Source: an uncultured Aquimarina sp. (lineage in GTDB: Bacteria > Bacteroidota > Bacteroidia > Flavobacteriales > Flavobacteriaceae). Taken from it: DNA of 64,000 nucleotides. Within the stretch, counting starts at the first letter, position 1; each line of letters opens with the position of its first letter. The notes under the pieces were generated by a model. It saw only the letters and a program-made list of their open reading frames with translations. It was not told the origin of the DNA and did no database searches. Made by a program: the position numbers and the translations under genes. Location: positions 62,001 through 126,000 of the forward strand of contig CANMKX010000003.1 of assembly GCA_947498595.1 (NCBI GenBank), given 5' to 3'. This document shows positions 1 to 64,000 of the stretch, piece after piece.

Positions 1-32
1 TAACTTAAAATTAAATCCTAAAAACTATTCTA

Positions 33-1289
33 ATGGAATTGTTAGACAAAATCATACCTAAAAAAAATCTTGAAACTGCATCAGCTCCAACTCAAGTTGC
101 TATAGAAAAGATGAGTTATTTACAAGATGGTTTCGAAACTTCAAAATCGTGCCGCGGTCGTGCCTCTAATTTAAAAACAGGTTTAGAAACTGTTTATGAA
201 AACTATTTTAATCAATGCAAACTCGACCACCATAAACAAGAACGTCTTAAACAACCTTATAAAACAGAATTAAAAGACGTACTAACACAACTTGATACTA
301 AAAAAGAAAAAATAACACAGATATCTGCTAGTATCTCATCTACGAGAGAAGAAATTCAGCAGTTAAAACAAGATATCATTTTGGTGCAAAAACAGCCTGA
401 AAATTTTGGAATTGATATCGAACATAAGTCGGCTACCAAATTATGGATAGGATTGTTTTTACTATTACCTTTAAGTATTTATATCTTTATTTTTTATATC
501 TCCACTTCATATTCTGCTTTTTTTAAAGAATTCGATCCAGAAACCTCTTTATTTGATGGTGTTTTTGAAGCTAATGCGCTAGCCAAGGCTTTTCAAGATG
601 GAACTTTAGAACTAGGTTTTGTTTTATTTATTCCTTTTGTTTTTTTCTCATTAGGCTATCTAATTCATATGTTTTGGGAACGAAAACATACTATTAACTA
701 TATTAAAGTTGCAGGCTTATTGCTTATTACGTTCATGTTTGATGCAATATTAGCTTACCTTATTGATGAAAAAGTACACTACTTATCTGCCACTATAGAT
801 TCTGCTAAATTTAGTGTTAGTATGGCTGTACAGAGTGCTAATTTCTGGCTTATTATTTTTGCCGGTTTTGTATCCTATATTGTTTGGGGATTAGTGTTTG
901 ATATGGTGATGAATGAAAATGCGAAACGTGATAAAGTGCAAACTTTTAAACGTAGTAAAAAAGAGGAAATTTGGCACCGAAATCGAATTATAAGTCGTTC
1001 TCTAAAAAAACATGAGAAACTTAAAGAAGAAATTGCTGCTCTAAAAATACGCAATACTCGATTACAAAGTATTATTGCTGGTTTCATTCTACCTATTCAA
1101 AACTACAAAGCTTTTGCGGTAGAATATCTTAAAGGTTGGCAAAAGTTTATTGCTGCAGAATTAACGCTAGGTAAAGGAGAACAAGAACAATTAATCACCG
1201 ATTGTAGAGCAACTTATGCCGAACATGTAAAAATGCTTGACCTTGAAGCAGACAATTATCAAAACAAAGTATACACTCCTACATTTTAA
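33..1289 (+). CDS. Unrecognised membrane protein with two coiled-coil regions
   Basis: I do not recognise this 418-residue protein. The sequence shows a soluble N-terminal region ending in a charged heptad-like helix (about residues 78-120), four hydrophobic segments (about 136-159, 194-215, 225-244, 270-293), and a second charged helical region (about 320-347) followed by a soluble tail. It has no cleavable signal peptide, so it is probably an inner-membrane protein with cytoplasmic coiled coils. The ATG at 33 is close to the window edge and no upstream gene is visible. A lipoprotein with a VWA-like domain follows 19 bp downstream on the same strand, so the two are probably co-transcribed. 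The arrangement suggests a membrane complex with a periplasmic partner; that is inference. Confidence 0.75.
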   Translation: MELLDKIIPKKNLETASAPTQVAIEKMSYLQDGFETSKSCRGRASNLKTGLETVYENYFNQCKLDHHKQERLKQPYKTELKDVLTQLDTKKEKITQISASISSTREEIQQLKQDIILVQKQPENFGIDIEHKSATKLWIGLFLLLPLSIYIFIFYISTSYSAFFKEFDPETSLFDGVFEANALAKAFQDGTLELGFVLFIPFVFFSLGYLIHMFWERKHTINYIKVAGLLLITFMFDAILAYLIDEKVHYLSATIDSAKFSVSMAVQSANFWLIIFAGFVSYIVWGLVFDMVMNENAKRDKVQTFKRSKKEEIWHRNRIISRSLKKHEKLKEEIAALKIRNTRLQSIIAGFILPIQNYKAFAVEYLKGWQKFIAAELTLGKGEQEQLITDCRATYAEHVKMLDLEADNYQNKVYTPTF

Positions 1290-1308
1290 TTTTTAAAACT
1301 TCTTTATT

Positions 1309-2196
1309 ATGAAATCATATATAGTAATAATTTTCAGCCTTTTCCTTGTATTGTTTACAAATTGTAATCCAAACAAGGTTATTCAAAACACTAAAGAATC
1401 AGCTTCGATCTCTAAGCTCTCTAATAAAAATGCAAAACTTAATATCAATATTTTATTAGATTTATCTGACCGAATAGAATCTGAAGAACAACGTACTAGA
1501 GACCTTGGTTATATTCAAGATATCGCTAAAACATTCAACCAACATGTTAGATCAAAGAGTACTAGTTTGTATAACGATCATTTACAGTTATTTTTTGAAC
1601 CAGAATTACACAATCATGAAATCAATAACATTGCTAAGTCGTTAAAATTTCATTTAAATAGAAATACTCAAAAAAAGCATTTTTCTGAAGTTGAATCTAA
1701 ATATAAAGATCAAACTGCTAAGCTATACCAAAAGGCTAAAGGTGATGCTAGTACTCGAAACGGTGCAGACATTCATCATTTCTTTGAACAGAAAGTTAAA
1801 AATAACTGTATCAAAGCTAAGCATAGAAATATTTTAATTGTACTTACTGATGGTTTTCTATTTCAAAAAGAAAATCGAAAAAAAGAAGGCAATAAAACTT
1901 CGTATCTAAATAGTACAATGCTTAATCAACACTTTTTGAGAAAGGGAAATTGGAGACAGCAATTTCAAAAGCAAAAGCTTGGTTTTATCAAAGCTCAAGA
2001 GGATCTCTCAAACTTAGAAATTTTAGTTTTGGGTATTGATAAAGGAAATCATAAAAACCCATATGCTGTTGAAGTTATTAGGCATTATTGGGAGTCGTGG
2101 TTTACTGATATGAATGTTAAGAGGTTTAAAATCGTAGAATCAGAAATAGCTTCAGATATCGAAAATGTTATTAGTGACTTTGTTCACAAAACATAA
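1309..2196 (+). CDS. Lipoprotein with an atypical VWA-like domain
   Basis: A 295-residue protein with a lipoprotein signal peptide: a hydrophobic run followed by LFTNC, lipid Cys at residue 19. The mature part looks like a von Willebrand factor A fold. The strand INILLDLSDR (Asp51, Ser53, Arg55) sits where the MIDAS motif DxSxS normally lies, and ILIVLTDGF (Thr180, Asp181, Gly182) matches the later TDG strand. The third MIDAS position is Arg rather than Ser, so metal binding may be altered. The gene follows the membrane/coiled-coil gene by 19 bp and a hairpin terminator follows it, making a two-gene unit. The VWA assignment comes from motif positions only; the function is unknown. Confidence 0.7.
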   Translation: MKSYIVIIFSLFLVLFTNCNPNKVIQNTKESASISKLSNKNAKLNINILLDLSDRIESEEQRTRDLGYIQDIAKTFNQHVRSKSTSLYNDHLQLFFEPELHNHEINNIAKSLKFHLNRNTQKKHFSEVESKYKDQTAKLYQKAKGDASTRNGADIHHFFEQKVKNNCIKAKHRNILIVLTDGFLFQKENRKKEGNKTSYLNSTMLNQHFLRKGNWRQQFQKQKLGFIKAQEDLSNLEILVLGIDKGNHKNPYAVEVIRHYWESWFTDMNVKRFKIVESEIASDIENVISDFVHKT

Positions 2197-2213
2197 TCAC
2201 TTTTAAATTCAAT

Positions 2214-2254
2214 AAAGATTCTCGTATGTAAATCATATATGAGAATCTTTTTAG
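2214..2254 (+). terminator. Intrinsic terminator after the VWA lipoprotein gene
   Basis: Inverted arms AAAGATTCTC (2214-2223) and GAGAATCTTT (2241-2250) are followed by a T-rich tract. They lie 18 bp past the stop codon of the upstream lipoprotein gene. Confidence 0.7.
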
Positions 2255-2387
2255 TTCTTTTTCTATCATATCTATTTTTTACACCAAAAATCATTGATTT
2301 CGTGGAGGCATTTACAGTATTCTATCGATAGTTTTTTTTTTCGTTTTACTTCAAATTTGTAGTCTAACAATTTAAAAAATAATTATT

Positions 2388-2723
2388 ATGAGTTATCCAA
2401 AATTTGAAATCAAAGCAAGTTCTAATGACCAATTTTATTTTAACTTACATGCTATTAATGCTAAGGTCATTTTAACTAGTGAAATGTACACTACTAAACA
2501 AAATTGTAAAAAAGGAATAGCATCTGTACAGGAGAATGCGCCTGATAGTAGCAATTATGAAAAACTGGATTCTAGAAATGAAAAGTTTTATTTCAATCTA
2601 AAAGCTGCAAATCATCAAATCATCGGTAGAAGTCAAATCTACACAACAGCAGCTAATCGAGATAATGGTATTAAAGCGGTACAAAGGGATGCTCCAATCG
2701 CATCTATTGAAGATTTTTCTTAA
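2388..2723 (+). CDS. YegP/DUF1508-family tandem-repeat protein
   Basis: A 111-residue protein made of two copies of an approximately 50-residue unit (about 3-50 and 55-105). Each copy has the pattern F-x-F-N-L-x-A-x-N...I-x-x-S-x-x-Y-T-x-x-x-N-x-x-x-G-I-x-A/S-V-Q, characteristic of the UPF0339/YegP (DUF1508) family. Members are small alpha/beta proteins of poorly defined function, often stress-associated. There is no signal peptide, so it should be cytoplasmic. It stands alone between a terminator and a separate small gene. The weak -7-like sequence CAAATTTG at 2352-2359 could be its promoter. Confidence 0.85.
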   Translation: MSYPKFEIKASSNDQFYFNLHAINAKVILTSEMYTTKQNCKKGIASVQENAPDSSNYEKLDSRNEKFYFNLKAANHQIIGRSQIYTTAANRDNGIKAVQRDAPIASIEDFS

Positions 2724-2804
2724 TTTTTTTATCCATTTTACGGTTTTCCGTAAAAAAATGTTTTTTTATAATCTTATATTGCCACTATCATAATCATCAT
2801 TACC

Positions 2805-3026
2805 ATGAAAACATTAATTACAATAAGTATTACTTTATTTTTTGGTGCTACATCATTAGTCTCTACTACAGATAAGGATGTTTATATCTGTAAAGGTACT
2901 AGTAGCAAACGATACCACCTAAAAAAGAATTGTAGAGGCCTTAAACGTTGCTCTACTAATATTTATAGCGTCTCTCTTGAAGATGCTAAAGAAATGAATC
3001 GCACATTATGCGGTTATGAAGATTAA
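2805..3026 (+). CDS. Small secreted protein with a YHxxxxC Cys/His motif
   Basis: A 73-residue protein with an N-terminal hydrophobic signal sequence of about 20 residues. The mature part carries VYICKG...KRYHLKKNCRGL, then a Ser-Leu-Glu-Asp-Ala helix and a final Cys. This resembles the small YHxxxC...A...C module attached to some secreted nucleases and competence proteins, which probably binds metal or forms disulfides. It is monocistronic and followed by a hairpin. The exact role is unknown; similar free-standing versions are, to my knowledge, common in flavobacteria. Confidence 0.65.
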   Translation: MKTLITISITLFFGATSLVSTTDKDVYICKGTSSKRYHLKKNCRGLKRCSTNIYSVSLEDAKEMNRTLCGYED

Positions 3027-3032
3027 TTGAGT

Positions 3033-3072
3033 TTGTAATTTTATAAAAGTCGGCTACTTTTATAGATTACAA
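3033..3072 (+). terminator. Long imperfect hairpin after the small secreted protein gene
   Basis: Inner arms TATAAAAGT (3042-3050) and ACTTTTATA (3056-3064) extend through a small bulge into TTGTAAT (3033-3039) and ATTACAA (3066-3072). It begins 7 bp after the stop codon of the 73-residue protein gene. It lacks a strong T-run, so it is a probable rather than certain terminator. Confidence 0.5.
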
Positions 3073-3080
3073 CTTATTTT

Positions 3081-3119
3081 GAACTTGCTGAGTGGGTGGG
3101 GGCTTGTCTCAGCAAGTTC
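3081..3119 (-). terminator. Perfect 12-bp hairpin with a G-rich loop, between convergent genes
   Basis: GAACTTGCTGAG (3081-3092) and CTCAGCAAGTTC (3108-3119) are perfect complements around a 15-nt loop containing GGGTGGGGG. It lies 9 bp beyond the stop codon of the minus-strand royal-jelly-like gene, and on that strand it is followed by AAAATAAG rather than a T-run. The G-rich loop stands out in this AT-rich DNA. Confidence 0.45.
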
Positions 3120-3127
3120 TAGTTTCT

Positions 3128-4210
3128 TTATTCCAACGGGTATTTATAGATGCTAAACGTCATTTGAGAAACATCTTCTTTTGCTTCATGTATTCTTGAA
3201 TTCGTATAGTACAGAAAGCCATCATAAATACTGAATGTATCTGCCCACTGCACATTTGCCCCTTCTATCAATGTTTTAATTTCTCCTTCTTTTGTTAAGT
3301 ATTGTATTTTATGTTTTTCTAAATCTGCGTAATACAAATTTCGTTGTTGATCTAGAATCATTCCATCTGGTGCAGCTGTTTTTGCTACCTTGACTATACT
3401 TTGCTCTATTGCTTCTGTTGTTTGGTCAAATGTATTGGTATCAACGGTGTATAATGAATACCCTGTAAGACTATGATAGTATAATTTATTCATTCCTTCG
3501 TCTAATGCAATTCCATCAGAATGGACAGTATTTTCCCATTTCTCACCATTAATCATCAAGTGATCTGTTTCTGCTACTGTTGAAATATGGTTGTCTAAAA
3601 TTCGTTTACTTTTCCCTGTTTCTAAATCCAAAATAACCAATCCTCCTGCTCCCGAATCGGTACAGTATATTTTATTCTTTTGTTTATCTACTCTTAAATC
3701 ATTGATATAAGAGTTTGTCTTATAACTTAACTTGTCTAATGTATAGATTTTAGTTAATGTATTATTTCTTAAATCGTATGCGAATATTTTAGGAGCTCCT
3801 TCTACTCCTTTGAATAATGGGTTTCTAGTATCCAAAATATATAATATATCTTCAAAAGCTACGACTGATTGTACTGCTACAAACATTGAATCGATAATAG
3901 GGTTTCCTATTTTCCACTCATTCATTTTTTCATTAGGATATGGTATATGCGTTCCATCTTGTGGATTTATTTCAACTACTGAATACGGTACATTATCTCT
4001 CCATCTTGGAAAATTTGCAAAAATTCGACCTGTATTACTAACGGTTACTCCTGTAACTTGTACTCCTTTAAAAGTTGCCACTTTAGTTGCTTCTTTTTTT
4101 GAGAGTATCTCAGCTTTTTTTTCTACAGTTTTTATTGGTTTGGTATTTTTTTCTTTCTTTCCACAGCTTATCAATAACGCTATAGAAAGTAGTCCATATA
4201 TAATTTTCAT
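3128..4210 (-). CDS. Yellow/major-royal-jelly-like beta-propeller lipoprotein
   Basis: A 360-residue protein with a lipoprotein signal (LLISC, Cys16), so it should be membrane-anchored on the periplasmic or surface side. The mature sequence opens with GVTVSNTGRIFANFPRW, then blade-like repeats such as INDLRVDKQKNKIYCTDSG, GGLVILDLETGKS and PDGMILDQQRNLYYADLE, which are characteristic of the bacterial yellow/MRJP family (SMP-30-like six-bladed propellers). These proteins bind or process small ligands; the substrate cannot be read from the sequence. It lies 43 bp downstream of modC on the same strand but has its own -7 box at 4229-4236, so it may be transcribed independently of the molybdate operon. 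Confidence 0.75.
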   Translation of the reverse strand: MKIIYGLLSIALLISCGKKEKNTKPIKTVEKKAEILSKKEATKVATFKGVQVTGVTVSNTGRIFANFPRWRDNVPYSVVEINPQDGTHIPYPNEKMNEWKIGNPIIDSMFVAVQSVVAFEDILYILDTRNPLFKGVEGAPKIFAYDLRNNTLTKIYTLDKLSYKTNSYINDLRVDKQKNKIYCTDSGAGGLVILDLETGKSKRILDNHISTVAETDHLMINGEKWENTVHSDGIALDEGMNKLYYHSLTGYSLYTVDTNTFDQTTEAIEQSIVKVAKTAAPDGMILDQQRNLYYADLEKHKIQYLTKEGEIKTLIEGANVQWADTFSIYDGFLYYTNSRIHEAKEDVSQMTFSIYKYPLE

Positions 4211-4228
4211 AGTTGATTATTTTTAGAA

Positions 4229-4236
4229 CAAATATA
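4229..4236 (-). promoter_or_regulatory. Candidate -7 box for the royal-jelly-like gene
   Basis: On the minus strand this reads TATATTTG, an exact match to the Bacteroidota -7 consensus TAnnTTTG. It lies 18 bp before the ATG. The nearest TTG that could serve as -33 (4263-4265) is 26 bp away, slightly too far, so this rests mainly on the -7 box. Confidence 0.4.
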
Positions 4237-4253
4237 CTTGCTATTTTCTTCTA

Positions 4254-5096
4254 TTAAATTTTCAATATAGCACTGACGTTAATTTTATCTCCTTCTTTTT
4301 TATTTTCCATTTTCGAAAGATTACTTTTTAATTCGATTTTATTATCTCCTATTTTTATTATCACTTTACAGAGTTTCTTGTGCTCTCTAACAATTTGTAT
4401 AATTTCTCCTGTAAATTCAGTTTTAAAATCAGGCGAAATAAAATTCTTATTCTCTTTTAGAATTCTCCCTTTATCTAATTGATAACTCGTATCTGCCATT
4501 TTATGTATTTCTTGCATATCATGACTTACAAGTATTGTTGTTAAGTTATATTCTTGATGTACTTTAATAAGATAATCTTGTAGTTTTGCTCTCATTTCGA
4601 CATCCAATGCAGACAATGGTTCATCCAATAGTAATAGTTTTGGCTTTCTTACAATAGCTCTTGCCAAAGCAACTCTTTGTTGTTGTCCTCCTGAAAGTTT
4701 AGCTGGCTTTTGGTTTTGTAAATCTCCTAGTTCAACAATATCTATTAATTCGTTTATAATATTTTTATATTGCTGTTTTTGTAGCGCATAATTCAGGTTT
4801 TCTCTCACTGTCATATTAGGGAAAAGTCCGTAATCTTGAAATACAAAACCTATATTTCGCTGTTGAATTTTTATATCAATTTTATTGGTTGTATCTAACC
4901 AAGTTTCTTTTCCTATTTTAAGAATACCTTTATCCGGTTTCAATAATCCAGCTATCATTCTTAATATTGATGTTTTTCCTGCTCCAGATGCCCCATATAA
5001 TGCAATAAACTCTCTCTCTTTTACTTTAAAATCAACTTCTATTTGCATTTCGCCTATAGCAGCTTTCATTTTTTTCTTTAAAGCTATTTGTATCAT
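4254..5096 (-). CDS. modC: Molybdate ABC transporter ATPase ModC
   Basis: A 280-residue ABC ATPase that powers molybdate import with ModA and ModB. Visible motifs are Walker A GASGAGKTS (35-43), Q-loop Gln87, signature LSGGQQQR (134-141), Walker B LLLLDEP (154-160) and H-loop His192. The C-terminal 70 residues look like a single shortened TOBE/MOP domain; typical E. coli ModC is longer, about 350 residues. Its ATG overlaps the modB stop by 4 bp, so the genes are translationally coupled. It is the last gene of modE-modA-modB-modC. Confidence 0.9.
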   Translation of the reverse strand: MIQIALKKKMKAAIGEMQIEVDFKVKEREFIALYGASGAGKTSILRMIAGLLKPDKGILKIGKETWLDTTNKIDIKIQQRNIGFVFQDYGLFPNMTVRENLNYALQKQQYKNIINELIDIVELGDLQNQKPAKLSGGQQQRVALARAIVRKPKLLLLDEPLSALDVEMRAKLQDYLIKVHQEYNLTTILVSHDMQEIHKMADTSYQLDKGRILKENKNFISPDFKTEFTGEIIQIVREHKKLCKVIIKIGDNKIELKSNLSKMENKKEGDKINVSAILKI

Positions 5097-5767
5097 AATG
5101 TAGATCGTTTGATATAACCACCGTTAATTAGATAAACAATTAATAAAATACTAAATGTGACACCAAATAAAACTAATGAATATTCATTTGCAGCTTCATA
5201 ATTAAGAGCTTCTACCTCATCATAAATTGCTATAGATGCTACTTTTGTTTTTCCTGGAATGTTCCCTCCTATCATTAATACAACTCCAAATTCTCCTATA
5301 GTATGAGCAAATCCTAACACGATTCCTGTTAATAAAGATGGTTTTATATATGGAAGCATTACTCTTATTAAAGTTGTTAATTTTGATTTCCCTAATACAT
5401 AAGAAGCTTCAATAATTGAATTAGGGATTTTTGTGAATCCAGCTTGAATAGGATGTACCATAAAAGGTAAACTATAGATAACCGAAGCAAAAACTAGTCC
5501 TGTAAAAGAGAAAATTAATTGAATTCCTATATATTCTTGTAACCAACCTCCAAGTTGACTAGAAGGACTAAATATTATCAATAAATAAAAACCTAAAACT
5601 GTGGGAGGTAATACCAATGGCATACTAATTAGTGTTTCTAATATTGGTTTAATTTTTGACTTTGTAAAAGCCAACCAATATGCTATTGGTATTGAAATTA
5701 TCACTAATATGAAGGTCGTTATTGCTGCTAACTTAAATGTTAGAAATAAAGCTTCCCATTCCATCAT
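5093..5767 (-). CDS. modB: Molybdate ABC transporter permease ModB
   Basis: A 224-residue inner-membrane permease with five to six hydrophobic segments and the EAA-loop region around EASYVLGKSKLTTLIRVMLP, where binding-protein-dependent permeases contact their ATPase. GFAHTIGEFGVVLMIGGNIPG is typical of ModB. It forms the channel between ModA and ModC. Two adjacent ATG codons (5762-5767) could both be the start. The ORF overlaps modC by 4 bp and begins 9 bp after modA. Confidence 0.92.
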   Translation of the reverse strand: MMEWEALFLTFKLAAITTFILVIISIPIAYWLAFTKSKIKPILETLISMPLVLPPTVLGFYLLIIFSPSSQLGGWLQEYIGIQLIFSFTGLVFASVIYSLPFMVHPIQAGFTKIPNSIIEASYVLGKSKLTTLIRVMLPYIKPSLLTGIVLGFAHTIGEFGVVLMIGGNIPGKTKVASIAIYDEVEALNYEAANEYSLVLFGVTFSILLIVYLINGGYIKRSTL

Positions 5768-5776
5768 TAATTCTCT

Positions 5777-6547
5777 TTAATTAACTGGAACATATCCATA
5801 AGCTCTGAGAATTTTTTGTCCTTCTATAGAAAACAGGTATTCGTAAAACTCTTTCATTAACGTTACTTTATCGTCTTCATTTTTAAGTAAAACAATTCCT
5901 TGTTCAATAGGTTTGTATACATCATTTGGTACTTCTACCCAATGGCCTTTTCCTTTTAAATTAGGAGACATCACTACTGATTTTGAAGTAAATCCAATCG
6001 AAGCTGATTGTGAAACGATAAATTGATTGGCTTGTAAAACACTTTCTCCAAATACTAGTTTATCTTTTATGTCTTCATATATTCCATATTCCATCAATGC
6101 TTCAACAGTTGCTTTTCCATAAGGAGCGACTTTAGGGTTTGCTATTGCTATATGTTTTATTGCTGCATTTCTTAAATTTAAAACATTTGGTTGTAAAGTA
6201 TCATTCATCGTCCATAGTACTAATTTCCCATATGCATAAACAACAGGCTTATTTATGCCTAAACCTGCTTTAAACACTTCATCAGGATATCTCATGTTAG
6301 CTGCTATAAAAATATCATATGGAGCTCCTGCTTTTATTTGCGCTGTAAGTTTTCCTGACGAATTTGTTATGAGATCACATGCAACTCCTGTTGTTTGAGT
6401 AAATTTCTCTATCAACGTTTTCATTGCAAACTGCATATTAGCTGCTGTAGCAATAGTTAAATGAGGCTGTTCTTTTTTTTGACATGCTATCATTATTATA
6501 AAAATGATAAGCAATAAAATTCTTTTAAATAATTTTCTGATTATCAT
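5777..6547 (-). CDS. modA: Molybdate-binding lipoprotein ModA
   Basis: A 256-residue substrate-binding protein of the ModA family, with the N-terminal ATAANMQFAMKTLIEKF and NSSGKLTAQIKAGAPYDIFIAAN blocks that line the oxyanion pocket. The signal peptide ends in a lipobox (MIAC, Cys22), so it is a membrane-anchored lipoprotein rather than a free periplasmic protein. This is common where the outer membrane envelope is served by tethered binding proteins. Its ATG directly abuts the modE stop codon (0 bp), and modB follows after 9 bp. Confidence 0.92.
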   Translation of the reverse strand: MIIRKLFKRILLLIIFIIMIACQKKEQPHLTIATAANMQFAMKTLIEKFTQTTGVACDLITNSSGKLTAQIKAGAPYDIFIAANMRYPDEVFKAGLGINKPVVYAYGKLVLWTMNDTLQPNVLNLRNAAIKHIAIANPKVAPYGKATVEALMEYGIYEDIKDKLVFGESVLQANQFIVSQSASIGFTSKSVVMSPNLKGKGHWVEVPNDVYKPIEQGIVLLKNEDDKVTLMKEFYEYLFSIEGQKILRAYGYVPVN

Positions 6548-6877
6548 TTACAACGGTATTTCTGATGTTAGTTCTTGAATATAATGATTGATTTTGGAGT
6601 GCAGTTTATAAAATTCTTTTATAACTCTTTTTCCTTCTGAAGTTACAGTTGCTCCACTTCCTTTCTTTCCTCCTAATCGTTTTTCTACTAAAGGAGAATT
6701 CGCGGTTGCATTCATGTTCTCTACTAATTGCCAAGCTTTTCTATAAGACATATTAATTGCTTCGGCACCTCTTGTAATTGATCCGTATTCTAGAATTTTT
6801 TCTAATAAAACAATACGACCTATTCCTAAATATGGAGTTTCTTTATGGTCCACCCATATTCTAAATTTAATACTCAT
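6548..6877 (-). CDS. modE: ModE-type winged-helix regulator without a molybdate-binding domain
   Basis: A protein of about 109 residues consisting only of the LysR-like winged HTH of ModE: GRIVLLEKILEYGSITRGAEAINMSYRKAWQLVENMN, then the wing PLVEKRLGGKKGSGA. Classical E. coli ModE (262 residues) adds two MOP domains that bind molybdate; these are absent, so how this short form senses metal is unclear. I chose the ATG at 6875-6877; an in-frame TTG at 6889 would add four residues and is less convincing. It heads the mod operon, and a candidate operator lies upstream at 6942-6993. Confidence 0.8.
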   Translation of the reverse strand: MSIKFRIWVDHKETPYLGIGRIVLLEKILEYGSITRGAEAINMSYRKAWQLVENMNATANSPLVEKRLGGKKGSGATVTSEGKRVIKEFYKLHSKINHYIQELTSEIPL

Positions 6878-6889
6878 TTCTTTACTCAA

Positions 6890-6917
6890 AGCACTATGTT
6901 TTCAATTGCATAGTGCT
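6890..6917. promoter_or_regulatory. Perfect 9-bp inverted repeat in the modE leader
   Basis: AGCACTATG (6890-6898) and CATAGTGCT (6909-6917) are perfect complements separated by 10 nt, ending 13 bp before the modE ATG. As RNA it would be a hairpin next to the ribosome binding region; as DNA it could be an operator. Its minus-strand copy also contains a tiny ATG...TAG reading frame of five codons. Confidence 0.5.
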
Positions 6918-6941
6918 AAGTAAGGATTTTATATACTAATA

Positions 6942-6963
6942 TTATATGACACTTATCATATAA
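6942..6963. promoter_or_regulatory. Candidate ModE operator
   Basis: TTATATGA (6942-6949) and TCATATAA (6956-6963) form a perfect dyad with a 6-bp spacer. The shape resembles known ModE sites, which are AT-rich TATAT-type half-sites in inverted orientation. Position, 65 bp upstream of the modE ATG, suits autoregulation of the mod operon. Confidence 0.5.
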
Positions 6964-6993
6964 AGCGTTTTTTAATTGCACTTATTATATAAA
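6950..6993. repeat. Direct repeat in the modE promoter region
   Basis: CACTTATCATATAAA (6950-6964) recurs as CACTTATTATATAAA (6979-6993), 14 of 15 identical with a period of 29 bp, close to three helical turns. The first copy overlaps the ModE-like dyad, so the second may be an additional half-site for cooperative binding. Confidence 0.55.
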
Positions 6994-6997
6994 AAAA

Positions 6998-7040
6998 CAA
7001 GTCTAAGCTGTTACTATAATATAGCAACAGCTTAGACTTG
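6998..7040 (-). terminator. Strong intrinsic terminator downstream of the 72-residue protein gene
   Basis: CAAGTCTAAGCTGTT (6998-7012) and AACAGCTTAGACTTG (7026-7040) are perfect 15-bp arms. On the minus strand the hairpin is followed by TTTTTTTATA, and on the plus strand by TTTT, so it can act in both directions. It separates the upstream small gene from the modE promoter. Confidence 0.88.
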
Positions 7041-7118
7041 TTTTAAAGCCAAAAAGATACGATGCACAATATATAGATTATGCATTTCTCTTTTTTTTAT
7101 AAGTTAAAATCTAAAGAT

Positions 7119-7337
7119 TTATGAAGGCATTCCATTAAGACGTTTTTCAATCTTACGTTTCTTCTCTGTTATTCTTTTCATTATATCCATCAACTCAGCG
7201 TCCTTCGTTTCTTTGTAAATCTCATTAATACCTAGTATTAATCGTTTAGCCTCTCTAGAAGCTTGAACTCTATCACTGGTAGACATATGACTCATTTTCT
7301 CTTGTTCAAATGCAAGAGCTTCTTTTATGATATCCAT
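7119..7337 (-). CDS. Small highly charged helical protein, function unknown
   Basis: An approximately 72-residue protein beginning MDIIKEALAFEQEK and ending in KRLNGMPS. It is rich in Lys, Glu and Arg with Leu/Ile spacing suggesting two long helices; no signal peptide or membrane segment. I do not recognise a family. I chose the ATG at 7335-7337, because an exact -7 box lies at 7359-7366, which puts the transcript start downstream of the alternative upstream start. It is monocistronic with a strong terminator. Confidence 0.65.
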   Translation of the reverse strand: MDIIKEALAFEQEKMSHMSTSDRVQASREAKRLILGINEIYKETKDAELMDIMKRITEKKRKIEKRLNGMPS

Positions 7338-7358
7338 ATATATATGTTTAATATAGGA

Positions 7359-7366
7359 CAAATATA
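7359..7366 (-). promoter_or_regulatory. Candidate -7 box for the 72-residue protein gene
   Basis: The minus strand reads TATATTTG, exact to TAnnTTTG, 22 bp before the chosen ATG. No clear -33 TTTG is visible. Confidence 0.45.
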
Positions 7367-7512
7367 CTTATTGATCCATAAAAAACTAATCGAAATGCAT
7401 CAATAATTGTTATATTATCATTATATTTTAAAATAAAAGCTGTTTATTAATGCTTTTTGCTCTAAAATGAGCTTCAATTTATTTTTTTACTTCTCAAAAT
7501 AATATTTTTCAT

Positions 7513-8244
7513 TTAAGGTTGTTGCTTTGTTGCAGCTATTACAATCTCTCTAATATTTACTCCTTGTGGTTGTTTATATGCATACCACATTGCATTAGCA
7601 ATATCATTTGCATGTAATACTCCTCCCATATCATCTTTCCAAGCTTCATACCCATCTTTTATTTCGTTAGAAGTAGTATGTGATAACAATTCTGTTTCGA
7701 CCGCACCAGGAGCAATTGTTACCATTCTCACATTAAAATTCGCGGCTTCTTCACGCGCATTTTCTGTAATGGCATGCACGCCAAACTTTGTTCCACAATA
7801 AGCAGCATGATTAGGAAACGTCTTTCTCCCAGCAATAGAACTTGTATTGATGATCGTTCCTGATTTATTTTCTTTCATTTTTGGTAAAACTGCTTGCATT
7901 CCGTTCAATAATCCTATAATATTTACATCAAACATTTTTTTCCATTCTTCAGGATTTTGAGATGCTATATCACCTAATAGCATTACACCGGCATTATTGA
8001 TAATACAATCCACAGGTCCAAACTCTTCTTCTGCTTCGCTAATTGCATTTTTCAAATCATCCAATATAGTTACATCGACTTTTCTGCAAAATGTATTAGG
8101 TAGTCCTAAGTTTTCAAGCATTTCTATTCTTCTTGCTATTAACAATAATGGATGTCCTTGCTCTGAAAACAATTTAGCCGTTGCAGCTCCAATACCTGAA
8201 CTAGCTCCAGTAATCACTACTAATTTTTTATCATATTTTTTCAT
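7513..8244 (-). CDS. SDR-family NAD(P)-dependent oxidoreductase
   Basis: A 243-residue classical short-chain dehydrogenase/reductase. The N-terminal TGASSGIG (about 12-19) binds the dinucleotide, NNAGV (about 87-91) stabilises the Rossmann core, and Ser with Tyr-x-x-x-Lys (SSIAGRKTF...YCGTKFG) gives the catalytic triad. An Arg-rich segment (IARR) after the second strand suggests NADP preference. The sequence is close to the YdfG / serine-dehydrogenase-like group that includes many broad-specificity enzymes; the substrate cannot be assigned. It is transcribed away from the LysR gene next door, the usual layout for a LysR target. Confidence 0.88.
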   Translation of the reverse strand: MKKYDKKLVVITGASSGIGAATAKLFSEQGHPLLLIARRIEMLENLGLPNTFCRKVDVTILDDLKNAISEAEEEFGPVDCIINNAGVMLLGDIASQNPEEWKKMFDVNIIGLLNGMQAVLPKMKENKSGTIINTSSIAGRKTFPNHAAYCGTKFGVHAITENAREEAANFNVRMVTIAPGAVETELLSHTTSNEIKDGYEAWKDDMGGVLHANDIANAMWYAYKQPQGVNIREIVIAATKQQP

Positions 8245-8283
8245 AATGATGTAATTCTTTTTTTAATAACTTTAATATATTTA

Positions 8284-8314
8284 CAAAAATAAACCACCCT
8301 TTTTACGGATCAAA
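8284..8314 (-). promoter_or_regulatory. Consensus Bacteroidota promoter for the SDR gene
   Basis: On the minus strand TTTG (8314-8311) is followed after 19 bp by TATTTTTG (8291-8284), matching -33 TTTG and -7 TAnnTTTG exactly with canonical spacing. It lies about 40 bp before the ATG. Confidence 0.7.
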
Positions 8315-8322
8315 ATATTGAT
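8309..8322. promoter_or_regulatory. Candidate LysR operator overlapping the SDR -33 box
   Basis: ATCAA-AATA-TTGAT is a perfect dyad, similar in form to ATC-Nx-GAT LysR boxes though with a spacer of 8 between ATC and GAT. It covers the -33 element of the SDR promoter in the divergent intergenic region. Confidence 0.4.
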
Positions 8323-8349
8323 TTTTAATCACTATCATAATTATTTCTT

Positions 8350-9228
8350 ATGGATACTAGGCTCTTAAAGTTTTTTATCGCGGTATATGAACAAAAAAAT
8401 TTAACACGAGCTGCAGAACAATGTTTTGTTTCACAGCCTAATATCTCTAATGGTATCAAGCAACTTGAGGAAGAATTACAACAACAATTATTTGTTCGCC
8501 ATAAAAGAGGTGTTGAAATTAATACCGAAGCACACCAATTATATCCTAAAGCAAAAAGAATTTTAGGAGAAATAACATCTTTATCCTCTACTTTTAAAAA
8601 GAAAGATTTTAATCATAAGATTACTATCGGTGTTACCGAGAGTTTACCACAAGAACATAAGCAGCAATTTTTTAGAACAGCAGCTTCTCTATCCGATTCT
8701 GTAACTTGGGATATAAGAGGAATTAATCGTGATTGTGAAGTCAATCTTTTAGTTAGAGAATGGAAATATGAAGATGAATTATTTTTACCTCTTTGGAAAG
8801 AAGATTATGTGCTATGCATTCCTGATGGACATCATTTATTATCTAAAAAAATGATCGATATCAATATTGATTTAGCGAATGAAAAATTCATTCATTGTCC
8901 TCCATGTGAAGCACATCAGCAATGTTTATCTATCTTAAACAATTCTGAAAATGCTATGACAACTATTGGTAATTGTTCTACAAAAACAGAAACACTAACA
9001 TTATTAATGGCTGGATTAGGTGTTACTTTTTTACCCGAATCTTTTATAGATGGATGGTATGGATTTGAAACTCGACCGTACAGTGGTCCTAAATACTATA
9101 GAGAAATAGGTTTATCTTATGCTAGAAAAAGCTTAAAAAATAAAGCTATTGCTCGAATTATAGAGTATTTTTCTAAAAACCCTTTAAAAGTTAAGCGTTT
9201 TAACGAATTTGGTTATTACACCAAATAA
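8350..9228 (+). CDS. LysR-family transcriptional regulator
   Basis: A 292-residue regulator with the N-terminal winged HTH LTRAAEQCFVSQPNISNGIKQLEEEL (about 18-43) and a periplasmic-binding-like effector domain from about residue 90. The effector domain contains a cysteine cluster HCPPCEAHQQC (Cys183, Cys186, Cys192) that is not a general LysR feature and could be redox- or metal-sensitive, though this is only inference. It is divergent from the SDR gene across 105 bp carrying a consensus SDR promoter and a dyad, so it probably controls that gene. Confidence 0.87.
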   Translation: MDTRLLKFFIAVYEQKNLTRAAEQCFVSQPNISNGIKQLEEELQQQLFVRHKRGVEINTEAHQLYPKAKRILGEITSLSSTFKKKDFNHKITIGVTESLPQEHKQQFFRTAASLSDSVTWDIRGINRDCEVNLLVREWKYEDELFLPLWKEDYVLCIPDGHHLLSKKMIDINIDLANEKFIHCPPCEAHQQCLSILNNSENAMTTIGNCSTKTETLTLLMAGLGVTFLPESFIDGWYGFETRPYSGPKYYREIGLSYARKSLKNKAIARIIEYFSKNPLKVKRFNEFGYYTK

Positions 9229-9528
9229 GGTATAAATAATATCTTTAAATCAAATCATGTTAATTTTTTCCAAAACAAAAATTTCATCAGTTTTCCTATT
9301 TTAATTTTTAATTGTTGTTGAAAGAGACAATTGGCAACTTTAATTTTCTATTCTTCTTACTCTTACCTTTTATTCGAGATATTATATCTAATTGATTTAC
9401 TATTTTCACTTATCATTTTCAATATTATAAAAATATCTTAAAGCGATCTAAACTAGCAATATTACTGGATTAGTAATAGTTCTCTTAGTAACTAACTTCA
9501 AAGTTTCGACTTTGACTAAAAAAAAATC
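9229..9528. other. 300-bp AT-rich intergenic region
   Basis: No ORF is visible between the LysR gene and the lipoprotein gene. The only structure I see is the inverted repeat TCAAAGT-TTCG-ACTTTGA (9498-9515), with a tetraloop-sized centre, ending 13 bp before the lipoprotein ATG. It would lie in that gene's leader. Confidence 0.5.
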
Positions 9529-10581
9529 ATGCTAAGAAAAATTTCCCCACTGTTTCTATTGTCATTAATCATGACATTAGGAATTTCGTGTACTTCTAAT
9601 TTAGAAGAAGAAACAGTATCAACAAATTTGGACATTCAAGAAACTGTAAATGTTCAAAAAAACTTAACTCTAAATGGGTGTACAAATGTAGTTATTGCTA
9701 ATGGATACGCATATGCGGCATGCGGTTCAGAAATTCAAATCGCAGAACTAGCAACTGGTACTCGTAATACTATATCTATTACAGCAGACGATATTACAGT
9801 TGATGCTATTAATGGCTTACTCTTTACTCAATCTAGAACAAGTATTAATATGCTATCATTAAATAATCCTATTTCTCCACAGTTAATAGCCAACAATAGA
9901 GCTAATTTTAGTATTTTTTCAGGACTATCTGCTGCCAATGGTGTATTAGTTGTTTCTGGAGGTGCAGGTAGATCTAATACACGCGTTTTTAATTATTCTT
10001 CGTCTAATTTATCATTAGCCACCAATGGAATTTCTGTTGTTGACAATCGTACTGGAGCTCCAGATGTACACGTAACAGCAACTGCAAATGGAGCCAAAGC
10101 TTTTTACTCTCAAGATTTAGCTAGAGTATCTAATTGGGGAATCCAAATTGTAGATTTTGACACTTCAGGAAATATTCTTTCTATACCTCCTGTAGTTGTA
10201 TTAACTCCAGGAAGATTCAGAGGTTCTTTTGGTGCGCCATTTGGTCCTGCAAATTTCCCTGTAGAAAGTGAGTTTTTAAATAATCATCTATATGTTGCTA
10301 ATTTTGCTGCACAAGGAATTGAATCTATTGATTTAAACAATAATAATCAAGTTTCTCGTATTCCACTTAGATATCAACCTTCAAATATAAGTACTGATGG
10401 TACTTCACTTTTTGTACTAGGTATCAATAGATCTGTTATCGATATTATTAATCCTAATAACAATCAAATTTCTTCTTTATCCACTACGCTTCAACAACCA
10501 ACAGGTATTGCTGCTTCGACAACACATATCGCTGTAGCAGATCAAGAATTAGGTTTAGTTGTTATTAATAGATCGTTATAA
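9529..10581 (+). CDS. Surface lipoprotein with beta-propeller-like repeats
   Basis: A 350-residue protein with a lipoprotein signal peptide (LGISC, Cys about 21). The mature part has a short acidic linker and then blade-like repeats such as NVVIANGYAYAACGSEIQIAEL, NHLYVANFAAQGIESIDLNN and THIAVADQELGLVVINRSL, each of the type seen in LVIVD/LVIVP propeller proteins. No catalytic motif is visible. It is monocistronic and followed by a strong terminator; the function is unknown. Confidence 0.72.
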   Translation: MLRKISPLFLLSLIMTLGISCTSNLEEETVSTNLDIQETVNVQKNLTLNGCTNVVIANGYAYAACGSEIQIAELATGTRNTISITADDITVDAINGLLFTQSRTSINMLSLNNPISPQLIANNRANFSIFSGLSAANGVLVVSGGAGRSNTRVFNYSSSNLSLATNGISVVDNRTGAPDVHVTATANGAKAFYSQDLARVSNWGIQIVDFDTSGNILSIPPVVVLTPGRFRGSFGAPFGPANFPVESEFLNNHLYVANFAAQGIESIDLNNNNQVSRIPLRYQPSNISTDGTSLFVLGINRSVIDIINPNNNQISSLSTTLQQPTGIAASTTHIAVADQELGLVVINRSL

Positions 10582-10632
10582 TTGGATTAAATTATGACAA
10601 TACTCATTTAATCTATCTTTTTTTATTGTACT

Positions 10633-10675
10633 AAAATGGGTTCAGAAATATACATTTCTGAACCCATTTTATTTT
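10633..10675 (+). terminator. Strong intrinsic terminator after the lipoprotein gene
   Basis: AAAATGGGTTCAGAAAT (10633-10649) and ATTTCTGAACCCATTTT (10654-10670) are perfect 17-bp arms with a 4-nt loop, followed by ATTTT. Confidence 0.9.
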
Positions 10676-10820
10676 CTTCTATTTCTCAAAAAAACAAATA
10701 ACAAATTGAATTACAACACCTTAATTAAAAATGCTTTTTTTATTTTATTCAATAACAAAAAAAACAACAAAACTCTATAGATATAATAGATTAATAAATA
10801 TTTGAAATTTAGTTTAAGTT

Positions 10821-10855
10821 TTTGTTAAAAAGCAGTAAAATCTATATTATTTTCG
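10821..10855 (+). promoter_or_regulatory. Candidate promoter of the metalloprotease gene
   Basis: TTTG (10821-10824) is followed after 23 bp by TATTTTCG (10848-10855), one mismatch from TAnnTTTG. The predicted start lies about 26 nt before the ATG at 10888. The rest of 10676-10887 is featureless AT-rich sequence. Confidence 0.5.
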
Positions 10856-10887
10856 CAAAATAAATCAACAAACTTTACTTAATTAAA

Positions 10888-13800
10888 ATGAAACAAATTA
10901 CACTATTACTAGTATCTTTATTGGTCTCCTCAATAGGATACTCCCAATCGTCATGGAAGAAAAGTACTTCTTCTGGGGAAATAAATGGTTCTTCAATAGA
11001 ATTATACAAAGCTGATAAATCTTTTATTTACGAACTCGATCTAGCAAGTTTTAAACAACACCTAGATAACACACAAAAAAGAGGTGAGGTAAGCCTAAAG
11101 AATTCAAATAATAGTATTTCTCTTCCAAATGAAAAGGGAATCATCGAAGAATTCAAAATTTTAGAAGCTTCTACTTTTTCCCCTACTTTAGCAGCTAAAT
11201 TTCCTGAAATCAAATCTTATATAGGTTATAGCACTTCTTCAAAAGCTACAGCAAGAATTAGTATCTCTCCTGAAGGAATTCAATCAATGATTAGTTACCC
11301 TAACAAAGAGACTATATTTATGCAACCTATAAAAGGTGATAATAATAAATATATTGTATATAGTAGGGCTGCTAAAGAAAATATTCCTACTGAGCCTTTT
11401 GTTTGTTATACAGAAAATGCTGATGCTCATCAAGCTGATTCAAAATCAATTGTTGACACAAAAGATGCTAATGATCAAGTCCTTAGAAAATTTAGATTAG
11501 CAATGTCTGTAAATGGTGAATATACAACGTATCACGGAGGAACAGTTGCTGGTGCTTTGGCTGCAATTAATGCTACAATGACTAGAGTTAATGCTGTTTT
11601 TGAAACTGACATGGCTGTTACATTTGAAATCATTGATGCAACTGAATTAATTTATACAGATGCTGCTACTGATCCTTACTCTACTGATTTAGGTGAATGG
11701 AATGCTCAATTACAAAATACATTATCTAATACTATCGGTAATGCTGCTTATGATATTGGTCATATGTTTGGTGCTAGTGGTGGAGGTGGAAACGCTGGAT
11801 GTATTGGTTGTGTATGTGTTGATGATGATATTGCTAATACTTCTGATACAGAAAAAGGTTCTGGAATTACTTCTCCAATTGATGCTATTCCTGAAGGAGA
11901 TAGTTTTGACATTGATTTTGTTGCACACGAAATAGGTCATCAAATGGGAGCTAATCATACTTGGGCATTTAGATCTGAAGGTACAGGAGTTAATGCTGAG
12001 CCTGGTTCTGGTTCAACTATTATGGGGTATGCAGGTATTACTAATGCTAATGATGTACAATCAAATAGTGATGCATATTTTCATTATCATAGTATTAAGC
12101 AAATTACTGATAATTTAGTTACTAGAACTTGCTGGGAAGATAATTCTCCAGTTGCCATTGCTAACAATCCTCCTAATGCTGAAGCTGGAAATGACTATAC
12201 AATTCCTATGGGAACTGCTTATGTATTAAAAGGTGCTGCTACTGATGCTGATGGTGGAGACAACTTAACATATTGCTGGGAACAAACTGATAGTGCAATT
12301 GTTACAAATACATCTTTTGGACCAACAAGTACAAGTGGTGCTATGGCTAGATCATTACCTCCTGTAGCTTCTCCTAATAGATATATCCCTAGACTTAGTA
12401 GTGTAGTTAGTGGTAATTTAACACAAAGTAGTCCTACTCTTAACTCTCCATGGGAAACTGTAGCTACTGTAGGTAGAACATTAAATTGGGCATTAACGGT
12501 AAGAGATAGAGAGCCATCTAACACAGGCTTAGGAGGTCAATCAAGCTATGATACTATGACAGTAACTGTAGATGATACTGCAGGTCCTTTTGCTGTTACA
12601 TCACAAACCACTAATGAAACGTGGGATATTGGTGAATCTAAACTTGTTACATGGGATGTTGCGGGTACTGATGGAGGAAGCGTTAACACTCCTACTGTAA
12701 ACATTTTATTATCGGTAGATGGAGGTTTAACTTTCCCTCATGTCATAGCTTCTAATGTACCTAATAATGGTAATGCTCTTATAACTGTACCTACTATTGG
12801 AAGTGATACTACTACTGCAAGAATAATAGTTGAAGGTAATGATAATATCTTTTTTGCAATGAATTCATCTGATTTTACTATTAATGTAGTTGAGTTTTCT
12901 TTAGCTATAAATAATCTAGAACAAGATATATGCTCTCCAAACGATGCTACATATACTTTTATCTACAATACATTCTCAGGTTTTTCTGACACTACAACTT
13001 TTAGCGCTACTAATTTACCAGCAGGAGCTTCTATAAATTTCAACCCTGCAACTGCTACCGCTACTAACACTACAGTTACAGCTACAGTATCTGGTACCTC
13101 AAGTATAGCAAACGGTGCTCATACTTTTTCTATTGTTGGTACTTCTGGTCCCATTGATAACACTATTGATGATATCATAGTAAACATCTACAATAGCACT
13201 ATAGAAATACCATCGTTAACAACTCCTGCTAACGGAGCTAATGATATTTCTCTATCAGAAACATTGACATGGGAAGCTAATTCTAATACAGGAAGTTACC
13301 TAATTGAAGTCGCTACTGATAACAGTTTTTCTACAATTATAACTTCTACTCAAGTAGAAACAAACAGTTACGTAGGATCTTTTGACCCAGATGTAGAATA
13401 TTTTTGGAGAGTTACTCCTTCAAATATCTGTGGTACAGGTACTGCTTCTAATAATTATAGTTTTAGAACTATTAACTGTGGTAACTTTGATGCTACAGAT
13501 TTACCTATTGATATTTCATCATCTGGATCTTCTGGAGTATATACATCTACAATTACTATAGCTCAAAATTTAACTATAACTGACGTAAATGTAATTTTTT
13601 CTGCAGAACATACTTTTAATGGTGATTTAGACATCACCTTAACTAGTCCAGCTGGTACAGAGATAGAACTTTCTACGGATAATGGTGGTTCAAGTAATGA
13701 TTATACAAACACAGTATTTGATCAAGAAGCTACAGATTTAATTACAGATGGAACAGCTCCATTCACAGGAATGTATCGTCCAGAAGGAGATTTGTCTTCT

Positions 13801-14193
13801 TTAAATGGAGAAATGGCTGCTGGTGATTGGATCTTAACTGTTGCAGATGATGCTGGAGGTGATGGTGGTGTATTCACTCAATTTGGATTACAACTATGTT
13901 TTGCTAGTACACTATCTAATAATAGCTTTAATGCCCCTATTAAAGACCTTGTAGTATATCCTAATCCTTCAAATGGTGAATTCAATATTACTTTTGATGC
14001 TGACCAAAACGATGAGGAAGTTGCAATACAATTATTTGATTTAAGAGGTAGAATGCTTACTGAAAAAACATATAGAAACACTGCTGCTAGATTCTCCGAA
14101 AAAGTGAATTTCGTAAATGTAAATTCTGGAGTTTATTTTGTTAGAATCACAAATGGTGACAAACAATCCACTAAAAAATTAATTATTAATTAA
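10888..14193 (+). CDS. Secreted reprolysin-like zinc metalloprotease with P-domain and T9SS signal
   Basis: An 1101-residue secreted protease. Order of parts: signal peptide (1-20), a propeptide to about residue 190, a catalytic domain (about 200-410) with the zinc motif HEIGHQMGANH (His347, Glu348, His351, His357) and a downstream Met turn (TIMGYAG), Ig/fibronectin-like modules, a proprotein-convertase P-like domain (about 865-1008, FNGDLDITLTSPAGT), and a C-terminal Por/type IX sorting domain (about 1020-1101, VYPNPSNGEFNITF ... GVYFVRI...KKLIIN). It should cross the outer membrane by T9SS and be surface-attached or released after cleavage of the tail. It is monocistronic, with its own promoter and terminator. 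Confidence 0.92.
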   Translation: MKQITLLLVSLLVSSIGYSQSSWKKSTSSGEINGSSIELYKADKSFIYELDLASFKQHLDNTQKRGEVSLKNSNNSISLPNEKGIIEEFKILEASTFSPTLAAKFPEIKSYIGYSTSSKATARISISPEGIQSMISYPNKETIFMQPIKGDNNKYIVYSRAAKENIPTEPFVCYTENADAHQADSKSIVDTKDANDQVLRKFRLAMSVNGEYTTYHGGTVAGALAAINATMTRVNAVFETDMAVTFEIIDATELIYTDAATDPYSTDLGEWNAQLQNTLSNTIGNAAYDIGHMFGASGGGGNAGCIGCVCVDDDIANTSDTEKGSGITSPIDAIPEGDSFDIDFVAHEIGHQMGANHTWAFRSEGTGVNAEPGSGSTIMGYAGITNANDVQSNSDAYFHYHSIKQITDNLVTRTCWEDNSPVAIANNPPNAEAGNDYTIPMGTAYVLKGAATDADGGDNLTYCWEQTDSAIVTNTSFGPTSTSGAMARSLPPVASPNRYIPRLSSVVSGNLTQSSPTLNSPWETVATVGRTLNWALTVRDREPSNTGLGGQSSYDTMTVTVDDTAGPFAVTSQTTNETWDIGESKLVTWDVAGTDGGSVNTPTVNILLSVDGGLTFPHVIASNVPNNGNALITVPTIGSDTTTARIIVEGNDNIFFAMNSSDFTINVVEFSLAINNLEQDICSPNDATYTFIYNTFSGFSDTTTFSATNLPAGASINFNPATATATNTTVTATVSGTSSIANGAHTFSIVGTSGPIDNTIDDIIVNIYNSTIEIPSLTTPANGANDISLSETLTWEANSNTGSYLIEVATDNSFSTIITSTQVETNSYVGSFDPDVEYFWRVTPSNICGTGTASNNYSFRTINCGNFDATDLPIDISSSGSSGVYTSTITIAQNLTITDVNVIFSAEHTFNGDLDITLTSPAGTEIELSTDNGGSSNDYTNTVFDQEATDLITDGTAPFTGMYRPEGDLSSLNGEMAAGDWILTVADDAGGDGGVFTQFGLQLCFASTLSNNSFNAPIKDLVVYPNPSNGEFNITFDADQNDEEVAIQLFDLRGRMLTEKTYRNTAARFSEKVNFVNVNSGVYFVRITNGDKQSTKKLIIN

Positions 14194-14217
14194 TTTTCAT
14201 AACTTCATTTAAATTAT

Positions 14218-14260
14218 AAAGAGGGCTCTATTATTAAAATAATAGAGCCCTCTTTCTTTT
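14218..14260 (+). terminator. Strong intrinsic terminator after the metalloprotease gene
   Basis: AAAGAGGGCTCTATTATT (14218-14235) and AATAATAGAGCCCTCTTT (14238-14255) are 18-bp complementary arms followed by CTTTT. Confidence 0.9.
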
Positions 14261-14640
14261 TCAACTATTATCATTCCTTGTTTTCCCCCATACCTTGCAA
14301 GAACGCTTATGGTATTCTCTTGGTTATTATATTTATAACATCAAAATCTCAAGTGTATTGATATATGTCCTCCTATTGCTATTGAAAACACTATATACCG
14401 CATCCTATATATCGTGTGTTTTTTCTTCAAATAAAATTGAAATAATCTAAGCTATGTTCTTTAAAAAATTTAATTTTATGTCATAGAAATGATATTTGCC
14501 CTTCAAATTGATTCTTTTTAAATTTTATCAAAAACATAATTGCCCGTTATCGTTTATGATATTTAATTAGGTAATCGCAATACATTTTTAATTCCCCCAT
14601 AATAGCATTATAAATTAATTACTTAACACTAATACTTATT
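14261..14640. other. 380-bp AT-rich intergenic region
   Basis: No ORF, repeat or consensus promoter that I can defend. It must contain the promoter of the 162-residue protein gene that starts at 14641. Confidence 0.5.
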
Positions 14641-15129
14641 ATGACAACAGATGCAAATGAAAGTAAATGTAACATTATACTTCCTCCTGGAAATATATTA
14701 AACACTGACATTTCTATTAATCATGCAGGAAAAATAAACTTTCCTAATAATCCTGAACAACCTCTATTACCTCATGTAGAATCAAAAATTAAAGATGGAG
14801 TTATCACTGTTAGGACTCTTGTATTTATCAATTCTTCTGCAGAAAACCCCGAGCTTAAAATTTCTCAACTTTTTTCCATTAACAATTCTGGAAAATGTCA
14901 ATTGCAATTTTTTATTCATTGTGATACTGAAGAAATAGATCGATTAATGGACGAAAAAACTGAAGATAGTTATATTGCATATAGTGTAGAATTCACTACT
15001 CAAGACACCAATGGTTTTCCTTATGGTATCTATCTAAAAGATATTGAAATTACACAAACTTTTTTATGGAATATCGATCCTAAAACATCTAGAGGAACGG
15101 AAACTGTTGTACAAACAACCGACGATTAA
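14641..15129 (+). CDS. Unrecognised cytoplasmic-type protein, 162 residues
   Basis: I do not recognise this protein. It has no signal peptide or membrane segment, and alternating hydrophobic residues suggest a beta-rich fold (VITVRTLVFINSS, KCQLQFFIHCD, SYIAYSVEFTTQ). The C-terminus is Thr/Asp/Glu-rich. The gene stands alone after a 380-bp gap and before a structured leader and a histidine kinase gene. With the similarly orphan 234-residue protein and the signal-less GH18 nearby, it may belong to a local accessory module; this is inference from proximity only. Confidence 0.65.
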   Translation: MTTDANESKCNIILPPGNILNTDISINHAGKINFPNNPEQPLLPHVESKIKDGVITVRTLVFINSSAENPELKISQLFSINNSGKCQLQFFIHCDTEEIDRLMDEKTEDSYIAYSVEFTTQDTNGFPYGIYLKDIEITQTFLWNIDPKTSRGTETVVQTTDD

Positions 15130-15186
15130 TCCTCATAAGGTTATCATCTTTTCTATATTTTTTATAACAATATAAAAAATAATCTT

Positions 15187-15242
15187 ATGTACGTTCATAG
15201 AGGACTTAGTATCTAATTATTAAGTTCTCTATGAGTATACAT
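15187..15242 (+). promoter_or_regulatory. Long stem-loop between the 162-residue gene and the histidine kinase
   Basis: TCATAGAGGACTTA (15195-15208) pairs with TAAGTTCTCTATGA (15221-15234), including one G-T wobble, and ATGTA (15187-15191) pairs with TACAT (15238-15242) beyond a 3x3 internal loop. No T-run follows, so it may be a leader structure or a weak terminator. Confidence 0.45.
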
Positions 15243-15283
15243 ATACGTTATTCAATAGCATTCTTATTTAAACTTTATTTTTC

Positions 15284-16978
15284 ATGACGTTGGCTCATTC
15301 ATTCTTATTTATAATTTGTTTCATTCTATCTCTTCAATCTTTTTCTCAATCTAAGAGTCAGGAAATTTCTATAAATACAGAAATTGACATCAGTAAAGCT
15401 AAACATTTTTTCATCACAAAAAATTGGGATTCTATAATAGTACATACCTCAAAAAGTTTAGAATTAACAAAGGAGCAATCCACTTTAGATTATTATCACT
15501 ATATAAGAGGTTTCAGTTTTATGAAAAAAAGATTGTATAATGAAGCTAAAAATGAATACAATCGTGTCTCTGAAGAATTCAACTTATACTATAGAATCAT
15601 ACGTAATTTAGGAGGAATTGCCTTAGAACAAAACCAGTATAAAGAAGCTATCTGTTATTTTAAATCTTTACAAAATTATTCAAATTACAATCTTATAGAA
15701 AGTTCTGTTCTTCATGACCTTGGGTTATCGTATTTTCACTTAACTGACTATAAAAAAGCAGAAAAATATCTTTTACAAAGCAATACGCTACAGGAAAAAA
15801 AACAAGATACATTTCTTCTAATAGGTTCTTATACAGATATTGCTAACTTATATTATCAACAGTATAAAGATCCTTTAGCCATTCCCTATTTTAAAAAAGC
15901 GTATCAACTATCAAAAAATGTACAAAGTCTTAAATTAAAAAGGAAAGCTTCATTAAATATGGCTGTTGTTGAAGAAAATAGAAAAGATTTTAAAAAAGCT
16001 TTAGTTTACAGAAAAGAATTCGAAAAATGGAAAGATTCACTAAATAATCAAAGTGAAGTTTGGACTATTGCTCAAATTGAAAAAAGACATGCTATTGATC
16101 AAAAACAAAAGCATATTAAGTTATTAACGTCTGAAAACAAAATAAAAGATATACAACGTAATGGCTTTATCTTTTCATCTATCTTACTTCTCTTATTATT
16201 AAGTACTGGGATTTATTTTTATTATCAAAAAAACAAAATCAATAAAATTGTTCTTTCTCAAAAAGAAGAGCTTGACAGCTTGAATACGACAAAAGACAAA
16301 TTATTTTCAATCGTCAGTCATGATCTTCGTTCCTCTGTTAATGCTTTACAACAAAGTAATACTAGACTTTTAAAAGATATCGATAGACAAAATTATTTAG
16401 CTTTAAAAAAAACTGTTCTTAAAAGTTCTTCTATAGCTAATAGCACATATAATTTATTAGAAAATTTACTTCATTGGGCGACTATTCAAACACATCAATT
16501 ATATTTTCATATTGAGTCTTTGGATTTGTTTTCTGTAATGCAACAAATTGAATACAATTACAAACCGTTATTTGAAAATAAAAGTATTCTATTTAGTAAT
16601 ACCGTTCCTAGAGCTTCTTTTGTTATGGCAGATCTAGATTCGCTCAAAATAATTATACGTAATCTATTAGATAATGCTATTAAGTTTTCAAAAGAAAACG
16701 ACACTATTTCTGTATATACAGATCTTAAGAACAATCAATTACTCTTAATAATTGAGGATACTGGGGCAGGAATGAGTTTAGATACAAAAGAAGCTTTACT
16801 CAAAGAAGGAACGATCTTAAATAAGAAAAAAAATCAAAAAGGAGTTGGTACTGGATTAGGTATACAACTTTGTAAATCTATGATCAAAAAAAATAAAGGG
16901 AAATTATTTATAGAAAGTACTGAAGGAATTGGAACCAAAATGATTATTTCACTCCCTAAATTAGATTCGAATGGATAA
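15284..16978 (+). CDS. TPR-containing sensor histidine kinase
   Basis: A 564-residue inner-membrane kinase. It has a signal peptide (about 1-22), a periplasmic TPR region (about 30-260), one transmembrane segment (about 293-315), a HisKA domain with H-box FSIVSHDLRSS (His346) and a HATPase domain with N-box NLLDNAIKFSKEND, G1 EDTGAGM and G2 GVGTGLGIQ. All catalytic elements look intact. The gene overlaps its response regulator by 8 bp. The signal is unknown; TPR sensors of this type in Bacteroidota probably sense protein or peptide partners. Confidence 0.9.
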   Translation: MTLAHSFLFIICFILSLQSFSQSKSQEISINTEIDISKAKHFFITKNWDSIIVHTSKSLELTKEQSTLDYYHYIRGFSFMKKRLYNEAKNEYNRVSEEFNLYYRIIRNLGGIALEQNQYKEAICYFKSLQNYSNYNLIESSVLHDLGLSYFHLTDYKKAEKYLLQSNTLQEKKQDTFLLIGSYTDIANLYYQQYKDPLAIPYFKKAYQLSKNVQSLKLKRKASLNMAVVEENRKDFKKALVYRKEFEKWKDSLNNQSEVWTIAQIEKRHAIDQKQKHIKLLTSENKIKDIQRNGFIFSSILLLLLLSTGIYFYYQKNKINKIVLSQKEELDSLNTTKDKLFSIVSHDLRSSVNALQQSNTRLLKDIDRQNYLALKKTVLKSSSIANSTYNLLENLLHWATIQTHQLYFHIESLDLFSVMQQIEYNYKPLFENKSILFSNTVPRASFVMADLDSLKIIIRNLLDNAIKFSKENDTISVYTDLKNNQLLLIIEDTGAGMSLDTKEALLKEGTILNKKKNQKGVGTGLGIQLCKSMIKKNKGKLFIESTEGIGTKMIISLPKLDSNG

Positions 16979-17717
16979 AATAAACATCCTCATAATAGAA
17001 GACACATCAGAAGAAGCTTTGGCATTAAAAGAGGTTTTAGAAGAGAACAATTACCACGTAGTAGCCATCGCTAGCTCATATCAAGAAGCATTGACTTTGT
17101 TTTATCAATTACCTATTGATTTAATTATTATTGATGTTTTTTTAAACGGAAACCCAGACGGAGTCACTTTTGCCGAGACTATTTCGATTACTCCTAATGC
17201 TTCAAAACCATTTGTTTTTTTAACAAGTTCAAAAGATCGACAAATTTTTGAACGCGCAAAATTAACAAATCCATTTAGTTTTTTATTGAAACCATTTAAT
17301 GAACTAGAGGTTTTATATGCTTTAGAAATGGCTGTAGAAAAATTCCATGGTCAATCTAATACTTTTTCAAGTAAAGATCAGGACACTGTAATTAGTCAAG
17401 AATATTTATTTATAAAAAAGAAAAATGCATTAAAAAAAGTAGAGCTTTCTAGTATAATGTATATAGAAGTCGATGATCGCTATTGTCATATCGTAACAGA
17501 AAAAGAAAAGTTTATTATTCAAATCTCTTTAGGAAAAATAAGTAATCTTTTAGACAATCAAGTTTTTATTCGCACTCATCGCAAGTACATTGTTAATAGC
17601 AATGCTATAGAACAAATTGTTCTTGCAGATAATTTACTTTTACTCAAAGGGAACCATACTGTTACTTTTAGTGGTAGGTATAAAGATCTTATTAAAAATT
17701 TTAATATTTTAAAATAA
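16971..17717 (+). CDS. LytTR-family response regulator
   Basis: A 248-residue regulator. The receiver domain has the acidic pair Glu10-Asp11, the phospho-acceptor Asp55 (LIIIDVFLNG), Thr85 and Lys107 (LLKPFN), all intact. After a linker, residues about 145-248 form a LytTR DNA-binding domain (FIRTHRKYIVNSNAIEQI). The start codon lies inside the end of the histidine kinase gene, so the two form a coupled two-component pair. LytTR regulators bind repeated short sites; the targets may be the neighbouring genes, but I did not find a clear repeat. Confidence 0.92.
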   Translation: MDKINILIIEDTSEEALALKEVLEENNYHVVAIASSYQEALTLFYQLPIDLIIIDVFLNGNPDGVTFAETISITPNASKPFVFLTSSKDRQIFERAKLTNPFSFLLKPFNELEVLYALEMAVEKFHGQSNTFSSKDQDTVISQEYLFIKKKNALKKVELSSIMYIEVDDRYCHIVTEKEKFIIQISLGKISNLLDNQVFIRTHRKYIVNSNAIEQIVLADNLLLLKGNHTVTFSGRYKDLIKNFNILK

Positions 17718-17740
17718 AAAAATCAATAGCATCACTTTTC

Positions 17741-17768
17741 AAATCTTCTTCTATAGAAGATTTTTTTA
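17741..17768 (+). terminator. Intrinsic terminator after the two-component genes
   Basis: AAATCTTCT (17741-17749) and AGAAGATTT (17755-17763) form a hairpin followed by a T-run (17761-17767). Confidence 0.85.
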
Positions 17769-17891
17769 TTTCTCTTAAACTGTATTTCATCACTCCCCTT
17801 ACTTTTTACTCTTTTCACAACAAAAAAAACGCCATTGGCTACATATCCTCAAAATAGCAAAACATTTACAAATATCTTTATATCAATAAAT

Positions 17892-17907
17892 TATATAGCG
17901 CTATATA
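17892..17907. promoter_or_regulatory. Perfect 16-bp palindrome upstream of the 234-residue protein gene
   Basis: TATATAGCGCTATATA is self-complementary without a spacer, 158 bp before the ATG. It could be an operator for a dimeric regulator. Only the sequence symmetry supports this. Confidence 0.4.
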
Positions 17908-17963
17908 TTAATTCTGAAGTTTAAAAATTGTGATGGGGATTCATTAAAAAAATTGAAGAAAAA

Positions 17964-18008
17964 AAGTGGAGCAGTCCCCACTTAAAAAACGACCCTTTTC
18001 TGTAGGGT
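17964..18008 (+). promoter_or_regulatory. Structured leader of the 234-residue protein gene
   Basis: Two small hairpins lie in the likely 5' leader: AAGTGG/CCACTT (17964-17969, 17978-17983) and ACCCT/AGGGT (17992-17996, 18004-18008). This stretch is more GC-rich than its surroundings. No known riboswitch is recognised. Confidence 0.35.
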
Positions 18009-18064
18009 AAACAGAAAGTGTAAGCTGAAAAACTTTAAGAGTAAGCATATCAAAATCAAAAATA

Positions 18065-18769
18065 ATGAGTATTGAAATAGCTAACTTAAGTGTGTCAAAA
18101 GGTAATAACGTTAAACCTTTAGGAAACGAGATCAGTATAAAATCATATACAAGTTGGGAAACAAAAATTATTGATGTTGCGATATCTCCTGCAGGAACTT
18201 TATGGTGTACTATTTTACGTCCAGATTTACCTAATTCAACTGGAGGTTATCTAATGATTTATAAAGATAGTATATCTGCAAATGAAGATCCTATCATTAA
18301 AAAATTCTATTCTGATGACGCATATTTTCGTACAGAAATTGCAAGTAATAAATTAGATTTTAAAAAAAATAATTACGTAATAGCATACAGTCCTCGTTTC
18401 GAAAACAAACCTGTCGTTATTAGTGCATCTACTAAAATCATTCTAGGAAAACCTGAACAAAATAATTATGATTTCTCAGAATGTGACGGACTTAATATTG
18501 TTAATTCTGGAAATGGTATTATGGTAGCCTATAATTTTGATCAAAACCCACTAGGTTCTGAAAATTATCAAGCTTTTATTGTAGCTCGAAAAGGCAATAA
18601 ATTAGGAGAAGGACAAGTCGTAGGAAAATCTGAGGTAGGTGGAACATCTGGTATCATGGCTTTATTTATGGATGAACTAAATACTGGAGAAATCTATAAT
18701 ATATATATTGCATTAAATGATATAGAAATGCCTCTAGCAGGAAATATATTCGAAGTTCCTCAGCAATAA
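18065..18769 (+). CDS. Unrecognised 234-residue protein without a signal peptide
   Basis: I do not recognise a family. The protein lacks a signal peptide and membrane segments and looks beta-rich, with Trp/Tyr/Gly-containing strands (KIIDVAISPAGTLWCTIL, GGYLMIYKDS, GIMVAYNFDQN, EIYNIYIALND). This pattern would suit a jelly-roll or lectin-like fold, but I cannot support a specific call. A structured leader precedes it, a hairpin follows it, and the GH18 gene lies 214 bp further on. Like the 162-residue protein upstream, it would have to act in the cytoplasm or be exported without a Sec signal. Confidence 0.65.
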   Translation: MSIEIANLSVSKGNNVKPLGNEISIKSYTSWETKIIDVAISPAGTLWCTILRPDLPNSTGGYLMIYKDSISANEDPIIKKFYSDDAYFRTEIASNKLDFKKNNYVIAYSPRFENKPVVISASTKIILGKPEQNNYDFSECDGLNIVNSGNGIMVAYNFDQNPLGSENYQAFIVARKGNKLGEGQVVGKSEVGGTSGIMALFMDELNTGEIYNIYIALNDIEMPLAGNIFEVPQQ

Positions 18770-18812
18770 GGAATATATTAAAAATTTCATTTACAAAATA
18801 ACATGAAATAAA

Positions 18813-18849
18813 AACAAAGCAGTTATCGCTATAAGGTAATTGCTTTGTT
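18813..18849 (+). terminator. Hairpin after the 234-residue protein gene
   Basis: AACAAAGCA (18813-18821) and TGCTTTGTT (18841-18849) extend inward through a G-T wobble to GTTA and TAAT. The following T-tract is weak, so termination may be partial. Confidence 0.55.
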
Positions 18850-18983
18850 CTATTAAACATATTTCGATTCACAACCGTTTTTACTGCATTCACAGCATAA
18901 AAAAATGCATTCACATCATTTACTAAACAAATCTTTTCTTTTGATTCTAGTTTTACCTCCTCAAACTTATACTAGATAAAACT

Positions 18984-19838
18984 ATGAAAAAAAGAGTAAT
19001 TGGTTATTTCAACAATTGGATCACCTTAGAAGAAGTTAAAGAAAAGTACGAAGGATATACTGATATTTTATTTTCGTTTTGGGTTAGTCCAAGCGAAATT
19101 GCAGGCGCAGCAGAAGAAATTGAAGAGTATCCTGAAATTTTAGAATTCTTAAAAGAGAATAATAAAAAATGTATTCTTGCTGCTGGAGGAGATACCTTAG
19201 TTCCTTTAAATCACAATCCATCAGATTATGGTATTCAATTAGCTAATTATGCTATAGATATGAAATATGATGGAGTTAATCTTGATTTCGAACATATTGA
19301 GATGAATAAAAAAGGAATAGCTTGGTTAAGTGAAGTAACAATGGCTGTTAAATCTTTAAGTATTGTAAGAGAATATCCTTTAGAAATTTCTCATGCTCCA
19401 CAAGCTACATATTTTAAAGCAGAAATGGGATATAGCGAAGTTGAAAAAAGAACACAAGGTATTATTGAATATTATAATATACAATACTATAATCAAGGTA
19501 CTTGGAAATATCAAGAATATGAAGATTATGATTCTATTTTCTCTAAAAAATATAACGACAATGGGTTATTACTCGACAATCACACATCTATTCCAAGCAT
19601 TATAGAGCAAGGAATTCCCGGAAACAAACTTATGGTTGGTAAACCTATTACTATTAATGATGTTTATAATACTGGATATGTTTCTACGAATGAATTTGAA
19701 ACTATGTTAGAACAAGCTAATAACGATTCTAGTTTCACTTATGGGGGAGTTATGGGGTGGAAAATCGATAGTGATATTAATGGTGATTGGGGTAAAGCAA
19801 TGTCTTCTGTCTTGAATCTTCAAACTGTAAAATCGTAA
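18984..19838 (+). CDS. GH18-family glycosidase-like protein without a signal peptide
   Basis: A 284-residue single-domain (beta/alpha)8 protein of glycoside hydrolase family 18. It begins with the first barrel strand KRVIGYFNNW, has CILAAGGD on strand 3 and the catalytic strand DGVNLDFE (96-103) with the acid Glu103 and assisting Asp101. The usual first-Asp position of DGxDxDxE is Asn99, as in YaaH/SleL-type members. YNIQYYNQ (164-171) matches the strand-6 substrate-binding Tyr. Family members hydrolyse chitin, chito-oligomers, glycan cores or cortex peptidoglycan. No signal peptide, linker or carbohydrate module is present, unusual for a chitinase, so it may act inside the cell or leave by a non-Sec route. 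Confidence 0.82.
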   Translation: MKKRVIGYFNNWITLEEVKEKYEGYTDILFSFWVSPSEIAGAAEEIEEYPEILEFLKENNKKCILAAGGDTLVPLNHNPSDYGIQLANYAIDMKYDGVNLDFEHIEMNKKGIAWLSEVTMAVKSLSIVREYPLEISHAPQATYFKAEMGYSEVEKRTQGIIEYYNIQYYNQGTWKYQEYEDYDSIFSKKYNDNGLLLDNHTSIPSIIEQGIPGNKLMVGKPITINDVYNTGYVSTNEFETMLEQANNDSSFTYGGVMGWKIDSDINGDWGKAMSSVLNLQTVKS

Positions 19839-19884
19839 AATCGATTATTCAAGAGAGATTAGTTTTTAATATATTTCTTAAAAA

Positions 19885-19918
19885 AAGATCATCTAAAAAA
19901 TTATTTTTAGATGATCTT
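19885..19918. terminator. Bidirectional terminator between convergent genes
   Basis: AAGATCATCTAAAAA (19885-19899) and TTTTTAGATGATCTT (19904-19918) are perfect 15-bp arms with a 4-nt loop. An A-run precedes it, so it can also terminate minus-strand transcripts. Confidence 0.85.
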
Positions 19919-19971
19919 AATCTCTTTTATAAACATGTTCTTTTTGCAAATTGCTGTTTTAATTTTTTAAT

Positions 19972-20472
19972 CTAAAGTCTTTTTGATTCTTTAGGTTCTG
20001 TATATCCTATCAGTTTTGTTAATTTTTCTAATTCCTCTTTATTTACTTCTGTTAATATTTGATTTCTATCACAAAGACCTGTTTCAAAAATAACTTTTGC
20101 ATTTTTGCTCATAGATTTTCTTGCATATACTAAATAAGAATCTCCTAATTTAAATTTATATCCACAAGTACTTCCACTTCCACTAGATTTCACTTTCACA
20201 AGTTCTTTTTCTATTTTCCCTTTATATGTCTTTATAATCTCAAATGTATAAACAAAAGTATTTATAGGAAGTTCAATCATGCCTTCATTGCTTCTTGAAC
20301 TCGACTCATTTTTTTGAATCTCAATAACTTTTCCAGTCATAACTAGATTTGATTGCACAAACGATCTTTTCGTCTGCATCGCTAGATCTCCTTTTACTTG
20401 AACACATTGACAAGCAAATGATTTTGTTATGGAAAGAATGGTAATTGTTAATAGTAAAAATATTTTTTTCAT
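19972..20472 (-). CDS. Secreted TIMP/NTR-like protein with N-terminal Cys-x-Cys
   Basis: A 166-residue protein with a Sec signal peptide predicted to be cut after Ala20, leaving the mature N-terminus CQCVQ. The mature protein has exactly four Cys (21, 23, 103, 134), in the order and approximate spacing of the netrin/TIMP domain, where C1 and C3 pair with two later Cys. Beta-strand segments (VMTGKVIEIQ, FVYTFEIIKTYKG, DSYLVYARKS) fit this OB-like fold. In animal TIMPs the free amino group and carbonyl of Cys1 chelate the zinc of metalloproteases; whether that holds here is untested. The preceding residues do not form a lipobox. Confidence 0.7.
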   Translation of the reverse strand: MKKIFLLLTITILSITKSFACQCVQVKGDLAMQTKRSFVQSNLVMTGKVIEIQKNESSSRSNEGMIELPINTFVYTFEIIKTYKGKIEKELVKVKSSGSGSTCGYKFKLGDSYLVYARKSMSKNAKVIFETGLCDRNQILTEVNKEELEKLTKLIGYTEPKESKRL

Positions 20473-20592
20473 GTATGTTGTTTTTTGCTAGGTTTATTCT
20501 GTCTTAAAAGAGTTTTTTTTGCTATTTAAAACATTCCAATTTGCTTGTGCTAAAGTATAGTTTTTTAAAGTCTCACAGAAGTTCTAATGAGT

Positions 20593-20628
20593 AAAACAGT
20601 CATTTCATTTAGTTAACTAAACTGTTTT
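20593..20628. repeat. Hairpin with an embedded palindrome downstream of the AraC gene
   Basis: AAAACAGT (20593-20600) and ACTGTTTT (20621-20628) enclose a 20-nt loop that contains most of the palindrome TTTAGTTAACTAAA (20608-20621). It lies about 120 bp past the AraC stop codon and 120 bp before the TIMP-like gene, so it could end the AraC transcript or act as an operator. Confidence 0.35.
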
Positions 20629-20744
20629 ATAATTCTCCATATTCTTTATAAAAACATCCTTTTATTCTTTAACTCCAAACAACACACGGTAATATTTGCG
20701 CTTAAAACCTGTTAATCAATCTAAACAGTCTGTAATCAATATTT

Positions 20745-21671
20745 TTAATTAAATGATTGTTTATATCTCAAAGGAGTTTGATTTGTCTTTCTTTTAAATA
20801 ACTTATTAAAAGATTGTGGATACTCAAACCCTAGCGCATAAGCAATTTCACTTACAGACAGTTCTGTTGTTGTCAAAAATTCTTTCGCTTTATCTATTAG
20901 CGCATTTTGAATATGTTGTTTAGTACTCATTCCTGTTAACTGTCGTAGCATATCGCTAAGATAATTAGGAGACACATTTAAACTTTCTGAAATATATAAC
21001 ACCGTTGGAAATCCTTTTTCAAGAGGTTTTTCTGTATCAAAATAATCATTTAATAATGCCTCAACTTGAGTTAAAACATTATTATTATTTGCTTTTCTTG
21101 TTATAAATTGACGATTGTAAAATCTATTAGAATAATTAAGTAATAAATCTATATGAGAAATTATAAGATCCTGAGTAAAAACATCAATATTTAATGTAAT
21201 TTCTTTTTTAATATTATCAAACATAGTTAAAATCATTGCTTCTTCATCAACTGATAAATGTAATGCTTCATTAACCGAATAAGAGAAAAAACCATATTTT
21301 TTAATTTTCATTCTTAAGGGGTGCTTTTGAAAAAAATCGGGATGAAAAATTAATAATACTCCTTCAAGATTTGAAGCATTTTCTATGTTTCCCTCAGATT
21401 TCATTATTTGCTTTGGAGCCATAAAACTCATTACACCTTCGTCAAAATCATAATATTGCTGCCCGTATTTCATTTTTCTTTTTACATTTCTCTTTATTGA
21501 AATACTATAAAAGTTATGTGAAATAGGATTTGTATAAATCTTAGAATCTGAATTAACTTTTTTTAAATCAATCACACTAACTAGAGGATGCTTAGGTTTT
21601 TCTAGCCCTAAAATTTTGTGCAATACGGATATTGATTCGATTACTGTTAATATCGATGATTTTTTATTCAT
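20745..21671 (-). CDS. AraC-family transcriptional regulator
   Basis: A 308-residue regulator with a C-terminal AraC DNA-binding domain (about 205-308): first HTH YISESLNVSPNYLSDMLRQLTG, second HTH SVSEIAYALGFEYPQSFNKLFKRKTNQTPLRYKQ. The N-terminal 190 residues form a cupin-like sensing region typical of the group near aldo/keto reductase genes in flavobacteria (YDFDEGVMSFMAPKQI). The aldo/keto reductase lies upstream on the same strand, 139 bp away, and may be its target or co-transcribed. Ligand unknown. Confidence 0.88.
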   Translation of the reverse strand: MNKKSSILTVIESISVLHKILGLEKPKHPLVSVIDLKKVNSDSKIYTNPISHNFYSISIKRNVKRKMKYGQQYYDFDEGVMSFMAPKQIMKSEGNIENASNLEGVLLIFHPDFFQKHPLRMKIKKYGFFSYSVNEALHLSVDEEAMILTMFDNIKKEITLNIDVFTQDLIISHIDLLLNYSNRFYNRQFITRKANNNNVLTQVEALLNDYFDTEKPLEKGFPTVLYISESLNVSPNYLSDMLRQLTGMSTKQHIQNALIDKAKEFLTTTELSVSEIAYALGFEYPQSFNKLFKRKTNQTPLRYKQSFN

Positions 21672-21810
21672 ACCTTTAAATTTAAAAAATATAGTTATCC
21701 TCTAATTATTAATACTTTTTTATTCGTTAGTTATTTTAAAGAGAAATCTCTCGCACAATAATATCTCTTACTATCTTGTACGTCGTTACAAATAAAAAAT
21801 TCTCCTCAAA

Positions 21811-22812
21811 TCAATCAACTTGGCTCATCCCATGTGCATTATATCTATCCCCTGTGTTTACTGTAATAGGGATAATTTTTTCTAATTTTTCTATATCATC
21901 TTGTGATAAAGAGTACATTGTTGCTGCTATATTTTGCTCTATATACTCTATTCTTTTTGTACCTGGGATTGGTACTACTCCTTTGGCAATTAACCAAGCT
22001 AATGAAAGTTGTGTTGTTGTTATATCTTTTTCCATTGCCATTTTCTCGATTTCGCGAAGTATCTCAAAATTTTTATAGAATTGTTCTCCTTCAAATTTCG
22101 GAATCATAATTCTTCTAAAATCATTTTCAGGAAAATCTTCTGGTTTTTTAAATTTCCCAGATAAAAATCCACGCCCCAAAGGAGAGTATGCTACTAAAGA
22201 AATCCCTAATTCATCCATTGTCTTTTTTATCCCATCTTTTTCTACATTTCGCTCAAATAATGAATATTCAGTTTGAACAGCTGTAAGTGGATGTATAGCA
22301 TGTGCTTTCTTAATAGTTTCGGAAGATACTTCAGAAAGTCCAATATATCCTATTTTTCCTTCTTTGACTAAGTCTCCCATTACACGTATAGTCTCTTCTA
22401 CAGGAATCGTTTTATCTAATCGATGCAAATAATAAAGATCTATATAATCTGTATTTAAATTTTTCAACGATAATTCGACCGCTTTTCTCACATAATCTTT
22501 TTTACCATTAACATTTCCAGACCATTGACCATCTTCGTTAATTTCCATTCCAAACTTTGTTGCAATAACATATTTATCCCTATTTCCTTTAACTGCTTTT
22601 GCAATTAACCTTTCGTTTAAGAAAGGACCATATACATCGGCTGTATCTAAAAAATTACCTCCCAATTCTAATGAACGGTGAATCGTTGCTATTGCTTGTT
22701 TTTCATTTGCTTTTCCGTAAACGTCCATATTTCCAAAAACTGTCATCCCCATACATCCTAAACCAATTTGAGCTGTCTTTAGCCCTTGACGTCCTAATTC
22801 AATTTGTTTCAT
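21811..22812 (-). CDS. Aldo/keto reductase
   Basis: A 333-residue member of the AKR13-like family that reduces aldehydes with NADPH. The catalytic tetrad is visible: Asp and Tyr in FLDTADVYG, Lys in VIATKFG, His in YYLHRLD. C-terminal VPIPGTKRIEYIEQN binds the cofactor phosphate. I chose the ATG at 22810-22812 (MKQIELGRQGLKT), as the in-frame ATG nine codons upstream adds residues not seen in the family. An AraC regulator follows on the same strand. Confidence 0.92.
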   Translation of the reverse strand: MKQIELGRQGLKTAQIGLGCMGMTVFGNMDVYGKANEKQAIATIHRSLELGGNFLDTADVYGPFLNERLIAKAVKGNRDKYVIATKFGMEINEDGQWSGNVNGKKDYVRKAVELSLKNLNTDYIDLYYLHRLDKTIPVEETIRVMGDLVKEGKIGYIGLSEVSSETIKKAHAIHPLTAVQTEYSLFERNVEKDGIKKTMDELGISLVAYSPLGRGFLSGKFKKPEDFPENDFRRIMIPKFEGEQFYKNFEILREIEKMAMEKDITTTQLSLAWLIAKGVVPIPGTKRIEYIEQNIAATMYSLSQDDIEKLEKIIPITVNTGDRYNAHGMSQVD

Positions 22813-22948
22813 AATCGTATCATTTACATTATTAAACAAAATTGCAAATATTCTTTTTAGACAAAGTATCCATATCTTAGAAATAAGTATCTAAATCTCT
22901 AGTTATTGGATACCTTTATAAAGGCATTTATGGTGTATATTAATAACA

Positions 22949-22984
22949 AAAGAGTCTACACATTAATCAATATGTAAACTCTTT
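22949..22984 (-). terminator. Terminator downstream of tRNA-Arg
   Basis: AAAGAGT (22949-22955) and ACTCTTT (22978-22984), with further partial pairing inside, form a hairpin followed on the minus strand by TTGTTATT. It lies 17 bp past the tRNA 3' end. Confidence 0.65.
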
Positions 22985-23001
22985 GTCTAATTTTAGTTTA
23001 G

Positions 23002-23075
23002 TGACCTCGAAGGGACTCGAACCCCCAACCCTCAGAGCCGAAATCTGATATTCTATCCAGTTGAACTACGAGGCC
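23002..23075 (-). tRNA. tRNA-Arg (anticodon TCG)
   Basis: The minus strand folds into a 74-nt cloverleaf. Acceptor GGCCTCG pairs with CGAGGTC (one G-U), anticodon stem TCAGA pairs with TCTGA around the loop TTTCGGC, giving anticodon TCG, and the T arm contains GGTTCGAGTCC. The discriminator base is A. The 3' CCA is not encoded. It reads CGA and probably other CGN codons for arginine. Confidence 0.93.
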
Positions 23076-23078
23076 ATT

Positions 23079-23105
23079 ACAGTCTTTTTAGAAATAAAAG
23101 ACTGT
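23079..23105 (-). terminator. Hairpin between the YqeY-like gene and tRNA-Arg
   Basis: ACAGTCTTTT (23079-23088) and AAAAGACTGT (23096-23105) are perfect 10-bp arms. No T-run follows on the minus strand, so it may instead be an RNA processing signal between a co-transcribed mRNA and the tRNA. Confidence 0.45.
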
Positions 23106-23114
23106 GATTTTTAT

Positions 23115-23564
23115 TTAACTTAATTTTGCTTTAACAATAGTTGATATTGTTTTTCCATCAGCTTTTCCTGTTAGTTTTGCATTGGCAGCCCCCATTACTT
23201 TCCCCATATCTTTCATTCCTGCTGCTCCAGTACTTTTGATGATTTCTACTACAACCTTTTCAATTTCTTCTTCGCTTAGTTGTTCTGGTAAAAATTGTTC
23301 TATTACTGCTGCTTGTTCTAATTCTGGTTGTGCTAAATCTTCTCTTCCTTGTTCTGTGAAGATTACAGCACTATCTTTACGCTGTTTAACTAATTTCTGT
23401 AATAACTTTAACTCTTGATCTTCTGTTAAATCCTCTTTCGCTCCACTTTCTGTTTGTGCTAATAAGATTCCTGATTTTATTGCACGTAAAGAGGTTAATG
23501 CATTTTGATCTTTTGCTTTCATAGCAGCCTTCATTGCTGTCATTACTTCAGTCTGTAAACTCAT
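23115..23564 (-). CDS. GatB/YqeY-domain protein
   Basis: A 149-residue protein of the YqeY family, all-helical and related to the C-terminal tail domain of the GatB amidotransferase subunit. Diagnostic segments are ALTSLRAIKSGIL near the N-terminus, QRKDSAVIFTEQGR in the middle and the C-terminal GAAGMKDMGKVMGAANAKLTGKADG. Members probably bind tRNA but the function is not established. It lies downstream of ftsZ, a neighbourhood I recall as common in Bacteroidota, but a terminator separates the two. Confidence 0.92.
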   Translation of the reverse strand: MSLQTEVMTAMKAAMKAKDQNALTSLRAIKSGILLAQTESGAKEDLTEDQELKLLQKLVKQRKDSAVIFTEQGREDLAQPELEQAAVIEQFLPEQLSEEEIEKVVVEIIKSTGAAGMKDMGKVMGAANAKLTGKADGKTISTIVKAKLS

Positions 23565-23605
23565 AACGTAATCATTTTTTGTATAGAAATGCGAAGATAA
23601 AAAAT

Positions 23606-23637
23606 AAACCGATACTTCTATTAAGAAGTACCGGTTT
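23606..23637 (-). terminator. Terminator of the division/cell-wall cluster after ftsZ
   Basis: AAACCGATACTTCT (23606-23619) pairs with AGAAGTACCGGTTT (23624-23637) with one mismatch. On the minus strand it is followed by ATTTTTTATC. It lies 27 bp past the ftsZ stop codon. Confidence 0.8.
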
Positions 23638-23663
23638 AAAAATATATAACTATTCTTTTTTTA

Positions 23664-25691
23664 CTAATCTACATTATCATGTAAAAAAGAATTATTGCTT
23701 CTTAACTGAATATCATCACCATCAGTATTCAAAGTAGTTCTAGAGATATTTGATGCTCCTGGTCTTGAAGCTACATCCAATCCTGCTCTTTTATATGCTG
23801 GTTCTTTTTCTATTTCATCTATTTGCGAAGCACTGTTGCGAAATTTGTAATTAAACTCTTTCATTTTTGCTCTTCGCTCTGCTGCTCTTGCTCTTAATGT
23901 TTCAGAGATAGGTTGATTTACAGGATCAACTTCTTCTGGTGCTTCAGAAGCTACTTCAGGAGTTTTAACTGTACGCTTTTCTAATACAATTTCTTCTTCT
24001 TCCTCTTTTACTTCTTTTTCATTTTCATCCTCTAAATAATCCTCTAAACTATATCTTAAACCTCCTTCTGATGTTACTTCTGCAGTAGGAGTTATTTCTT
24101 CAGCTCCTTTAACTTCAACATCCATTAGATCGTCTGTCAAGTCAAAAACTACAGGCTTCTCTTCTTCCATCATTGCAGCCTGATCTATTCCATTAGAAAC
24201 AGCATCTTCTGGAGTTTTATCATACACTGGCATATCAAAAGACAATGTAAATTGATCTGGCTCTTGTGTTGTATTAGATTTATGCTCTGATACAACCTCT
24301 TTAGCATCATTCACTTCTATCTGATTGATAATCTCTTGTGCATTAATTATCACATAATCATTATCTGTAGAAGTAAAAGGATTTACTATTTCATAGTCAA
24401 CATCTAGGTTTTTTACATATTGCGTTGTAGGCAATAATAAATCTTCATTAGGACTTGCCTTTACAGTATCATCTTCGTCATCAAACAAATTATGCTTAAT
24501 AATTGGTTCTTCCACGATCTCTTCTTTTACAGGAGCAGGTGGTTGAACTTCTTGCGGCGCTACTGGTTCTGTTGATTCTGCTGAAACAGATGGTACTATA
24601 GTACTTGTTGAAGTTGATTTTGTATTAAGCAATTGTGTTGCTCTTTGCTCATCTTCTAAAGTATGGATAATCTTCTTTGACTCAGTATTGGTAATCTCAT
24701 CTTGTTGCTCGATATCAAATCCAGTCGCTATTATCGTTACCGATACAGCTTCTTCTAGAGAGTCATCTTCTCCAACTCCCATAATGATATTAGCTCCATA
24801 ACCAGCTTCTTGTTGGATATGATCATTGATTTCACCAATTTCGTCAATTGTAATTTCTTCTTTACCAGATACAATTAAGAGTAGTACATTTTTTGCTCCA
24901 GAAATTTTATTATCATTTAACAATGGTGAATCCAGTGCTTTGTGTATTGCATCATTAGCACGAGTAGCTCCTGAGGCATTAGCAGACCCCATTATTGCTG
25001 TACCGCTATTACTTAATACTGTTTTAGCATCACGTAAATCGATATTTTGTGTATAATGATGTGTTATTACTTCTGCTATACCTCTTGAGGCTGTAGCTAA
25101 CACTTCATCAGCTTTAGAGAATCCGGCTTTAAATCCTAAATTACCATATACTTCTCTTAGCTTATTGTTATTGATCACAATCATAGAATCTACGTGTGAT
25201 CTTAATCTCTGAACTCCTAAATGCGCTTGTTCATTACGCATACGACCTTCAAATTGAAATGGTATTGTTACGATTCCTACCGTAAGGATATCCATTTCTT
25301 TGGCCATTTTTGCTATTATAGGCGCGGCTCCTGTTCCGGTACCTCCTCCCATACCTGCAGTAATGAAAATCATTTTGGTATTCGTATCTAGCATCATACG
25401 AATATCATCATAGCTTTCTATTGCAGCTTGCTCTCCTATTTCTGGATTTGCTCCAGCCCCTAACCCTTCAGTTAAAGAAACTCCTAATTGAATCTTATTT
25501 GGTATTGGACTATTTTCTAATGCCTGTGAATCTGTATTACATATCACAAAATCAACTCCTTTAATTCCTTGCTGGAACATGTGATTTATGGCATTACTAC
25601 CTCCTCCACCTACACCAATTACTTTTATAACATTCGATTGATTCTTAGGCAAATCAAAAGAAATGTTTCCAAATTCATCATTACTACTCAT
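23664..25691 (-). CDS. ftsZ: Cell division GTPase FtsZ
   Basis: A 675-residue tubulin homologue that polymerises into the Z ring. The GTPase core (about 1-320) contains [18 protein letters not shown] and the tubulin signature [10 protein letters not shown]. The remaining half (about 320-675) is a low-complexity, acidic, Pro/Glu/Thr-rich linker with a short conserved-looking C-terminus. E. coli FtsZ has 383 residues, so the linker here is very long; long FtsZ tails occur in Bacteroidota. It is the last gene of the cluster, about 100 bp after ftsA, and is followed by a terminator. Confidence 0.97.
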
Positions 25692-25788
25692 AATTGCTAA
25701 TTTATTGGTTGTATATTTTCTACTTTTCCTTTCTAAATATTTCTACTTGGTTCTTCGTTTATCTTCAAACTTTTTGCAGTCCCCTATT

Positions 25789-27147
25789 CTATTCTGCATT
25801 GTCTAAAAATTCTTTAAACTTCTCCGTCCACTTTTCAAGAATGTTTTTTCTTGGTTTTATTTCTTCTTTTGGCTCTTCTTCAATGATCTCTTCTTTCTCT
25901 TCTGCCTTTTGCTTTTCCAATTCAGCTTCTCTTTCTTGCTCTAAAAGGGCTTCTTTTAAAGCTGCTTTTTGCTGTCTTTTGATATCTGTTAAACTATCCA
26001 TTACTAGTCCTACTGCAGTTGCATACATTGGACTTGTAGTTTCTGCATCACTATTACCTGCCAAATGCTCATTAGGATATCCTATACGAGTATCCATTCC
26101 TGTAATATATTCTACTAGTTGTTTTAAATGTTTTAATTGAGATCCTCCTCCTGTTAAAACAATACCTGCTATCAATTTTTTCTTGGCAGACTCATGTCCA
26201 TAATTCTTAATCTCAACAAAGACTTGTTCTACAATTTCAACAACTCTAGCGTGAATAATTTTTGATAGGTTCTTTAATGTTATCTCTTTTGGTTCTCTTC
26301 CTCTTAATCCTGGAATTGAAACAATTTCATTGTCTTTATTTTCTCCTGGCCACGCAGATCCAAATTTCACTTTCAGTAATTCAGCCTGTTTTTCGATAAT
26401 AGAACATCCTTCTTTTATATCTTCTGTTATTACATTTCCTCCAAAAGGAATCACAGCAGTATGACGGATAATACCATCTTTAAAAATGGCTAAATCTGTG
26501 GTTCCACCACCTATATCTATTAAAGCGACTCCCGCTTCTTTTTCTTCTTGGCTTAACACTGCATTTGCAGATGCTAATGGTTCTAAAGTAACATCTGATA
26601 AACCTAAACCAGAACTTTTAACACATCTACCAATATTACGAATAGATGTTATTTGCCCTACTACTACATGAAAATTCGCTTCTAATCGCCCTCCAAACAT
26701 TCCTACAGGAGCTTTTATTTCTCCTTGTCCATCTACTTTATATTCTTGCGGTAGTACGTGCAAAATCTCCTCTCCTGGGAGCATTACTAATTTATGAACT
26801 TGATCACATAACTGATCAATATCTCTATCATCGATTACAGCATCAGAATTTACTCTTGTGATATAATCACTATGCTGCAAACTACGTATATGTTGTCCTG
26901 CAATCCCTACTGTTACTTCTTCAATTTTAACTCCAGAAACATTTTCTGCTTCTTGTACAGCTTGCTGTATAGATTGTATGGTTTGTGTAATATTATTTAC
27001 AACACCACGATGTACTCCTAAGCTTTTTGATTTACCAATCCCTAGGACTTCCATTTTCCCATACTCATTATACCGTCCTACCATAGCAACAATCTTTGTT
27101 GTTCCTATATCTAATCCTACCGCTATTTCATGTTGTTCTGTTTCCAT
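25789..27147 (-). CDS. ftsA: Cell division actin-like protein FtsA
   Basis: A 452-residue actin-family ATPase that anchors FtsZ to the membrane. The phosphate loop GLDIGTTKIVAMVG opens the protein, ALIDIGGGTTDLAIF is the second phosphate motif, and GIVLTGGGSQLK the adenosine motif. A Glu/Lys-rich segment (about 400-432) precedes a final amphipathic helix (the last 20 residues, with Trp and Phe), the expected membrane-targeting element. It follows ftsQ by 7 bp. Confidence 0.96.
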   Translation of the reverse strand: METEQHEIAVGLDIGTTKIVAMVGRYNEYGKMEVLGIGKSKSLGVHRGVVNNITQTIQSIQQAVQEAENVSGVKIEEVTVGIAGQHIRSLQHSDYITRVNSDAVIDDRDIDQLCDQVHKLVMLPGEEILHVLPQEYKVDGQGEIKAPVGMFGGRLEANFHVVVGQITSIRNIGRCVKSSGLGLSDVTLEPLASANAVLSQEEKEAGVALIDIGGGTTDLAIFKDGIIRHTAVIPFGGNVITEDIKEGCSIIEKQAELLKVKFGSAWPGENKDNEIVSIPGLRGREPKEITLKNLSKIIHARVVEIVEQVFVEIKNYGHESAKKKLIAGIVLTGGGSQLKHLKQLVEYITGMDTRIGYPNEHLAGNSDAETTSPMYATAVGLVMDSLTDIKRQQKAALKEALLEQEREAELEKQKAEEKEEIIEEEPKEEIKPRKNILEKWTEKFKEFLDNAE

Positions 27148-27154
27148 ATTGGTA

Positions 27155-27871
27155 TTACTTTTTTGTACACACTACTTGATTTCTATACTGCAAATCAACA
27201 ATAGCATAATCTCTTAGGCTTTTGTCTTTTCTTGCTTTTTGATAAAAAGCTTTTAAATTATTCACTTTTCTATCAATATTTTTAATTTCCCCAAAATAGA
27301 TCAAGAATGGATATATTCTCATTTTAAGCTCATATTCTAATTTCTCATTTTTTGAAATTTGAACAATATGTTTTCTTAAAAATTCATCTTCATATATCTT
27401 CTTTAATAATGGATATATTTCTTCAACATCATTTTTATCTACATTATACACTAATGGCACGTGTGCTGTGTAATTTTTTGACAAAGGAACTATTTCTCCA
27501 TAGTCATCAACGTAAAAAGAAGGCAAAGCGCTTACCCTAGCAATGGGGGTGCGTTGCCTGACATTAACTTTAAGTTCTCCATTTACAGTAAGATACACAT
27601 CAGAATCTTTAACCATTTTATGTGTATCCAACCTTGATTCTATCGTATTCAAAACTAAAGTTTCTTTCTCAACATTTCCAAAAGAATCTTGATTTTGTAT
27701 TAACAATTTGTTAACCACTGATTCTGTGATATATGGGTTTTGTTCTCCTTGAAACTCTATTGTTGCATTTTTTATAGCACGAGCATTGTTACGCTTATTT
27801 GTAAACGCAAAAACAACGATCAATATTAATATTAATCCTATAGTTCGTATATGTCTAATATTAAATTTCAA
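27155..27871 (-). CDS. ftsQ: Cell division protein FtsQ
   Basis: A 238-residue bitopic membrane protein of the divisome, linking FtsB/FtsL to the ring. One transmembrane segment (about 9-24) follows a short basic N-terminus; the periplasmic part has a POTRA-like region and the segment LKVNVRQRTPIARV typical of FtsQ. The start is a TTG at 27869-27871, just downstream of an in-frame stop and inside the murC end (11-bp overlap); no ATG is available. The weak start may hold FtsQ at a low level. Confidence 0.9.
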   Translation of the reverse strand: MKFNIRHIRTIGLILILIVVFAFTNKRNNARAIKNATIEFQGEQNPYITESVVNKLLIQNQDSFGNVEKETLVLNTIESRLDTHKMVKDSDVYLTVNGELKVNVRQRTPIARVSALPSFYVDDYGEIVPLSKNYTAHVPLVYNVDKNDVEEIYPLLKKIYEDEFLRKHIVQISKNEKLEYELKMRIYPFLIYFGEIKNIDRKVNNLKAFYQKARKDKSLRDYAIVDLQYRNQVVCTKK

Positions 27872-29216
27872 CGCTTAATGCTTCTTTTATTACTTTAACT
27901 TGTTCTCCTATATCTCCTGCTCCAATAGTTACAATAACTTGTGCTGAACTTTTCTTTATTTCTGAGACCAATGTATTTTTGGTCACCATTTTTTTATGCT
28001 CTGATGATACTTTCTCCAATAACCATGTTGAAGTTACACCTTCAATAGGTACTTCTCTCGCTGGATATATATCTAAAAGCATAATTTCATCAAAATCACT
28101 TAAGCTTTTTGCAAAATCATCTGCAAAATCTTGTGTTCTACTAAATAGGTGTGGTTGAAAAATTGCCAATACTTTTTTATTAGGATGCATTTCTCTAACC
28201 GCTTGATGCACTGCTGATATTTCTGTAGGATGATGTGCATAATCATCTATATATACTAATTCTTCGGTTCTAATTTTATATGAAAATCTACGCTGTACTC
28301 CTTTGAAATTCGATAAGGCCTTTGCTAACAACTCGGTTGGGGGGCCGTATAATTGTGCTATTGCAAAGGCCGTGATAGCATTTAACAAGTTATGTTTACC
28401 TGGTAAGTTTAAATGCAATTCCTTAACAATAGTGCTATCTGGCATTCTTAAATCAAATACATAAGCTCCATTAATTATCCTAATATTATGAGCACAGTAA
28501 TCTGATTCATCATCTATTCCAAAAGTCATTCCTCCTAACGGTAATCCATTACGAACTAATAAATGATCTTTTGCTCTTAAAGAGAACTCTTCAAAAGATT
28601 CTTGTAATGCTTCTGGTTTTTCATATATATCTAAGTGATCTGCATCCATTGATGTCACAGCCACAACATCTGGATATAGTTGTAGAAAAGAACGATCAAA
28701 TTCGTCTGCTTCAACTACAATTACTTCATTTCCTTCTAGTACTAAATTTGAATTATAATTTTCACTTATTCCTCCTAAAAATGCTGTTACTTTTTCTCCA
28801 CTTTCTTTTAACAAATGTGCTAATATTGCTGTCGTAGTGGTTTTACCGTGTGTACCTGCTACGGCAAGTGTATAAACACCTTTAGTTATAACTCCTAAAA
28901 TTTCGGCTCGTTTTTTAATTTCAAAACCGTTTTCTTTAAAATAACTTAGTTCACTATGTTCACTAGGAACTGCTGGAGTGTATATTATTAATGTATTTTC
29001 TTTATCTAGAAATACGTTATTTACTTTTTCGATTGCATCTTCAAAATGAATTTCAATTCCTATGTTTGTTAAACTTTCTGTAATTGCAGAAGGGGTTTTA
29101 TCATACCCTGCTACTTGTTTACCTAGGTAATTAAAATATCTAGCTAAGGCACTCATTCCTATTCCGCCTATGCCGATAAAGTATATATTTTGTATGTCTT
29201 TTAATTCTTTATTCAT
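27861..29216 (-). CDS. murC: UDP-N-acetylmuramate--L-alanine ligase MurC
   Basis: A 451-residue Mur ligase that adds L-Ala to UDP-MurNAc in the cytoplasm. The N-terminal UDP-binding loop is FIGIGGIGMSALAR, the ATP loop AGTHGKTTTTA (about 117), followed by the central DADHLDIY block and the C-terminal DDYAHHPTEI. I chose the ATG at 29214-29216, which starts one base after the murG stop, rather than the in-frame TTG nine bases upstream. It overlaps ftsQ. Confidence 0.97.
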   Translation of the reverse strand: MNKELKDIQNIYFIGIGGIGMSALARYFNYLGKQVAGYDKTPSAITESLTNIGIEIHFEDAIEKVNNVFLDKENTLIIYTPAVPSEHSELSYFKENGFEIKKRAEILGVITKGVYTLAVAGTHGKTTTTAILAHLLKESGEKVTAFLGGISENYNSNLVLEGNEVIVVEADEFDRSFLQLYPDVVAVTSMDADHLDIYEKPEALQESFEEFSLRAKDHLLVRNGLPLGGMTFGIDDESDYCAHNIRIINGAYVFDLRMPDSTIVKELHLNLPGKHNLLNAITAFAIAQLYGPPTELLAKALSNFKGVQRRFSYKIRTEELVYIDDYAHHPTEISAVHQAVREMHPNKKVLAIFQPHLFSRTQDFADDFAKSLSDFDEIMLLDIYPAREVPIEGVTSTWLLEKVSSEHKKMVTKNTLVSEIKKSSAQVIVTIGAGDIGEQVKVIKEALSVEI

Positions 29217-29217
29217 T

Positions 29218-30312
29218 TTAACCAATCAAGCTTTCTATTTCGTCTACTATCTTTTCTGTTGCTTTTGGCATTGCCAACTTCTTAATTTCACTACTTAACG
29301 TAGCTTGTTTTTCTTCTGATTCAGATATTTCTTTAAAGACATTATCAAATTGATTTTCTAAATCATTTTCTTTTATCATTAATGCACCTCCAACTTCTAC
29401 GATTGCTTGCGCATTTTTTGTTTGATGGTCTTCTGCTACATTAGGTGATGGTATAAATAATACTGGTTTACCTACAATACATAATTCTGACACCGAACTT
29501 GCTCCTGCTCGAGAAATAATAATGTTTGCTGCTGCATATGCCAAATCCATTGTATCTAAATACGCATGAACTTGAACATTCTCTTTTTCATTGTATTTTT
29601 TATATTGTTCATAATACAAGCTTCCACATTGCCATATTATTTGAAGATTCTGTTCTTCAAAAAACAATAATTTTTCTTCGATCAATTGGTTAATTCTTCT
29701 TGCACCTAAACTTCCCCCTAATACTAATAGAGTCAGTTTCTCTTCTTTTAACTCATAAGCTGCATTTGCTGTTGATCGCTTATTTTTTATAGTCAATAAA
29801 TCTTGACGTACAGGGTTTCCTGTTTTTATAATTTTTTCTTTAGGAAAAAAACGTTCTAAATGATCATATGCTACACAGATTTTATCCGAGTTCTTCGCCA
29901 ACCATTTGTTTGTTATTCCTGGAAAAGAATTTTGTTCCTGTAATAGTGTAGGGATTTTTTTTACATTGGCCATTTTAAGCAATGGTCCACTTGCAAAACC
30001 TCCAGTACCTATAGCAATATCTGGTTTAAATTCTTTAATAATTTTTCTAGATTTCCATAGACTACTTATAAGTTTTAAAGGGAACATTAGGTTTTTTAAT
30101 GTTATTTTTCTTTGGATACCACTTATCCAAAGACCTTTAATATCATAGCCAGCACTAGGTACTTTTTGCATCTCCATACGATCACTTGCTCCTACAAATA
30201 AAAACTTAGTCGTAGGATATCTTCGCTTTAGCTCATTTGCTATAGCAATCGCTGGATATATATGTCCACCTGTTCCTCCTCCGGATATTATAATTCTAAG
30301 TTCTTTTTTCAT
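29218..30312 (-). CDS. murG: Lipid II synthase MurG
   Basis: A 364-residue GT28 glycosyltransferase that adds GlcNAc to lipid I on the inner face of the membrane. The N-terminal G-loop [16 protein letters not shown] and the second G-loop [11 protein letters not shown] (about 197-207) are intact, and [12 protein letters not shown] with [17 protein letters not shown] form the UDP-GlcNAc site. The ATG overlaps the ftsW stop by 4 bp. Confidence 0.97.
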
Positions 30313-31535
30313 AAAATATCTGTACTAAAATGATCAAATGATACATTCTTATCCTCTAGTATGTCATCTTTATTGATGTTGATGTTCTCGTCGTTGTTTT
30401 CTTTTATTTCTTTACTTACACTCAAGACTATTCCTATTGCCAAACACGTCATCCATATGGAGGTTCCTCCACTACTTATTAGGGGTAATGTTTGTCCTGT
30501 TACAGGAAATAATTCGACTGCTACAGCCATGTTAATTAATGCTTGAAAAACGATCGGCAAACCTACTCCAATTACTAACAATTTTCCAAACACATCGCTA
30601 CTTTTATGTGCTACCATCACTAACCTGAATAACAGCAACATATACATAGACATCAAAAAAATTGCTCCTATAAGCCCCCATTCTTCAATAATTATGGCAT
30701 AAATAAAATCTGAAGACGACTGTGGTAAAAAGTTTTTCTGTACACTTTTCCCTGGACCTTGTCCTATAATTCCTCCTCTTGCAATTGCTATTTTTGCACG
30801 TTCTATTTGATAGTTTGCTTCGCTCTCTTTTTCGTTTGAAAAATAATTTTCAACTCTACTTACCCAGGTATCAACTCGGTTAGGAAACAAACCTGGAAAT
30901 GCTTTTGCAGTTAGCATAAACATTGTCAAAGCTACTACTCCTGTTCCTATTACAAATACAATATATTTTATTGGATAGCCTCCTAAGAACACAAGCATAA
31001 TTACCATTGAAAAAATAATGGCTGTTGTTGAAAAGTTTGCTGGTAATATCAACATCAAAATAACAAACACCGGAGTCCACAAGGGTAATATAGTCTCCTT
31101 AAAAACAACAACTTTATCTTTTATTTTTGATAAATATCTTGCCACATATGCCATAAGTACAACTGCTGCTAACGTAGAGGTTTGAAACGTCACTCCCACT
31201 AATGGAACTCGTATCCATCTACTAGCATTTGCTCCGCCAATAATTGTACCTTGTGCCATGGTCACCAATAGCAGCATTACTACTACTGGAAGCATAATTA
31301 TAGAAAGTCCTTTAAAATAGTTATAAGGTATCTTATGGACTACATATACTATAATAAATCCCAATATTAAATGTGCAAAATGCTTTCTTAGGTACCCAAA
31401 AGTATCTCCATCCCCATATAGATAGGCTAAATTACTACTAGCACTATATACAGGTAAAAAGGAAAACAGCGCTAATAAAGCCACAACGGCCCATATCACT
31501 CGATCTCCTCCTATTTTTGTTAGCATTTTACTCAT
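30309..31535 (-). CDS. ftsW: Peptidoglycan glycosyltransferase FtsW
   Basis: A 408-residue SEDS-family polytopic membrane protein with about ten hydrophobic segments. It polymerises lipid II at the division site together with FtsI. Characteristic are the GGANASRWI region after the fourth helix, the large periplasmic loop with [22 protein letters not shown], and the C-terminal [17 protein letters not shown]. The last 35 residues form an acidic, Asn/Asp-rich cytoplasmic tail. It overlaps murG by 4 bp and follows murD by 21 bp. Confidence 0.95.
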
Positions 31536-31556
31536 TATAATTGTATCCCTTCTTTT

Positions 31557-32909
31557 TTATAATTCTCTTACAGCTTGTTTAAACTGCATCCCTCTATCTT
31601 CATAACTTTTAAACAAATCAAAACTAGCACAAGCTGGTGATAATAATACATTATCATTACGTTCTGAAACTTCGTAAGCTGCTTTTACTGCTTCACTCAT
31701 AGATGCTGTTTCGATAATAGTATCTACACAATTACCAAAAGCATCAATAATTTTTGAATTATCTAAACCTAAACAGATGATAGCTCTTACTTTTTCGTTT
31801 ACCAAAGCAAACAAATCACTATAATCATTTCCTTTATCTACACCTCCAACAATCCAAACTGTAGATGCTTTCATTGCATCCAATGCATAAAATGTTGCAT
31901 TCACATTTGTTGCTTTTGAATCGTTTATGTATTGTACGTTATTAATTTTTAATACATCTTCTAATCGATGTTCAACTCCATGAAAGTTTTCCAAACTTTC
32001 TCTAATAGTTGTTTTACGAATTCGCAATAATTGTGCTACTGTAGAAGCTGCCATTGCGTTCTTTATATTATGATTTCCTTTTAATGCTAAATCTGATGTT
32101 GACATAGTAAATTCGTTATTATCTACTGTTATTTTAATATTGTTATCTTCCAAATAAGCTCCATTTTCAAATTTTTTATGCAATGAAAACGGAAGTAATC
32201 TTGCTTGAATAGAATGTTTTTTTATATAGTTAACTATTACTTCATCATCGGCATCATATATCAAATAATCATTTTTTGTTTGATTTTTTGTTATGCGAAA
32301 CTTTGATGCGATATATAGTTCAAAATCGTAATTATATCGATCTAAATGATCTGGTGTAATGTTTGTTATTATTGCAATATGTGGCGCAAATTTAAATACT
32401 CCATCTAATTGAAAACTGCTTAACTCTAGCACATAGTTTTTGTAATCATTCTCCGCGATTATTTTCGCAAAACTATCTCCTATATTACCTGCCATGCACA
32501 CATCTAATTCACCATTTTTTAATACGTGATGTGTAAGCATTGTTGTTGTTGTCTTTCCATTACTCCCTGTAATTCCCACAATATTAGCTTGGGTATATTT
32601 GGAAGCAAATTCTATTTCAGACACTATTAGGGTTCCTTTTTCATTAAGTTGCTTTATTATCTTAACATTTTCAGGTATCCCAGGGCTTTTCATAACTACA
32701 TTTGCATTCAAAATCTTAGATTCTGTATGCGTTCCCTCTTCCCATTCTATTCCAAAATTTATAAGAACTTCTTTATATTCTTTGCCAATGTTTCCTTTAT
32801 CTGAAACAAAAACTTCAAATCCTTCTTTTTTTCCTAAGATTGCTGTCCCAACTCCGCTTTCGCCTCCTCCTAAAACAACTAATCTTTTTGTTTTTACTTC
32901 AGGTTTCAC
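31557..32909 (-). CDS. murD: UDP-MurNAc-L-alanine--D-glutamate ligase MurD
   Basis: A 450-residue Mur ligase adding D-Glu to UDP-MurNAc-L-Ala. It has the N-terminal LGGGESGVGTA loop, the ATP loop GITGSNGKTTTTML (about 115), NITPDHLDRY, and NDSKATNVNAT in the C-terminal domain. The start is GTG (32907-32909); no ATG is available near the family start. It follows mraY by 11 bp. Confidence 0.96.
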   Translation of the reverse strand: MKPEVKTKRLVVLGGGESGVGTAILGKKEGFEVFVSDKGNIGKEYKEVLINFGIEWEEGTHTESKILNANVVMKSPGIPENVKIIKQLNEKGTLIVSEIEFASKYTQANIVGITGSNGKTTTTMLTHHVLKNGELDVCMAGNIGDSFAKIIAENDYKNYVLELSSFQLDGVFKFAPHIAIITNITPDHLDRYNYDFELYIASKFRITKNQTKNDYLIYDADDEVIVNYIKKHSIQARLLPFSLHKKFENGAYLEDNNIKITVDNNEFTMSTSDLALKGNHNIKNAMAASTVAQLLRIRKTTIRESLENFHGVEHRLEDVLKINNVQYINDSKATNVNATFYALDAMKASTVWIVGGVDKGNDYSDLFALVNEKVRAIICLGLDNSKIIDAFGNCVDTIIETASMSEAVKAAYEVSERNDNVLLSPACASFDLFKSYEDRGMQFKQAVREL

Positions 32910-32920
32910 TTTTTTAAATT

Positions 32921-34153
32921 TTATCTTACCTTAAGTGTTATTATAGTAATTATTGCTAATAAGATTCCGATAATCCAAAATCTTGCTACAATTTTACTTT
33001 CATGTATTCCTTTTTTCTGATAATGGTGATGAATTGGCGACATTAAAAACACTCTTCTTCCTTCTCCATATTTACTTTTTGTATATTTAAACCAACTTAC
33101 TTGTATCATTACTGATAATGTTTCTATGAAGAATATTCCGCATAGTATTGGTATTAAAAATTCTTTTCTAGTAGCGATAGCTATCACGGCTATGATCCCT
33201 CCTATGGTTAAACTTCCTGTATCTCCCATAAACACTTGTGCTGGATATGTATTATACCATAAAAAACCAACCAAAGCTCCTGCAAATGCTGCAATATAAA
33301 TTGTCATTTCTCCCGAATTGGGGATATACATTACATTGAGATAATCTGAGAATATTATATTTCCTGATACCCAAGCAAACAATCCTAATGTTAATACTAT
33401 TATTGCCGAAGAACCCGCTGCTAGCCCATCAATACCGTCTGTTAAATTAGCTCCATTAGATACTGCTGTTATAATAAAAATCACAAATGGTATGAATATT
33501 ATCCACGAATACTTTATATAATCTGGATTAATCCAAGTAATTAAACTTGCATAATCAAATTCATTATTTTTCAAAAAAGGCAACGTTGTCTTAGTCGACT
33601 TCTGCTCTGGTAAAAACTCTCTTTTAGCCTGATTACTTGATTCAACTTGCTCTATACCATCCTTTACAATTTCTTGTTTTATTGTTATATCGCTATGAAA
33701 ATACATTGTACATCCTACAATAATACCAAGTCCAACTTGTCCTATTATTTTAAATTTACCCTGTAATCCTTCTTTATTTTTCTTTAAAATTTTCAGATAA
33801 TCATCTAAAAACCCTATCGCTCCCATCCATATAGTCGTAACAATCAATAAGATTACATATATATTATCAAGTTTAGCAAAAAGCAATACGGGTATTAGAG
33901 TTGCCAGAATAATTATAACCCCTCCCATTGTTGGTGTTCCCGCTTTTTCTGATTGTCCTTCTAATCCTAATTCTCTTATGCTTTCTCCTAATTGTTTTTT
34001 TCTTAAAAAAAGAATGATTCTTTTTCCGTATATAGTTGATATCGACAATGACAATAAAATAGCCATTGCTGCTCTAAATGTTATAAATTGAAACAATCCT
34101 GCTCCTGGAAGCTGGTATTGATTTTCTAAATATTCAAATAGATAGTATAACAT
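32921..34153 (-). CDS. mraY: Phospho-MurNAc-pentapeptide transferase MraY
   Basis: A 410-residue polytopic membrane enzyme that makes lipid I. Diagnostic motifs are KAGTPTMGG with the following helix, [20 protein letters not shown] and the C-terminal HHHYQKKG. An insertion of about 70 residues around 165-215 ([15 protein letters not shown]) relative to the 360-residue E. coli enzyme forms a periplasmic or cytoplasmic loop, common in Bacteroidota MraY to my knowledge. It follows murE after 47 bp. Confidence 0.96.
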
Positions 34154-34200
34154 AGTTTGTTGATTACAATATCATCAAGATCTTTCCCCTAATCTTAATG

Positions 34201-35664
34201 CTATTTATTAAGTTTCGTTAATTCGTTTTTCACTATCTCAAAGTCATTAAAATCATTGCGTATCCCATTTACTTCTTGATATGTTTCATGCCCTTTTCCT
34301 GCTATTAAAATAATATCATTCTCCTGAGCTAATTGACAAGCTGTTTTTATTGCTTGTTTTCTATCTGTTATTGCTAATGTTTTTTTATAATCCTCTCCTG
34401 CTACTCCATTTTCTATATCTTCAATGATCTTTTCTGGAACTTCAGTTCTTGGATTATCACTAGTAAAAATAGTCTTATCACTAAATTTAGCCGCAATATT
34501 TCCCATTATCGGCCTTTTAGTTTTATCTCGATCTCCTCCACATCCAACAACTGTTATCAATGTTTCATTTTTTGTACGGATATCGTTTATTGTTTCTAGC
34601 ACATTTTTAAGAGCATCTGGAGTATGAGCATAATCTACTATTGCTGTTATTTTTTGATCAGAAATTGTATATTGAAATCTTCCACTTACACTTTCTAAAT
34701 TACTTAATAGTTGTAATGTTTCTAAAGTTTCTAATCCTAATAAATTTGCTGTTCCAAAAATTGCTAACAAATTATAAGCATTAAAACTTCCTATTAATTT
34801 CACCCAAACTTCATTATCATTTAGACGTAGTAATAAACCTTGTAAACTATTCTCTAAGATTTGTCCTCTATAATCAGCATACGATTTTAAAGCATATTCA
34901 TGTTTTTTTGCTTTCGTATTCTGAAGCATTACACTTCCGTTTTTATCATCTTTATTAGTAAGAGCAAAAGCATGCTTAGGTAATTGATCAAAAAACACTT
35001 TTTTTACATCTCTATATTCTTTAAATGTTTCGTGATAATCTAAGTGATCATGTGATAAGTTCGTAAAAACTCCTCCTTCAAAAACCAATCCTTCGGTACG
35101 TTTTTGATGAATCCCATGCGAACTAACTTCCATAAAACAATAATCTACTCCTTCTTCAATCATTTCGTTGAGATAATAATTGATTTTAAGAGAATCTGGT
35201 GTTGTATGAGTTGCTTTGTATTCTTGTGTATCTACCATAATTTTTACGGTTGATAACAATCCTACTTTATACCCTGCTTTTTGAAAAAGTTGATACAATA
35301 ATGTCGCTATAGTAGTTTTACCATTCGTACCTGTTATTCCTACTAATTTTAATTTAGCTGAAGGTTCGTTATAATAATTAGAGGCCATAAAAGCTAATGC
35401 TTCTTTGGTATCTAAAACTTGGATATATGTTATTCCTTCTACTATATTTTCTGGCAAGGATTCACAAACAATAGCGATCGCTCCTTTTGATATTACTTGC
35501 TCAATATATTGATGACCATCGACTACTGTTCCTCCAATAGCTACAAAGACATCTTTTGCATTTATTTCTCTAGAATCAAATGCAATTTTATCAATAACGA
35601 TCGCAGTATCACCTACCACTTTTTGGATCCCTACTTTATATAATATGTCTTTTAAAATTCTCAC
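34201..35664 (-). CDS. murE: UDP-MurNAc-tripeptide synthetase MurE
   Basis: A 487-residue Mur ligase adding the third residue, expected to be meso-diaminopimelate. ATP loop GITGTNGKTTIATLL (about 110), VSSHGIHQKR, FTNLSHDHLDYH and the C-terminal TSDNPRTEVPEKI are visible; DNPR is the motif that selects meso-Dap. The start is a GTG (35662-35664) that overlaps the ftsI stop as GTGA, so the two are translationally coupled. Confidence 0.97.
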   Translation of the reverse strand: MRILKDILYKVGIQKVVGDTAIVIDKIAFDSREINAKDVFVAIGGTVVDGHQYIEQVISKGAIAIVCESLPENIVEGITYIQVLDTKEALAFMASNYYNEPSAKLKLVGITGTNGKTTIATLLYQLFQKAGYKVGLLSTVKIMVDTQEYKATHTTPDSLKINYYLNEMIEEGVDYCFMEVSSHGIHQKRTEGLVFEGGVFTNLSHDHLDYHETFKEYRDVKKVFFDQLPKHAFALTNKDDKNGSVMLQNTKAKKHEYALKSYADYRGQILENSLQGLLLRLNDNEVWVKLIGSFNAYNLLAIFGTANLLGLETLETLQLLSNLESVSGRFQYTISDQKITAIVDYAHTPDALKNVLETINDIRTKNETLITVVGCGGDRDKTKRPIMGNIAAKFSDKTIFTSDNPRTEVPEKIIEDIENGVAGEDYKKTLAITDRKQAIKTACQLAQENDIILIAGKGHETYQEVNGIRNDFNDFEIVKNELTKLNK

Positions 35665-37649
35665 AATAATTCCAATCTTATTCTTTGTTTCTTTCTCACC
35701 TTAGTTCCTGAAGCTATCGATTGATCTACAACAACTCCTTCTCCATTAAGTTCTACTTTCAATCCCATATTTTCTAACAATGTTAAGGCATCCATTGCTG
35801 TCATACCATTTACGTTAGGCATGATTGTTTTATATTTTTCTGCTTTTTTATAATAGGAATTATAACTCTTATTAATTCTTTTATTTTCTTTTATTGTTGG
35901 TGATACTTTATCTATTATAGGTGTATCGTTATATATCTTTTGAGAAACTGTTTTAAATACTGGTGCAGCCACTATATTTCCATAATACCCCTTCTTCTTA
36001 TTAGGTTTATGAATTACTACAATACATGAATACTCTGGATTATCTGCTGGAAAATACCCCGCAAAAGAAGCTATATACTCTCTATTTCTACCGTAGTTTT
36101 CCCAACATGTTCCTGTTTTACCAGCGACATGAAAGTCTGTTGTGTAAATATTTTCTGCAGTTCCTCGCTTAACAGTATTCTTCATCATTTCTTGCACGAT
36201 CTTAGCTGTTTCTTTAGAACATATTGCTGGGTTTAAAACCTCTTTTTCGTATTTTTTTTCAACTTTCCCTAATGCCTTTACTTCTTTTATGAATTGAGGT
36301 TTCACCATCTCTCCATCATTCGCTATTGCATTGTAAAATGTTAATATCTGCAATGGTGTTAAAGAAACTCCATATCCATACGCCATCCATGCTAGTGATG
36401 TTCCATACCAATTTTTATCTCCTGGGTATGGTATCTTTGGTTTCCCTTCTCCTTTTATTGCTAAGCCTAATTCTTTATCTAATCCCATATTAATCAATCG
36501 ATCTACAAATTTCTTTGGATCATTGATATAATTATTATGGATTATTTTGGCAAATGCTGTATTTGAAGAAACTTCAAAGGCTTTTGCTGCTGAAATTTTC
36601 CCGAATCCACCCCATCTTGAATCTCTTACAACTCGGTCATAAATTTTTATCTCTCCACCTTCGGTATCAACAACATAACTAGAATCAATAACTTTATCTT
36701 CTAATGCTGCCACCATTGCCATCAATTTAAATGTTGACCCTGGCTCATGTGATTCTCCTACGGCATAATTTAGTTTTTCGTAATATTTCCCTGATTTTGT
36801 TCTTCCTAAATTTGCTATTGCTTTTATCTCTCCAGTTTTAGTTTCCATAACTACTACTGTACCATGTTCTGCTTCAAATTCTTCAAGTTGTGCTAATAAA
36901 GCATGATGTGCTATATCTTGAATATTTACATCAATTGTTGAAATCACATCAAAACCATCTTCTGGTTCTATCTCATTATCATCTCCTATAGGTTTCCACT
37001 GGCCTTTTGCTATTTTTTGCTTTAATCGTCGTCCTTCTTTTCCTCTTAAAAATGGCCCATAAGCTCCTTCTAACCCAACTCTTGTATAATATCCTTTTTC
37101 ATCTCTTCGCTCATAACCAACGGTACGCTCAGCTATTTTTCCTATTGGATGTTCTCTAACCGTACGTTGTTCAACTATCAATCCTCCTTTATTAGCTCCT
37201 AACTTAAATAATGGAAAATTACGTACTCTTATATATTGAGAATATCCCATGTTACGTCGAATCAATAAATATCTATTATTATTAGTTCGCGCAGCTCTAA
37301 TCATATTATTATAATAGGATACGGGTTTATCAAATTCTTTAGATAAAGCTTCACACAGTGATTTAATATTTTTTCTGAAATTTTTATCTGAGACTGTTAC
37401 TGCATCAAATCTAATATCATATTTAGGTACTGATGTCGCTAATAAATTCCCTTCACTATCGTATAGATTCCCTCTATTTGCTGGTATTACAAAATCTTTA
37501 AAAACACTTTGTTGTGCTTTCTCTCGATACATTTCTCCTTCAACAAATTGAATATTAACTAACTTAACAACAACCGTTAAAGCAAAAAGAAACATTCCTC
37601 CTACTACAACATATAATCTTGTTAGTATTTTTTTATCCTTTACTGCCAA
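35661..37649 (-). CDS. ftsI: Division transpeptidase FtsI (PBP3) with PASTA domain
   Basis: A 662-residue class B penicillin-binding protein that cross-links septal peptidoglycan with FtsW. One transmembrane anchor (about 11-33), dimerisation region, then the transpeptidase with STFK (Ser305, Lys308), SSN (361-363) and KTG (511-513). A single PASTA domain (about 603-662, MPNVNGMTAMDAL) ends the protein, the form usual in Bacteroidota but not in E. coli. The start is a TTG (37647-37649), 9 bp after ftsL; no suitable ATG precedes the anchor. Confidence 0.96.
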   Translation of the reverse strand: MAVKDKKILTRLYVVVGGMFLFALTVVVKLVNIQFVEGEMYREKAQQSVFKDFVIPANRGNLYDSEGNLLATSVPKYDIRFDAVTVSDKNFRKNIKSLCEALSKEFDKPVSYYNNMIRAARTNNNRYLLIRRNMGYSQYIRVRNFPLFKLGANKGGLIVEQRTVREHPIGKIAERTVGYERRDEKGYYTRVGLEGAYGPFLRGKEGRRLKQKIAKGQWKPIGDDNEIEPEDGFDVISTIDVNIQDIAHHALLAQLEEFEAEHGTVVVMETKTGEIKAIANLGRTKSGKYYEKLNYAVGESHEPGSTFKLMAMVAALEDKVIDSSYVVDTEGGEIKIYDRVVRDSRWGGFGKISAAKAFEVSSNTAFAKIIHNNYINDPKKFVDRLINMGLDKELGLAIKGEGKPKIPYPGDKNWYGTSLAWMAYGYGVSLTPLQILTFYNAIANDGEMVKPQFIKEVKALGKVEKKYEKEVLNPAICSKETAKIVQEMMKNTVKRGTAENIYTTDFHVAGKTGTCWENYGRNREYIASFAGYFPADNPEYSCIVVIHKPNKKKGYYGNIVAAPVFKTVSQKIYNDTPIIDKVSPTIKENKRINKSYNSYYKKAEKYKTIMPNVNGMTAMDALTLLENMGLKVELNGEGVVVDQSIASGTKVRKKQRIRLELL

Positions 37650-37658
37650 TGTATCTAT

Positions 37659-37976
37659 TTAGTTTTTTACAATTATTTTTTTTGGTGGTGCCGTTGCTGG
37701 TCTCACTCCTCTTGGTTTCATTTTATCTATAATCGAAGATTCCATTTTTAATCTCATCAATTTTGATCTTCCATCACTAAATTGTGTTCTTAATTCTTGA
37801 ACTTCATCATTAATTTTAGCAATTTCATGCACTTTACGTTCTGCGCTATGTGAACTTGCGATCATTATAATGGCCAAAAAAGACAGAAATAATAACATCT
37901 GCCAATTTTTTGTTGCATCTCTAGAGACTAAAAATTTCCCTTTTAATATGTCATATATCTTTTGTTTCATTTTCAT
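37659..37976 (-). CDS. ftsL: FtsL-like division protein
   Basis: A 105-residue bitopic protein with one transmembrane segment (about 26-44) and a short periplasmic leucine-zipper-like helix (about 46-85), the FtsL layout. Sequence similarity in this family is low; the call rests on size, topology and the position between rsmH and ftsI. It helps recruit FtsW/FtsI. Two in-frame ATGs, two codons apart, could both be the start. Confidence 0.85.
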   Translation of the reverse strand: MKMKQKIYDILKGKFLVSRDATKNWQMLLFLSFLAIIMIASSHSAERKVHEIAKINDEVQELRTQFSDGRSKLMRLKMESSIIDKMKPRGVRPATAPPKKIIVKN

Positions 37977-37998
37977 CTTCAGTCCTTAATATATATAC

Positions 37999-38913
37999 CT
38001 ACATATTTGTACGTTCTGCAATTCTCAATTTTGCACTACGTGCTCTATTATTTATTTTTATTTCATCTTTATTTGGAACAATTAATTTTCCTACTTTTTT
38101 AAAAGGAACTGTTACATTTCCATAAAGATCTTTTTCTGGTTCTCCTTCAAACATTCCATTTCTGATAAATCGTTTTGCAAGTCTATCTTCTAATGAATGA
38201 TAAGAGATTAAACTAATTCTTCCTCCTTCATTTAATAATTCTTGAGTTTGTATCAAAAACTCTTTTAAAACCTCAATTTCTTGGTTTACTTCTATTCGAA
38301 TTGCTTGATATATTTGAGCTAAAATTTTATGCTCTCGATGTTTTGGTAAAAAAGGGTTTAAAACCTCTTTTAATTGCACACTCGTTTTTATAGGTGCTAC
38401 AGATCTACTCTCTACAATTACTCTTGCTAATTTTCCAGCATTTCTTAATTCTCCATATAAAAAAAACACTCTCTTTAAATCTTCTTCTTCGTAATCATTT
38501 ATTACTTCATAAGCAGACAGTTCATCGTTTTGATTCATTCGCATATCTAAATCACCATCAAATCGAGTAGAAAACCCTCTTTCTGCAACATCAAATTGAT
38601 GTGACGACACTCCAAAATCTCCTAATATTCCATCGACTTTTTTTATTCCATGAAATCTTAAAAATCTTTTTATAAATCTAAAATTCTCATTAATTAAAGT
38701 AAATCGATCGTCTTCTATTATATTATTTAATGCATCTTGATCTTGATCAAAAGCAAATAACTTTCCATTTGTGCCTAACCTACTCATTATTTCTCTTGAG
38801 TGACCACCGCCACCAAAAGTAACATCTACATATACCCCGTCTTCTTTTATTGCTAATCCATCTACTGTCTCTTTCAACAATACTGGATTATGATATTCAC
38901 TCTGTTTCATCAT
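37999..38913 (-). CDS. rsmH: 16S rRNA m4C1402 methyltransferase RsmH (MraW)
   Basis: A 304-residue SAM-dependent methyltransferase that modifies C1402 in the ribosomal P site. HNPVLLKETVDGL and VDVTFGGGGHSREI (SAM loop) open the protein; GDFGVSSHQFD, the GFSTRFDGDLDMRM block and SYHSLEDRLAKRF are diagnostic. I chose the ATG at 38911-38913 over an in-frame TTG just before it; it lies within the mraZ end, overlapping by 17 bp. Confidence 0.96.
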   Translation of the reverse strand: MMKQSEYHNPVLLKETVDGLAIKEDGVYVDVTFGGGGHSREIMSRLGTNGKLFAFDQDQDALNNIIEDDRFTLINENFRFIKRFLRFHGIKKVDGILGDFGVSSHQFDVAERGFSTRFDGDLDMRMNQNDELSAYEVINDYEEEDLKRVFFLYGELRNAGKLARVIVESRSVAPIKTSVQLKEVLNPFLPKHREHKILAQIYQAIRIEVNQEIEVLKEFLIQTQELLNEGGRISLISYHSLEDRLAKRFIRNGMFEGEPEKDLYGNVTVPFKKVGKLIVPNKDEIKINNRARSAKLRIAERTNM

Positions 38914-39358
38914 CAAATCCCATTACTTCTTCAGCTAAATCTGCAAAATCATCAGCTGTTTCATTTATAATTTCTTCGTATTGATCTTTATCCCAAATTT
39001 CAATAATATTCAATGCAGAAGACAACACTATTTCTTTTGATATTCCTGCAAAACTTATTAAATCTTTAGGGATCAATAAACGCCCAGTTGCGTCTATTTC
39101 TATTATTTTAACTCCTGCCGTAAATCTTCTTATAAAATCGTTATTCTTTTTCTTGAATCGATTAAGTTTGTTAATTCGTTGCATCAGTATGTTCCATTCG
39201 GACATAGGATACATTTCTAGGCAAGTTTGAAACACTGATCGTTTCAAAACAAATCCTTCTTCCATCATGGGTAACAACTGCTTCTTGAACGCTGAAGGCA
39301 CCATTAATCGGCCCTTAGCATCTACTTTGCACTCGTATGTTCCTATAAGATTTACCAC
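38897..39358 (-). CDS. mraZ: Transcriptional regulator MraZ
   Basis: A 153-residue SpoVT/AbrB-type DNA-binding protein with two repeats, each having the DAKGRL / DATGRL motif (about 13-18 and 89-94). It forms rings that bind repeated sites in front of its own operon. The start is a GTG (39356-39358), supported by a purine-rich GAGGGGAG on the minus strand eight bases away; GTGGTA at the start is itself a copy of the operator repeat. It is the first gene of the division/cell-wall cluster. Confidence 0.95.
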   Translation of the reverse strand: MVNLIGTYECKVDAKGRLMVPSAFKKQLLPMMEEGFVLKRSVFQTCLEMYPMSEWNILMQRINKLNRFKKKNNDFIRRFTAGVKIIEIDATGRLLIPKDLISFAGISKEIVLSSALNIIEIWDKDQYEEIINETADDFADLAEEVMGFDDETE

Positions 39359-39383
39359 TTTTCTCCCCTCGAATTTGATAATT

Positions 39384-39391
39384 CAAATATA
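39384..39391 (-). promoter_or_regulatory. -7 box of the division/cell-wall cluster promoter
   Basis: The minus strand reads TATATTTG, exact to TAnnTTTG, 25 bp before the mraZ GTG. The -33 region falls inside the GTGGTA repeats. I see no other clear promoter until after ftsZ, so most of the 15-kb cluster may depend on it. Confidence 0.65.
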
Positions 39392-39400
39392 TTGAAAAAT

Positions 39401-39426
39401 TACCACTTTTTACCACATTCTACCAC
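39401..39426 (-). promoter_or_regulatory. MraZ operator: three GTGGTA repeats with 10-bp period
   Basis: TACCAC occurs on the plus strand at 39401-39406, 39411-39416 and 39421-39426, i.e. GTGGTA on the coding strand, spaced exactly 10 bp. Known MraZ operators are TGGGN repeats separated by 5 bp, the same 10-bp geometry, so this looks like a lineage variant (TGGTA). The array covers the predicted -33 region. A fourth copy overlaps the mraZ start codon (39353-39358). Confidence 0.8.
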
Positions 39427-39613
39427 TTTGTTAATAAGTTGTCTCAAGAATCACTTTCCACACCTTATCAAATTGATTCACAAACAGATAAAACTTTCAC
39501 TAGTTTATTCCGCCACATCACATATTGTCATATATTTTATTCGCATAAAAACCTAAAAAAAAATCAATTTTTTAGTAATCCCAAAAACATATACAAACTA
39601 TCGATGAAAATGC

Positions 39614-39621
39614 TATATTTG
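39614..39621 (+). promoter_or_regulatory. -7 box for the alpha/beta hydrolase gene
   Basis: TATATTTG, exact to TAnnTTTG, 25 bp before the ATG. No clear -33 TTTG at the expected distance. Confidence 0.45.
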
Positions 39622-39646
39622 CGTTTAAGTCTTGTAACAAGAATCA

Positions 39647-40411
39647 ATGAAGCACGAATTAAAAAAAGAAGGAAAATTTAGTTATTTAGAAATCGGCGAA
39701 GGTACCCCTATCATTATTCTACATGGATTAATGGGAGGTTTAAGTAATTTTGACGGTGTTGCATCATATTTCCCAGCTCAAGGTTATAAAGTTCTAATAC
39801 CTGAACTTCCATTATATACAACTTCACTTATTAAAACTAGTGTCGGAACTTTTGCTAAATATTTAAATGATTTTATTGAACAATTAGCATTAGAAAATGT
39901 TATTTTATTAGGAAACTCCTTGGGAGGACATATTGCGTTAGTTTATACTAAAATGTTCCCCGAAAAAATCAAAGCATTAGTCATTACAGGTAGCTCTGGT
40001 TTATATGAAAGTGCTATGGGAGAAAGCTACCCTAAACGTGGTGATTATGAATACATTCGAAAGAAAGCTGAAGATGTTTTCTACGATCCTAAAATTGCTA
40101 CAAAAGAAATTGTTGACGAAGTATATGCTACGGTTAATGATCGAAATAAATTAGTTAAAACTTTGGCTATAGCAAAAAGTGCTATTCGTCATAACATGGC
40201 TAAAGATCTTCCTAATATGCATAGTACCACTTGTATTATTTGGGGTAGGAATGATAATGTTACTCCTCCTGAAGTTGCTGAGGATTTCAACAAACTCTTA
40301 CCTGATTCTGATTTATTTTGGATCGACAAATGTGGTCATGCTGCAATGATGGAACATCCTGATGAATTTAATCAAATATTACATGCGTGGTTAAAAGAAA
40401 GAAATTTCTAA
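39647..40411 (+). CDS. Alpha/beta-fold hydrolase
   Basis: A 254-residue single-domain serine hydrolase. The oxyanion strand IIILHGLMGG, nucleophile elbow GNSLGGH, acid on the strand before TPPEVAED (GRNDNVTPP) and the catalytic His in KCGHAAMMEHP are all present, so it should be active. There is no signal peptide. Substrate unknown; similar enzymes are esterases or C-C hydrolases. It diverges from mraZ and is followed by a terminator before engB. Confidence 0.9.
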   Translation: MKHELKKEGKFSYLEIGEGTPIIILHGLMGGLSNFDGVASYFPAQGYKVLIPELPLYTTSLIKTSVGTFAKYLNDFIEQLALENVILLGNSLGGHIALVYTKMFPEKIKALVITGSSGLYESAMGESYPKRGDYEYIRKKAEDVFYDPKIATKEIVDEVYATVNDRNKLVKTLAIAKSAIRHNMAKDLPNMHSTTCIIWGRNDNVTPPEVAEDFNKLLPDSDLFWIDKCGHAAMMEHPDEFNQILHAWLKERNF

Positions 40412-40455
40412 AAAATAATTCTATACTTTAATTATAGAAAAACATATTAATTAAG

Positions 40456-40490
40456 CTAATAACAGGACATAGTCCTGTTTATTAGTTTTT
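40456..40490 (+). terminator. Intrinsic terminator before engB
   Basis: AACAGGAC (40461-40468) and GTCCTGTT (40472-40479), extended by CTAAT/ATTAG across one bulged T, form a hairpin followed by a T-run (40486-40490). Confidence 0.8.
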
Positions 40491-40503
40491 AAATATTTGG
40501 CAA

Positions 40504-41115
40504 ATGAAAATTAGTAGTGCTGAGTTTGTTATCAGCAACAGTGATGTTGCTAGGTGTCCAAAAGAAAAGTTTCCTGAATATGCTTTTATTGGTAGGTCTA
40601 ATGTTGGAAAATCTTCATTAATCAACATGCTAACTGACAGAAAAAGTTTGGCTAAAACATCTGGAAGACCTGGGAAAACACAATTAATCAATCACTTTAG
40701 TATAAATAAAAATTGGTTTTTGGTCGATTTACCAGGCTATGGATACGCTAGAGTTTCTAAAAGTTCTAAAAAAGTTTTTCAAAAGTTTATCACTACGTAT
40801 TTCTCAAAACGTACTCAATTAGTAAGTGCTTTTGTATTGGTTGATATTCGTCATGATCCACAAAAAATAGATTTAGAATTCATGCAGTGGCTTGGTGAAA
40901 ATCATATTCCTTTTTCTATCATTTTTACTAAGGCTGATAAATTAACAAAAAATCAATTACCAAAAAACATAGAATCATACACTTCTGAAATGCTTAATTA
41001 TTGGGAAGAAATGCCTAATTATTTCATTACCTCATCTTCTTCGGGAATGGGTAAAAAAGAAGTCCTTTCATACATTGATGAAATAAATAAAGAAATAGAT
41101 TCACAAAAAAAGTAA
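40504..41115 (+). CDS. engB: Ribosome biogenesis GTPase EngB (YihA/YsxC)
   Basis: A 203-residue TRAFAC GTPase needed for assembly of the large ribosomal subunit. G1 GRSNVGKSS (about 30-38), G2 around TSGRPGKTQ, G3 DLPGYG, and G4 TKAD (about 141) are intact; the length matches the family. It starts shortly after a terminator, with a weak -7-like AATATTTG immediately upstream. It converges with the 118-residue gene across a shared terminator. Confidence 0.95.
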   Translation: MKISSAEFVISNSDVARCPKEKFPEYAFIGRSNVGKSSLINMLTDRKSLAKTSGRPGKTQLINHFSINKNWFLVDLPGYGYARVSKSSKKVFQKFITTYFSKRTQLVSAFVLVDIRHDPQKIDLEFMQWLGENHIPFSIIFTKADKLTKNQLPKNIESYTSEMLNYWEEMPNYFITSSSSGMGKKEVLSYIDEINKEIDSQKK

Positions 41116-41138
41116 CTAATTATATTAGTTACTTTTTT
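41106..41138. terminator. Bidirectional terminator overlapping two convergent gene ends
   Basis: AAAAAAGTAACTAAT (41106-41120) and ATTAGTTACTTTTTT (41124-41138) are perfect 15-bp arms with A-run and T-run flanks. It includes the engB stop codon and the stop codon of the opposite gene. Confidence 0.88.
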
Positions 41139-41485
41139 TTATTTAATAATGTAATTAATTCTTCTATTGAACCTATCTTTTTAAAGGTTTTTGCGTCTAT
41201 CAAAATTTCTAATTCACTTGAAGTTTTGATTACTTGACCAATAAATGGGTATTCTTGTTTCTTTTTATAATTCTTCTCATATTCATCTTTATATAAAAAC
41301 TTAAGTTCATGAATAGAGTTCTTTCTATATTCTGTCCAGATCTTTCGTTCTTCAAAATTTCCGTGAGTTAGACTACATAAATCACAAGTATACGTTGACG
41401 GACTTATAATTTTATGTGCAAAATCAAGATATTTACTAATCGCATTTGATTTTGCATTGTAAACAAAAATAATTTCTTTTCTCAT
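41129..41485 (-). CDS. Conserved-looking 118-residue protein, function unknown
   Basis: A small protein without a signal peptide. Its first half contains a CDLC motif (Cys34, Cys37) after a beta/alpha unit opening with EIIFVYNAKSN, which gives a thioredoxin-like impression but is not decisive. The rest is Lys-rich, with strand-helix segments near the C-terminus. Start ATG 41483-41485. It is transcribed on its own, in the direction opposite to engB, and shares the terminator with it. I cannot assign a function. Confidence 0.6.
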   Translation of the reverse strand: MRKEIIFVYNAKSNAISKYLDFAHKIISPSTYTCDLCSLTHGNFEERKIWTEYRKNSIHELKFLYKDEYEKNYKKKQEYPFIGQVIKTSSELEILIDAKTFKKIGSIEELITLLNKKK

Positions 41486-41559
41486 TTGCTTCTAATTACA
41501 CTTATATACTATTAATCGTTAGAAGATAAGCTTCATTACATAGCAAATTCTTAAATATT

Positions 41560-41898
41560 TTATTTTTGCTTCAATTCTAGTTTCTCTGCAAAGTAATCGC
41601 AAAAATCCTTCATAGTCGCTGTCATCTTTTCATCTTGTGTAGCCCTATTAAATGTATCACTCATCGATACTAATGTTTGATGAAAAAAGACTTTCATTTC
41701 GTCTACAGGCATATCTTTAGTCCATAAATCAATACGCAAACTCTCTTTATTTCTAGGATCCCAAACAGAAAGTAACATTGCTTTTGCTTCTTGATTTTTT
41801 ACGCCTCCATCTTTAGCTGTCCAGTTTAATTTTTCTGGTATTTTATTTTCATCTAACGTAACATCTATCTTAATTTCTGACTTATGTAAATCTGCCAT
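41560..41898 (-). CDS. gldC: Gliding motility protein GldC
   Basis: A 112-residue protein matching GldC of the Flavobacterium gliding machinery: HKSEIKIDVTLDENKIPEKLNWTA at the start, AMLLSVWDPRNKESLRIDLWTKDMPVDEMK in the middle. It has no signal peptide, and its precise role is unclear; GldC increases motility efficiency but is not essential in F. johnsoniae. Its ATG touches the last base of gldB, so the two are coupled. The overall gldB-gldC order matches that in F. johnsoniae. Confidence 0.93.
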   Translation of the reverse strand: MADLHKSEIKIDVTLDENKIPEKLNWTAKDGGVKNQEAKAMLLSVWDPRNKESLRIDLWTKDMPVDEMKVFFHQTLVSMSDTFNRATQDEKMTATMKDFCDYFAEKLELKQK

Positions 41899-42860
41899 TA
41901 TCTTGCGGGTTTGTATTTTGATTTTTTAAATATCGTTTCGGCATCTGCCATTAATAATTGTCGCAAAGATACATCGTTATTTTTCATATACGAAGTAACA
42001 ATTTGCCAACCTATATATTGTCCCACTCTATCTGGAGATTCTTTATCTAATTCTAAATAAAATTTAGAGAACGGCCCTGGATATATAAATCGTGTTAACA
42101 GATTAGTATCTGTATTATACAGTAATTTCTTTTCTATAAAATACCTCCATATTTCTTCTTCATTAGCTACAGCCCATGCATAATTATCTAAAGAATATCC
42201 TATTTTTTCTGCATCAGAATATTGAGGTATCAAAAGGTCTTTTAAATATAATTCTTTACCTGCATATACCATATTGGCTAAAAACGTACGACTTCTTGGA
42301 CGTTCTACTAATTGTTTCCCATATATAGAAACTATGTCTGGTAGTATTTGTTCTTTTCTAAAGTTGTTTTTTAAAAAAACTTGAATTCCGTCATAAAAAT
42401 GATGTTCATTACCTAAATAAGTATCCAAAGAAATCAACAATTTATCTCCCGACAACACCACTTTATTTCTGTAATCTACATCCGACGTAATCGTTATTAC
42501 TTTAGGGATTGTTATTTCTGGAAAGTAATATTTCAGATGTTGAAACAGTATTTCAATTTCTTCTTCTTGCTTATTAAAATCAGGAAAAGCTTTAGTCACT
42601 TCTTCATTAATCTCTATCTGGATTGTATCCTTTAATTTATTCAACCATATATGTTCTGGATAACGAGAAGGAAAGAGAAATGGGTATTCATTTTTAAGAG
42701 TTGGCAGCGTTTCTGGCGTTGCTTTTGCAAAGTATTGATCAAATCTATCAATAGCAATTTCTACAGGTATTTTTGCTATTTCTTTTTCTATTTTATCTTG
42801 TTTATTACAAGCTATTATTAGGAGGCTTAATAGCGCTATTTTAGCTATACGTTTAATCAT
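41898..42860 (-). CDS. gldB: Gliding motility lipoprotein GldB
   Basis: A 320-residue lipoprotein (LIIAC, lipid Cys18) essential for gliding in Flavobacterium. The mature part follows the GldB family pattern: DRFDQYFAKATPETLPTLKNEYPFLFP, SLDTYLGNEHHFYDGI, then the C-terminal PGPFSKFYLELDKESPDRVGQYIGW. The conserved HHFYDG and Glu-rich segments recall a metalloprotease-like fold, but no clear HExxH is present. It overlaps gldC by 1 bp. Confidence 0.93.
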   Translation of the reverse strand: MIKRIAKIALLSLLIIACNKQDKIEKEIAKIPVEIAIDRFDQYFAKATPETLPTLKNEYPFLFPSRYPEHIWLNKLKDTIQIEINEEVTKAFPDFNKQEEEIEILFQHLKYYFPEITIPKVITITSDVDYRNKVVLSGDKLLISLDTYLGNEHHFYDGIQVFLKNNFRKEQILPDIVSIYGKQLVERPRSRTFLANMVYAGKELYLKDLLIPQYSDAEKIGYSLDNYAWAVANEEEIWRYFIEKKLLYNTDTNLLTRFIYPGPFSKFYLELDKESPDRVGQYIGWQIVTSYMKNNDVSLRQLLMADAETIFKKSKYKPAR

Positions 42861-42889
42861 TTATTTTTTTCTTTAATCTCGATACTTTT

Positions 42890-42923
42890 TATCTATATCA
42901 GAGCTTCTAAGCTCTTATAGATA
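42890..42923. promoter_or_regulatory. Long stem-loop upstream of gldB
   Basis: AGAGCTT (42900-42906) and AAGCTCT (42909-42915) are extended, past an unpaired TC, by TATCTATA (42890-42897) and TATAGATA (42916-42923), giving 15 paired positions around a 2-nt centre. It ends 30 bp before the gldB ATG, in the divergent region with nadE. Confidence 0.5.
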
Positions 42924-43349
42924 ATCTTTCATTACAACTGTTTACTTTAGTAAATATAACGCTATGATTATTTATTAATTTTATAATCTTTTAAAATAAT
43001 AGCAGTCAAAAATACTATTTTTAATAAAGTGCACATTATATATTGATCTCAAATCTGGGTTAATTTGTTAACTCCTCAAATCTAAAAATAAGACAATATC
43101 TCTTTACTTGTAACTTATTCTCTACAAAGAATCATGTTATATCTGTAACAGCAATCTTCGCTTTTTCAAGAATCTTTTTGTCACAATAAACTAGTCTGTT
43201 ATTTTAATTAACTTTGAACATAATTTCATATCAAATAAATTTTAAATTGAAGAAATTAAACTTATTGTATTTACAAATACAGTATAGTTGTTAATGTATT
43301 TTTAATTTTTATTAGATATCATCGTATTATTTTTAAGAAGTGATTTTAT
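42924..43349. other. 426-bp intergenic region between gldB and nadE
   Basis: No ORF. It holds an exact -7 box TAACTTTG (43209-43216, plus), the perfect dyad TGTATTT-AC-AAATACA (43266-43281), an inverted GTTAA-TTTG-TTAAC (43059-43072) flanked by direct repeats of CTCAAATCT (43048-43056, 43075-43083), and probably the promoters of both gldB and nadE. The -7 box lacks a -33 at normal distance. Confidence 0.5.
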
Positions 43350-44138
43350 ATGCAAACAGAAAAAGTAATTAATCATATTGTTAATTGGCTTAAAGATTAT
43401 GCCAACAAATCTCATATGAACGGTTTTGTAATCGGAATAAGTGGAGGAATTGATAGTGCAGTAACCTCTACTCTATGTGCCTTAACAGGGTTAGAAGTAT
43501 TATGTGTAGAAATGCCAATTCATCAAGCTCAAAGTCAAGTAAACCGTGCTCAAGAACACATTAAGCAATTAAAAAAACGCTTCCCTAAAGTTACCAAAAC
43601 AGAAGTTAACCTGACGGGAGTTTTTGACAACTTTATAACAACAACTCCCGAAGAAGATACTAGCCCGCAATTAAATTTAGCTTTAGCTAACACTAGAGCT
43701 AGGTTACGAATGACAACATTATACTATTTTGCAGGATTACGTCGTTATCTAGTTGCTGGTACTGGAAATAAAGTTGAAGACTTTGGTGTAGGGTTTTACA
43801 CTAAATATGGAGATGGTGGCGTAGATCTTAGCCCTATTGCTGATCTTTTAAAAAGTGATGTATACGCGTTAGCTAAAGCTCTAGAAGTTCCTGAGTCTAT
43901 TCAAAACGCTGCACCTACAGATGGATTATTTGGTGACAATCGTAGTGATGAGGATCAAATTGGAGCTTCATATGATGAATTAGAGTGGGCGATGAAAATG
44001 CAGGATGAGGGAAAAATCGCTAATGATTTTTCAGGTAGAGAACTAGAGGTTTTCACCATCTATTCTCGTTTAAATAGGATAAATCAACATAAAATGACCC
44101 CTATTCCTGTCTGTAACATCCCCGTTGATCTTAAATAA
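43350..44138 (+). CDS. nadE: NH3-dependent NAD+ synthetase NadE
   Basis: A 262-residue enzyme that amidates nicotinic-acid adenine dinucleotide to NAD+, the last step of NAD synthesis. The PP-loop SGGIDSAV (31-38) binds ATP; ANTRARLRMTTLYY, GTGNKVEDFGVGFYTKYGDGGVDLSPIADL and the C-terminal Lys-rich end are diagnostic. No N-terminal glutaminase domain is present, so ammonia is the donor. It is monocistronic with its own terminator. Confidence 0.96.
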   Translation: MQTEKVINHIVNWLKDYANKSHMNGFVIGISGGIDSAVTSTLCALTGLEVLCVEMPIHQAQSQVNRAQEHIKQLKKRFPKVTKTEVNLTGVFDNFITTTPEEDTSPQLNLALANTRARLRMTTLYYFAGLRRYLVAGTGNKVEDFGVGFYTKYGDGGVDLSPIADLLKSDVYALAKALEVPESIQNAAPTDGLFGDNRSDEDQIGASYDELEWAMKMQDEGKIANDFSGRELEVFTIYSRLNRINQHKMTPIPVCNIPVDLK

Positions 44139-44165
44139 GTAACACTTGATCGATTAAATAGCAAA

Positions 44166-44199
44166 AAAATTACTAAGATAGGTTTATCTTAGTAATTTT
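44166..44199 (+). terminator. Intrinsic terminator after nadE
   Basis: AAAATTACTAAGATA (44166-44180) and TATCTTAGTAATTTT (44185-44199) are perfect 15-bp arms with a 4-nt loop. Confidence 0.85.
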
Positions 44200-44283
44200 G
44201 TATTGAATATCAAAGTCTACCCCGATTGGTATTAGCGACCATTTTTAAATAATTATATTTTTTATCAATCAACTCTGACTATA

Positions 44284-44916
44284 ATGATTACTGTATTAAT
44301 TGCTGACCATCATCCGATTACTAGAAAAGGTATTACATCTCTTCTAAGGAATGCCGAAGAATTTGATATCATCGGTAAAGTAAGTAATGGGAATCAAATG
44401 TATGATGCGCTTAACGATAGAGTTCCTGATATTCTAATCATGGAACTAGACCTCCCACAAATTAATGGGATTATGGCTCTTCGTACTATTAAAAAAGAAT
44501 ATGCGGGTATTAAAGTCATTATTTTCAGTTCTCATCCTGAAGAAATGTATGCTTTAAGCGCTATAAAAGCTGGAGCATCTGCTTATTTATCAAAAACTGT
44601 AGAAACAAAAATACTAAGACGAGCAATTGATCGTGTTGCTAGAGGAGGTATTTATTTAAATGAAGAACTGTCTGAACAATTAGCTAACGGTAGTACTAAA
44701 GAAAGTAATATGGTTCTCAAATACAAAAAACTTTCTTCTAGAGAAATAGAAGTATTGAATCTTTTATCTGCGGGTAAGCGTAATAAAGATATAGCAACTA
44801 CTCTATCTATCAACGAAAAAACAGTTAGTACTTATAAAACTCGTTTACTTAAAAAATTAAAAGTTGACAATCTTGCTGATTTAATTCACCAATCTAGATT
44901 ATTACATCTTAGCTAA
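44284..44916 (+). CDS. LuxR/NarL-type response regulator with altered receiver
   Basis: A 210-residue regulator with an N-terminal receiver and a C-terminal LuxR HTH (about 148-205, LSSREIEVLNLLSAGKRNKDIATTLSINEKTVSTYKTRLLKKL). The receiver keeps Asp8, the Ser of IIFSS and Lys104, but the phospho-acceptor position in PDILIMELDLP is Glu54, and the acidic partner next to Asp8 is His9. Glu there mimics phosphorylated Asp, so the protein may be always active. No kinase is adjacent on the same strand; a NarL-type kinase lies 2.1 kb further on beyond dnaG. Confidence 0.88.
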   Translation: MITVLIADHHPITRKGITSLLRNAEEFDIIGKVSNGNQMYDALNDRVPDILIMELDLPQINGIMALRTIKKEYAGIKVIIFSSHPEEMYALSAIKAGASAYLSKTVETKILRRAIDRVARGGIYLNEELSEQLANGSTKESNMVLKYKKLSSREIEVLNLLSAGKRNKDIATTLSINEKTVSTYKTRLLKKLKVDNLADLIHQSRLLHLS

Positions 44917-44917
44917 A

Positions 44918-46987
44918 TTATATAACTCTATTTAACTTATTAGAAAGCACTCTTTTTAAAGAAATATAATCCATTATATCTTGCAAAATTTCCTGATGTG
45001 TGGCTAGACTTTCTTCTTTCGTAGTACTCGAAAGCTCGTTAATCTTTTGGTCTATCAGGAATCTTCTTAGATTTAATATCGTGTCGTTTGTAATCCTAGC
45101 TACGGTTGCTTTCTTTTGTTTTACATGAATTTCATTACGCTCCCAGTCATGCAATGCATATCGCTCTTCATTCATTAATATTGCCGTAATTTCTGATGCC
45201 ATATCTCCAGACACATAATTAATAAATGTATCTACCTTAAAATTTTCATCTTGCATCAATTTTTCTATCAAGATATAATATATATCTCTAAAACTTTGAT
45301 TTGCAAATTCAATCTCATCATCTTGTAGATCTAAATATATTTTCTCAAAAACTTTAGCTGTATGAATTTCTGGTTCTAGCAACAATTCTCCATCTTCACT
45401 TTCTTTTAATATTAAATCTTCAAACTCTTCTTCTATTTGGCCATATAAAAGTAATATTTCTATTATTTTTCTTTCAAGTTCGTATTGTCTATCTACTTTA
45501 GGACTTGCTTTGGTTTTGGGAGTTGATTTTCCTGAACCTCCAGACATTGCATCCATCTCCATCATGTCCATATAAGCCTCCATAGGTGGCTCATTTGGAT
45601 CCTGAGATTGAACTGGTGGTTTATTGTTTTTTTGAACTGTAAAAGGCTTCTGCTGCTTCTTGTTTCTCTTTTTCTCTTCTTGCGCGTTTTTATTGCGAAT
45701 TTGAGCTAATGTATCAAAAATCACTTCTTCAGACATGTCCATGATTCTTGAACATTCTCTCACGTAAATTTCTCTTTTGATAACATCAGGTATCTTAGAT
45801 ATACTTGTTACCATATCGCGCACAAGCTCTGCTTTTTTTATAGGATCATCCTTAGATTGCTCTTTTAGGATTGAAGCTTTAAAACGAATAAAATCCTGTG
45901 CGTTTTCCTCCAGGTATTCTTTTAATTCTTCTAAAGTATTCTGTTTTGCAAAACTATCTGGATCTTCTCCATCAGGGAAAGTACAAACTTTAACATTCAT
46001 CCCTTGTTCTAAGATCAAATCAATTCCTCTAATAGAAGCTCTCATCCCTGCAGCATCACCATCAAAGAGTACTGTTATATTTTTTGTTAATCTATTAACC
46101 AATCGTATTTGATCAGATGTTAGGGCAGTTCCTGAAGACGCCACAACATTGGTTACTCCAGTTTGATTAAATTGAATTACATCTGTATATCCTTCAACCA
46201 AGAAACAATTATCTTCTTTTGCAATCGACTGCTTAGCTTGATAAATTCCATATAAAATTTTACTCTTATGGTAAATATCACTCTCTGGTGAATTTAAATA
46301 TTTAGCAGCTTTTTTCTCATTAGTTAAAATTCTTCCTCCAAAACCTAGAACTCTTCCAGACATCGATTGAATAGGAAACATTACTCTTCCTTTAAAACGA
46401 TCAAATTGTTTTTCCCCTTTAACAATTGTCAGTCCTGTTTTATCTAAATACTCTAATTTATATCCTTGTCGTATAGCATCACTTGTAAATGCGTCCCAGG
46501 CATTGGGAGAATACCCTAGTTCGAATTTTTTTATGGTTTCGTCTGTAAATCCTCTTTCTTTAAAATAAGTAAGTCCTATTGATTTTCCTTCTTCTGTTTT
46601 GGTTAAAGACTTATGAAAAAACGTATTTGCATATTCACTTACCAAATACATACTTTCACGCTCATTGGCCTGCTCTTTTTGCTCGTCTGTTTGTTCTGTT
46701 TCTTCAATTTCAATATTATATTTCTTAGCTAAATATTTTATAGCTTCTGGGTAAGTAAAATGTTCATGCTCCATTAAAAAAGCGACAACATTTCCTCCTT
46801 TTCCACTAGAGAAATCTTTCCAAATCTGCTTTACTGGAGAGACCATAAATGATGGTGTACGCTCTTCACTAAAAGGACTCAATCCTTTATAGTTACTTCC
46901 TGCTTTTTTTAATTGCACAAAATCACCTACTACTTCTTCTAATCTAGAAATATCAAATACGGCGTCTATAGTATTCTTTGAAATCAA
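44918..46987 (-). CDS. dnaG: DNA primase DnaG without zinc ligands
   Basis: A 689-residue primase that makes RNA primers at the replication fork. The TOPRIM domain is intact: FLVEGYTDVI, SSGTALT and LFDGDAAGMRAS supply the metal-binding Glu and Asp residues. The C-terminal helicase-binding domain is preceded by a Lys/Gln/Pro-rich linker. In the N-terminal zinc-ribbon the four ligand positions of CPFH...HCFGC read Ser37, Ser40, Asp58 and Ser61, so zinc cannot be bound normally. The start is a TTG (46985-46987); an in-frame stop lies 15 bp upstream and no ATG is available. Confidence 0.95.
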   Translation of the reverse strand: MISKNTIDAVFDISRLEEVVGDFVQLKKAGSNYKGLSPFSEERTPSFMVSPVKQIWKDFSSGKGGNVVAFLMEHEHFTYPEAIKYLAKKYNIEIEETEQTDEQKEQANERESMYLVSEYANTFFHKSLTKTEEGKSIGLTYFKERGFTDETIKKFELGYSPNAWDAFTSDAIRQGYKLEYLDKTGLTIVKGEKQFDRFKGRVMFPIQSMSGRVLGFGGRILTNEKKAAKYLNSPESDIYHKSKILYGIYQAKQSIAKEDNCFLVEGYTDVIQFNQTGVTNVVASSGTALTSDQIRLVNRLTKNITVLFDGDAAGMRASIRGIDLILEQGMNVKVCTFPDGEDPDSFAKQNTLEELKEYLEENAQDFIRFKASILKEQSKDDPIKKAELVRDMVTSISKIPDVIKREIYVRECSRIMDMSEEVIFDTLAQIRNKNAQEEKKRNKKQQKPFTVQKNNKPPVQSQDPNEPPMEAYMDMMEMDAMSGGSGKSTPKTKASPKVDRQYELERKIIEILLLYGQIEEEFEDLILKESEDGELLLEPEIHTAKVFEKIYLDLQDDEIEFANQSFRDIYYILIEKLMQDENFKVDTFINYVSGDMASEITAILMNEERYALHDWERNEIHVKQKKATVARITNDTILNLRRFLIDQKINELSSTTKEESLATHQEILQDIMDYISLKRVLSNKLNRVI

Positions 46988-47040
46988 ATTAACGGACTTT
47001 ATTTACGAGAAACCTATGTCGTTCCTACACTTATTTATTA

Positions 47041-47048
47041 TAAATTTG
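47041..47048 (+). promoter_or_regulatory. -7 box for the NarL-type histidine kinase gene
   Basis: TAAATTTG, exact to TAnnTTTG, 30 bp before the proposed TTG start. A -33 TTTG is not visible, so support is moderate. Confidence 0.4.
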
Positions 47049-47077
47049 AACTTACAAATTAACTAATATTTTATTAC

Positions 47078-49027
47078 TTGAAAGGCTTCTATTACATCAA
47101 ATTCTCCTTTTTACATATTTGTATTCTTTACTCATTATTATGTTCTCACTTTAATTTAATGAGTCAATCAAAAAATAATTCTTCTAAAAAAGAAAAAACA
47201 TTTCAGGTAAAAGGATTTGGCGCAATTCACGATCGCGCTAAAAACTCTTTGTATATAAAATTAAACTCTATTACCAATTCTATTGAAAGAATTCCTATTC
47301 TGGATTCTATCTCAGAATATCATATCAAAGGTGGAAATACCGATTCTATCTTACATTATAGTACTATTTTTCATAATGAAGTATTAAAGTTAGCAGATTC
47401 TACTACTCAACAAGCTAGTTTACTGTTACGTGCTTATGAAATTATTTCTATTGGTAAACGAAGTAAAGGTTTACTCGATACTGCTATCAAATGGAACTTA
47501 GAAGGTATTCAATTAGCTGAAGAATTTGACAATCTGAAGTTTTTATATATTCATAAACTAGATTTAGGTATTGTTTATCTAAAAAAGAAAGATTTTGAGA
47601 AAGCTAATTCTTTATTTCAAGAATGCTTGAATGCCCCTAATGTTTCACTAGTAGTTCAATATTCTGCTTACAAATATTTAGGTGATATTGATTTATTTAA
47701 TGATCGAATCGATGAGGCTAAAACAAAGTATACAAAAGCATTAGATCTTTGTAAACAAGCTAATGACATCAAACAAGAACTTATTGTTAAAATTGGGTTG
47801 GGGACGATTGCTAAAATCAATAAAAATTATGATAAAGCTCTTGACTATTTTGAAGAAGTAAAAGATACTGCACTAGATCATAATTATTATGATTTAAATA
47901 TTGATTCACAGATTAGAATAGGAGACATTTATCTAGAATTAAACCATATTCAATCTGCAGAATTAATTTTTTCTACAGCTTATACTAATGCTAATTTTTT
48001 TGATAGTTTATATTATCAAGAAATAGTTTTATATAAATTAAAAGACGTCTATACCTTAAAAAAAGATTATAAAAATGCATATGCGATCATGTCGCAGATT
48101 AACAGAATAACGCATTTATTAACAAAAAATCAAAATCAAAAAGAAATACGAAATCTTGAAGTTAAGTATGAAACATTACAAAAAGAAAACGAAATTAAAT
48201 TTCTTAAAAAAGATAAGGAATTAAAAAATATAGAACTTAAGCGAGAAAAATCTATACAGATGATTATGGTTATTGCATTTTTAATCATGCTTGTCCCCAT
48301 AATTATATTGTTATACGTATACTATCAAAAATTACAAACTCAACATCAATTAAATACTACTTTAAAAAAAGTAAGTTCTCAAGAAATTTCTTCTTTGCTT
48401 AAAAAGCAGGAGTTAAAAATAATGAATGCCATTTTGGATGCTCAAAACCAAGAACGAAAACGTATTGCTCAACGATTACATGATAGCATTGGAGGTGATT
48501 TAGCTGGAATAAAGCTCTCTTTATCAACTTATATTGAGAAAGATATAAAACTAGCCTCTATCTCTAGTCGTATTAATGAAACATATCAACAAATACGTAA
48601 TATATCTCATAATCTAATTCCTAAAAAATTTCAAAACTACGCTTTTACAACCCTTATAGAAGAATATGTGATTCAACTAGAAGAATCTAGTGATTTATCA
48701 ATTACTTTTAGTCCATTTCCTGAATATGATCTTAATCATTGCCCAGAAGATATTCAAATTGAAATTTATACTATTTTACAAGAATTAATTACAAATATTA
48801 TAAAACACGCTAAAGCATCTACTATAGAAATTCATTTAAATCTCATTAATGATACCATACAATTATTAGTAGAAGATAATGGTATTGGTTTTGATGGTTC
48901 TAAAATTTCTAAAGGTATAGGTCATCAAAACATTGATGAACGAGCAAAGGCTCTTAAAGGAAATTTTACTATTGATTCTGTAATCAATAGAGGAACTACT
49001 ATCACTATTGAAGTTCCTATTTTATAA
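47078..49027 (+). CDS. TPR-containing NarL-type sensor histidine kinase
   Basis: A 649-residue membrane kinase: signal-like N-terminus, TPR repeats (about 100-370), a coiled coil, one transmembrane segment (about 394-416), a HisKA_3 dimerisation domain with ERKRIAQRLHDSIGGDLAG (His468) and a HATPase with NIIKHAKAS, EDNGIGFD and KGIGHQNIDERA. HisKA_3 kinases partner with LuxR-type regulators, and one is encoded 2.1 kb upstream. The start is a TTG (47078), chosen because the following hydrophobic segment makes a plausible signal peptide; an ATG inside (MSQSK) would lose it. Confidence 0.87.
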   Translation: MKGFYYIKFSFLHICILYSLLCSHFNLMSQSKNNSSKKEKTFQVKGFGAIHDRAKNSLYIKLNSITNSIERIPILDSISEYHIKGGNTDSILHYSTIFHNEVLKLADSTTQQASLLLRAYEIISIGKRSKGLLDTAIKWNLEGIQLAEEFDNLKFLYIHKLDLGIVYLKKKDFEKANSLFQECLNAPNVSLVVQYSAYKYLGDIDLFNDRIDEAKTKYTKALDLCKQANDIKQELIVKIGLGTIAKINKNYDKALDYFEEVKDTALDHNYYDLNIDSQIRIGDIYLELNHIQSAELIFSTAYTNANFFDSLYYQEIVLYKLKDVYTLKKDYKNAYAIMSQINRITHLLTKNQNQKEIRNLEVKYETLQKENEIKFLKKDKELKNIELKREKSIQMIMVIAFLIMLVPIIILLYVYYQKLQTQHQLNTTLKKVSSQEISSLLKKQELKIMNAILDAQNQERKRIAQRLHDSIGGDLAGIKLSLSTYIEKDIKLASISSRINETYQQIRNISHNLIPKKFQNYAFTTLIEEYVIQLEESSDLSITFSPFPEYDLNHCPEDIQIEIYTILQELITNIIKHAKASTIEIHLNLINDTIQLLVEDNGIGFDGSKISKGIGHQNIDERAKALKGNFTIDSVINRGTTITIEVPIL

Positions 49028-49030
49028 AAC

Positions 49031-49353
49031 AAAAAAGAGAAGCCATCTTGGCTCCTCTTTTGAACAATTAAATATATTTCTTGCTACTAAGAACATGAAA
49101 TTCGTAAATTTTAATTACCTAAAAACGCTTAATTACTAAGCATATTTTTCATCAATTAGTTTCAAAAATATTTTTAAAAAAGAGAAGCCATCTTGGCTCC
49201 TCTTTCGAACAATTAAATATATTTCTTGTTACTAAGAACATGAAATTCGGTAATTTTTAATTATCTAAAAAATTAGATAATCTTCATGAATTAGTATGTA
49301 TGTATTTCTTTAAAAAAAAATATATTTTTCATTACTAAAAACATGAAATTCGG
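49031..49353 (+). repeat. Tandem units: two terminator hairpins and three mini-ORF boxes
   Basis: A unit of about 90 bp starting AAAAAAGAGAAGCCATCTTG at 49031 recurs at 49176 almost unchanged (period 145 bp). Each copy begins with a hairpin (GAGAAGCCA...TGGCTCCTC, one mismatch, then T-rich), so the first is the terminator of the kinase gene. A box AAATATATTTC...CTAAGAACATGAAATTCG occurs three times (49070-49104, 49215-49250, 49318-49353), the third lacking a hairpin. The ATG in each opens a reading frame of 14, 6 and 5 codons. The rest to 49591 shows no ORF or structure I can defend. Confidence 0.8.
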
Positions 49354-49591
49354 CTTATAATAGAACAAATAACAGTATTTTATTTTTAATAAAAAAGTAC
49401 CTAAATCATGCATAAATCCTATTATTCTCTATATTAAACGCATAAGATTTCAAAAATTGTTTTTTTTGTGAAAATTTTATGAATTGGATATTTATTTTAA
49501 GATTTCGTTAATTTAATACTCAAAAGAACTATTATTTTAGCAATTTATAACATCATCAAAAATCAAACCAAAGTAGCTTTTTTATTAAATA

Positions 49592-50644
49592 TTACAGATC
49601 AAATCTCAAACCTAATGAAACATTATTTAAATCAAGATTAGGATCTTCAAAAATTGGAGATACATCGTATTTAAAATATAAAGACATATCACCAAAACCT
49701 GCATATGCACTAACGCCATATATAAAATCTCTAGTATTGTAATCTCTTTTTATTTTATCTTTTATTCTGTCTCCGTTCTCTCTGTATTTTAATTTTTGCC
49801 TTGTGCTAATATTAGCTCCTAAAAAACCTCCTAATCCTATTCTAAATTTCCTATGAATGCTATACCTGATTTTTTCTTCTGTTTTTACAACTCTTGATGG
49901 GCCTAATTCAAAATGGATTGGCAGTATTAAATTATCCATTCTAAATTTTGATTTATCTAAGTTTACTCTAAACTCTTCTAAAGTTGTATTCTCACCATTT
50001 TCAACAAAATATCGATTATCTGTTGGTTTCAATCCATTAGATTGATAAGAAATACCATATTTGATTCGCAACCAATTACTATTTTTAAATACTCTTGTTT
50101 TCCACGCCCAGCCAATTTCAAAAAAACGACTCCCAGCTATTTTAAAATCCGAATCACTTAAGGATTGTCCTTCACCTAATGCATTGTTTACTCCAAAAGC
50201 GACAACTAGATCTTTATACGTTCTCTTATCATATTTAGGTTTTCTTTTCTTTTTACTATCTTTTATATTAAAACCAAAAAGAACAATTTCGCTAGTATCA
50301 TTCTCTACATCGACAGATACAGTTTCAACTTGCTCATTTCTTTTCAACAACTCTATTTGATTGTTTATTATCGCTAATCTATTTTCAATATTAAGAGCTC
50401 TCTTTTTTGCTACTTCTTCTTTAAGCTCTTTCGCTTCTTTTTTTGTAATTTCTCCTTTATTAAGTTTTCGATTTATTGACTCTACTTCTTCTTTTAGTTT
50501 TTCTTTTTCATTTTTAATTACTGTCTCTTTTTGTGATTGTAATTTTTCAATTTTATTCTCAATTATTTCTTTATCCTGTCCTTTTAATTCTTGCGCACAG
50601 AAAATCAATATCGCCATTGCGATATATAAAATTATACTTTTCAT
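49592..50644 (-). CDS. Outer-membrane beta-barrel-like protein with N-terminal coiled coil
   Basis: A 350-residue exported protein: signal peptide (1-22), a long Lys/Glu-rich coiled coil (about 25-115), a short linker, then about 200 residues of alternating amphipathic strands (FEIGWAWKTRVFKNSNWLRIKYG, KFRIGLGGFLGANIS, DMSLYFKYDVSPIF, NVSLGLRFDL) ending in a terminal aromatic/hydrophobic strand typical of outer-membrane proteins. It is the third gene of a unit with an ECF sigma factor and a membrane protein, and may be regulated by that sigma. Function unknown. Confidence 0.72.
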   Translation of the reverse strand: MKSIILYIAMAILIFCAQELKGQDKEIIENKIEKLQSQKETVIKNEKEKLKEEVESINRKLNKGEITKKEAKELKEEVAKKRALNIENRLAIINNQIELLKRNEQVETVSVDVENDTSEIVLFGFNIKDSKKKRKPKYDKRTYKDLVVAFGVNNALGEGQSLSDSDFKIAGSRFFEIGWAWKTRVFKNSNWLRIKYGISYQSNGLKPTDNRYFVENGENTTLEEFRVNLDKSKFRMDNLILPIHFELGPSRVVKTEEKIRYSIHRKFRIGLGGFLGANISTRQKLKYRENGDRIKDKIKRDYNTRDFIYGVSAYAGFGDMSLYFKYDVSPIFEDPNLDLNNVSLGLRFDL

Positions 50645-50670
50645 TTTACCCGTTTTTTTAGATTATGTTT

Positions 50671-50689
50671 TGCAAACTTTTTGTTTGCA
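50671..50689. promoter_or_regulatory. Hairpin between the membrane protein and outer-membrane protein genes
   Basis: TGCAAAC (50671-50677) and GTTTGCA (50683-50689) with a 5-nt loop. It could attenuate read-through from the sigma operon or be a regulator site. Confidence 0.4.
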
Positions 50690-50707
50690 TACTGTTATGT
50701 GTAAGAT

Positions 50708-51454
50708 TTAATAATCCTTTTCTGCTACTGCTGTTTTCATCTTTTTAAAACTTGTTTTCAATACCTCAAAAACACGTTCTTTAAAAGATTCGTCTAACTC
50801 TGTTTCTACGTCTAGTAACAGAGAAGCTGCATCGATTTTATCTGATTGTATATAGCGTTGTGTCTGGATTTCTCTTTGAGCTTTTAATAGTAGTTCATTT
50901 ATTTCGTCGTCTGTAACTATCGTTTTATTTTTCTGCATTTCGAATATTTGAGCAGCTACTTTCGTGATTTTTGATACTAACAAATCTTTTTCTAAGCTAT
51001 CAACCTGTACAATAGCATCTTCTTGATTCGATGTTTTTGAATCAATTGGTATTACTTTCTTAGCAACTGTTCTACGTCTAACTGCTTTCTTTTTTATTTT
51101 TACCGTTGTTATCTTATTAACATCTTCTATATATGTGGTATTTCTTTCGTTAATAAAATCTTCTTTTTTTACTACAGGTACCTTAACATTTTCTAGTTCA
51201 GTTTTATCATTTTTAACTGATACAATTTCATTTTCTACTGTTTGAATGTTATTCTTAGAATAAAAAAATGTCATTACAATAATCCCTATAAAAGCAGCTA
51301 CAATACCATAAAACCTTCTGTTCTTAAATACATTTACAGAAGCTTCTTCTTTATCTAATCGTTTTGACAGCTCTTCCCAATTTGAAGAAGAAGGCTGGAT
51401 CTCTCTTTGAGATAATTTATTTTTCACCTCATCTTCAAACTTTAATGGAGCCAT
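50708..51454 (-). CDS. Membrane protein, probable anti-sigma partner
   Basis: A 248-residue bitopic protein: an approximately 45-residue cytoplasmic N-terminus (QREIQPSSSNWEELSKRLDKEE, resembling the start of Bacteroidota anti-sigma proteins), one transmembrane segment (about 48-65) and a Lys/Glu/Thr-rich periplasmic part. Its gene overlaps the ECF sigma gene by 20 bp, the usual layout of sigma/anti-sigma pairs. The anti-sigma role is inferred from context and topology; the sequence itself is too divergent to name a family. Confidence 0.65.
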   Translation of the reverse strand: MAPLKFEDEVKNKLSQREIQPSSSNWEELSKRLDKEEASVNVFKNRRFYGIVAAFIGIIVMTFFYSKNNIQTVENEIVSVKNDKTELENVKVPVVKKEDFINERNTTYIEDVNKITTVKIKKKAVRRRTVAKKVIPIDSKTSNQEDAIVQVDSLEKDLLVSKITKVAAQIFEMQKNKTIVTDDEINELLLKAQREIQTQRYIQSDKIDAASLLLDVETELDESFKERVFEVLKTSFKKMKTAVAEKDY

Positions 51455-52004
51455 TATATTCTTTATTTTGTTGATTTAACTTTTGTTGGAGTAATTTTCT
51501 AGCTTTAAACAATTGTGTCTTGGAGGTACTTTCAGAAATCTCCAACATTATTGCTATTTCTTGATGTTTATAGCCTTCTATAGCATATAAAACAAAGACA
51601 GTTTTGTAGCCTACAGGTAAGCTATCTATTAGCCCTTGTATTTGATTTACTTCTAATTCTGTTTGAGTATTATTCCAAGTTTCTTGGGTATACGAATTAA
51701 GGTCATCTGTAAATACGAATGATTCTTTTTTTCGAAGAAAACTTATTGATTCGTTAATCATAATTCTACGAATCCATCCTTCAAAACTACCTTTAAACTT
51801 AAACTTGGCTAAATTTGTAAAAACTTTAAAAAATCCATTCTGCATTGTATCTTCTGCATGATGAATGTCTTTTATATATTGTCTACATATACTTAACATT
51901 TTGGGTGCATACAAATCATACAAATAACGCTGAGCTCCTCTATCTCTTTTTATAGCCTTACGGATAAGCTGCGTTTCATTTTTATATAACTGAATTACTT
52001 TCAC
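51435..52004 (-). CDS. ECF-type sigma factor
   Basis: A 189-residue sigma-70 family factor with region 2 (AEDTMQNGFFKVFTNLAKFK, FEGWIRRIMINESISFLRKK) and region 4 (IDSLPVGYKTVFVLYAIEGYKHQEIAIMLEIS, a typical HTH). It directs RNA polymerase to a specific promoter set, probably including its own operon. The start is a GTG (52002-52004). The next gene overlaps it by 20 bp, and an outer-membrane protein follows, suggesting envelope-related regulation. Confidence 0.92.
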   Translation of the reverse strand: MKVIQLYKNETQLIRKAIKRDRGAQRYLYDLYAPKMLSICRQYIKDIHHAEDTMQNGFFKVFTNLAKFKFKGSFEGWIRRIMINESISFLRKKESFVFTDDLNSYTQETWNNTQTELEVNQIQGLIDSLPVGYKTVFVLYAIEGYKHQEIAIMLEISESTSKTQLFKARKLLQQKLNQQNKEYNGSIKV

Positions 52005-52135
52005 CTTTATGAAATAGTATTTTATTTATAATTACGTTCTATTTATATAGACGTTATTATTTCAAAAATGGTTGCCTCTACTTCGTTTTTTTTGAAAAAA
52101 AATTAAAGCTAGTCAATATGTGAAGTTAAATCGTG

Positions 52136-53113
52136 TTATTTTTTTCGATCAATCACATATTTCACCATTAACTCAAGAGAAGTTTTATAAGGCGATTCGG
52201 GGTAAGTATTTAATATATCTAGTGCTTCGGTTTTAAATTCATGCATTACTTTAATTGCATAATCCATACCTCCACTTGTCTGTACATAATTGATAATTTC
52301 CTTAACTCTTTTTTTATCTTTATTATGATTTTTTATTGAGTTAATTAACCATTTACGTTTTTCTTTTGGGCAATTATTTAGGGTATAAATTAAAGGCAAT
52401 GTCATTTTTTGCTCCTTAATATCGATTCCAGTTGGTTTCCCTATAGCAGTATCACCATAATCAAAAAGATCATCTTTAATCTGAAAAGCCATTCCTATTA
52501 ATTCACCAAATTTTCTCATTTGCTCTACAGCATCTGATTCTGGAGCTACAGAACATGCTCCTAAACTACAACAAGCTGCTATTAATGTTGCTGTTTTTTG
52601 TCGAATAATTTCGTAATATATATCTTCGGTTATATCTAATTTTCTAGCCTTTTCTATCTGGAGTAATTCTCCTTCACTCATTTCTCTTACGGCTACAGAA
52701 ATAATTTTTAATAGATCAAAATCTCCATTATCAATCGATAATAGTAAACCTTTTGACAATAAATAATCTCCTACTAATACCGCTATTTTATTTTTCCACA
52801 AAGCATTGATAGAAAAAAAACCTCTTCTTCTATTAGAATCATCTACAACATCATCATGTACTAATGTTGCTGTATGAATAAGCTCTATAACGGATGCTCC
52901 TCTATATGTACGTTCATTTATTTCTCCTCCAGACACCATTTTTGAAACTAAGAAAACAAACATTGGTCTCATTTGTTTTCCTTTTCTGTTTACAATGTAA
53001 TGCGTAATACGGTTAAGTAAGGCCACTTGAGAAGTCATCGACTGATAAAACTTTTTTTCAAAAAGTTCCATCTCGTTAATTATTGGCCGTTTTATTTGTT
53101 CGACTATCTTCAT
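52136..53113 (-). CDS. Trans-polyprenyl diphosphate synthase
   Basis: A 325-residue all-helical isoprenoid chain-elongation enzyme. The first Asp-rich motif is DDVVDD (87-92), the second QIKDDLFDYGD (about 215), and the GKQMRP and Lys-rich sites bind isopentenyl diphosphate. It is closest to octaprenyl/hexaprenyl synthases (IspB type) that make the menaquinone side chain; exact chain length cannot be read from sequence. A -7-like TATCTTCG (53122-53129, minus) precedes it. Confidence 0.92.
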   Translation of the reverse strand: MKIVEQIKRPIINEMELFEKKFYQSMTSQVALLNRITHYIVNRKGKQMRPMFVFLVSKMVSGGEINERTYRGASVIELIHTATLVHDDVVDDSNRRRGFFSINALWKNKIAVLVGDYLLSKGLLLSIDNGDFDLLKIISVAVREMSEGELLQIEKARKLDITEDIYYEIIRQKTATLIAACCSLGACSVAPESDAVEQMRKFGELIGMAFQIKDDLFDYGDTAIGKPTGIDIKEQKMTLPLIYTLNNCPKEKRKWLINSIKNHNKDKKRVKEIINYVQTSGGMDYAIKVMHEFKTEALDILNTYPESPYKTSLELMVKYVIDRKK

Positions 53114-53121
53114 GGTTTATG

Positions 53122-53129
53122 CGAAGATA
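53122..53129 (-). promoter_or_regulatory. -7-like box for the polyprenyl synthase gene
   Basis: Minus strand TATCTTCG, one mismatch from TAnnTTTG, 8 bp before the ATG, which would leave almost no leader. Confidence 0.3.
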
Positions 53130-53190
53130 CTATAAAAGTTGATTTTTGAAAATCATTTAACGATGAGTTTAATTTCAGTAATTTCAACCT

Positions 53191-54234
53191 TTATTCTTGT
53201 TTATTTGCTAATTGTCCACAAGCAGCGTCAATATCTTTTCCACGGCTTCTTCTAACATTAACAACAATTCCTTTATTTTCTAGTTGTTTTATATAATTTT
53301 CTATCGCGTGAGTTGGGGCTTGTTGAAATTCACCATCGTCTATCGGGTTGTATTCTATTAAATTTACTTTACATGGAACATATCCACAAAAGCGAACTAA
53401 TGCATCAATATCTTCTCTTTTATCATTTATCCCTTTCCAAACGACATATTCGTAAGTTATTCTGCTCTTTGTTTTTTCGTACCAATATTCTAATGCTTCT
53501 CTTAATTGAGCTAATGGAAATGTCTCATTGAATGGCATTATATGAGTTCTCACATCATCTATTGCAGAATGTAATGATACCGCTAATTTAAATCTCACCT
53601 CATCATCTGCCATCTTCTTAATCATTTTTGGTATTCCTGATGTTGACAAGGTTATTCGTTTAGGTGACATTCCTAATCCTTCTTCAGAGGTAATTTTATC
53701 AATAGCCGCAATCACATTTTTATAATTCATCAAAGGCTCACCCATTCCCATAAATACGATATTAGACAATGGTCTATTATGGTACAATCTACTTTCATTA
53801 TCTATAGCAACTACTTGATCATATATTTCGTCAGGATTAAGATTACGCATTCTCTTTAGTCTAGCCGTTGCACAAAACTTGCAATCAAGACTACATCCTA
53901 CTTGAGATGACACACATGCAGTAGTACGTGTAGGTGTTGGTATCAAAACAGATTCAACAACTAATCCATCATGAAGTCTCACTGCATTTTTAATTGTTCC
54001 ATCTGAGCTTTTTTGCATTTGGTCCACTCGTATGTGATTAATCACAAAATTTTCCTCAAGCATAGTTCGTGTTTGCTTTGAAACATTTGTCATATCATCA
54101 AAACTATGTGCTCCTTTATTCCATAGCCACTCATACACTTGATTCCCTCTAAAAGCTTTTTCTCCTTCTTCTACAAAAAAACTCCTCAGTTGTTCTTTTG
54201 TCAGGGCTCGTATGTCTTTTTTCTTTGCTTTCAT
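53191..54234 (-). CDS. rlmN: 23S rRNA/tRNA adenine-C2 methyltransferase RlmN
   Basis: A 347-residue radical SAM methyltransferase acting on A2503 of 23S rRNA and A37 of some tRNAs. The cluster motif CSLDCKFC (CxxxCxxC), GMGEPLMNY, and SLHSAIDDVR are intact, and the methyl-carrying Cys near the C-terminus lies in DAACGQLA. The length is normal. It lies between two genes on the same strand but a terminator upstream separates it from the chalcone-isomerase-like gene. Confidence 0.96.
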   Translation of the reverse strand: MKAKKKDIRALTKEQLRSFFVEEGEKAFRGNQVYEWLWNKGAHSFDDMTNVSKQTRTMLEENFVINHIRVDQMQKSSDGTIKNAVRLHDGLVVESVLIPTPTRTTACVSSQVGCSLDCKFCATARLKRMRNLNPDEIYDQVVAIDNESRLYHNRPLSNIVFMGMGEPLMNYKNVIAAIDKITSEEGLGMSPKRITLSTSGIPKMIKKMADDEVRFKLAVSLHSAIDDVRTHIMPFNETFPLAQLREALEYWYEKTKSRITYEYVVWKGINDKREDIDALVRFCGYVPCKVNLIEYNPIDDGEFQQAPTHAIENYIKQLENKGIVVNVRRSRGKDIDAACGQLANKQE

Positions 54235-54269
54235 CTTATTGCAAAAGTATAAAGATTATCTTTTTATAT

Positions 54270-54306
54270 AAAAAAAGAATCATCCATAATTTAATGAATG
54301 ATTCTC
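54270..54306 (-). terminator. Terminator of the chalcone-isomerase-like gene
   Basis: AGAATCATCCAT (54276-54287) and ATGAATGATTCT (54294-54305) pair with one mismatch. On the minus strand a T-run (TTTTTTTATA) follows. Confidence 0.82.
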
Positions 54307-54330
54307 GTTTCTTATCTTTCTATAATAATA

Positions 54331-55272
54331 CTATCGTACTCTTCTCCATTTTTGAGTTCCACCACTTCCTTTGTACTTTACATTTAATACGTTAGAATTA
54401 GTTTTATCAATCCAAATTTGACAATCAGAAACTTCACCATCTTCTATTTCTGTATACATTCCGTCTCCATATTTAGATCCGTCCTTTTTTAAACCTTTAA
54501 TAATTACTAATCCTTCTACTTCTTGATTTTTATCTGCTCCTTTACAATCATAACAAATAGCATCTCTTTCTGATTCTCTTAGCATTCTATCAATTCGTCC
54601 GTAAACTTTACCTTTTATTGCATAAATTTCTACGACAGACTTAGCTACTCCAGTTTTTACATAATATGATTTCCATTTTCCAAAAATTGGATTATCTCCG
54701 CTATCTCCTAAAAGACTTGTTTTTAATTCTTCATCAACTGGGTTATCTCCTAACCACATTCTGAATACAGCTTTTTTGAACGGTAATCCTTTAACAACTC
54801 CTAATTCTTTTTGGTTTTTGTAAACGTACAATCCATCTCCTTTTTTATATACTAATTTATAGATTTCATATTTACTGAATACTCCTCTAAAAAAACTAAG
54901 AAACTCACGTATTTCATTTTCTAATTTATAACTATTTCCATCTGTAGCTTTCTCTAATCCGTTACGAACCATATCTTCAAATATTGGTGGTGTAATTACA
55001 TTAGAAATCACTTTAATAGTCATTACCATTGTAGCATCTTTATCTGCTATTCTGATATCATCATTTTTTCCACCTGCTTCAAAATTTAAATACAATCCAC
55101 ATGCGTATAATTTTGAAGAAGATTTCACTCTAACTCCAGCTCCATTTAATATTAATTCTTCTCCTCCAATTTTCTCTATATCGTTGAAATGAAGTCCACC
55201 AACTTTAGTTTGTCCTATCGAACTTAAAATTCCTATTAAAAAAACTACGGTTAACGTAAAAATCTTTCTCAT
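54331..55272 (-). CDS. Secreted chalcone-isomerase-like/DUF2147 fusion protein, copy 1
   Basis: A 313-residue exported protein. After a signal peptide (1-19, ending SIGQ) comes a chalcone-isomerase-like domain (about 20-185: NGAGVRVKSSSKLYACGLYL, GNSYKLENEIREFLSFF, FRMWLGDNPVDEEL) and then a DUF2147 domain (about 195-313: GKWKSYY, SVVEIYAIKGKVYGRIDRML, CYDC). I chose the ATG at 55270-55272 because it places the signal peptide at the N-terminus; an upstream in-frame ATG adds 12 residues. The ligand is unknown. The next upstream gene encodes a close paralogue of equal length. Confidence 0.8.
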   Translation of the reverse strand: MRKIFTLTVVFLIGILSSIGQTKVGGLHFNDIEKIGGEELILNGAGVRVKSSSKLYACGLYLNFEAGGKNDDIRIADKDATMVMTIKVISNVITPPIFEDMVRNGLEKATDGNSYKLENEIREFLSFFRGVFSKYEIYKLVYKKGDGLYVYKNQKELGVVKGLPFKKAVFRMWLGDNPVDEELKTSLLGDSGDNPIFGKWKSYYVKTGVAKSVVEIYAIKGKVYGRIDRMLRESERDAICYDCKGADKNQEVEGLVIIKGLKKDGSKYGDGMYTEIEDGEVSDCQIWIDKTNSNVLNVKYKGSGGTQKWRRVR

Positions 55273-55332
55273 CTTTAATATATAATTAGTATAACTCTTC
55301 AAAAACATCTTTCATTTTTGCTTATAAAAAAC

Positions 55333-55348
55333 TGTGACTCAGGTCACA
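55333..55348. promoter_or_regulatory. Crp/Fnr-type operator
   Basis: TGTGA-CTCAGG-TCACA is a perfect match to the Crp/Fnr consensus TGTGA-N6-TCACA; TGTGAC/GTCACA is a 6-bp dyad with 4-bp centre. It lies about 60 bp upstream of the chosen ATG and downstream of the predicted start (-7 box 55382-55389), a position suited to repression, or to a leader hairpin. Confidence 0.6.
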
Positions 55349-55381
55349 AAAATTTTTCTATTTACAATTTTTTCAGGCCGG

Positions 55382-55389
55382 CAAAGATA
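55382..55389 (-). promoter_or_regulatory. -7 box of copy 1 gene
   Basis: Minus strand TATCTTTG, exact to TAnnTTTG. TTTA at the expected -33 distance (17 bp further) is one mismatch from TTTG. Confidence 0.55.
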
Positions 55390-55508
55390 ATGAAGATTAT
55401 GATATTTAAAGAGTATTTTATTGTTTTTTAATCTTTTTTAACTCAAAAAAAGATATTTTTACATGACATTTATCATTTATTTTACTTTTCTGTAGGAATT
55501 ATATGACT

Positions 55509-56450
55509 TTATGTAATTTTCTTCCATTTTAAAATTCCATTACTCCCTTTGTATTTTATATTAAGAATAGTTGGATTGTTTTTATCTACCCAAAGTTGAC
55601 ATGAAGATACTTTTCCATTCTCTATTTTTGTAAAGAATCCATCGGTATATCTGTCTCCTATTTTTTTTAATCCCTTGATAATTTCTAATCCTTCAATCTC
55701 ACGGTTTTTATCATTTCCTTTACATTCATAACAAATTGCATCTCTTTCTGATTCTCTTAGCATTCTTTCAACTCTACCATAAACTTTTCCTTTAATCGTA
55801 TATATTTCAACAATAGATTTTGCTACTCCAGAGTTTTCATAATAAGATTTCCATTTTCCTAATACGGGATTATTTCCTTGATTCCCTAATAAATTCATTT
55901 TCAAATCATCATTTACTGGATTATCTCCTAGCCAAATTCTAAAAAGCGCTTTCTTGAATTCAAGATCACCTATAGTACCCAGCTTATATTTGTTTTTATA
56001 GATCGTTAAGCCACTGAGCCTACTGTGGATTATTTTATAAACATCATACTTATTAAAAGTTACATTTAAGAATTCTAAAAATTTTCTTGTTTCATCTTCA
56101 AATTTATAACTATTACCATCTGTTGCCTTTTCTAGTCCGTTACGGATCAATTCCTGAAATTTTTCTGAAGTAACTTTATTTGAAAGTAATTTTATTGTTA
56201 AAATCATATTCTCATCTGCATCAGCTATTTCTATCCCATTATTTAATTTCTTAGCTTCATCTTCTAAATACAATCCACATGCATATAATTTTATTGAATA
56301 TTTTTTCCTTATCCCTACACCATTTAATATAACTTCTTCTCCATTAATCTTTTCTACATCGTTAAAGTATACATTTGCTATTTTTGTTTGTCCAAAAATA
56401 TTTACTACCCCTATTAAAAAAAAACTAATTATTATCCCCAGTTTTTTCAT
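55509..56450 (-). CDS. Secreted chalcone-isomerase-like/DUF2147 fusion protein, copy 2
   Basis: A 313-residue paralogue of the next gene with the same order: signal peptide ending NIFGQ, chalcone-isomerase-like domain (NGVGIRKKYSIKLYACGLYL, GNSYKFEDETRKFLEFL, FRIWLGDNPVNDDL), and DUF2147 (GKWKSYY, CYEC). The two are clearly a tandem duplication with the same length. I chose the internal ATG (56448-56450), which fits the signal peptide; the longer frame adds a charged 13-residue extension. No catalytic residues of plant chalcone isomerase can be verified. Confidence 0.8.
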   Translation of the reverse strand: MKKLGIIISFFLIGVVNIFGQTKIANVYFNDVEKINGEEVILNGVGIRKKYSIKLYACGLYLEDEAKKLNNGIEIADADENMILTIKLLSNKVTSEKFQELIRNGLEKATDGNSYKFEDETRKFLEFLNVTFNKYDVYKIIHSRLSGLTIYKNKYKLGTIGDLEFKKALFRIWLGDNPVNDDLKMNLLGNQGNNPVLGKWKSYYENSGVAKSIVEIYTIKGKVYGRVERMLRESERDAICYECKGNDKNREIEGLEIIKGLKKIGDRYTDGFFTKIENGKVSSCQLWVDKNNPTILNIKYKGSNGILKWKKIT

Positions 56451-56631
56451 TTTTAATCGATTTTTATTTCTAATTATTTCCCTTTTCAATACTACAGAAT
56501 AACTTATTTTTTCTAATTATTTCTGGTTAATCCTATCATACAATATAGATTAAAGTGCAAAAAAATCGATAAATGCTTTTTTGTATTCGGTAAAATATCG
56601 AACCGAATTGTGATTTTCATTTTATTTTCAG

Positions 56632-56690
56632 ATCATAGTATAAAAAAAGACCTGTTATTGTTAGTAACAGGTCTTTTTTTATACTATGAT
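56632..56690. terminator. Very long perfect hairpin downstream of queA
   Basis: Arms of 26 bp (56632-56657 and 56665-56690) are perfectly complementary around a 7-nt loop. The inner part GACCTGTTA/TAACAGGTC with A/T runs is a normal bidirectional terminator for queA; the outer ATCATAGTAT/ATACTATGAT extends it well beyond usual terminator length. Confidence 0.85.
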
Positions 56691-56699
56691 TTTTTTTTC

Positions 56700-57749
56700 T
56701 TAGATAATCAGCATTGCATCTCCATAAGAGTAAAATTTATATTTTTCTTTTACAGCTTGTGCATATGCTTCTTTCATTAAATCATGTCCAGCAAAAGCAG
56801 AAACCATCATTAACAATGTTGATTTAGGTGTATGAAAATTTGTTATCATACTATTTGCTATACTAAAATCATAAGGAGGGAAAATAAACTTATTAGTCCA
56901 TCCGCTAAATTCATTCAATGTATTTTCTGAAGAAACTGAACTTTCTAAAGCTCTCATTACTGTAGTTCCTACAGCACAAATCCTTCTTTTATTTTGAATC
57001 GCTTTATTAATAGTATCCGTTGCTTCTTTTACGATATGAGCTTCTTCACTATCCATTTTATGCTTTGATAGATCTTCAACCTCTACAGGACTAAAAGTTC
57101 CTAAACCTACATGCAGAGTTACCTCAGCAAAATTTAGTCCTTTTATTTCTAAACGTTTCATTAAATGTTTAGAGAAGTGCAATCCTGCTGTTGGAGCTGC
57201 TACTGCTCCTTCACTTTTTGCATAAATTGTTTGGTAACGCTCTTCATCTTGAGGCTCTACTTCTCTTTTAATATATTTAGGTAAAGGTGTTTCTCCTAAA
57301 TCCGTTAATTTTTGTCTAAATTCTTCGTAAGAACCATCATATAAAAAACGTAACGTACGTCCTCTTGAAGTTGTATTATCAATAACTTCAGCTACTAAGC
57401 TTTCGTCATCTCCAAAATACAATTTATTACCTATACGAATTTTTCTTGCTGGATCTACAAGTACATCCCATAATCGAGTTTCAGAATTCAACTCTCTTAA
57501 TAAAAACACTTCAATTCTAGCTCCTGTTTTTTCTTTATTTCCGTATAACCTTGCTGGAAATACTTTTGTATTGTTCAAAACCATTACATCATCTTCATCA
57601 AAATAATCTATAAGGTCTTTAAACATTTTATGTTCTATGGTTTGTTCTTTTCTATTTAAAACCATTAAACGAGCTTCATCTCTGTTTTCTGCTGGATATT
57701 CTGCCAACAATTCGCTAGGAAGATCGAAATTAAAATGCGATAACTTCAT
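56700..57749 (-). CDS. queA: S-adenosylmethionine:tRNA ribosyltransferase-isomerase QueA
   Basis: A 349-residue enzyme that transfers the ribosyl part of SAM to preQ1 in tRNA, forming epoxyqueuosine. [27 protein letters not shown] opens the protein, and [25 protein letters not shown] and [18 protein letters not shown] are family signatures. The length is normal. It has its own consensus promoter and a strong terminator. Confidence 0.97.
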
Positions 57750-57772
57750 TCTTTTTATTTTTTTATAAGGAG

Positions 57773-57804
57773 CAAATATACAATCTCGTACTAGGGGTTG
57801 TCAA
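57773..57804 (-). promoter_or_regulatory. Consensus promoter of queA
   Basis: On the minus strand TTG (57804-57802) is followed after 21 bp by TATATTTG (57780-57773), exact to TAnnTTTG. It lies 24 bp before the ATG, in the short gap after aroA. Confidence 0.65.
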
Positions 57805-57822
57805 GTAATTTGCTATTTATAT

Positions 57823-59049
57823 TTAATTTTTGGCTAAAACAAATCCTAAAGTTTCTAAATCTTTCCAAAAATCAGGATATGACTTAGAAACTACATCGGC
57901 TTCTAGTATTGTTAAACTTGTTTTGATCCCTAATGGAGCAAATGCCATTGCCATTCTATGATCTTGATATGTTTCTATTGCCACTTCTCTTTTAATAGTA
58001 TTGGAAGCCATTAACTCTAAACTATCGTTCGTTATAATAACTTCAGCTCCCAATTTTTCTAATTCAGCTTTTAAAGCTTCTAATCTATCTGTTTCTTTGA
58101 TTTTTAACGTATGTAATCCTGTTAAATAACAACCTATACCTAGCCCAAAACAAGTTACTGCTATTGTTTGTGCTATATCCGGAGAATTAGATAAATCTAA
58201 AGGTGATACAATTGTAGGTTTTACTTTATTATTCTTACGTAATGTTACTGTAGTATCGTTAAATACAGTATCTACTCCTAAACTTTTATATATCGTTGCT
58301 AAAGCAGAATCTCCTTGGTAACTATTTTCTTTATAACTTCCTATAGTTATTGTTGCTTCATTTGATAGTGCTACAATACTATAAAAATAAGAAGCAGAGC
58401 TCCAATCTGATTCTACAACAATAGTTTTAGGTGTTACTTTATTTTTAGGCTTTATCTTTATTAAATTCCCATCAAAACTTCCTTCTATACCAGCATCTCT
58501 TAATAAGCTTAATGTCATTTCGATATAAGGAACTGACGTTACTTTTCCTTCTAGGTTAATTTCTAAGCCATTAGATAATGTAGGAGCGATTAACATTAAT
58601 GCTGAGATATATTGACTACTAATATTAGCTTGAAGAGTTACTTCTTTCTTATCTATCTTCTTCCCTTTTATTAATAGAGGCGGATATCCTTCATTTTTAT
58701 CGTATTGCAAATCTGCCCCAAGTTCTTGTAATGCTCTTACTAAAACTTCAATAGGGCGTTGCTGCATTCTTTCACTTCCTGTTAATACAACTTCTCGATC
58801 TTCTTTTCTAGAAAAATATGCTGTAAGAAATCGCATAGCAGTTCCTGCATGATGAATATCTACTGTTGGATTACTACTACTTAATGCTTGCTGCAAAACT
58901 TGAGAATCATCACTATTAGAAATATTTTCTATTTGTAATTCAGGATATAATGCTTGTAATATTAACAAACGGTTTGACTCACTTTTTGAACCTGTAATTT
59001 GTAGGCTCGCATTTTGTATATCACTACTTTGTTTTATTGCTATATTCAT
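57823..59049 (-). CDS. aroA: 3-phosphoshikimate 1-carboxyvinyltransferase AroA
   Basis: A 408-residue EPSP synthase of the shikimate pathway. N-terminal KSESNRLLI gives the catalytic Lys and the shikimate-phosphate pocket, HAGTAMRFLTAYF corresponds to the LNAGTAMR motif, LKIKETDRLEAL to ETDR, and DHRMAMAFAPLG ends the active site. As common in Bacteroidota it is shorter than E. coli AroA (427 residues) and divergent. The ATG overlaps the 87-residue membrane protein stop by 4 bp. Confidence 0.94.
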   Translation of the reverse strand: MNIAIKQSSDIQNASLQITGSKSESNRLLILQALYPELQIENISNSDDSQVLQQALSSSNPTVDIHHAGTAMRFLTAYFSRKEDREVVLTGSERMQQRPIEVLVRALQELGADLQYDKNEGYPPLLIKGKKIDKKEVTLQANISSQYISALMLIAPTLSNGLEINLEGKVTSVPYIEMTLSLLRDAGIEGSFDGNLIKIKPKNKVTPKTIVVESDWSSASYFYSIVALSNEATITIGSYKENSYQGDSALATIYKSLGVDTVFNDTTVTLRKNNKVKPTIVSPLDLSNSPDIAQTIAVTCFGLGIGCYLTGLHTLKIKETDRLEALKAELEKLGAEVIITNDSLELMASNTIKREVAIETYQDHRMAMAFAPLGIKTSLTILEADVVSKSYPDFWKDLETLGFVLAKN

Positions 59050-59309
59050 CCTCTTTTACTCTTATCTTTTATTGCTTTATTTCTATGTACGACATACCCC
59101 ATAAAACATCCATAAATCAAACCTCCAATTATTCTTGAAATAAGATACCTCATCCATTTTCCATCTTTTAGATTTTGTTGTGAAAACTCTTCTAGATTAA
59201 AGCTGTATTGGAATATCACCATAATTAGGCTAAATATTATAATAAACATTAATCCAGTTACTAATACACTTTTCCAATATTCTTTGGAGGATATGATTTC
59301 TTTAAACAT
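59046..59309 (-). CDS. Small two-helix membrane protein
   Basis: An 87-residue protein with two hydrophobic segments (about 15-34 and 54-73) and a basic C-terminal tail (HRNKAIKDKSKRG). No known family recognised. It is tightly packed between the mazG-like gene (1 bp gap) and aroA (4-bp overlap), so it is translated from the same mRNA. Confidence 0.7.
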   Translation of the reverse strand: MFKEIISSKEYWKSVLVTGLMFIIIFSLIMVIFQYSFNLEEFSQQNLKDGKWMRYLISRIIGGLIYGCFMGYVVHRNKAIKDKSKRG

Positions 59310-59310
59310 T

Positions 59311-59637
59311 TTATTTTAATTTTTCATTATTATGGTGTCGATCGTGATCTCTTTTCGTTTTAATATCTAGTTTTTTATTAAAAGCTTCTTCTAAATTTAC
59401 TCCAGTTTGATTTGCCAAACATAAAACCACAAACATTACATCAGCAAGCTCTTCTCCTAAATCTTTTCCTTTATCACTCTCTTTTTCACTTTGTTCTCCA
59501 TAGCGACGTGCTATAATTCTAGCAACCTCTCCTACTTCCTCTGTAAGTTGAGCCATATTGGTTAACTCATTAAAATAACGAACTCCATGTTTTTTTATCC
59601 ATTCGTCTACAGCTTGTTGTGCATTTTGTATATTCAT
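59311..59637 (-). CDS. MazG-like nucleotide pyrophosphohydrolase
   Basis: A 108-residue all-alpha NTP pyrophosphohydrolase. The metal-binding pattern LTEEVGEVARIIARRYGEQ (EExxE) and LGEELADVMFVVLCL (ExxD) matches the MazG/YpjD type. It probably removes non-canonical or excess nucleotides. It follows the 673-residue protein gene by 7 bp and sits in the same operon as the small membrane protein and aroA. Confidence 0.9.
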   Translation of the reverse strand: MNIQNAQQAVDEWIKKHGVRYFNELTNMAQLTEEVGEVARIIARRYGEQSEKESDKGKDLGEELADVMFVVLCLANQTGVNLEEAFNKKLDIKTKRDHDRHHNNEKLK

Positions 59638-59644
59638 AATGTTT

Positions 59645-61666
59645 TTATATTTTTTTCAGAATCACTTGCTCATTTTCTTTCTCTACTATCTGCTTATAAA
59701 ATTCTTTTAACGAAGCATAATAGTCTGAAGTTAACACTGGTGCTTTTATCGTTTCATTTACAATTAATTGAACAGTTCCATTCATTACATTTGTTCTATA
59801 ACTAAACATTCCCATGTCATTAGGTAGTTTTAATGCTTTTGTTTTTGGAAGAGAAGTTACATTGTAGCCTTCTGGTATTTTTATATTAATCATATAACTT
59901 CTAGAAAAACCATATCCAAAATCTACAGGGTATACTCTTTCTTCTGATTTAAAAGGATTTTCATTTCTCTTAAAAAATAATAATGGTGAAAAGAAAATTT
60001 CATCGCCTATAGCTTCGGTTTGATTTTCTAGTTCAAAAGAAAACCTTTCGTTAACTCCTTTTCCATATTTTCTAACTCCTTTTCTTGAATATTCATTTAC
60101 CTCTAATATATCATATTCACTTTTTATTCTTTCTATATTACTTTCTTCATTTTTCCCTCCATTATTAGTACGATAATTGTGAGCTAAATATCTTAAATAA
60201 GTTAAACTACTTTTCCCTTCAATATTTCCATCCTCTTTAATTTCACATTGAACATTATATCGGTTGCTTGATACTTTTCTTGGTCTTAAATTAACCATTT
60301 GAGAGTTTCCTGTCTCAGTAATTATCCTACCGACACCATATAAAATTCTATTAGGAAGGATATTAGGCTGTCCATATTTATCAGTTCCATCTAAATAAAC
60401 AATAGCATTATTTTTAACTCTCACTGCTGCTATTACATAATTGAAACCATTAATTGTTGGATATAACGATATTGCTTGATCACTTGAGCTAACTAATACT
60501 GGAGTTGCTTTTAAACCTGCATAGGACAGCATAGAAGTTAACATCAAATTTATCTCTGATGAATTTCCAATACCTTCTTTATATGCTTTTTTAACACCAT
60601 CTTCAACAAAAACACGATACTTACCGTTCCAATTCATTTTTCTTTTCACAAATTCGTAAATCAAAAACATTCGTCTCAATGGGTCTTGTTCTTGTTGTAA
60701 AATTTTATCAACAGCTTCTTTATAATAGCGTTGTTTCTTTAATTCTCCTCCAAAATTAGGACTTAAATAAATTTGTTTTGAAACATCTCCCCATGTTGTC
60801 GATCTATAGTCTATAGGTGCATCTGGAAAATTAACATATGATAATTCAAAATTTAACGACGATACAAAATTATCTACATTTCCTGAATATGGCTCTTCTT
60901 TAAAACTAGGAATATCAGAACCTGTAACAACATATTTGTTTGTTATATAATCGATTTCTCTAGATGATAATGCTGTTTTTGTATTTGTAGCACCTGATCT
61001 TGTATTAATACTTAATCGTATTTTTCCTGAAGAAGTAGTTTCTTTTAAATCAACTGGTAAAAAACCAGTTAAATGTCTTTTAAAAACAAAATACTCTGGA
61101 GAACTTACTTCTATTTTTTGTTGTTTTATAGGAATATTTTCTTGCAAATAGATTTTATCTATATTAGCAATAAAGGGTGATAGAATTTTATATTTATATT
61201 CAATAACGGCACCTTCTTTTAATGAAGGCATTGTAAATTTTACTTGATTAAGCGTTTCGGAAAAATTACTCTTAAAAATCCCATCTTTTTTTAGCTTCGT
61301 TTCCTTTATTTTTCCGTTTTCTAATAAATAGGTTATTCCTTTAAGACCTGTTATTTTTTCTTCATTTTTTCTATTTTTATATAAAAAAACTTCATCATTA
61401 CCATATTCAAATCCGTCTTTATTATATAATTTTATTCTCTTATATATATCTGTTACTAATCTAAAACCGTTTCCTTGTATGTATTCATAATAAACTTTTC
61501 GCTCATCATATAGCACTACTGCATTTGCGCTACTATCTTTCTCATATACTGTCTTTTGAAGTTCTTCTTTAGATACTTTCCCAAATTTATAAACTTGTCC
61601 ATACCCTTTTGAAATTGTTATTGTGATTATAAAAATTATAATACTTATTATTCTTCTGAAATTCAT
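59645..61666 (-). CDS. DUF3857/transglutaminase-like protein lacking catalytic residues
   Basis: A 673-residue exported protein: signal peptide (about 1-23), a DUF3857 beta domain (about 60-250), a transglutaminase-like domain (about 310-430) and a C-terminal beta domain. Where the sister protein has GYGDCKAL, this one has GIGNSSEIN (Ser369 for Cys), and NHVI is replaced by NYVI, so the Cys-His pair is lost. It is probably a binding or scaffolding protein rather than an enzyme. It directly follows the active-looking homologue (15-bp gap). Confidence 0.82.
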   Translation of the reverse strand: MNFRRIISIIIFIITITISKGYGQVYKFGKVSKEELQKTVYEKDSSANAVVLYDERKVYYEYIQGNGFRLVTDIYKRIKLYNKDGFEYGNDEVFLYKNRKNEEKITGLKGITYLLENGKIKETKLKKDGIFKSNFSETLNQVKFTMPSLKEGAVIEYKYKILSPFIANIDKIYLQENIPIKQQKIEVSSPEYFVFKRHLTGFLPVDLKETTSSGKIRLSINTRSGATNTKTALSSREIDYITNKYVVTGSDIPSFKEEPYSGNVDNFVSSLNFELSYVNFPDAPIDYRSTTWGDVSKQIYLSPNFGGELKKQRYYKEAVDKILQQEQDPLRRMFLIYEFVKRKMNWNGKYRVFVEDGVKKAYKEGIGNSSEINLMLTSMLSYAGLKATPVLVSSSDQAISLYPTINGFNYVIAAVRVKNNAIVYLDGTDKYGQPNILPNRILYGVGRIITETGNSQMVNLRPRKVSSNRYNVQCEIKEDGNIEGKSSLTYLRYLAHNYRTNNGGKNEESNIERIKSEYDILEVNEYSRKGVRKYGKGVNERFSFELENQTEAIGDEIFFSPLLFFKRNENPFKSEERVYPVDFGYGFSRSYMINIKIPEGYNVTSLPKTKALKLPNDMGMFSYRTNVMNGTVQLIVNETIKAPVLTSDYYASLKEFYKQIVEKENEQVILKKI

Positions 61667-61681
61667 TGATTGATTTTTATA

Positions 61682-63607
61682 TTATTTCTTGATTAATAAA
61701 ATTTTTGATTTATCTGTTTTTTTAATTGTACTCTTAAATTCTTTATATTCTTTATACTTTTCTTTTCCGTATGATCCATCTTTTAATAAGACTTCTCTCT
61801 TAAATAGTATTTTATTATTATCTAATTCTTTAATGCTATACGAATAGGTCCCAAAATCTGTTACCAATACCTTGTCATCTGCTTTTCCTCCCAGCTTATA
61901 TCCTTCAGGAATTGTAAAGACATATTCATCGATATCTTTATATCCTCTTGATATTATTACATTTTGTTTTCTTTCTTTGTAACTTGGTAATGATACTTGT
62001 TCTCTATTAAAAGCATTAGGTATAAAAATTAATCTCTCTCCTATTTTTTTCACATAATCTTTTGCCGAAACTTTTAACTTCTCTACAAAAACTACGTTTT
62101 CTTTATCATTACTAAATTCAATAGTATTTATTTTAATTCCATTAATATAATCCCAGTATTCTTTATAATAATCATCCTGATCTTTTCTTGATTCACTTTC
62201 TAAATCATATCTATGATCGTATTGAATACCTTTAGATTCTAGAGTTAACTCAGCATTCATTGATCTATCTTCCGCTATTGAAATCATTGCTTTTGTTATC
62301 AATGTACTTTCTTCTGGTAAGTATTTCTTTGTTCTTTTAATTACTCCTCCTTCTGGCTGGATTACTAACACATCTCTATCATCTGTAAAATTACCTATAT
62401 AACCAAAAGGCGTTGTCTGACTTGTACATTCTAGCCAAAGATCCTCTTCACCATTAGGTACATTAAGGATAACATGATTTCCTTGCATCGAAGCAAAGTT
62501 TTTATCTATGTTTCTTTTTGTTCTGTCTCCAAAAACAACGGTATAATACGCTGGTATCTTTTGACTATCCAAAAGTGCTTTTGTATAATTAGTCAACGCT
62601 TTACAATCTCCATATCCCAGTTTATCAACTTCTGATGCTTCCATAGGAAGCCATCCTCCAATTCCTAATTGCACACTAATATATCGTGTCTTTTTTTGCA
62701 CATAATCATAAATGATTTTTGCCTTTTCCTTATTAGATCTAGCTGTTTTTATTAATTCAGAAACTTCTTGTACTGTTTCTTCTGGCAATTGATTACGATT
62801 AACGACAAGATGGTCATATTGCCATTTTCCGAAAGATTTCCAATCTTCGGCACTTCCTTCTACATCAACTAGCGTAAAGTCTTTTAGGGCTATTGTTACT
62901 TTAGGAGTTATATCTCTATAACTAGGACTCATATATTCTGGTGCTAGTGCCGCTATGTTCGAAATCGAATAAGAAAAAGTATCTTCTGTGTCGTTTTTAC
63001 TATATTTTACATCGAATTCGTTTAATAGCTGTTCTTTCTTTCTTATTTCTACCTTTTGTGGATTGTAAATTTTATACGTAGCATTTTCAACACTTAATCT
63101 ATATCCCATAATTGGGTTCCAGAAAGGTATAAAAGCTGTAGATCTTGAAGTCACTTCACTTTCATACACCATTGTATAAGGATAACTTATTGGCGTATAA
63201 TTAATATACTTAATTCTATTATCTGTTATTAGAGAGACATTATCAACAGCACTTCTATCTTCAAAATCTGATTTCTTATATTTTTTTATTTCATTTCCAA
63301 CAAGGTCATAAAATATTGCTTTTTGTTTTTTAATTTTTGTTGTAGGGTCATACCATTCTTGAGCTGTAACGTATCGATTACCGTATTTGTTTAATATAGT
63401 AATTACTTGTTTTGTTTTTATCGTTATAGCATCAACTCCTTCTATTTCTATATTTACTTCTTCGAAACGAATGACTGCATTAGCATTTTTCTTGAGTTCA
63501 GGTTTAATTAATAAACTTTGCAACAGTGTTTTTTCTAATTCCTGCGCAGTTAATACTGATGATAGACTAATCATCAATATGATAATAATTGCTAGTTTTT
63601 TGATCAT
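61682..63607 (-). CDS. DUF3857/transglutaminase-like protein with intact Cys-His
   Basis: A 641-residue exported protein: signal peptide (about 1-21), DUF3857 domain (about 55-240), transglutaminase core (about 290-400) with GYGDCKALTNY (Cys335) and NHVILNV (His378), then a C-terminal beta domain. The Asp/Glu-containing WLECTS follows the His as expected for the third residue. The natural substrate is unknown; periplasmic peptidase or cross-linking activity is possible. It starts 8 bp after the dtd gene and is followed by its catalytically dead homologue. Confidence 0.85.
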   Translation of the reverse strand: MIKKLAIIIILMISLSSVLTAQELEKTLLQSLLIKPELKKNANAVIRFEEVNIEIEGVDAITIKTKQVITILNKYGNRYVTAQEWYDPTTKIKKQKAIFYDLVGNEIKKYKKSDFEDRSAVDNVSLITDNRIKYINYTPISYPYTMVYESEVTSRSTAFIPFWNPIMGYRLSVENATYKIYNPQKVEIRKKEQLLNEFDVKYSKNDTEDTFSYSISNIAALAPEYMSPSYRDITPKVTIALKDFTLVDVEGSAEDWKSFGKWQYDHLVVNRNQLPEETVQEVSELIKTARSNKEKAKIIYDYVQKKTRYISVQLGIGGWLPMEASEVDKLGYGDCKALTNYTKALLDSQKIPAYYTVVFGDRTKRNIDKNFASMQGNHVILNVPNGEEDLWLECTSQTTPFGYIGNFTDDRDVLVIQPEGGVIKRTKKYLPEESTLITKAMISIAEDRSMNAELTLESKGIQYDHRYDLESESRKDQDDYYKEYWDYINGIKINTIEFSNDKENVVFVEKLKVSAKDYVKKIGERLIFIPNAFNREQVSLPSYKERKQNVIISRGYKDIDEYVFTIPEGYKLGGKADDKVLVTDFGTYSYSIKELDNNKILFKREVLLKDGSYGKEKYKEYKEFKSTIKKTDKSKILLIKK

Positions 63608-63615
63608 GATGAATT

Positions 63616-64000
63616 TTATTCTTTGTTTTTTGTATCGATAATAATAGTTACAGGTCCGTCATTTATTAAAGATACTTTCATATCTGCACCAAAGACTCCT
63701 GTTTTTATTTTCTTTCCTATATCATTTTCTATTTGTGTTATAAATTTTTCGTATAACGGAATTGCTATAGCTGGTTTTGCTGCTTTTATATAACTAGGTC
63801 TATTTCCTTTTTTTGTACTTGCTTGCAACGTAAATTGACTTATTAACAATATCTCTCCATTAACATCTTGAACGCTTTTGTTCATGACTTGATTATCATC
63901 TTCAAATATTCGAAGCTTACTGATTTTACCTGATAACCATTTGATATCTTCTTGGGTATCTTCTTCTACAATTCCCAATAGTATTAATAATCCATTATTT
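63616..64000 (-). CDS. dtd: D-aminoacyl-tRNA deacylase Dtd, 5' end cut by the window
   Basis: The frame is open to the right edge; reading back from the visible part gives NGLLILLGIVEEDTQEDI, the normal Dtd N-terminal region, so roughly 20-25 residues of the start lie outside. The enzyme removes D-amino acids wrongly attached to tRNA. SQFTLQAS and the C-terminal NDGPVTI motif, which form the Gly-cisPro substrate site, are intact. A TTG inside this frame is not the true start. It heads a chain of closely spaced genes down to aroA. Confidence 0.93.
   Translation of the reverse strand, partial: NNGLLILLGIVEEDTQEDIKWLSGKISKLRIFEDDNQVMNKSVQDVNGEILLISQFTLQASTKKGNRPSYIKAAKPAIAIPLYEKFITQIENDIGKKIKTGVFGADMKVSLINDGPVTIIIDTKNKE

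Follow-up and report, generated by a model that had tools for sequence, protein, structure and literature searches.

The window that we analysed (the whole 64,000-nucleotide stretch of DNA, from an uncultured Aquimarina sp.) carries on its minus strand the gene for a DNA primase, dnaG (44918–46987), whose product of 689 residues appears to start at a TTG codon (46985–46987), the alignment column at which its relatives also begin. The whole-model match to TIGR01391 (DnaG primase) covers residues 1–413 and, at 437.3 bits, clears the family cut-off of 283.6. Four domains, all encoded on the minus strand, could be placed: the N-terminal ribbon domain (residues 1–97; 46697–46987), which PF01807 (CHC2 zinc finger) matches at residues 3–97 with 94.8 bits (cut-off 24.9) and whose model aligns to 1d0q; DNAG_N, the N-terminal part of the catalytic core (residues 124–252; 46232–46618; PF08275, 131.8 bits); the TOPRIM domain (residues 262–346; 45950–46204; PF13155, 71.5 bits); and a C-terminal helicase-binding-like domain (residues 496–679; 44951–45502), recognised as a predicted fold by VIA-align of the model to 2r6a_C (136 residues aligned, Z 11.0, rmsd 3.4). 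The TOPRIM site is intact, as the original prediction held: the catalytic motifs EGY.D and DGD.AG read VEGYTDV and DGDAAG, and E265, G266, D269, D309 and D311 are invariant among 42 rows. On the opposite strand, dnaG is flanked by genes for a LuxR-type response regulator (44284–44916, plus) and a TPR histidine kinase (47078–49027, plus), which together resemble a two-component pair split by dnaG; a gldB gene also lies near dnaG, which suggests that the window's family (f1) is Flavobacteriaceae.

Although PF01807 recognises the ribbon domain well, none of its Cys-His-Cys-Cys (CHCC) ligands is present. The codons place Ser37 (46877–46879) at the first Cys position, Ser40 (46868–46870) at the His position, Asp58 (46814–46816) at the third and Ser61 (46805–46807) at the fourth, with a further serine at the non-ligand position 60 (46808–46810), all on the minus strand. 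Ser37, Ser40, Asp58 and Ser61 share columns with the four ligands of 2au3 in a phmmer alignment, and the same four columns were recovered in a MAFFT alignment with CHCC relatives, so that both the replacement of all four ligands and the retention of the family spacing, which had been proposed from the translation, are confirmed. Nor have the ligands moved to neighbouring positions, since residues 1–104 contain no Cys and His only at 74 and 76. A profile search found no PF01807 protein in the genome other than DnaG, so there is no second copy to provide a zinc domain, and supply of one in trans is ruled out. By its profile score, its catalytic motifs and its predicted fold the window protein is thus a DnaG, and, taken literally, it has no CHC2 zinc finger. 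Our best reading is that the gene encodes the cell's normal replicative primase with a zinc-free ribbon domain and, as we infer, with priming kept.

Structure prediction, suggested earlier for residues 30–70, was run on the full protein and on residues 1–109, and in both cases gave a ribbon fold that matches the solved zinc-binding domain 1d0q. For the full protein, AF2 with 42 rows of both ligand states gave ribbon block means of pLDDT 80–90, and VIA-align placed the model on 1d0q with Z 17.0 and rmsd 1.4 over 98 residues; on 2au3 it gave Z 34.2 and rmsd 9.7, presumably because two domains are turned differently. For residues 1–109 with 35 ligand-free rows only, pLDDT was 91–94 over residues 11–80 and the first match was again 1d0q (rmsd 1.1, E 1.5e-10), which removes the worry that CHCC rows had drawn the ribbon fold. 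The ribbon fold is therefore predicted to be retained when the ligands are gone; since AF2 has learned this family and models no zinc, the models speak for compatibility with the fold rather than for its stability.

The replacement in the window is not due to chance. One genome per genus was surveyed across the window's family (149 genomes) with a DNA pattern for the second knuckle, residues 57–65 (Lys-[Asp, Cys, Gly or Tyr]-Phe-Ser-[Ser/Thr]-Gly-Lys-Gly-Gly or a close variant; positions 37 and 40 fall outside it), and the replaced knuckle was found in 142 of them; the remaining seven have no PF01807 match at E 0.001, that is, no detectable domain. Every listed genome of this family with the motif has Asp at the second pattern residue in at least one copy, and the window and the seven further genomes of the family in which positions 37 and 40 were also read are all ligand-free. 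One genome of the family has a second motif match (G329:C2:6634-6659) with Cys instead of Asp, perhaps from a prophage or mobile primase.

Sampling more broadly, we found ligand-free DnaG in 41 of the 56 genomes read from the order (60 were searched, of which three had no match and one had a sole match not recognised as DnaG) and in 29 of the 146 read from the class (149 searched, three with no match), the remainder being CHCC in both samples. At least one ligand-free member occurs in 14 of 63 families of the class sample, and both states occur within one family in six of the 90 families read (f11, f27, f30, f45, f53 and f55). Contamination is an unlikely cause of these mixed families, because ribbon and family-typical core lie in one reading frame. 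Twenty stretches, chosen from a phylum sample of 118 genomes for low scores and spread, comprised nine ligand-free domains (in f1, which is the window's family, and in f81, f83, f94 and f98) and 11 CHCC domains, one of them a second partial copy. Finally, the best 80 loci from named genomes in a scan with a ligand-free domain were divided into 28 ligand-free and 52 CHCC; the 28 are labelled Chlorobiota in 11 cases and Bacteroidota in 17, and among these best 80 the Chlorobiota-labelled loci have ligand-free DnaG in 11 of 12. The original prediction had attributed a zinc-free fold to this lineage; the fold holds as a prediction, but confinement to the lineage does not, for the state also extends across Bacteroidota, Chlorobi and phages.

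Some individual loci in these samples deserve mention. Two second PF01807 proteins, which we take to be of mobile-element type (L090 and L091, in genomes G018 and G017), also lack the ligands (SPFR...WYDHG.G.GG) and have Asp at the third ligand position. The metagenome bin titled Chryseobacterium gleum (L235) has an STCT ribbon that is one residue off that of Flavobacteriales UBA6051 (L236) in the stretch shown, and is perhaps misnamed. In L064 (G045, f11) the ligand-free DnaG lies in an open frame of just 457 residues, implying that the helicase-binding part is missing or in another frame.

The ligand-free phage primases follow the rule of replacement described below. Of 177 matching phage records we read four: Flavobacterium phages laban6-1 and 1H and Cellulophaga phage Ingeline_1 have ligand-free primases, and one Porphyromonas phage has a CHCC primase. 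These three ligand-free phage genera, with Flavobacterium and Cellulophaga hosts, are all Duneviridae, and because they form one family within four records of 177, they provide no independent test of host-phage matching. Of 245 confirmed viral loci we read the best 80, which gave 39 ligand-free, 40 CHCC and one CPCC domain, a split that represents no frequency, given that the scan was queried with patterns from ligand-free domains. The rule S-x-[CD]-[ST] holds in all 39 ligand-free domains of these best 80. The CPCC ribbon, on a viral contig (L266), is the one case in these 80 viral domains where a single ligand has changed.

In the bacterial domains read, loss of the ligands is all-or-none. 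The 153 bacterial domains that we read comprise 79 with CHCC, 47 with no ligand and 27 with exactly one, with none retaining two or three, and a further 63 domains from the class sample are all CHCC. Where a single ligand is retained (27 of 74 ligand-free bacterial rows), it is Cys58 in 21 cases and His40 in six. The 71 ligand-free rows of our trees also follow a simple rule: position 37 is Ser in all 71; position 40 is free (S, T, V, H, N, K, A or G); position 58 is Asp in 50 and Cys in 21; and position 61 is Ser in 51 and Thr in 20. Position 60, which is not a ligand, obeys the rule as well, with Ser in 69 and Ala in two of these rows; Ser or Ala occurs in only four of the 75 CHCC rows, 71 of which have Gly. 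On the core tree, 7.9 of 8 independent pairs show Gly60Ser together with loss of the ligands (median p 0.008). Three constrained positions around the pocket combined with a free fourth would fit closely packed polar side chains better than a metal site.

We considered whether the site might still bind metal through Ser, Asp or Cys and water, and regard this as very unlikely. Positions 37, 58 and 61 do remain polar, Cys58 is kept in 21 of 71 rows, and the single original ligand in 27 of the 74 ligand-free bacterial rows makes a weak or alternative metal site conceivable; yet 15 of 71 rows have Val, Ala, Gly or Lys at position 40, which leaves at most three weak ligands there, and Ser is a poor zinc ligand. 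The suggestion that the ribbon domain is a decaying relic with no function is harder still to credit. It would fit a window protein that has none of the four ligands, but not the conservation of the domain: among 34 ligand-free domains, 16 columns are invariant and 14 more are at least 90% conserved, scaffold residues included; the second-knuckle motif occurs in 142 of 142 genomes of the window's family with a detectable domain; and the ligand-free ribbon is kept in phages too.

The two states also differ in composition at positions 29, 34, 48, 54, 56 and 69, so that other parts of the domain have changed along with the ligands. Since the ribbon domain is held, in a review (PMC6163395), to read the template, these differences could mean that the ligand change shifted the template trinucleotide at which primers start and that the switch was selected for this reason. 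We think this rather improbable, as in the independent-pair test only column 69 reaches a median p of about 0.03, whereas columns 34, 48 and 56 give 0.0625, column 29 gives 0.125 and column 54 about 0.6.

Another explanation, which we consider somewhat more plausible than altered start-site choice but still unlikely, is zinc economy: cells in which zinc ribbons had already been replaced elsewhere would have dropped the zinc of DnaG to spare metal. The zinc proteins that we examined were LigA and RecR in the window genome and the ribosomal proteins L31 and L36, the zinc forms of which hold four ligands, in 18 genomes. L31 has 0–2 Cys in all 17 of the 18 genomes where it was found, and L36 has one Cys in all 15 of the 18 loci that could be read, whatever the state of DnaG; the few Cys in L31 and L36 of these Bacteroidia genomes agree with the lower zinc demand that had been proposed, but these proteins look zinc-free regardless of DnaG and, as far as read, do not track its state in the six mixed families. 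(In the 15 L36 proteins read, among L345–L362, the lone Cys occupies position 14 and is a partial remnant comparable to the Cys58 of one class of DnaG.) The window genome retains Cys clusters in LigA and RecR, which rules out genome-wide zinc loss, and DnaG is present in few copies per cell, so that little zinc would be saved. The published survey of ribosomal proteins points both ways: in its Table 2, Bacteroidetes have the zinc-free form of seven out of eight ribosomal zinc proteins, in favour of zinc economy, but Chlorobi have zinc forms of L31, L36 and L32 (PMC3087516), and yet 11 of the 12 Chlorobiota-labelled loci among our best 80 have a ligand-free DnaG. Given this reverse mix and the independence of L31 and L36 from DnaG state, zinc economy alone fails to explain the pattern; a zinc-poor setting may have made ligand loss tolerable without driving it.

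An alignment across Bacteroidota had been proposed as a way to date the loss. Such an alignment shows the loss widely, and on the catalytic core it recurs, with 6–10 forced switches. The core trees were built with the ribbon left out. A quick tree of 132 rows (65 ligand-free, 67 CHCC) required 19 switches, 10 of them forced by supported branches, and a second of 146 rows (71 ligand-free, 75 CHCC), for which rows from the rest of the phylum were added and some short or divergent rows were dropped, required 21, of which eight were forced; both quick trees have long branches, and the program warns that such trees deserve less confidence. A careful tree of 40 chosen rows required 13 switches, at least six of them forced. 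When the 19 ligand-free rows among these 40 were held as one clade, the log-likelihood was 383 lower (AU p 7.8e-51). A single ancient loss passed on by descent is thus rejected on the core of these 40 rows, whereas the ribbon alone is compatible with it: the ribbon-only tree, with ligand columns and column 60 masked, has nine switches, two of them forced, and over its 95 columns (91 rows) one ligand-free clade was not rejected (AU p 0.28). Because the ribbon tree is compatible with a single origin, repeated change at the same sites and exchange of the module can be separated only family by family. Our best reading of these trees is that the ligand-free state arose or was exchanged several times in Bacteroidota, Chlorobi and their phages.

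Comparisons within the mixed families suggest two routes. With ligand columns and column 60 masked, pairs in the same state with core identity of 0.7–0.8 have a ribbon identity of 0.82 (sd 0.04, n = 32); pairs in unlike states are generally lower, for example 0.69 at core identity 0.65–0.7. The values for f11 and f45 do not depart from what is usual, which is what change in place would give, and in the ribbon tree as in the core tree the ligand-free L064 (f11) clusters with its CHCC mate L011. In f55, the ligand-free L113 and its CHCC mate L136 have a core identity of 0.78 and a ribbon identity of 0.58, and the L113 ribbon is 0.75 identical to a ligand-free f7 domain and 0.69 to a CHCC f52 domain. 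Along the protein, L113 and L136 are 0.50–0.65 identical over residues 21–80, where the CHCC mates L136 and L131 reach 0.85, and 0.85–1.00 identical over residues 201–340; residues 161–200 are variable in both comparisons. Ribbon identity is also low in f30 (0.53–0.54, where same-state pairs reach 0.71–0.73) and in f53 (0.57–0.62). Against a swap, AU tests did not reject in-family ribbon clades for f55 (p 0.64) or f30 (p 0.75), and the trees in which these were held even score higher. We think that both routes occurred: partly change in place, as in f11 and f45, and perhaps partly exchange of the N-terminal module, as in f55, f30 and possibly f53.

A zinc-free form of a universal enzyme domain is therefore real, widespread and recurrent, a conclusion that rests on the ligand loss itself, its spread, its all-or-none form, the replacement rule and the non-monophyly of the ligand-free rows on the core. 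The explanation that we favour, with a probability of roughly 70%, is that the ribbon is zinc-free, its ligands having been exchanged together, that it is held by a Ser-Asp(Cys)-Ser cluster, that priming is retained, and that this state arose or was exchanged several times. In mechanistic terms, the four ligands would have been exchanged together for Ser37, a free residue at 40, Asp (or Cys) at 58 and Ser (or Thr) at 61, with Gly60 becoming Ser; the side chains of 37, 58, 60 and 61 most likely form a hydrogen-bonded cluster in the space left by the zinc, which would pin the two knuckles; and the four-stranded sheet could still offer its DNA-contacting face, so that priming would continue. The cluster, the absence of metal and the retained priming are what we infer from the rule and the predicted fold. 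A broader proposal, which we put forward tentatively and rate at somewhat less than even odds, is that zinc and zinc-free ribbons are interchangeable modules that bacteria and phages have switched many times, either by concerted change at the four sites and Gly60 or by a swap of about the first 100 residues; zinc would then be one of two ways to pin the ribbon and have no part in template reading.

Large bacterial groups and phages that lack the ligands, together with six families that have both forms, constitute a natural test of zinc function in primase. Pairs found in nature that share a core identity of about 0.6–0.8 and have opposite ligand states permit a domain-swap test in which the candidate roles of zinc (holding the fold, choosing the start site and sensing redox state) can be separated. 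The ligand-free state also bears on any inhibitor aimed at the zinc site of primase. The three Cys and one His of primase are described as highly conserved in the review (PMC6163395), and in the open-licence papers searched we found neither a report of zinc-ligand loss in DnaG nor a measurement of metal, stability or priming for such a form.

Several known systems offer parallels. In glutamyl-tRNA synthetase, a putative zinc-binding domain keeps its fold with no zinc, as predicted here, according to a published report (PMC4381286), but this is another enzyme and another fold; a comparable experiment on primase was not found in the open-licence literature. The C-minus ribosomal proteins, S4 among them, are like DnaG in being universal core proteins that have a zinc and a zinc-free form, with a patchy distribution over the tree (PMC3087516); the window case differs in that it concerns a primase and that the genome has no second PF01807 copy, and the Chlorobi differ in that they pair zinc ribosomal proteins with ligand-free DnaG. 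Compared with 1d0q and 2au3, DnaG structures with a zinc-binding domain, the window DnaG has in common the domain order, the predicted ribbon fold, the TOPRIM motifs and the helicase-binding-like C-terminus, and differs in its four replaced ligands and in Ser60, where 71 of 75 CHCC relatives have Gly. The animal Twinkle helicase, two structures of which (7t8b and 7t8c) are among the structural matches of our models, has a degenerate primase half that is related to bacterial primases and has no zinc ligands. In Twinkle, priming has been lost; the window DnaG, in contrast, has intact TOPRIM motifs and is the sole PF01807 protein of its genome.
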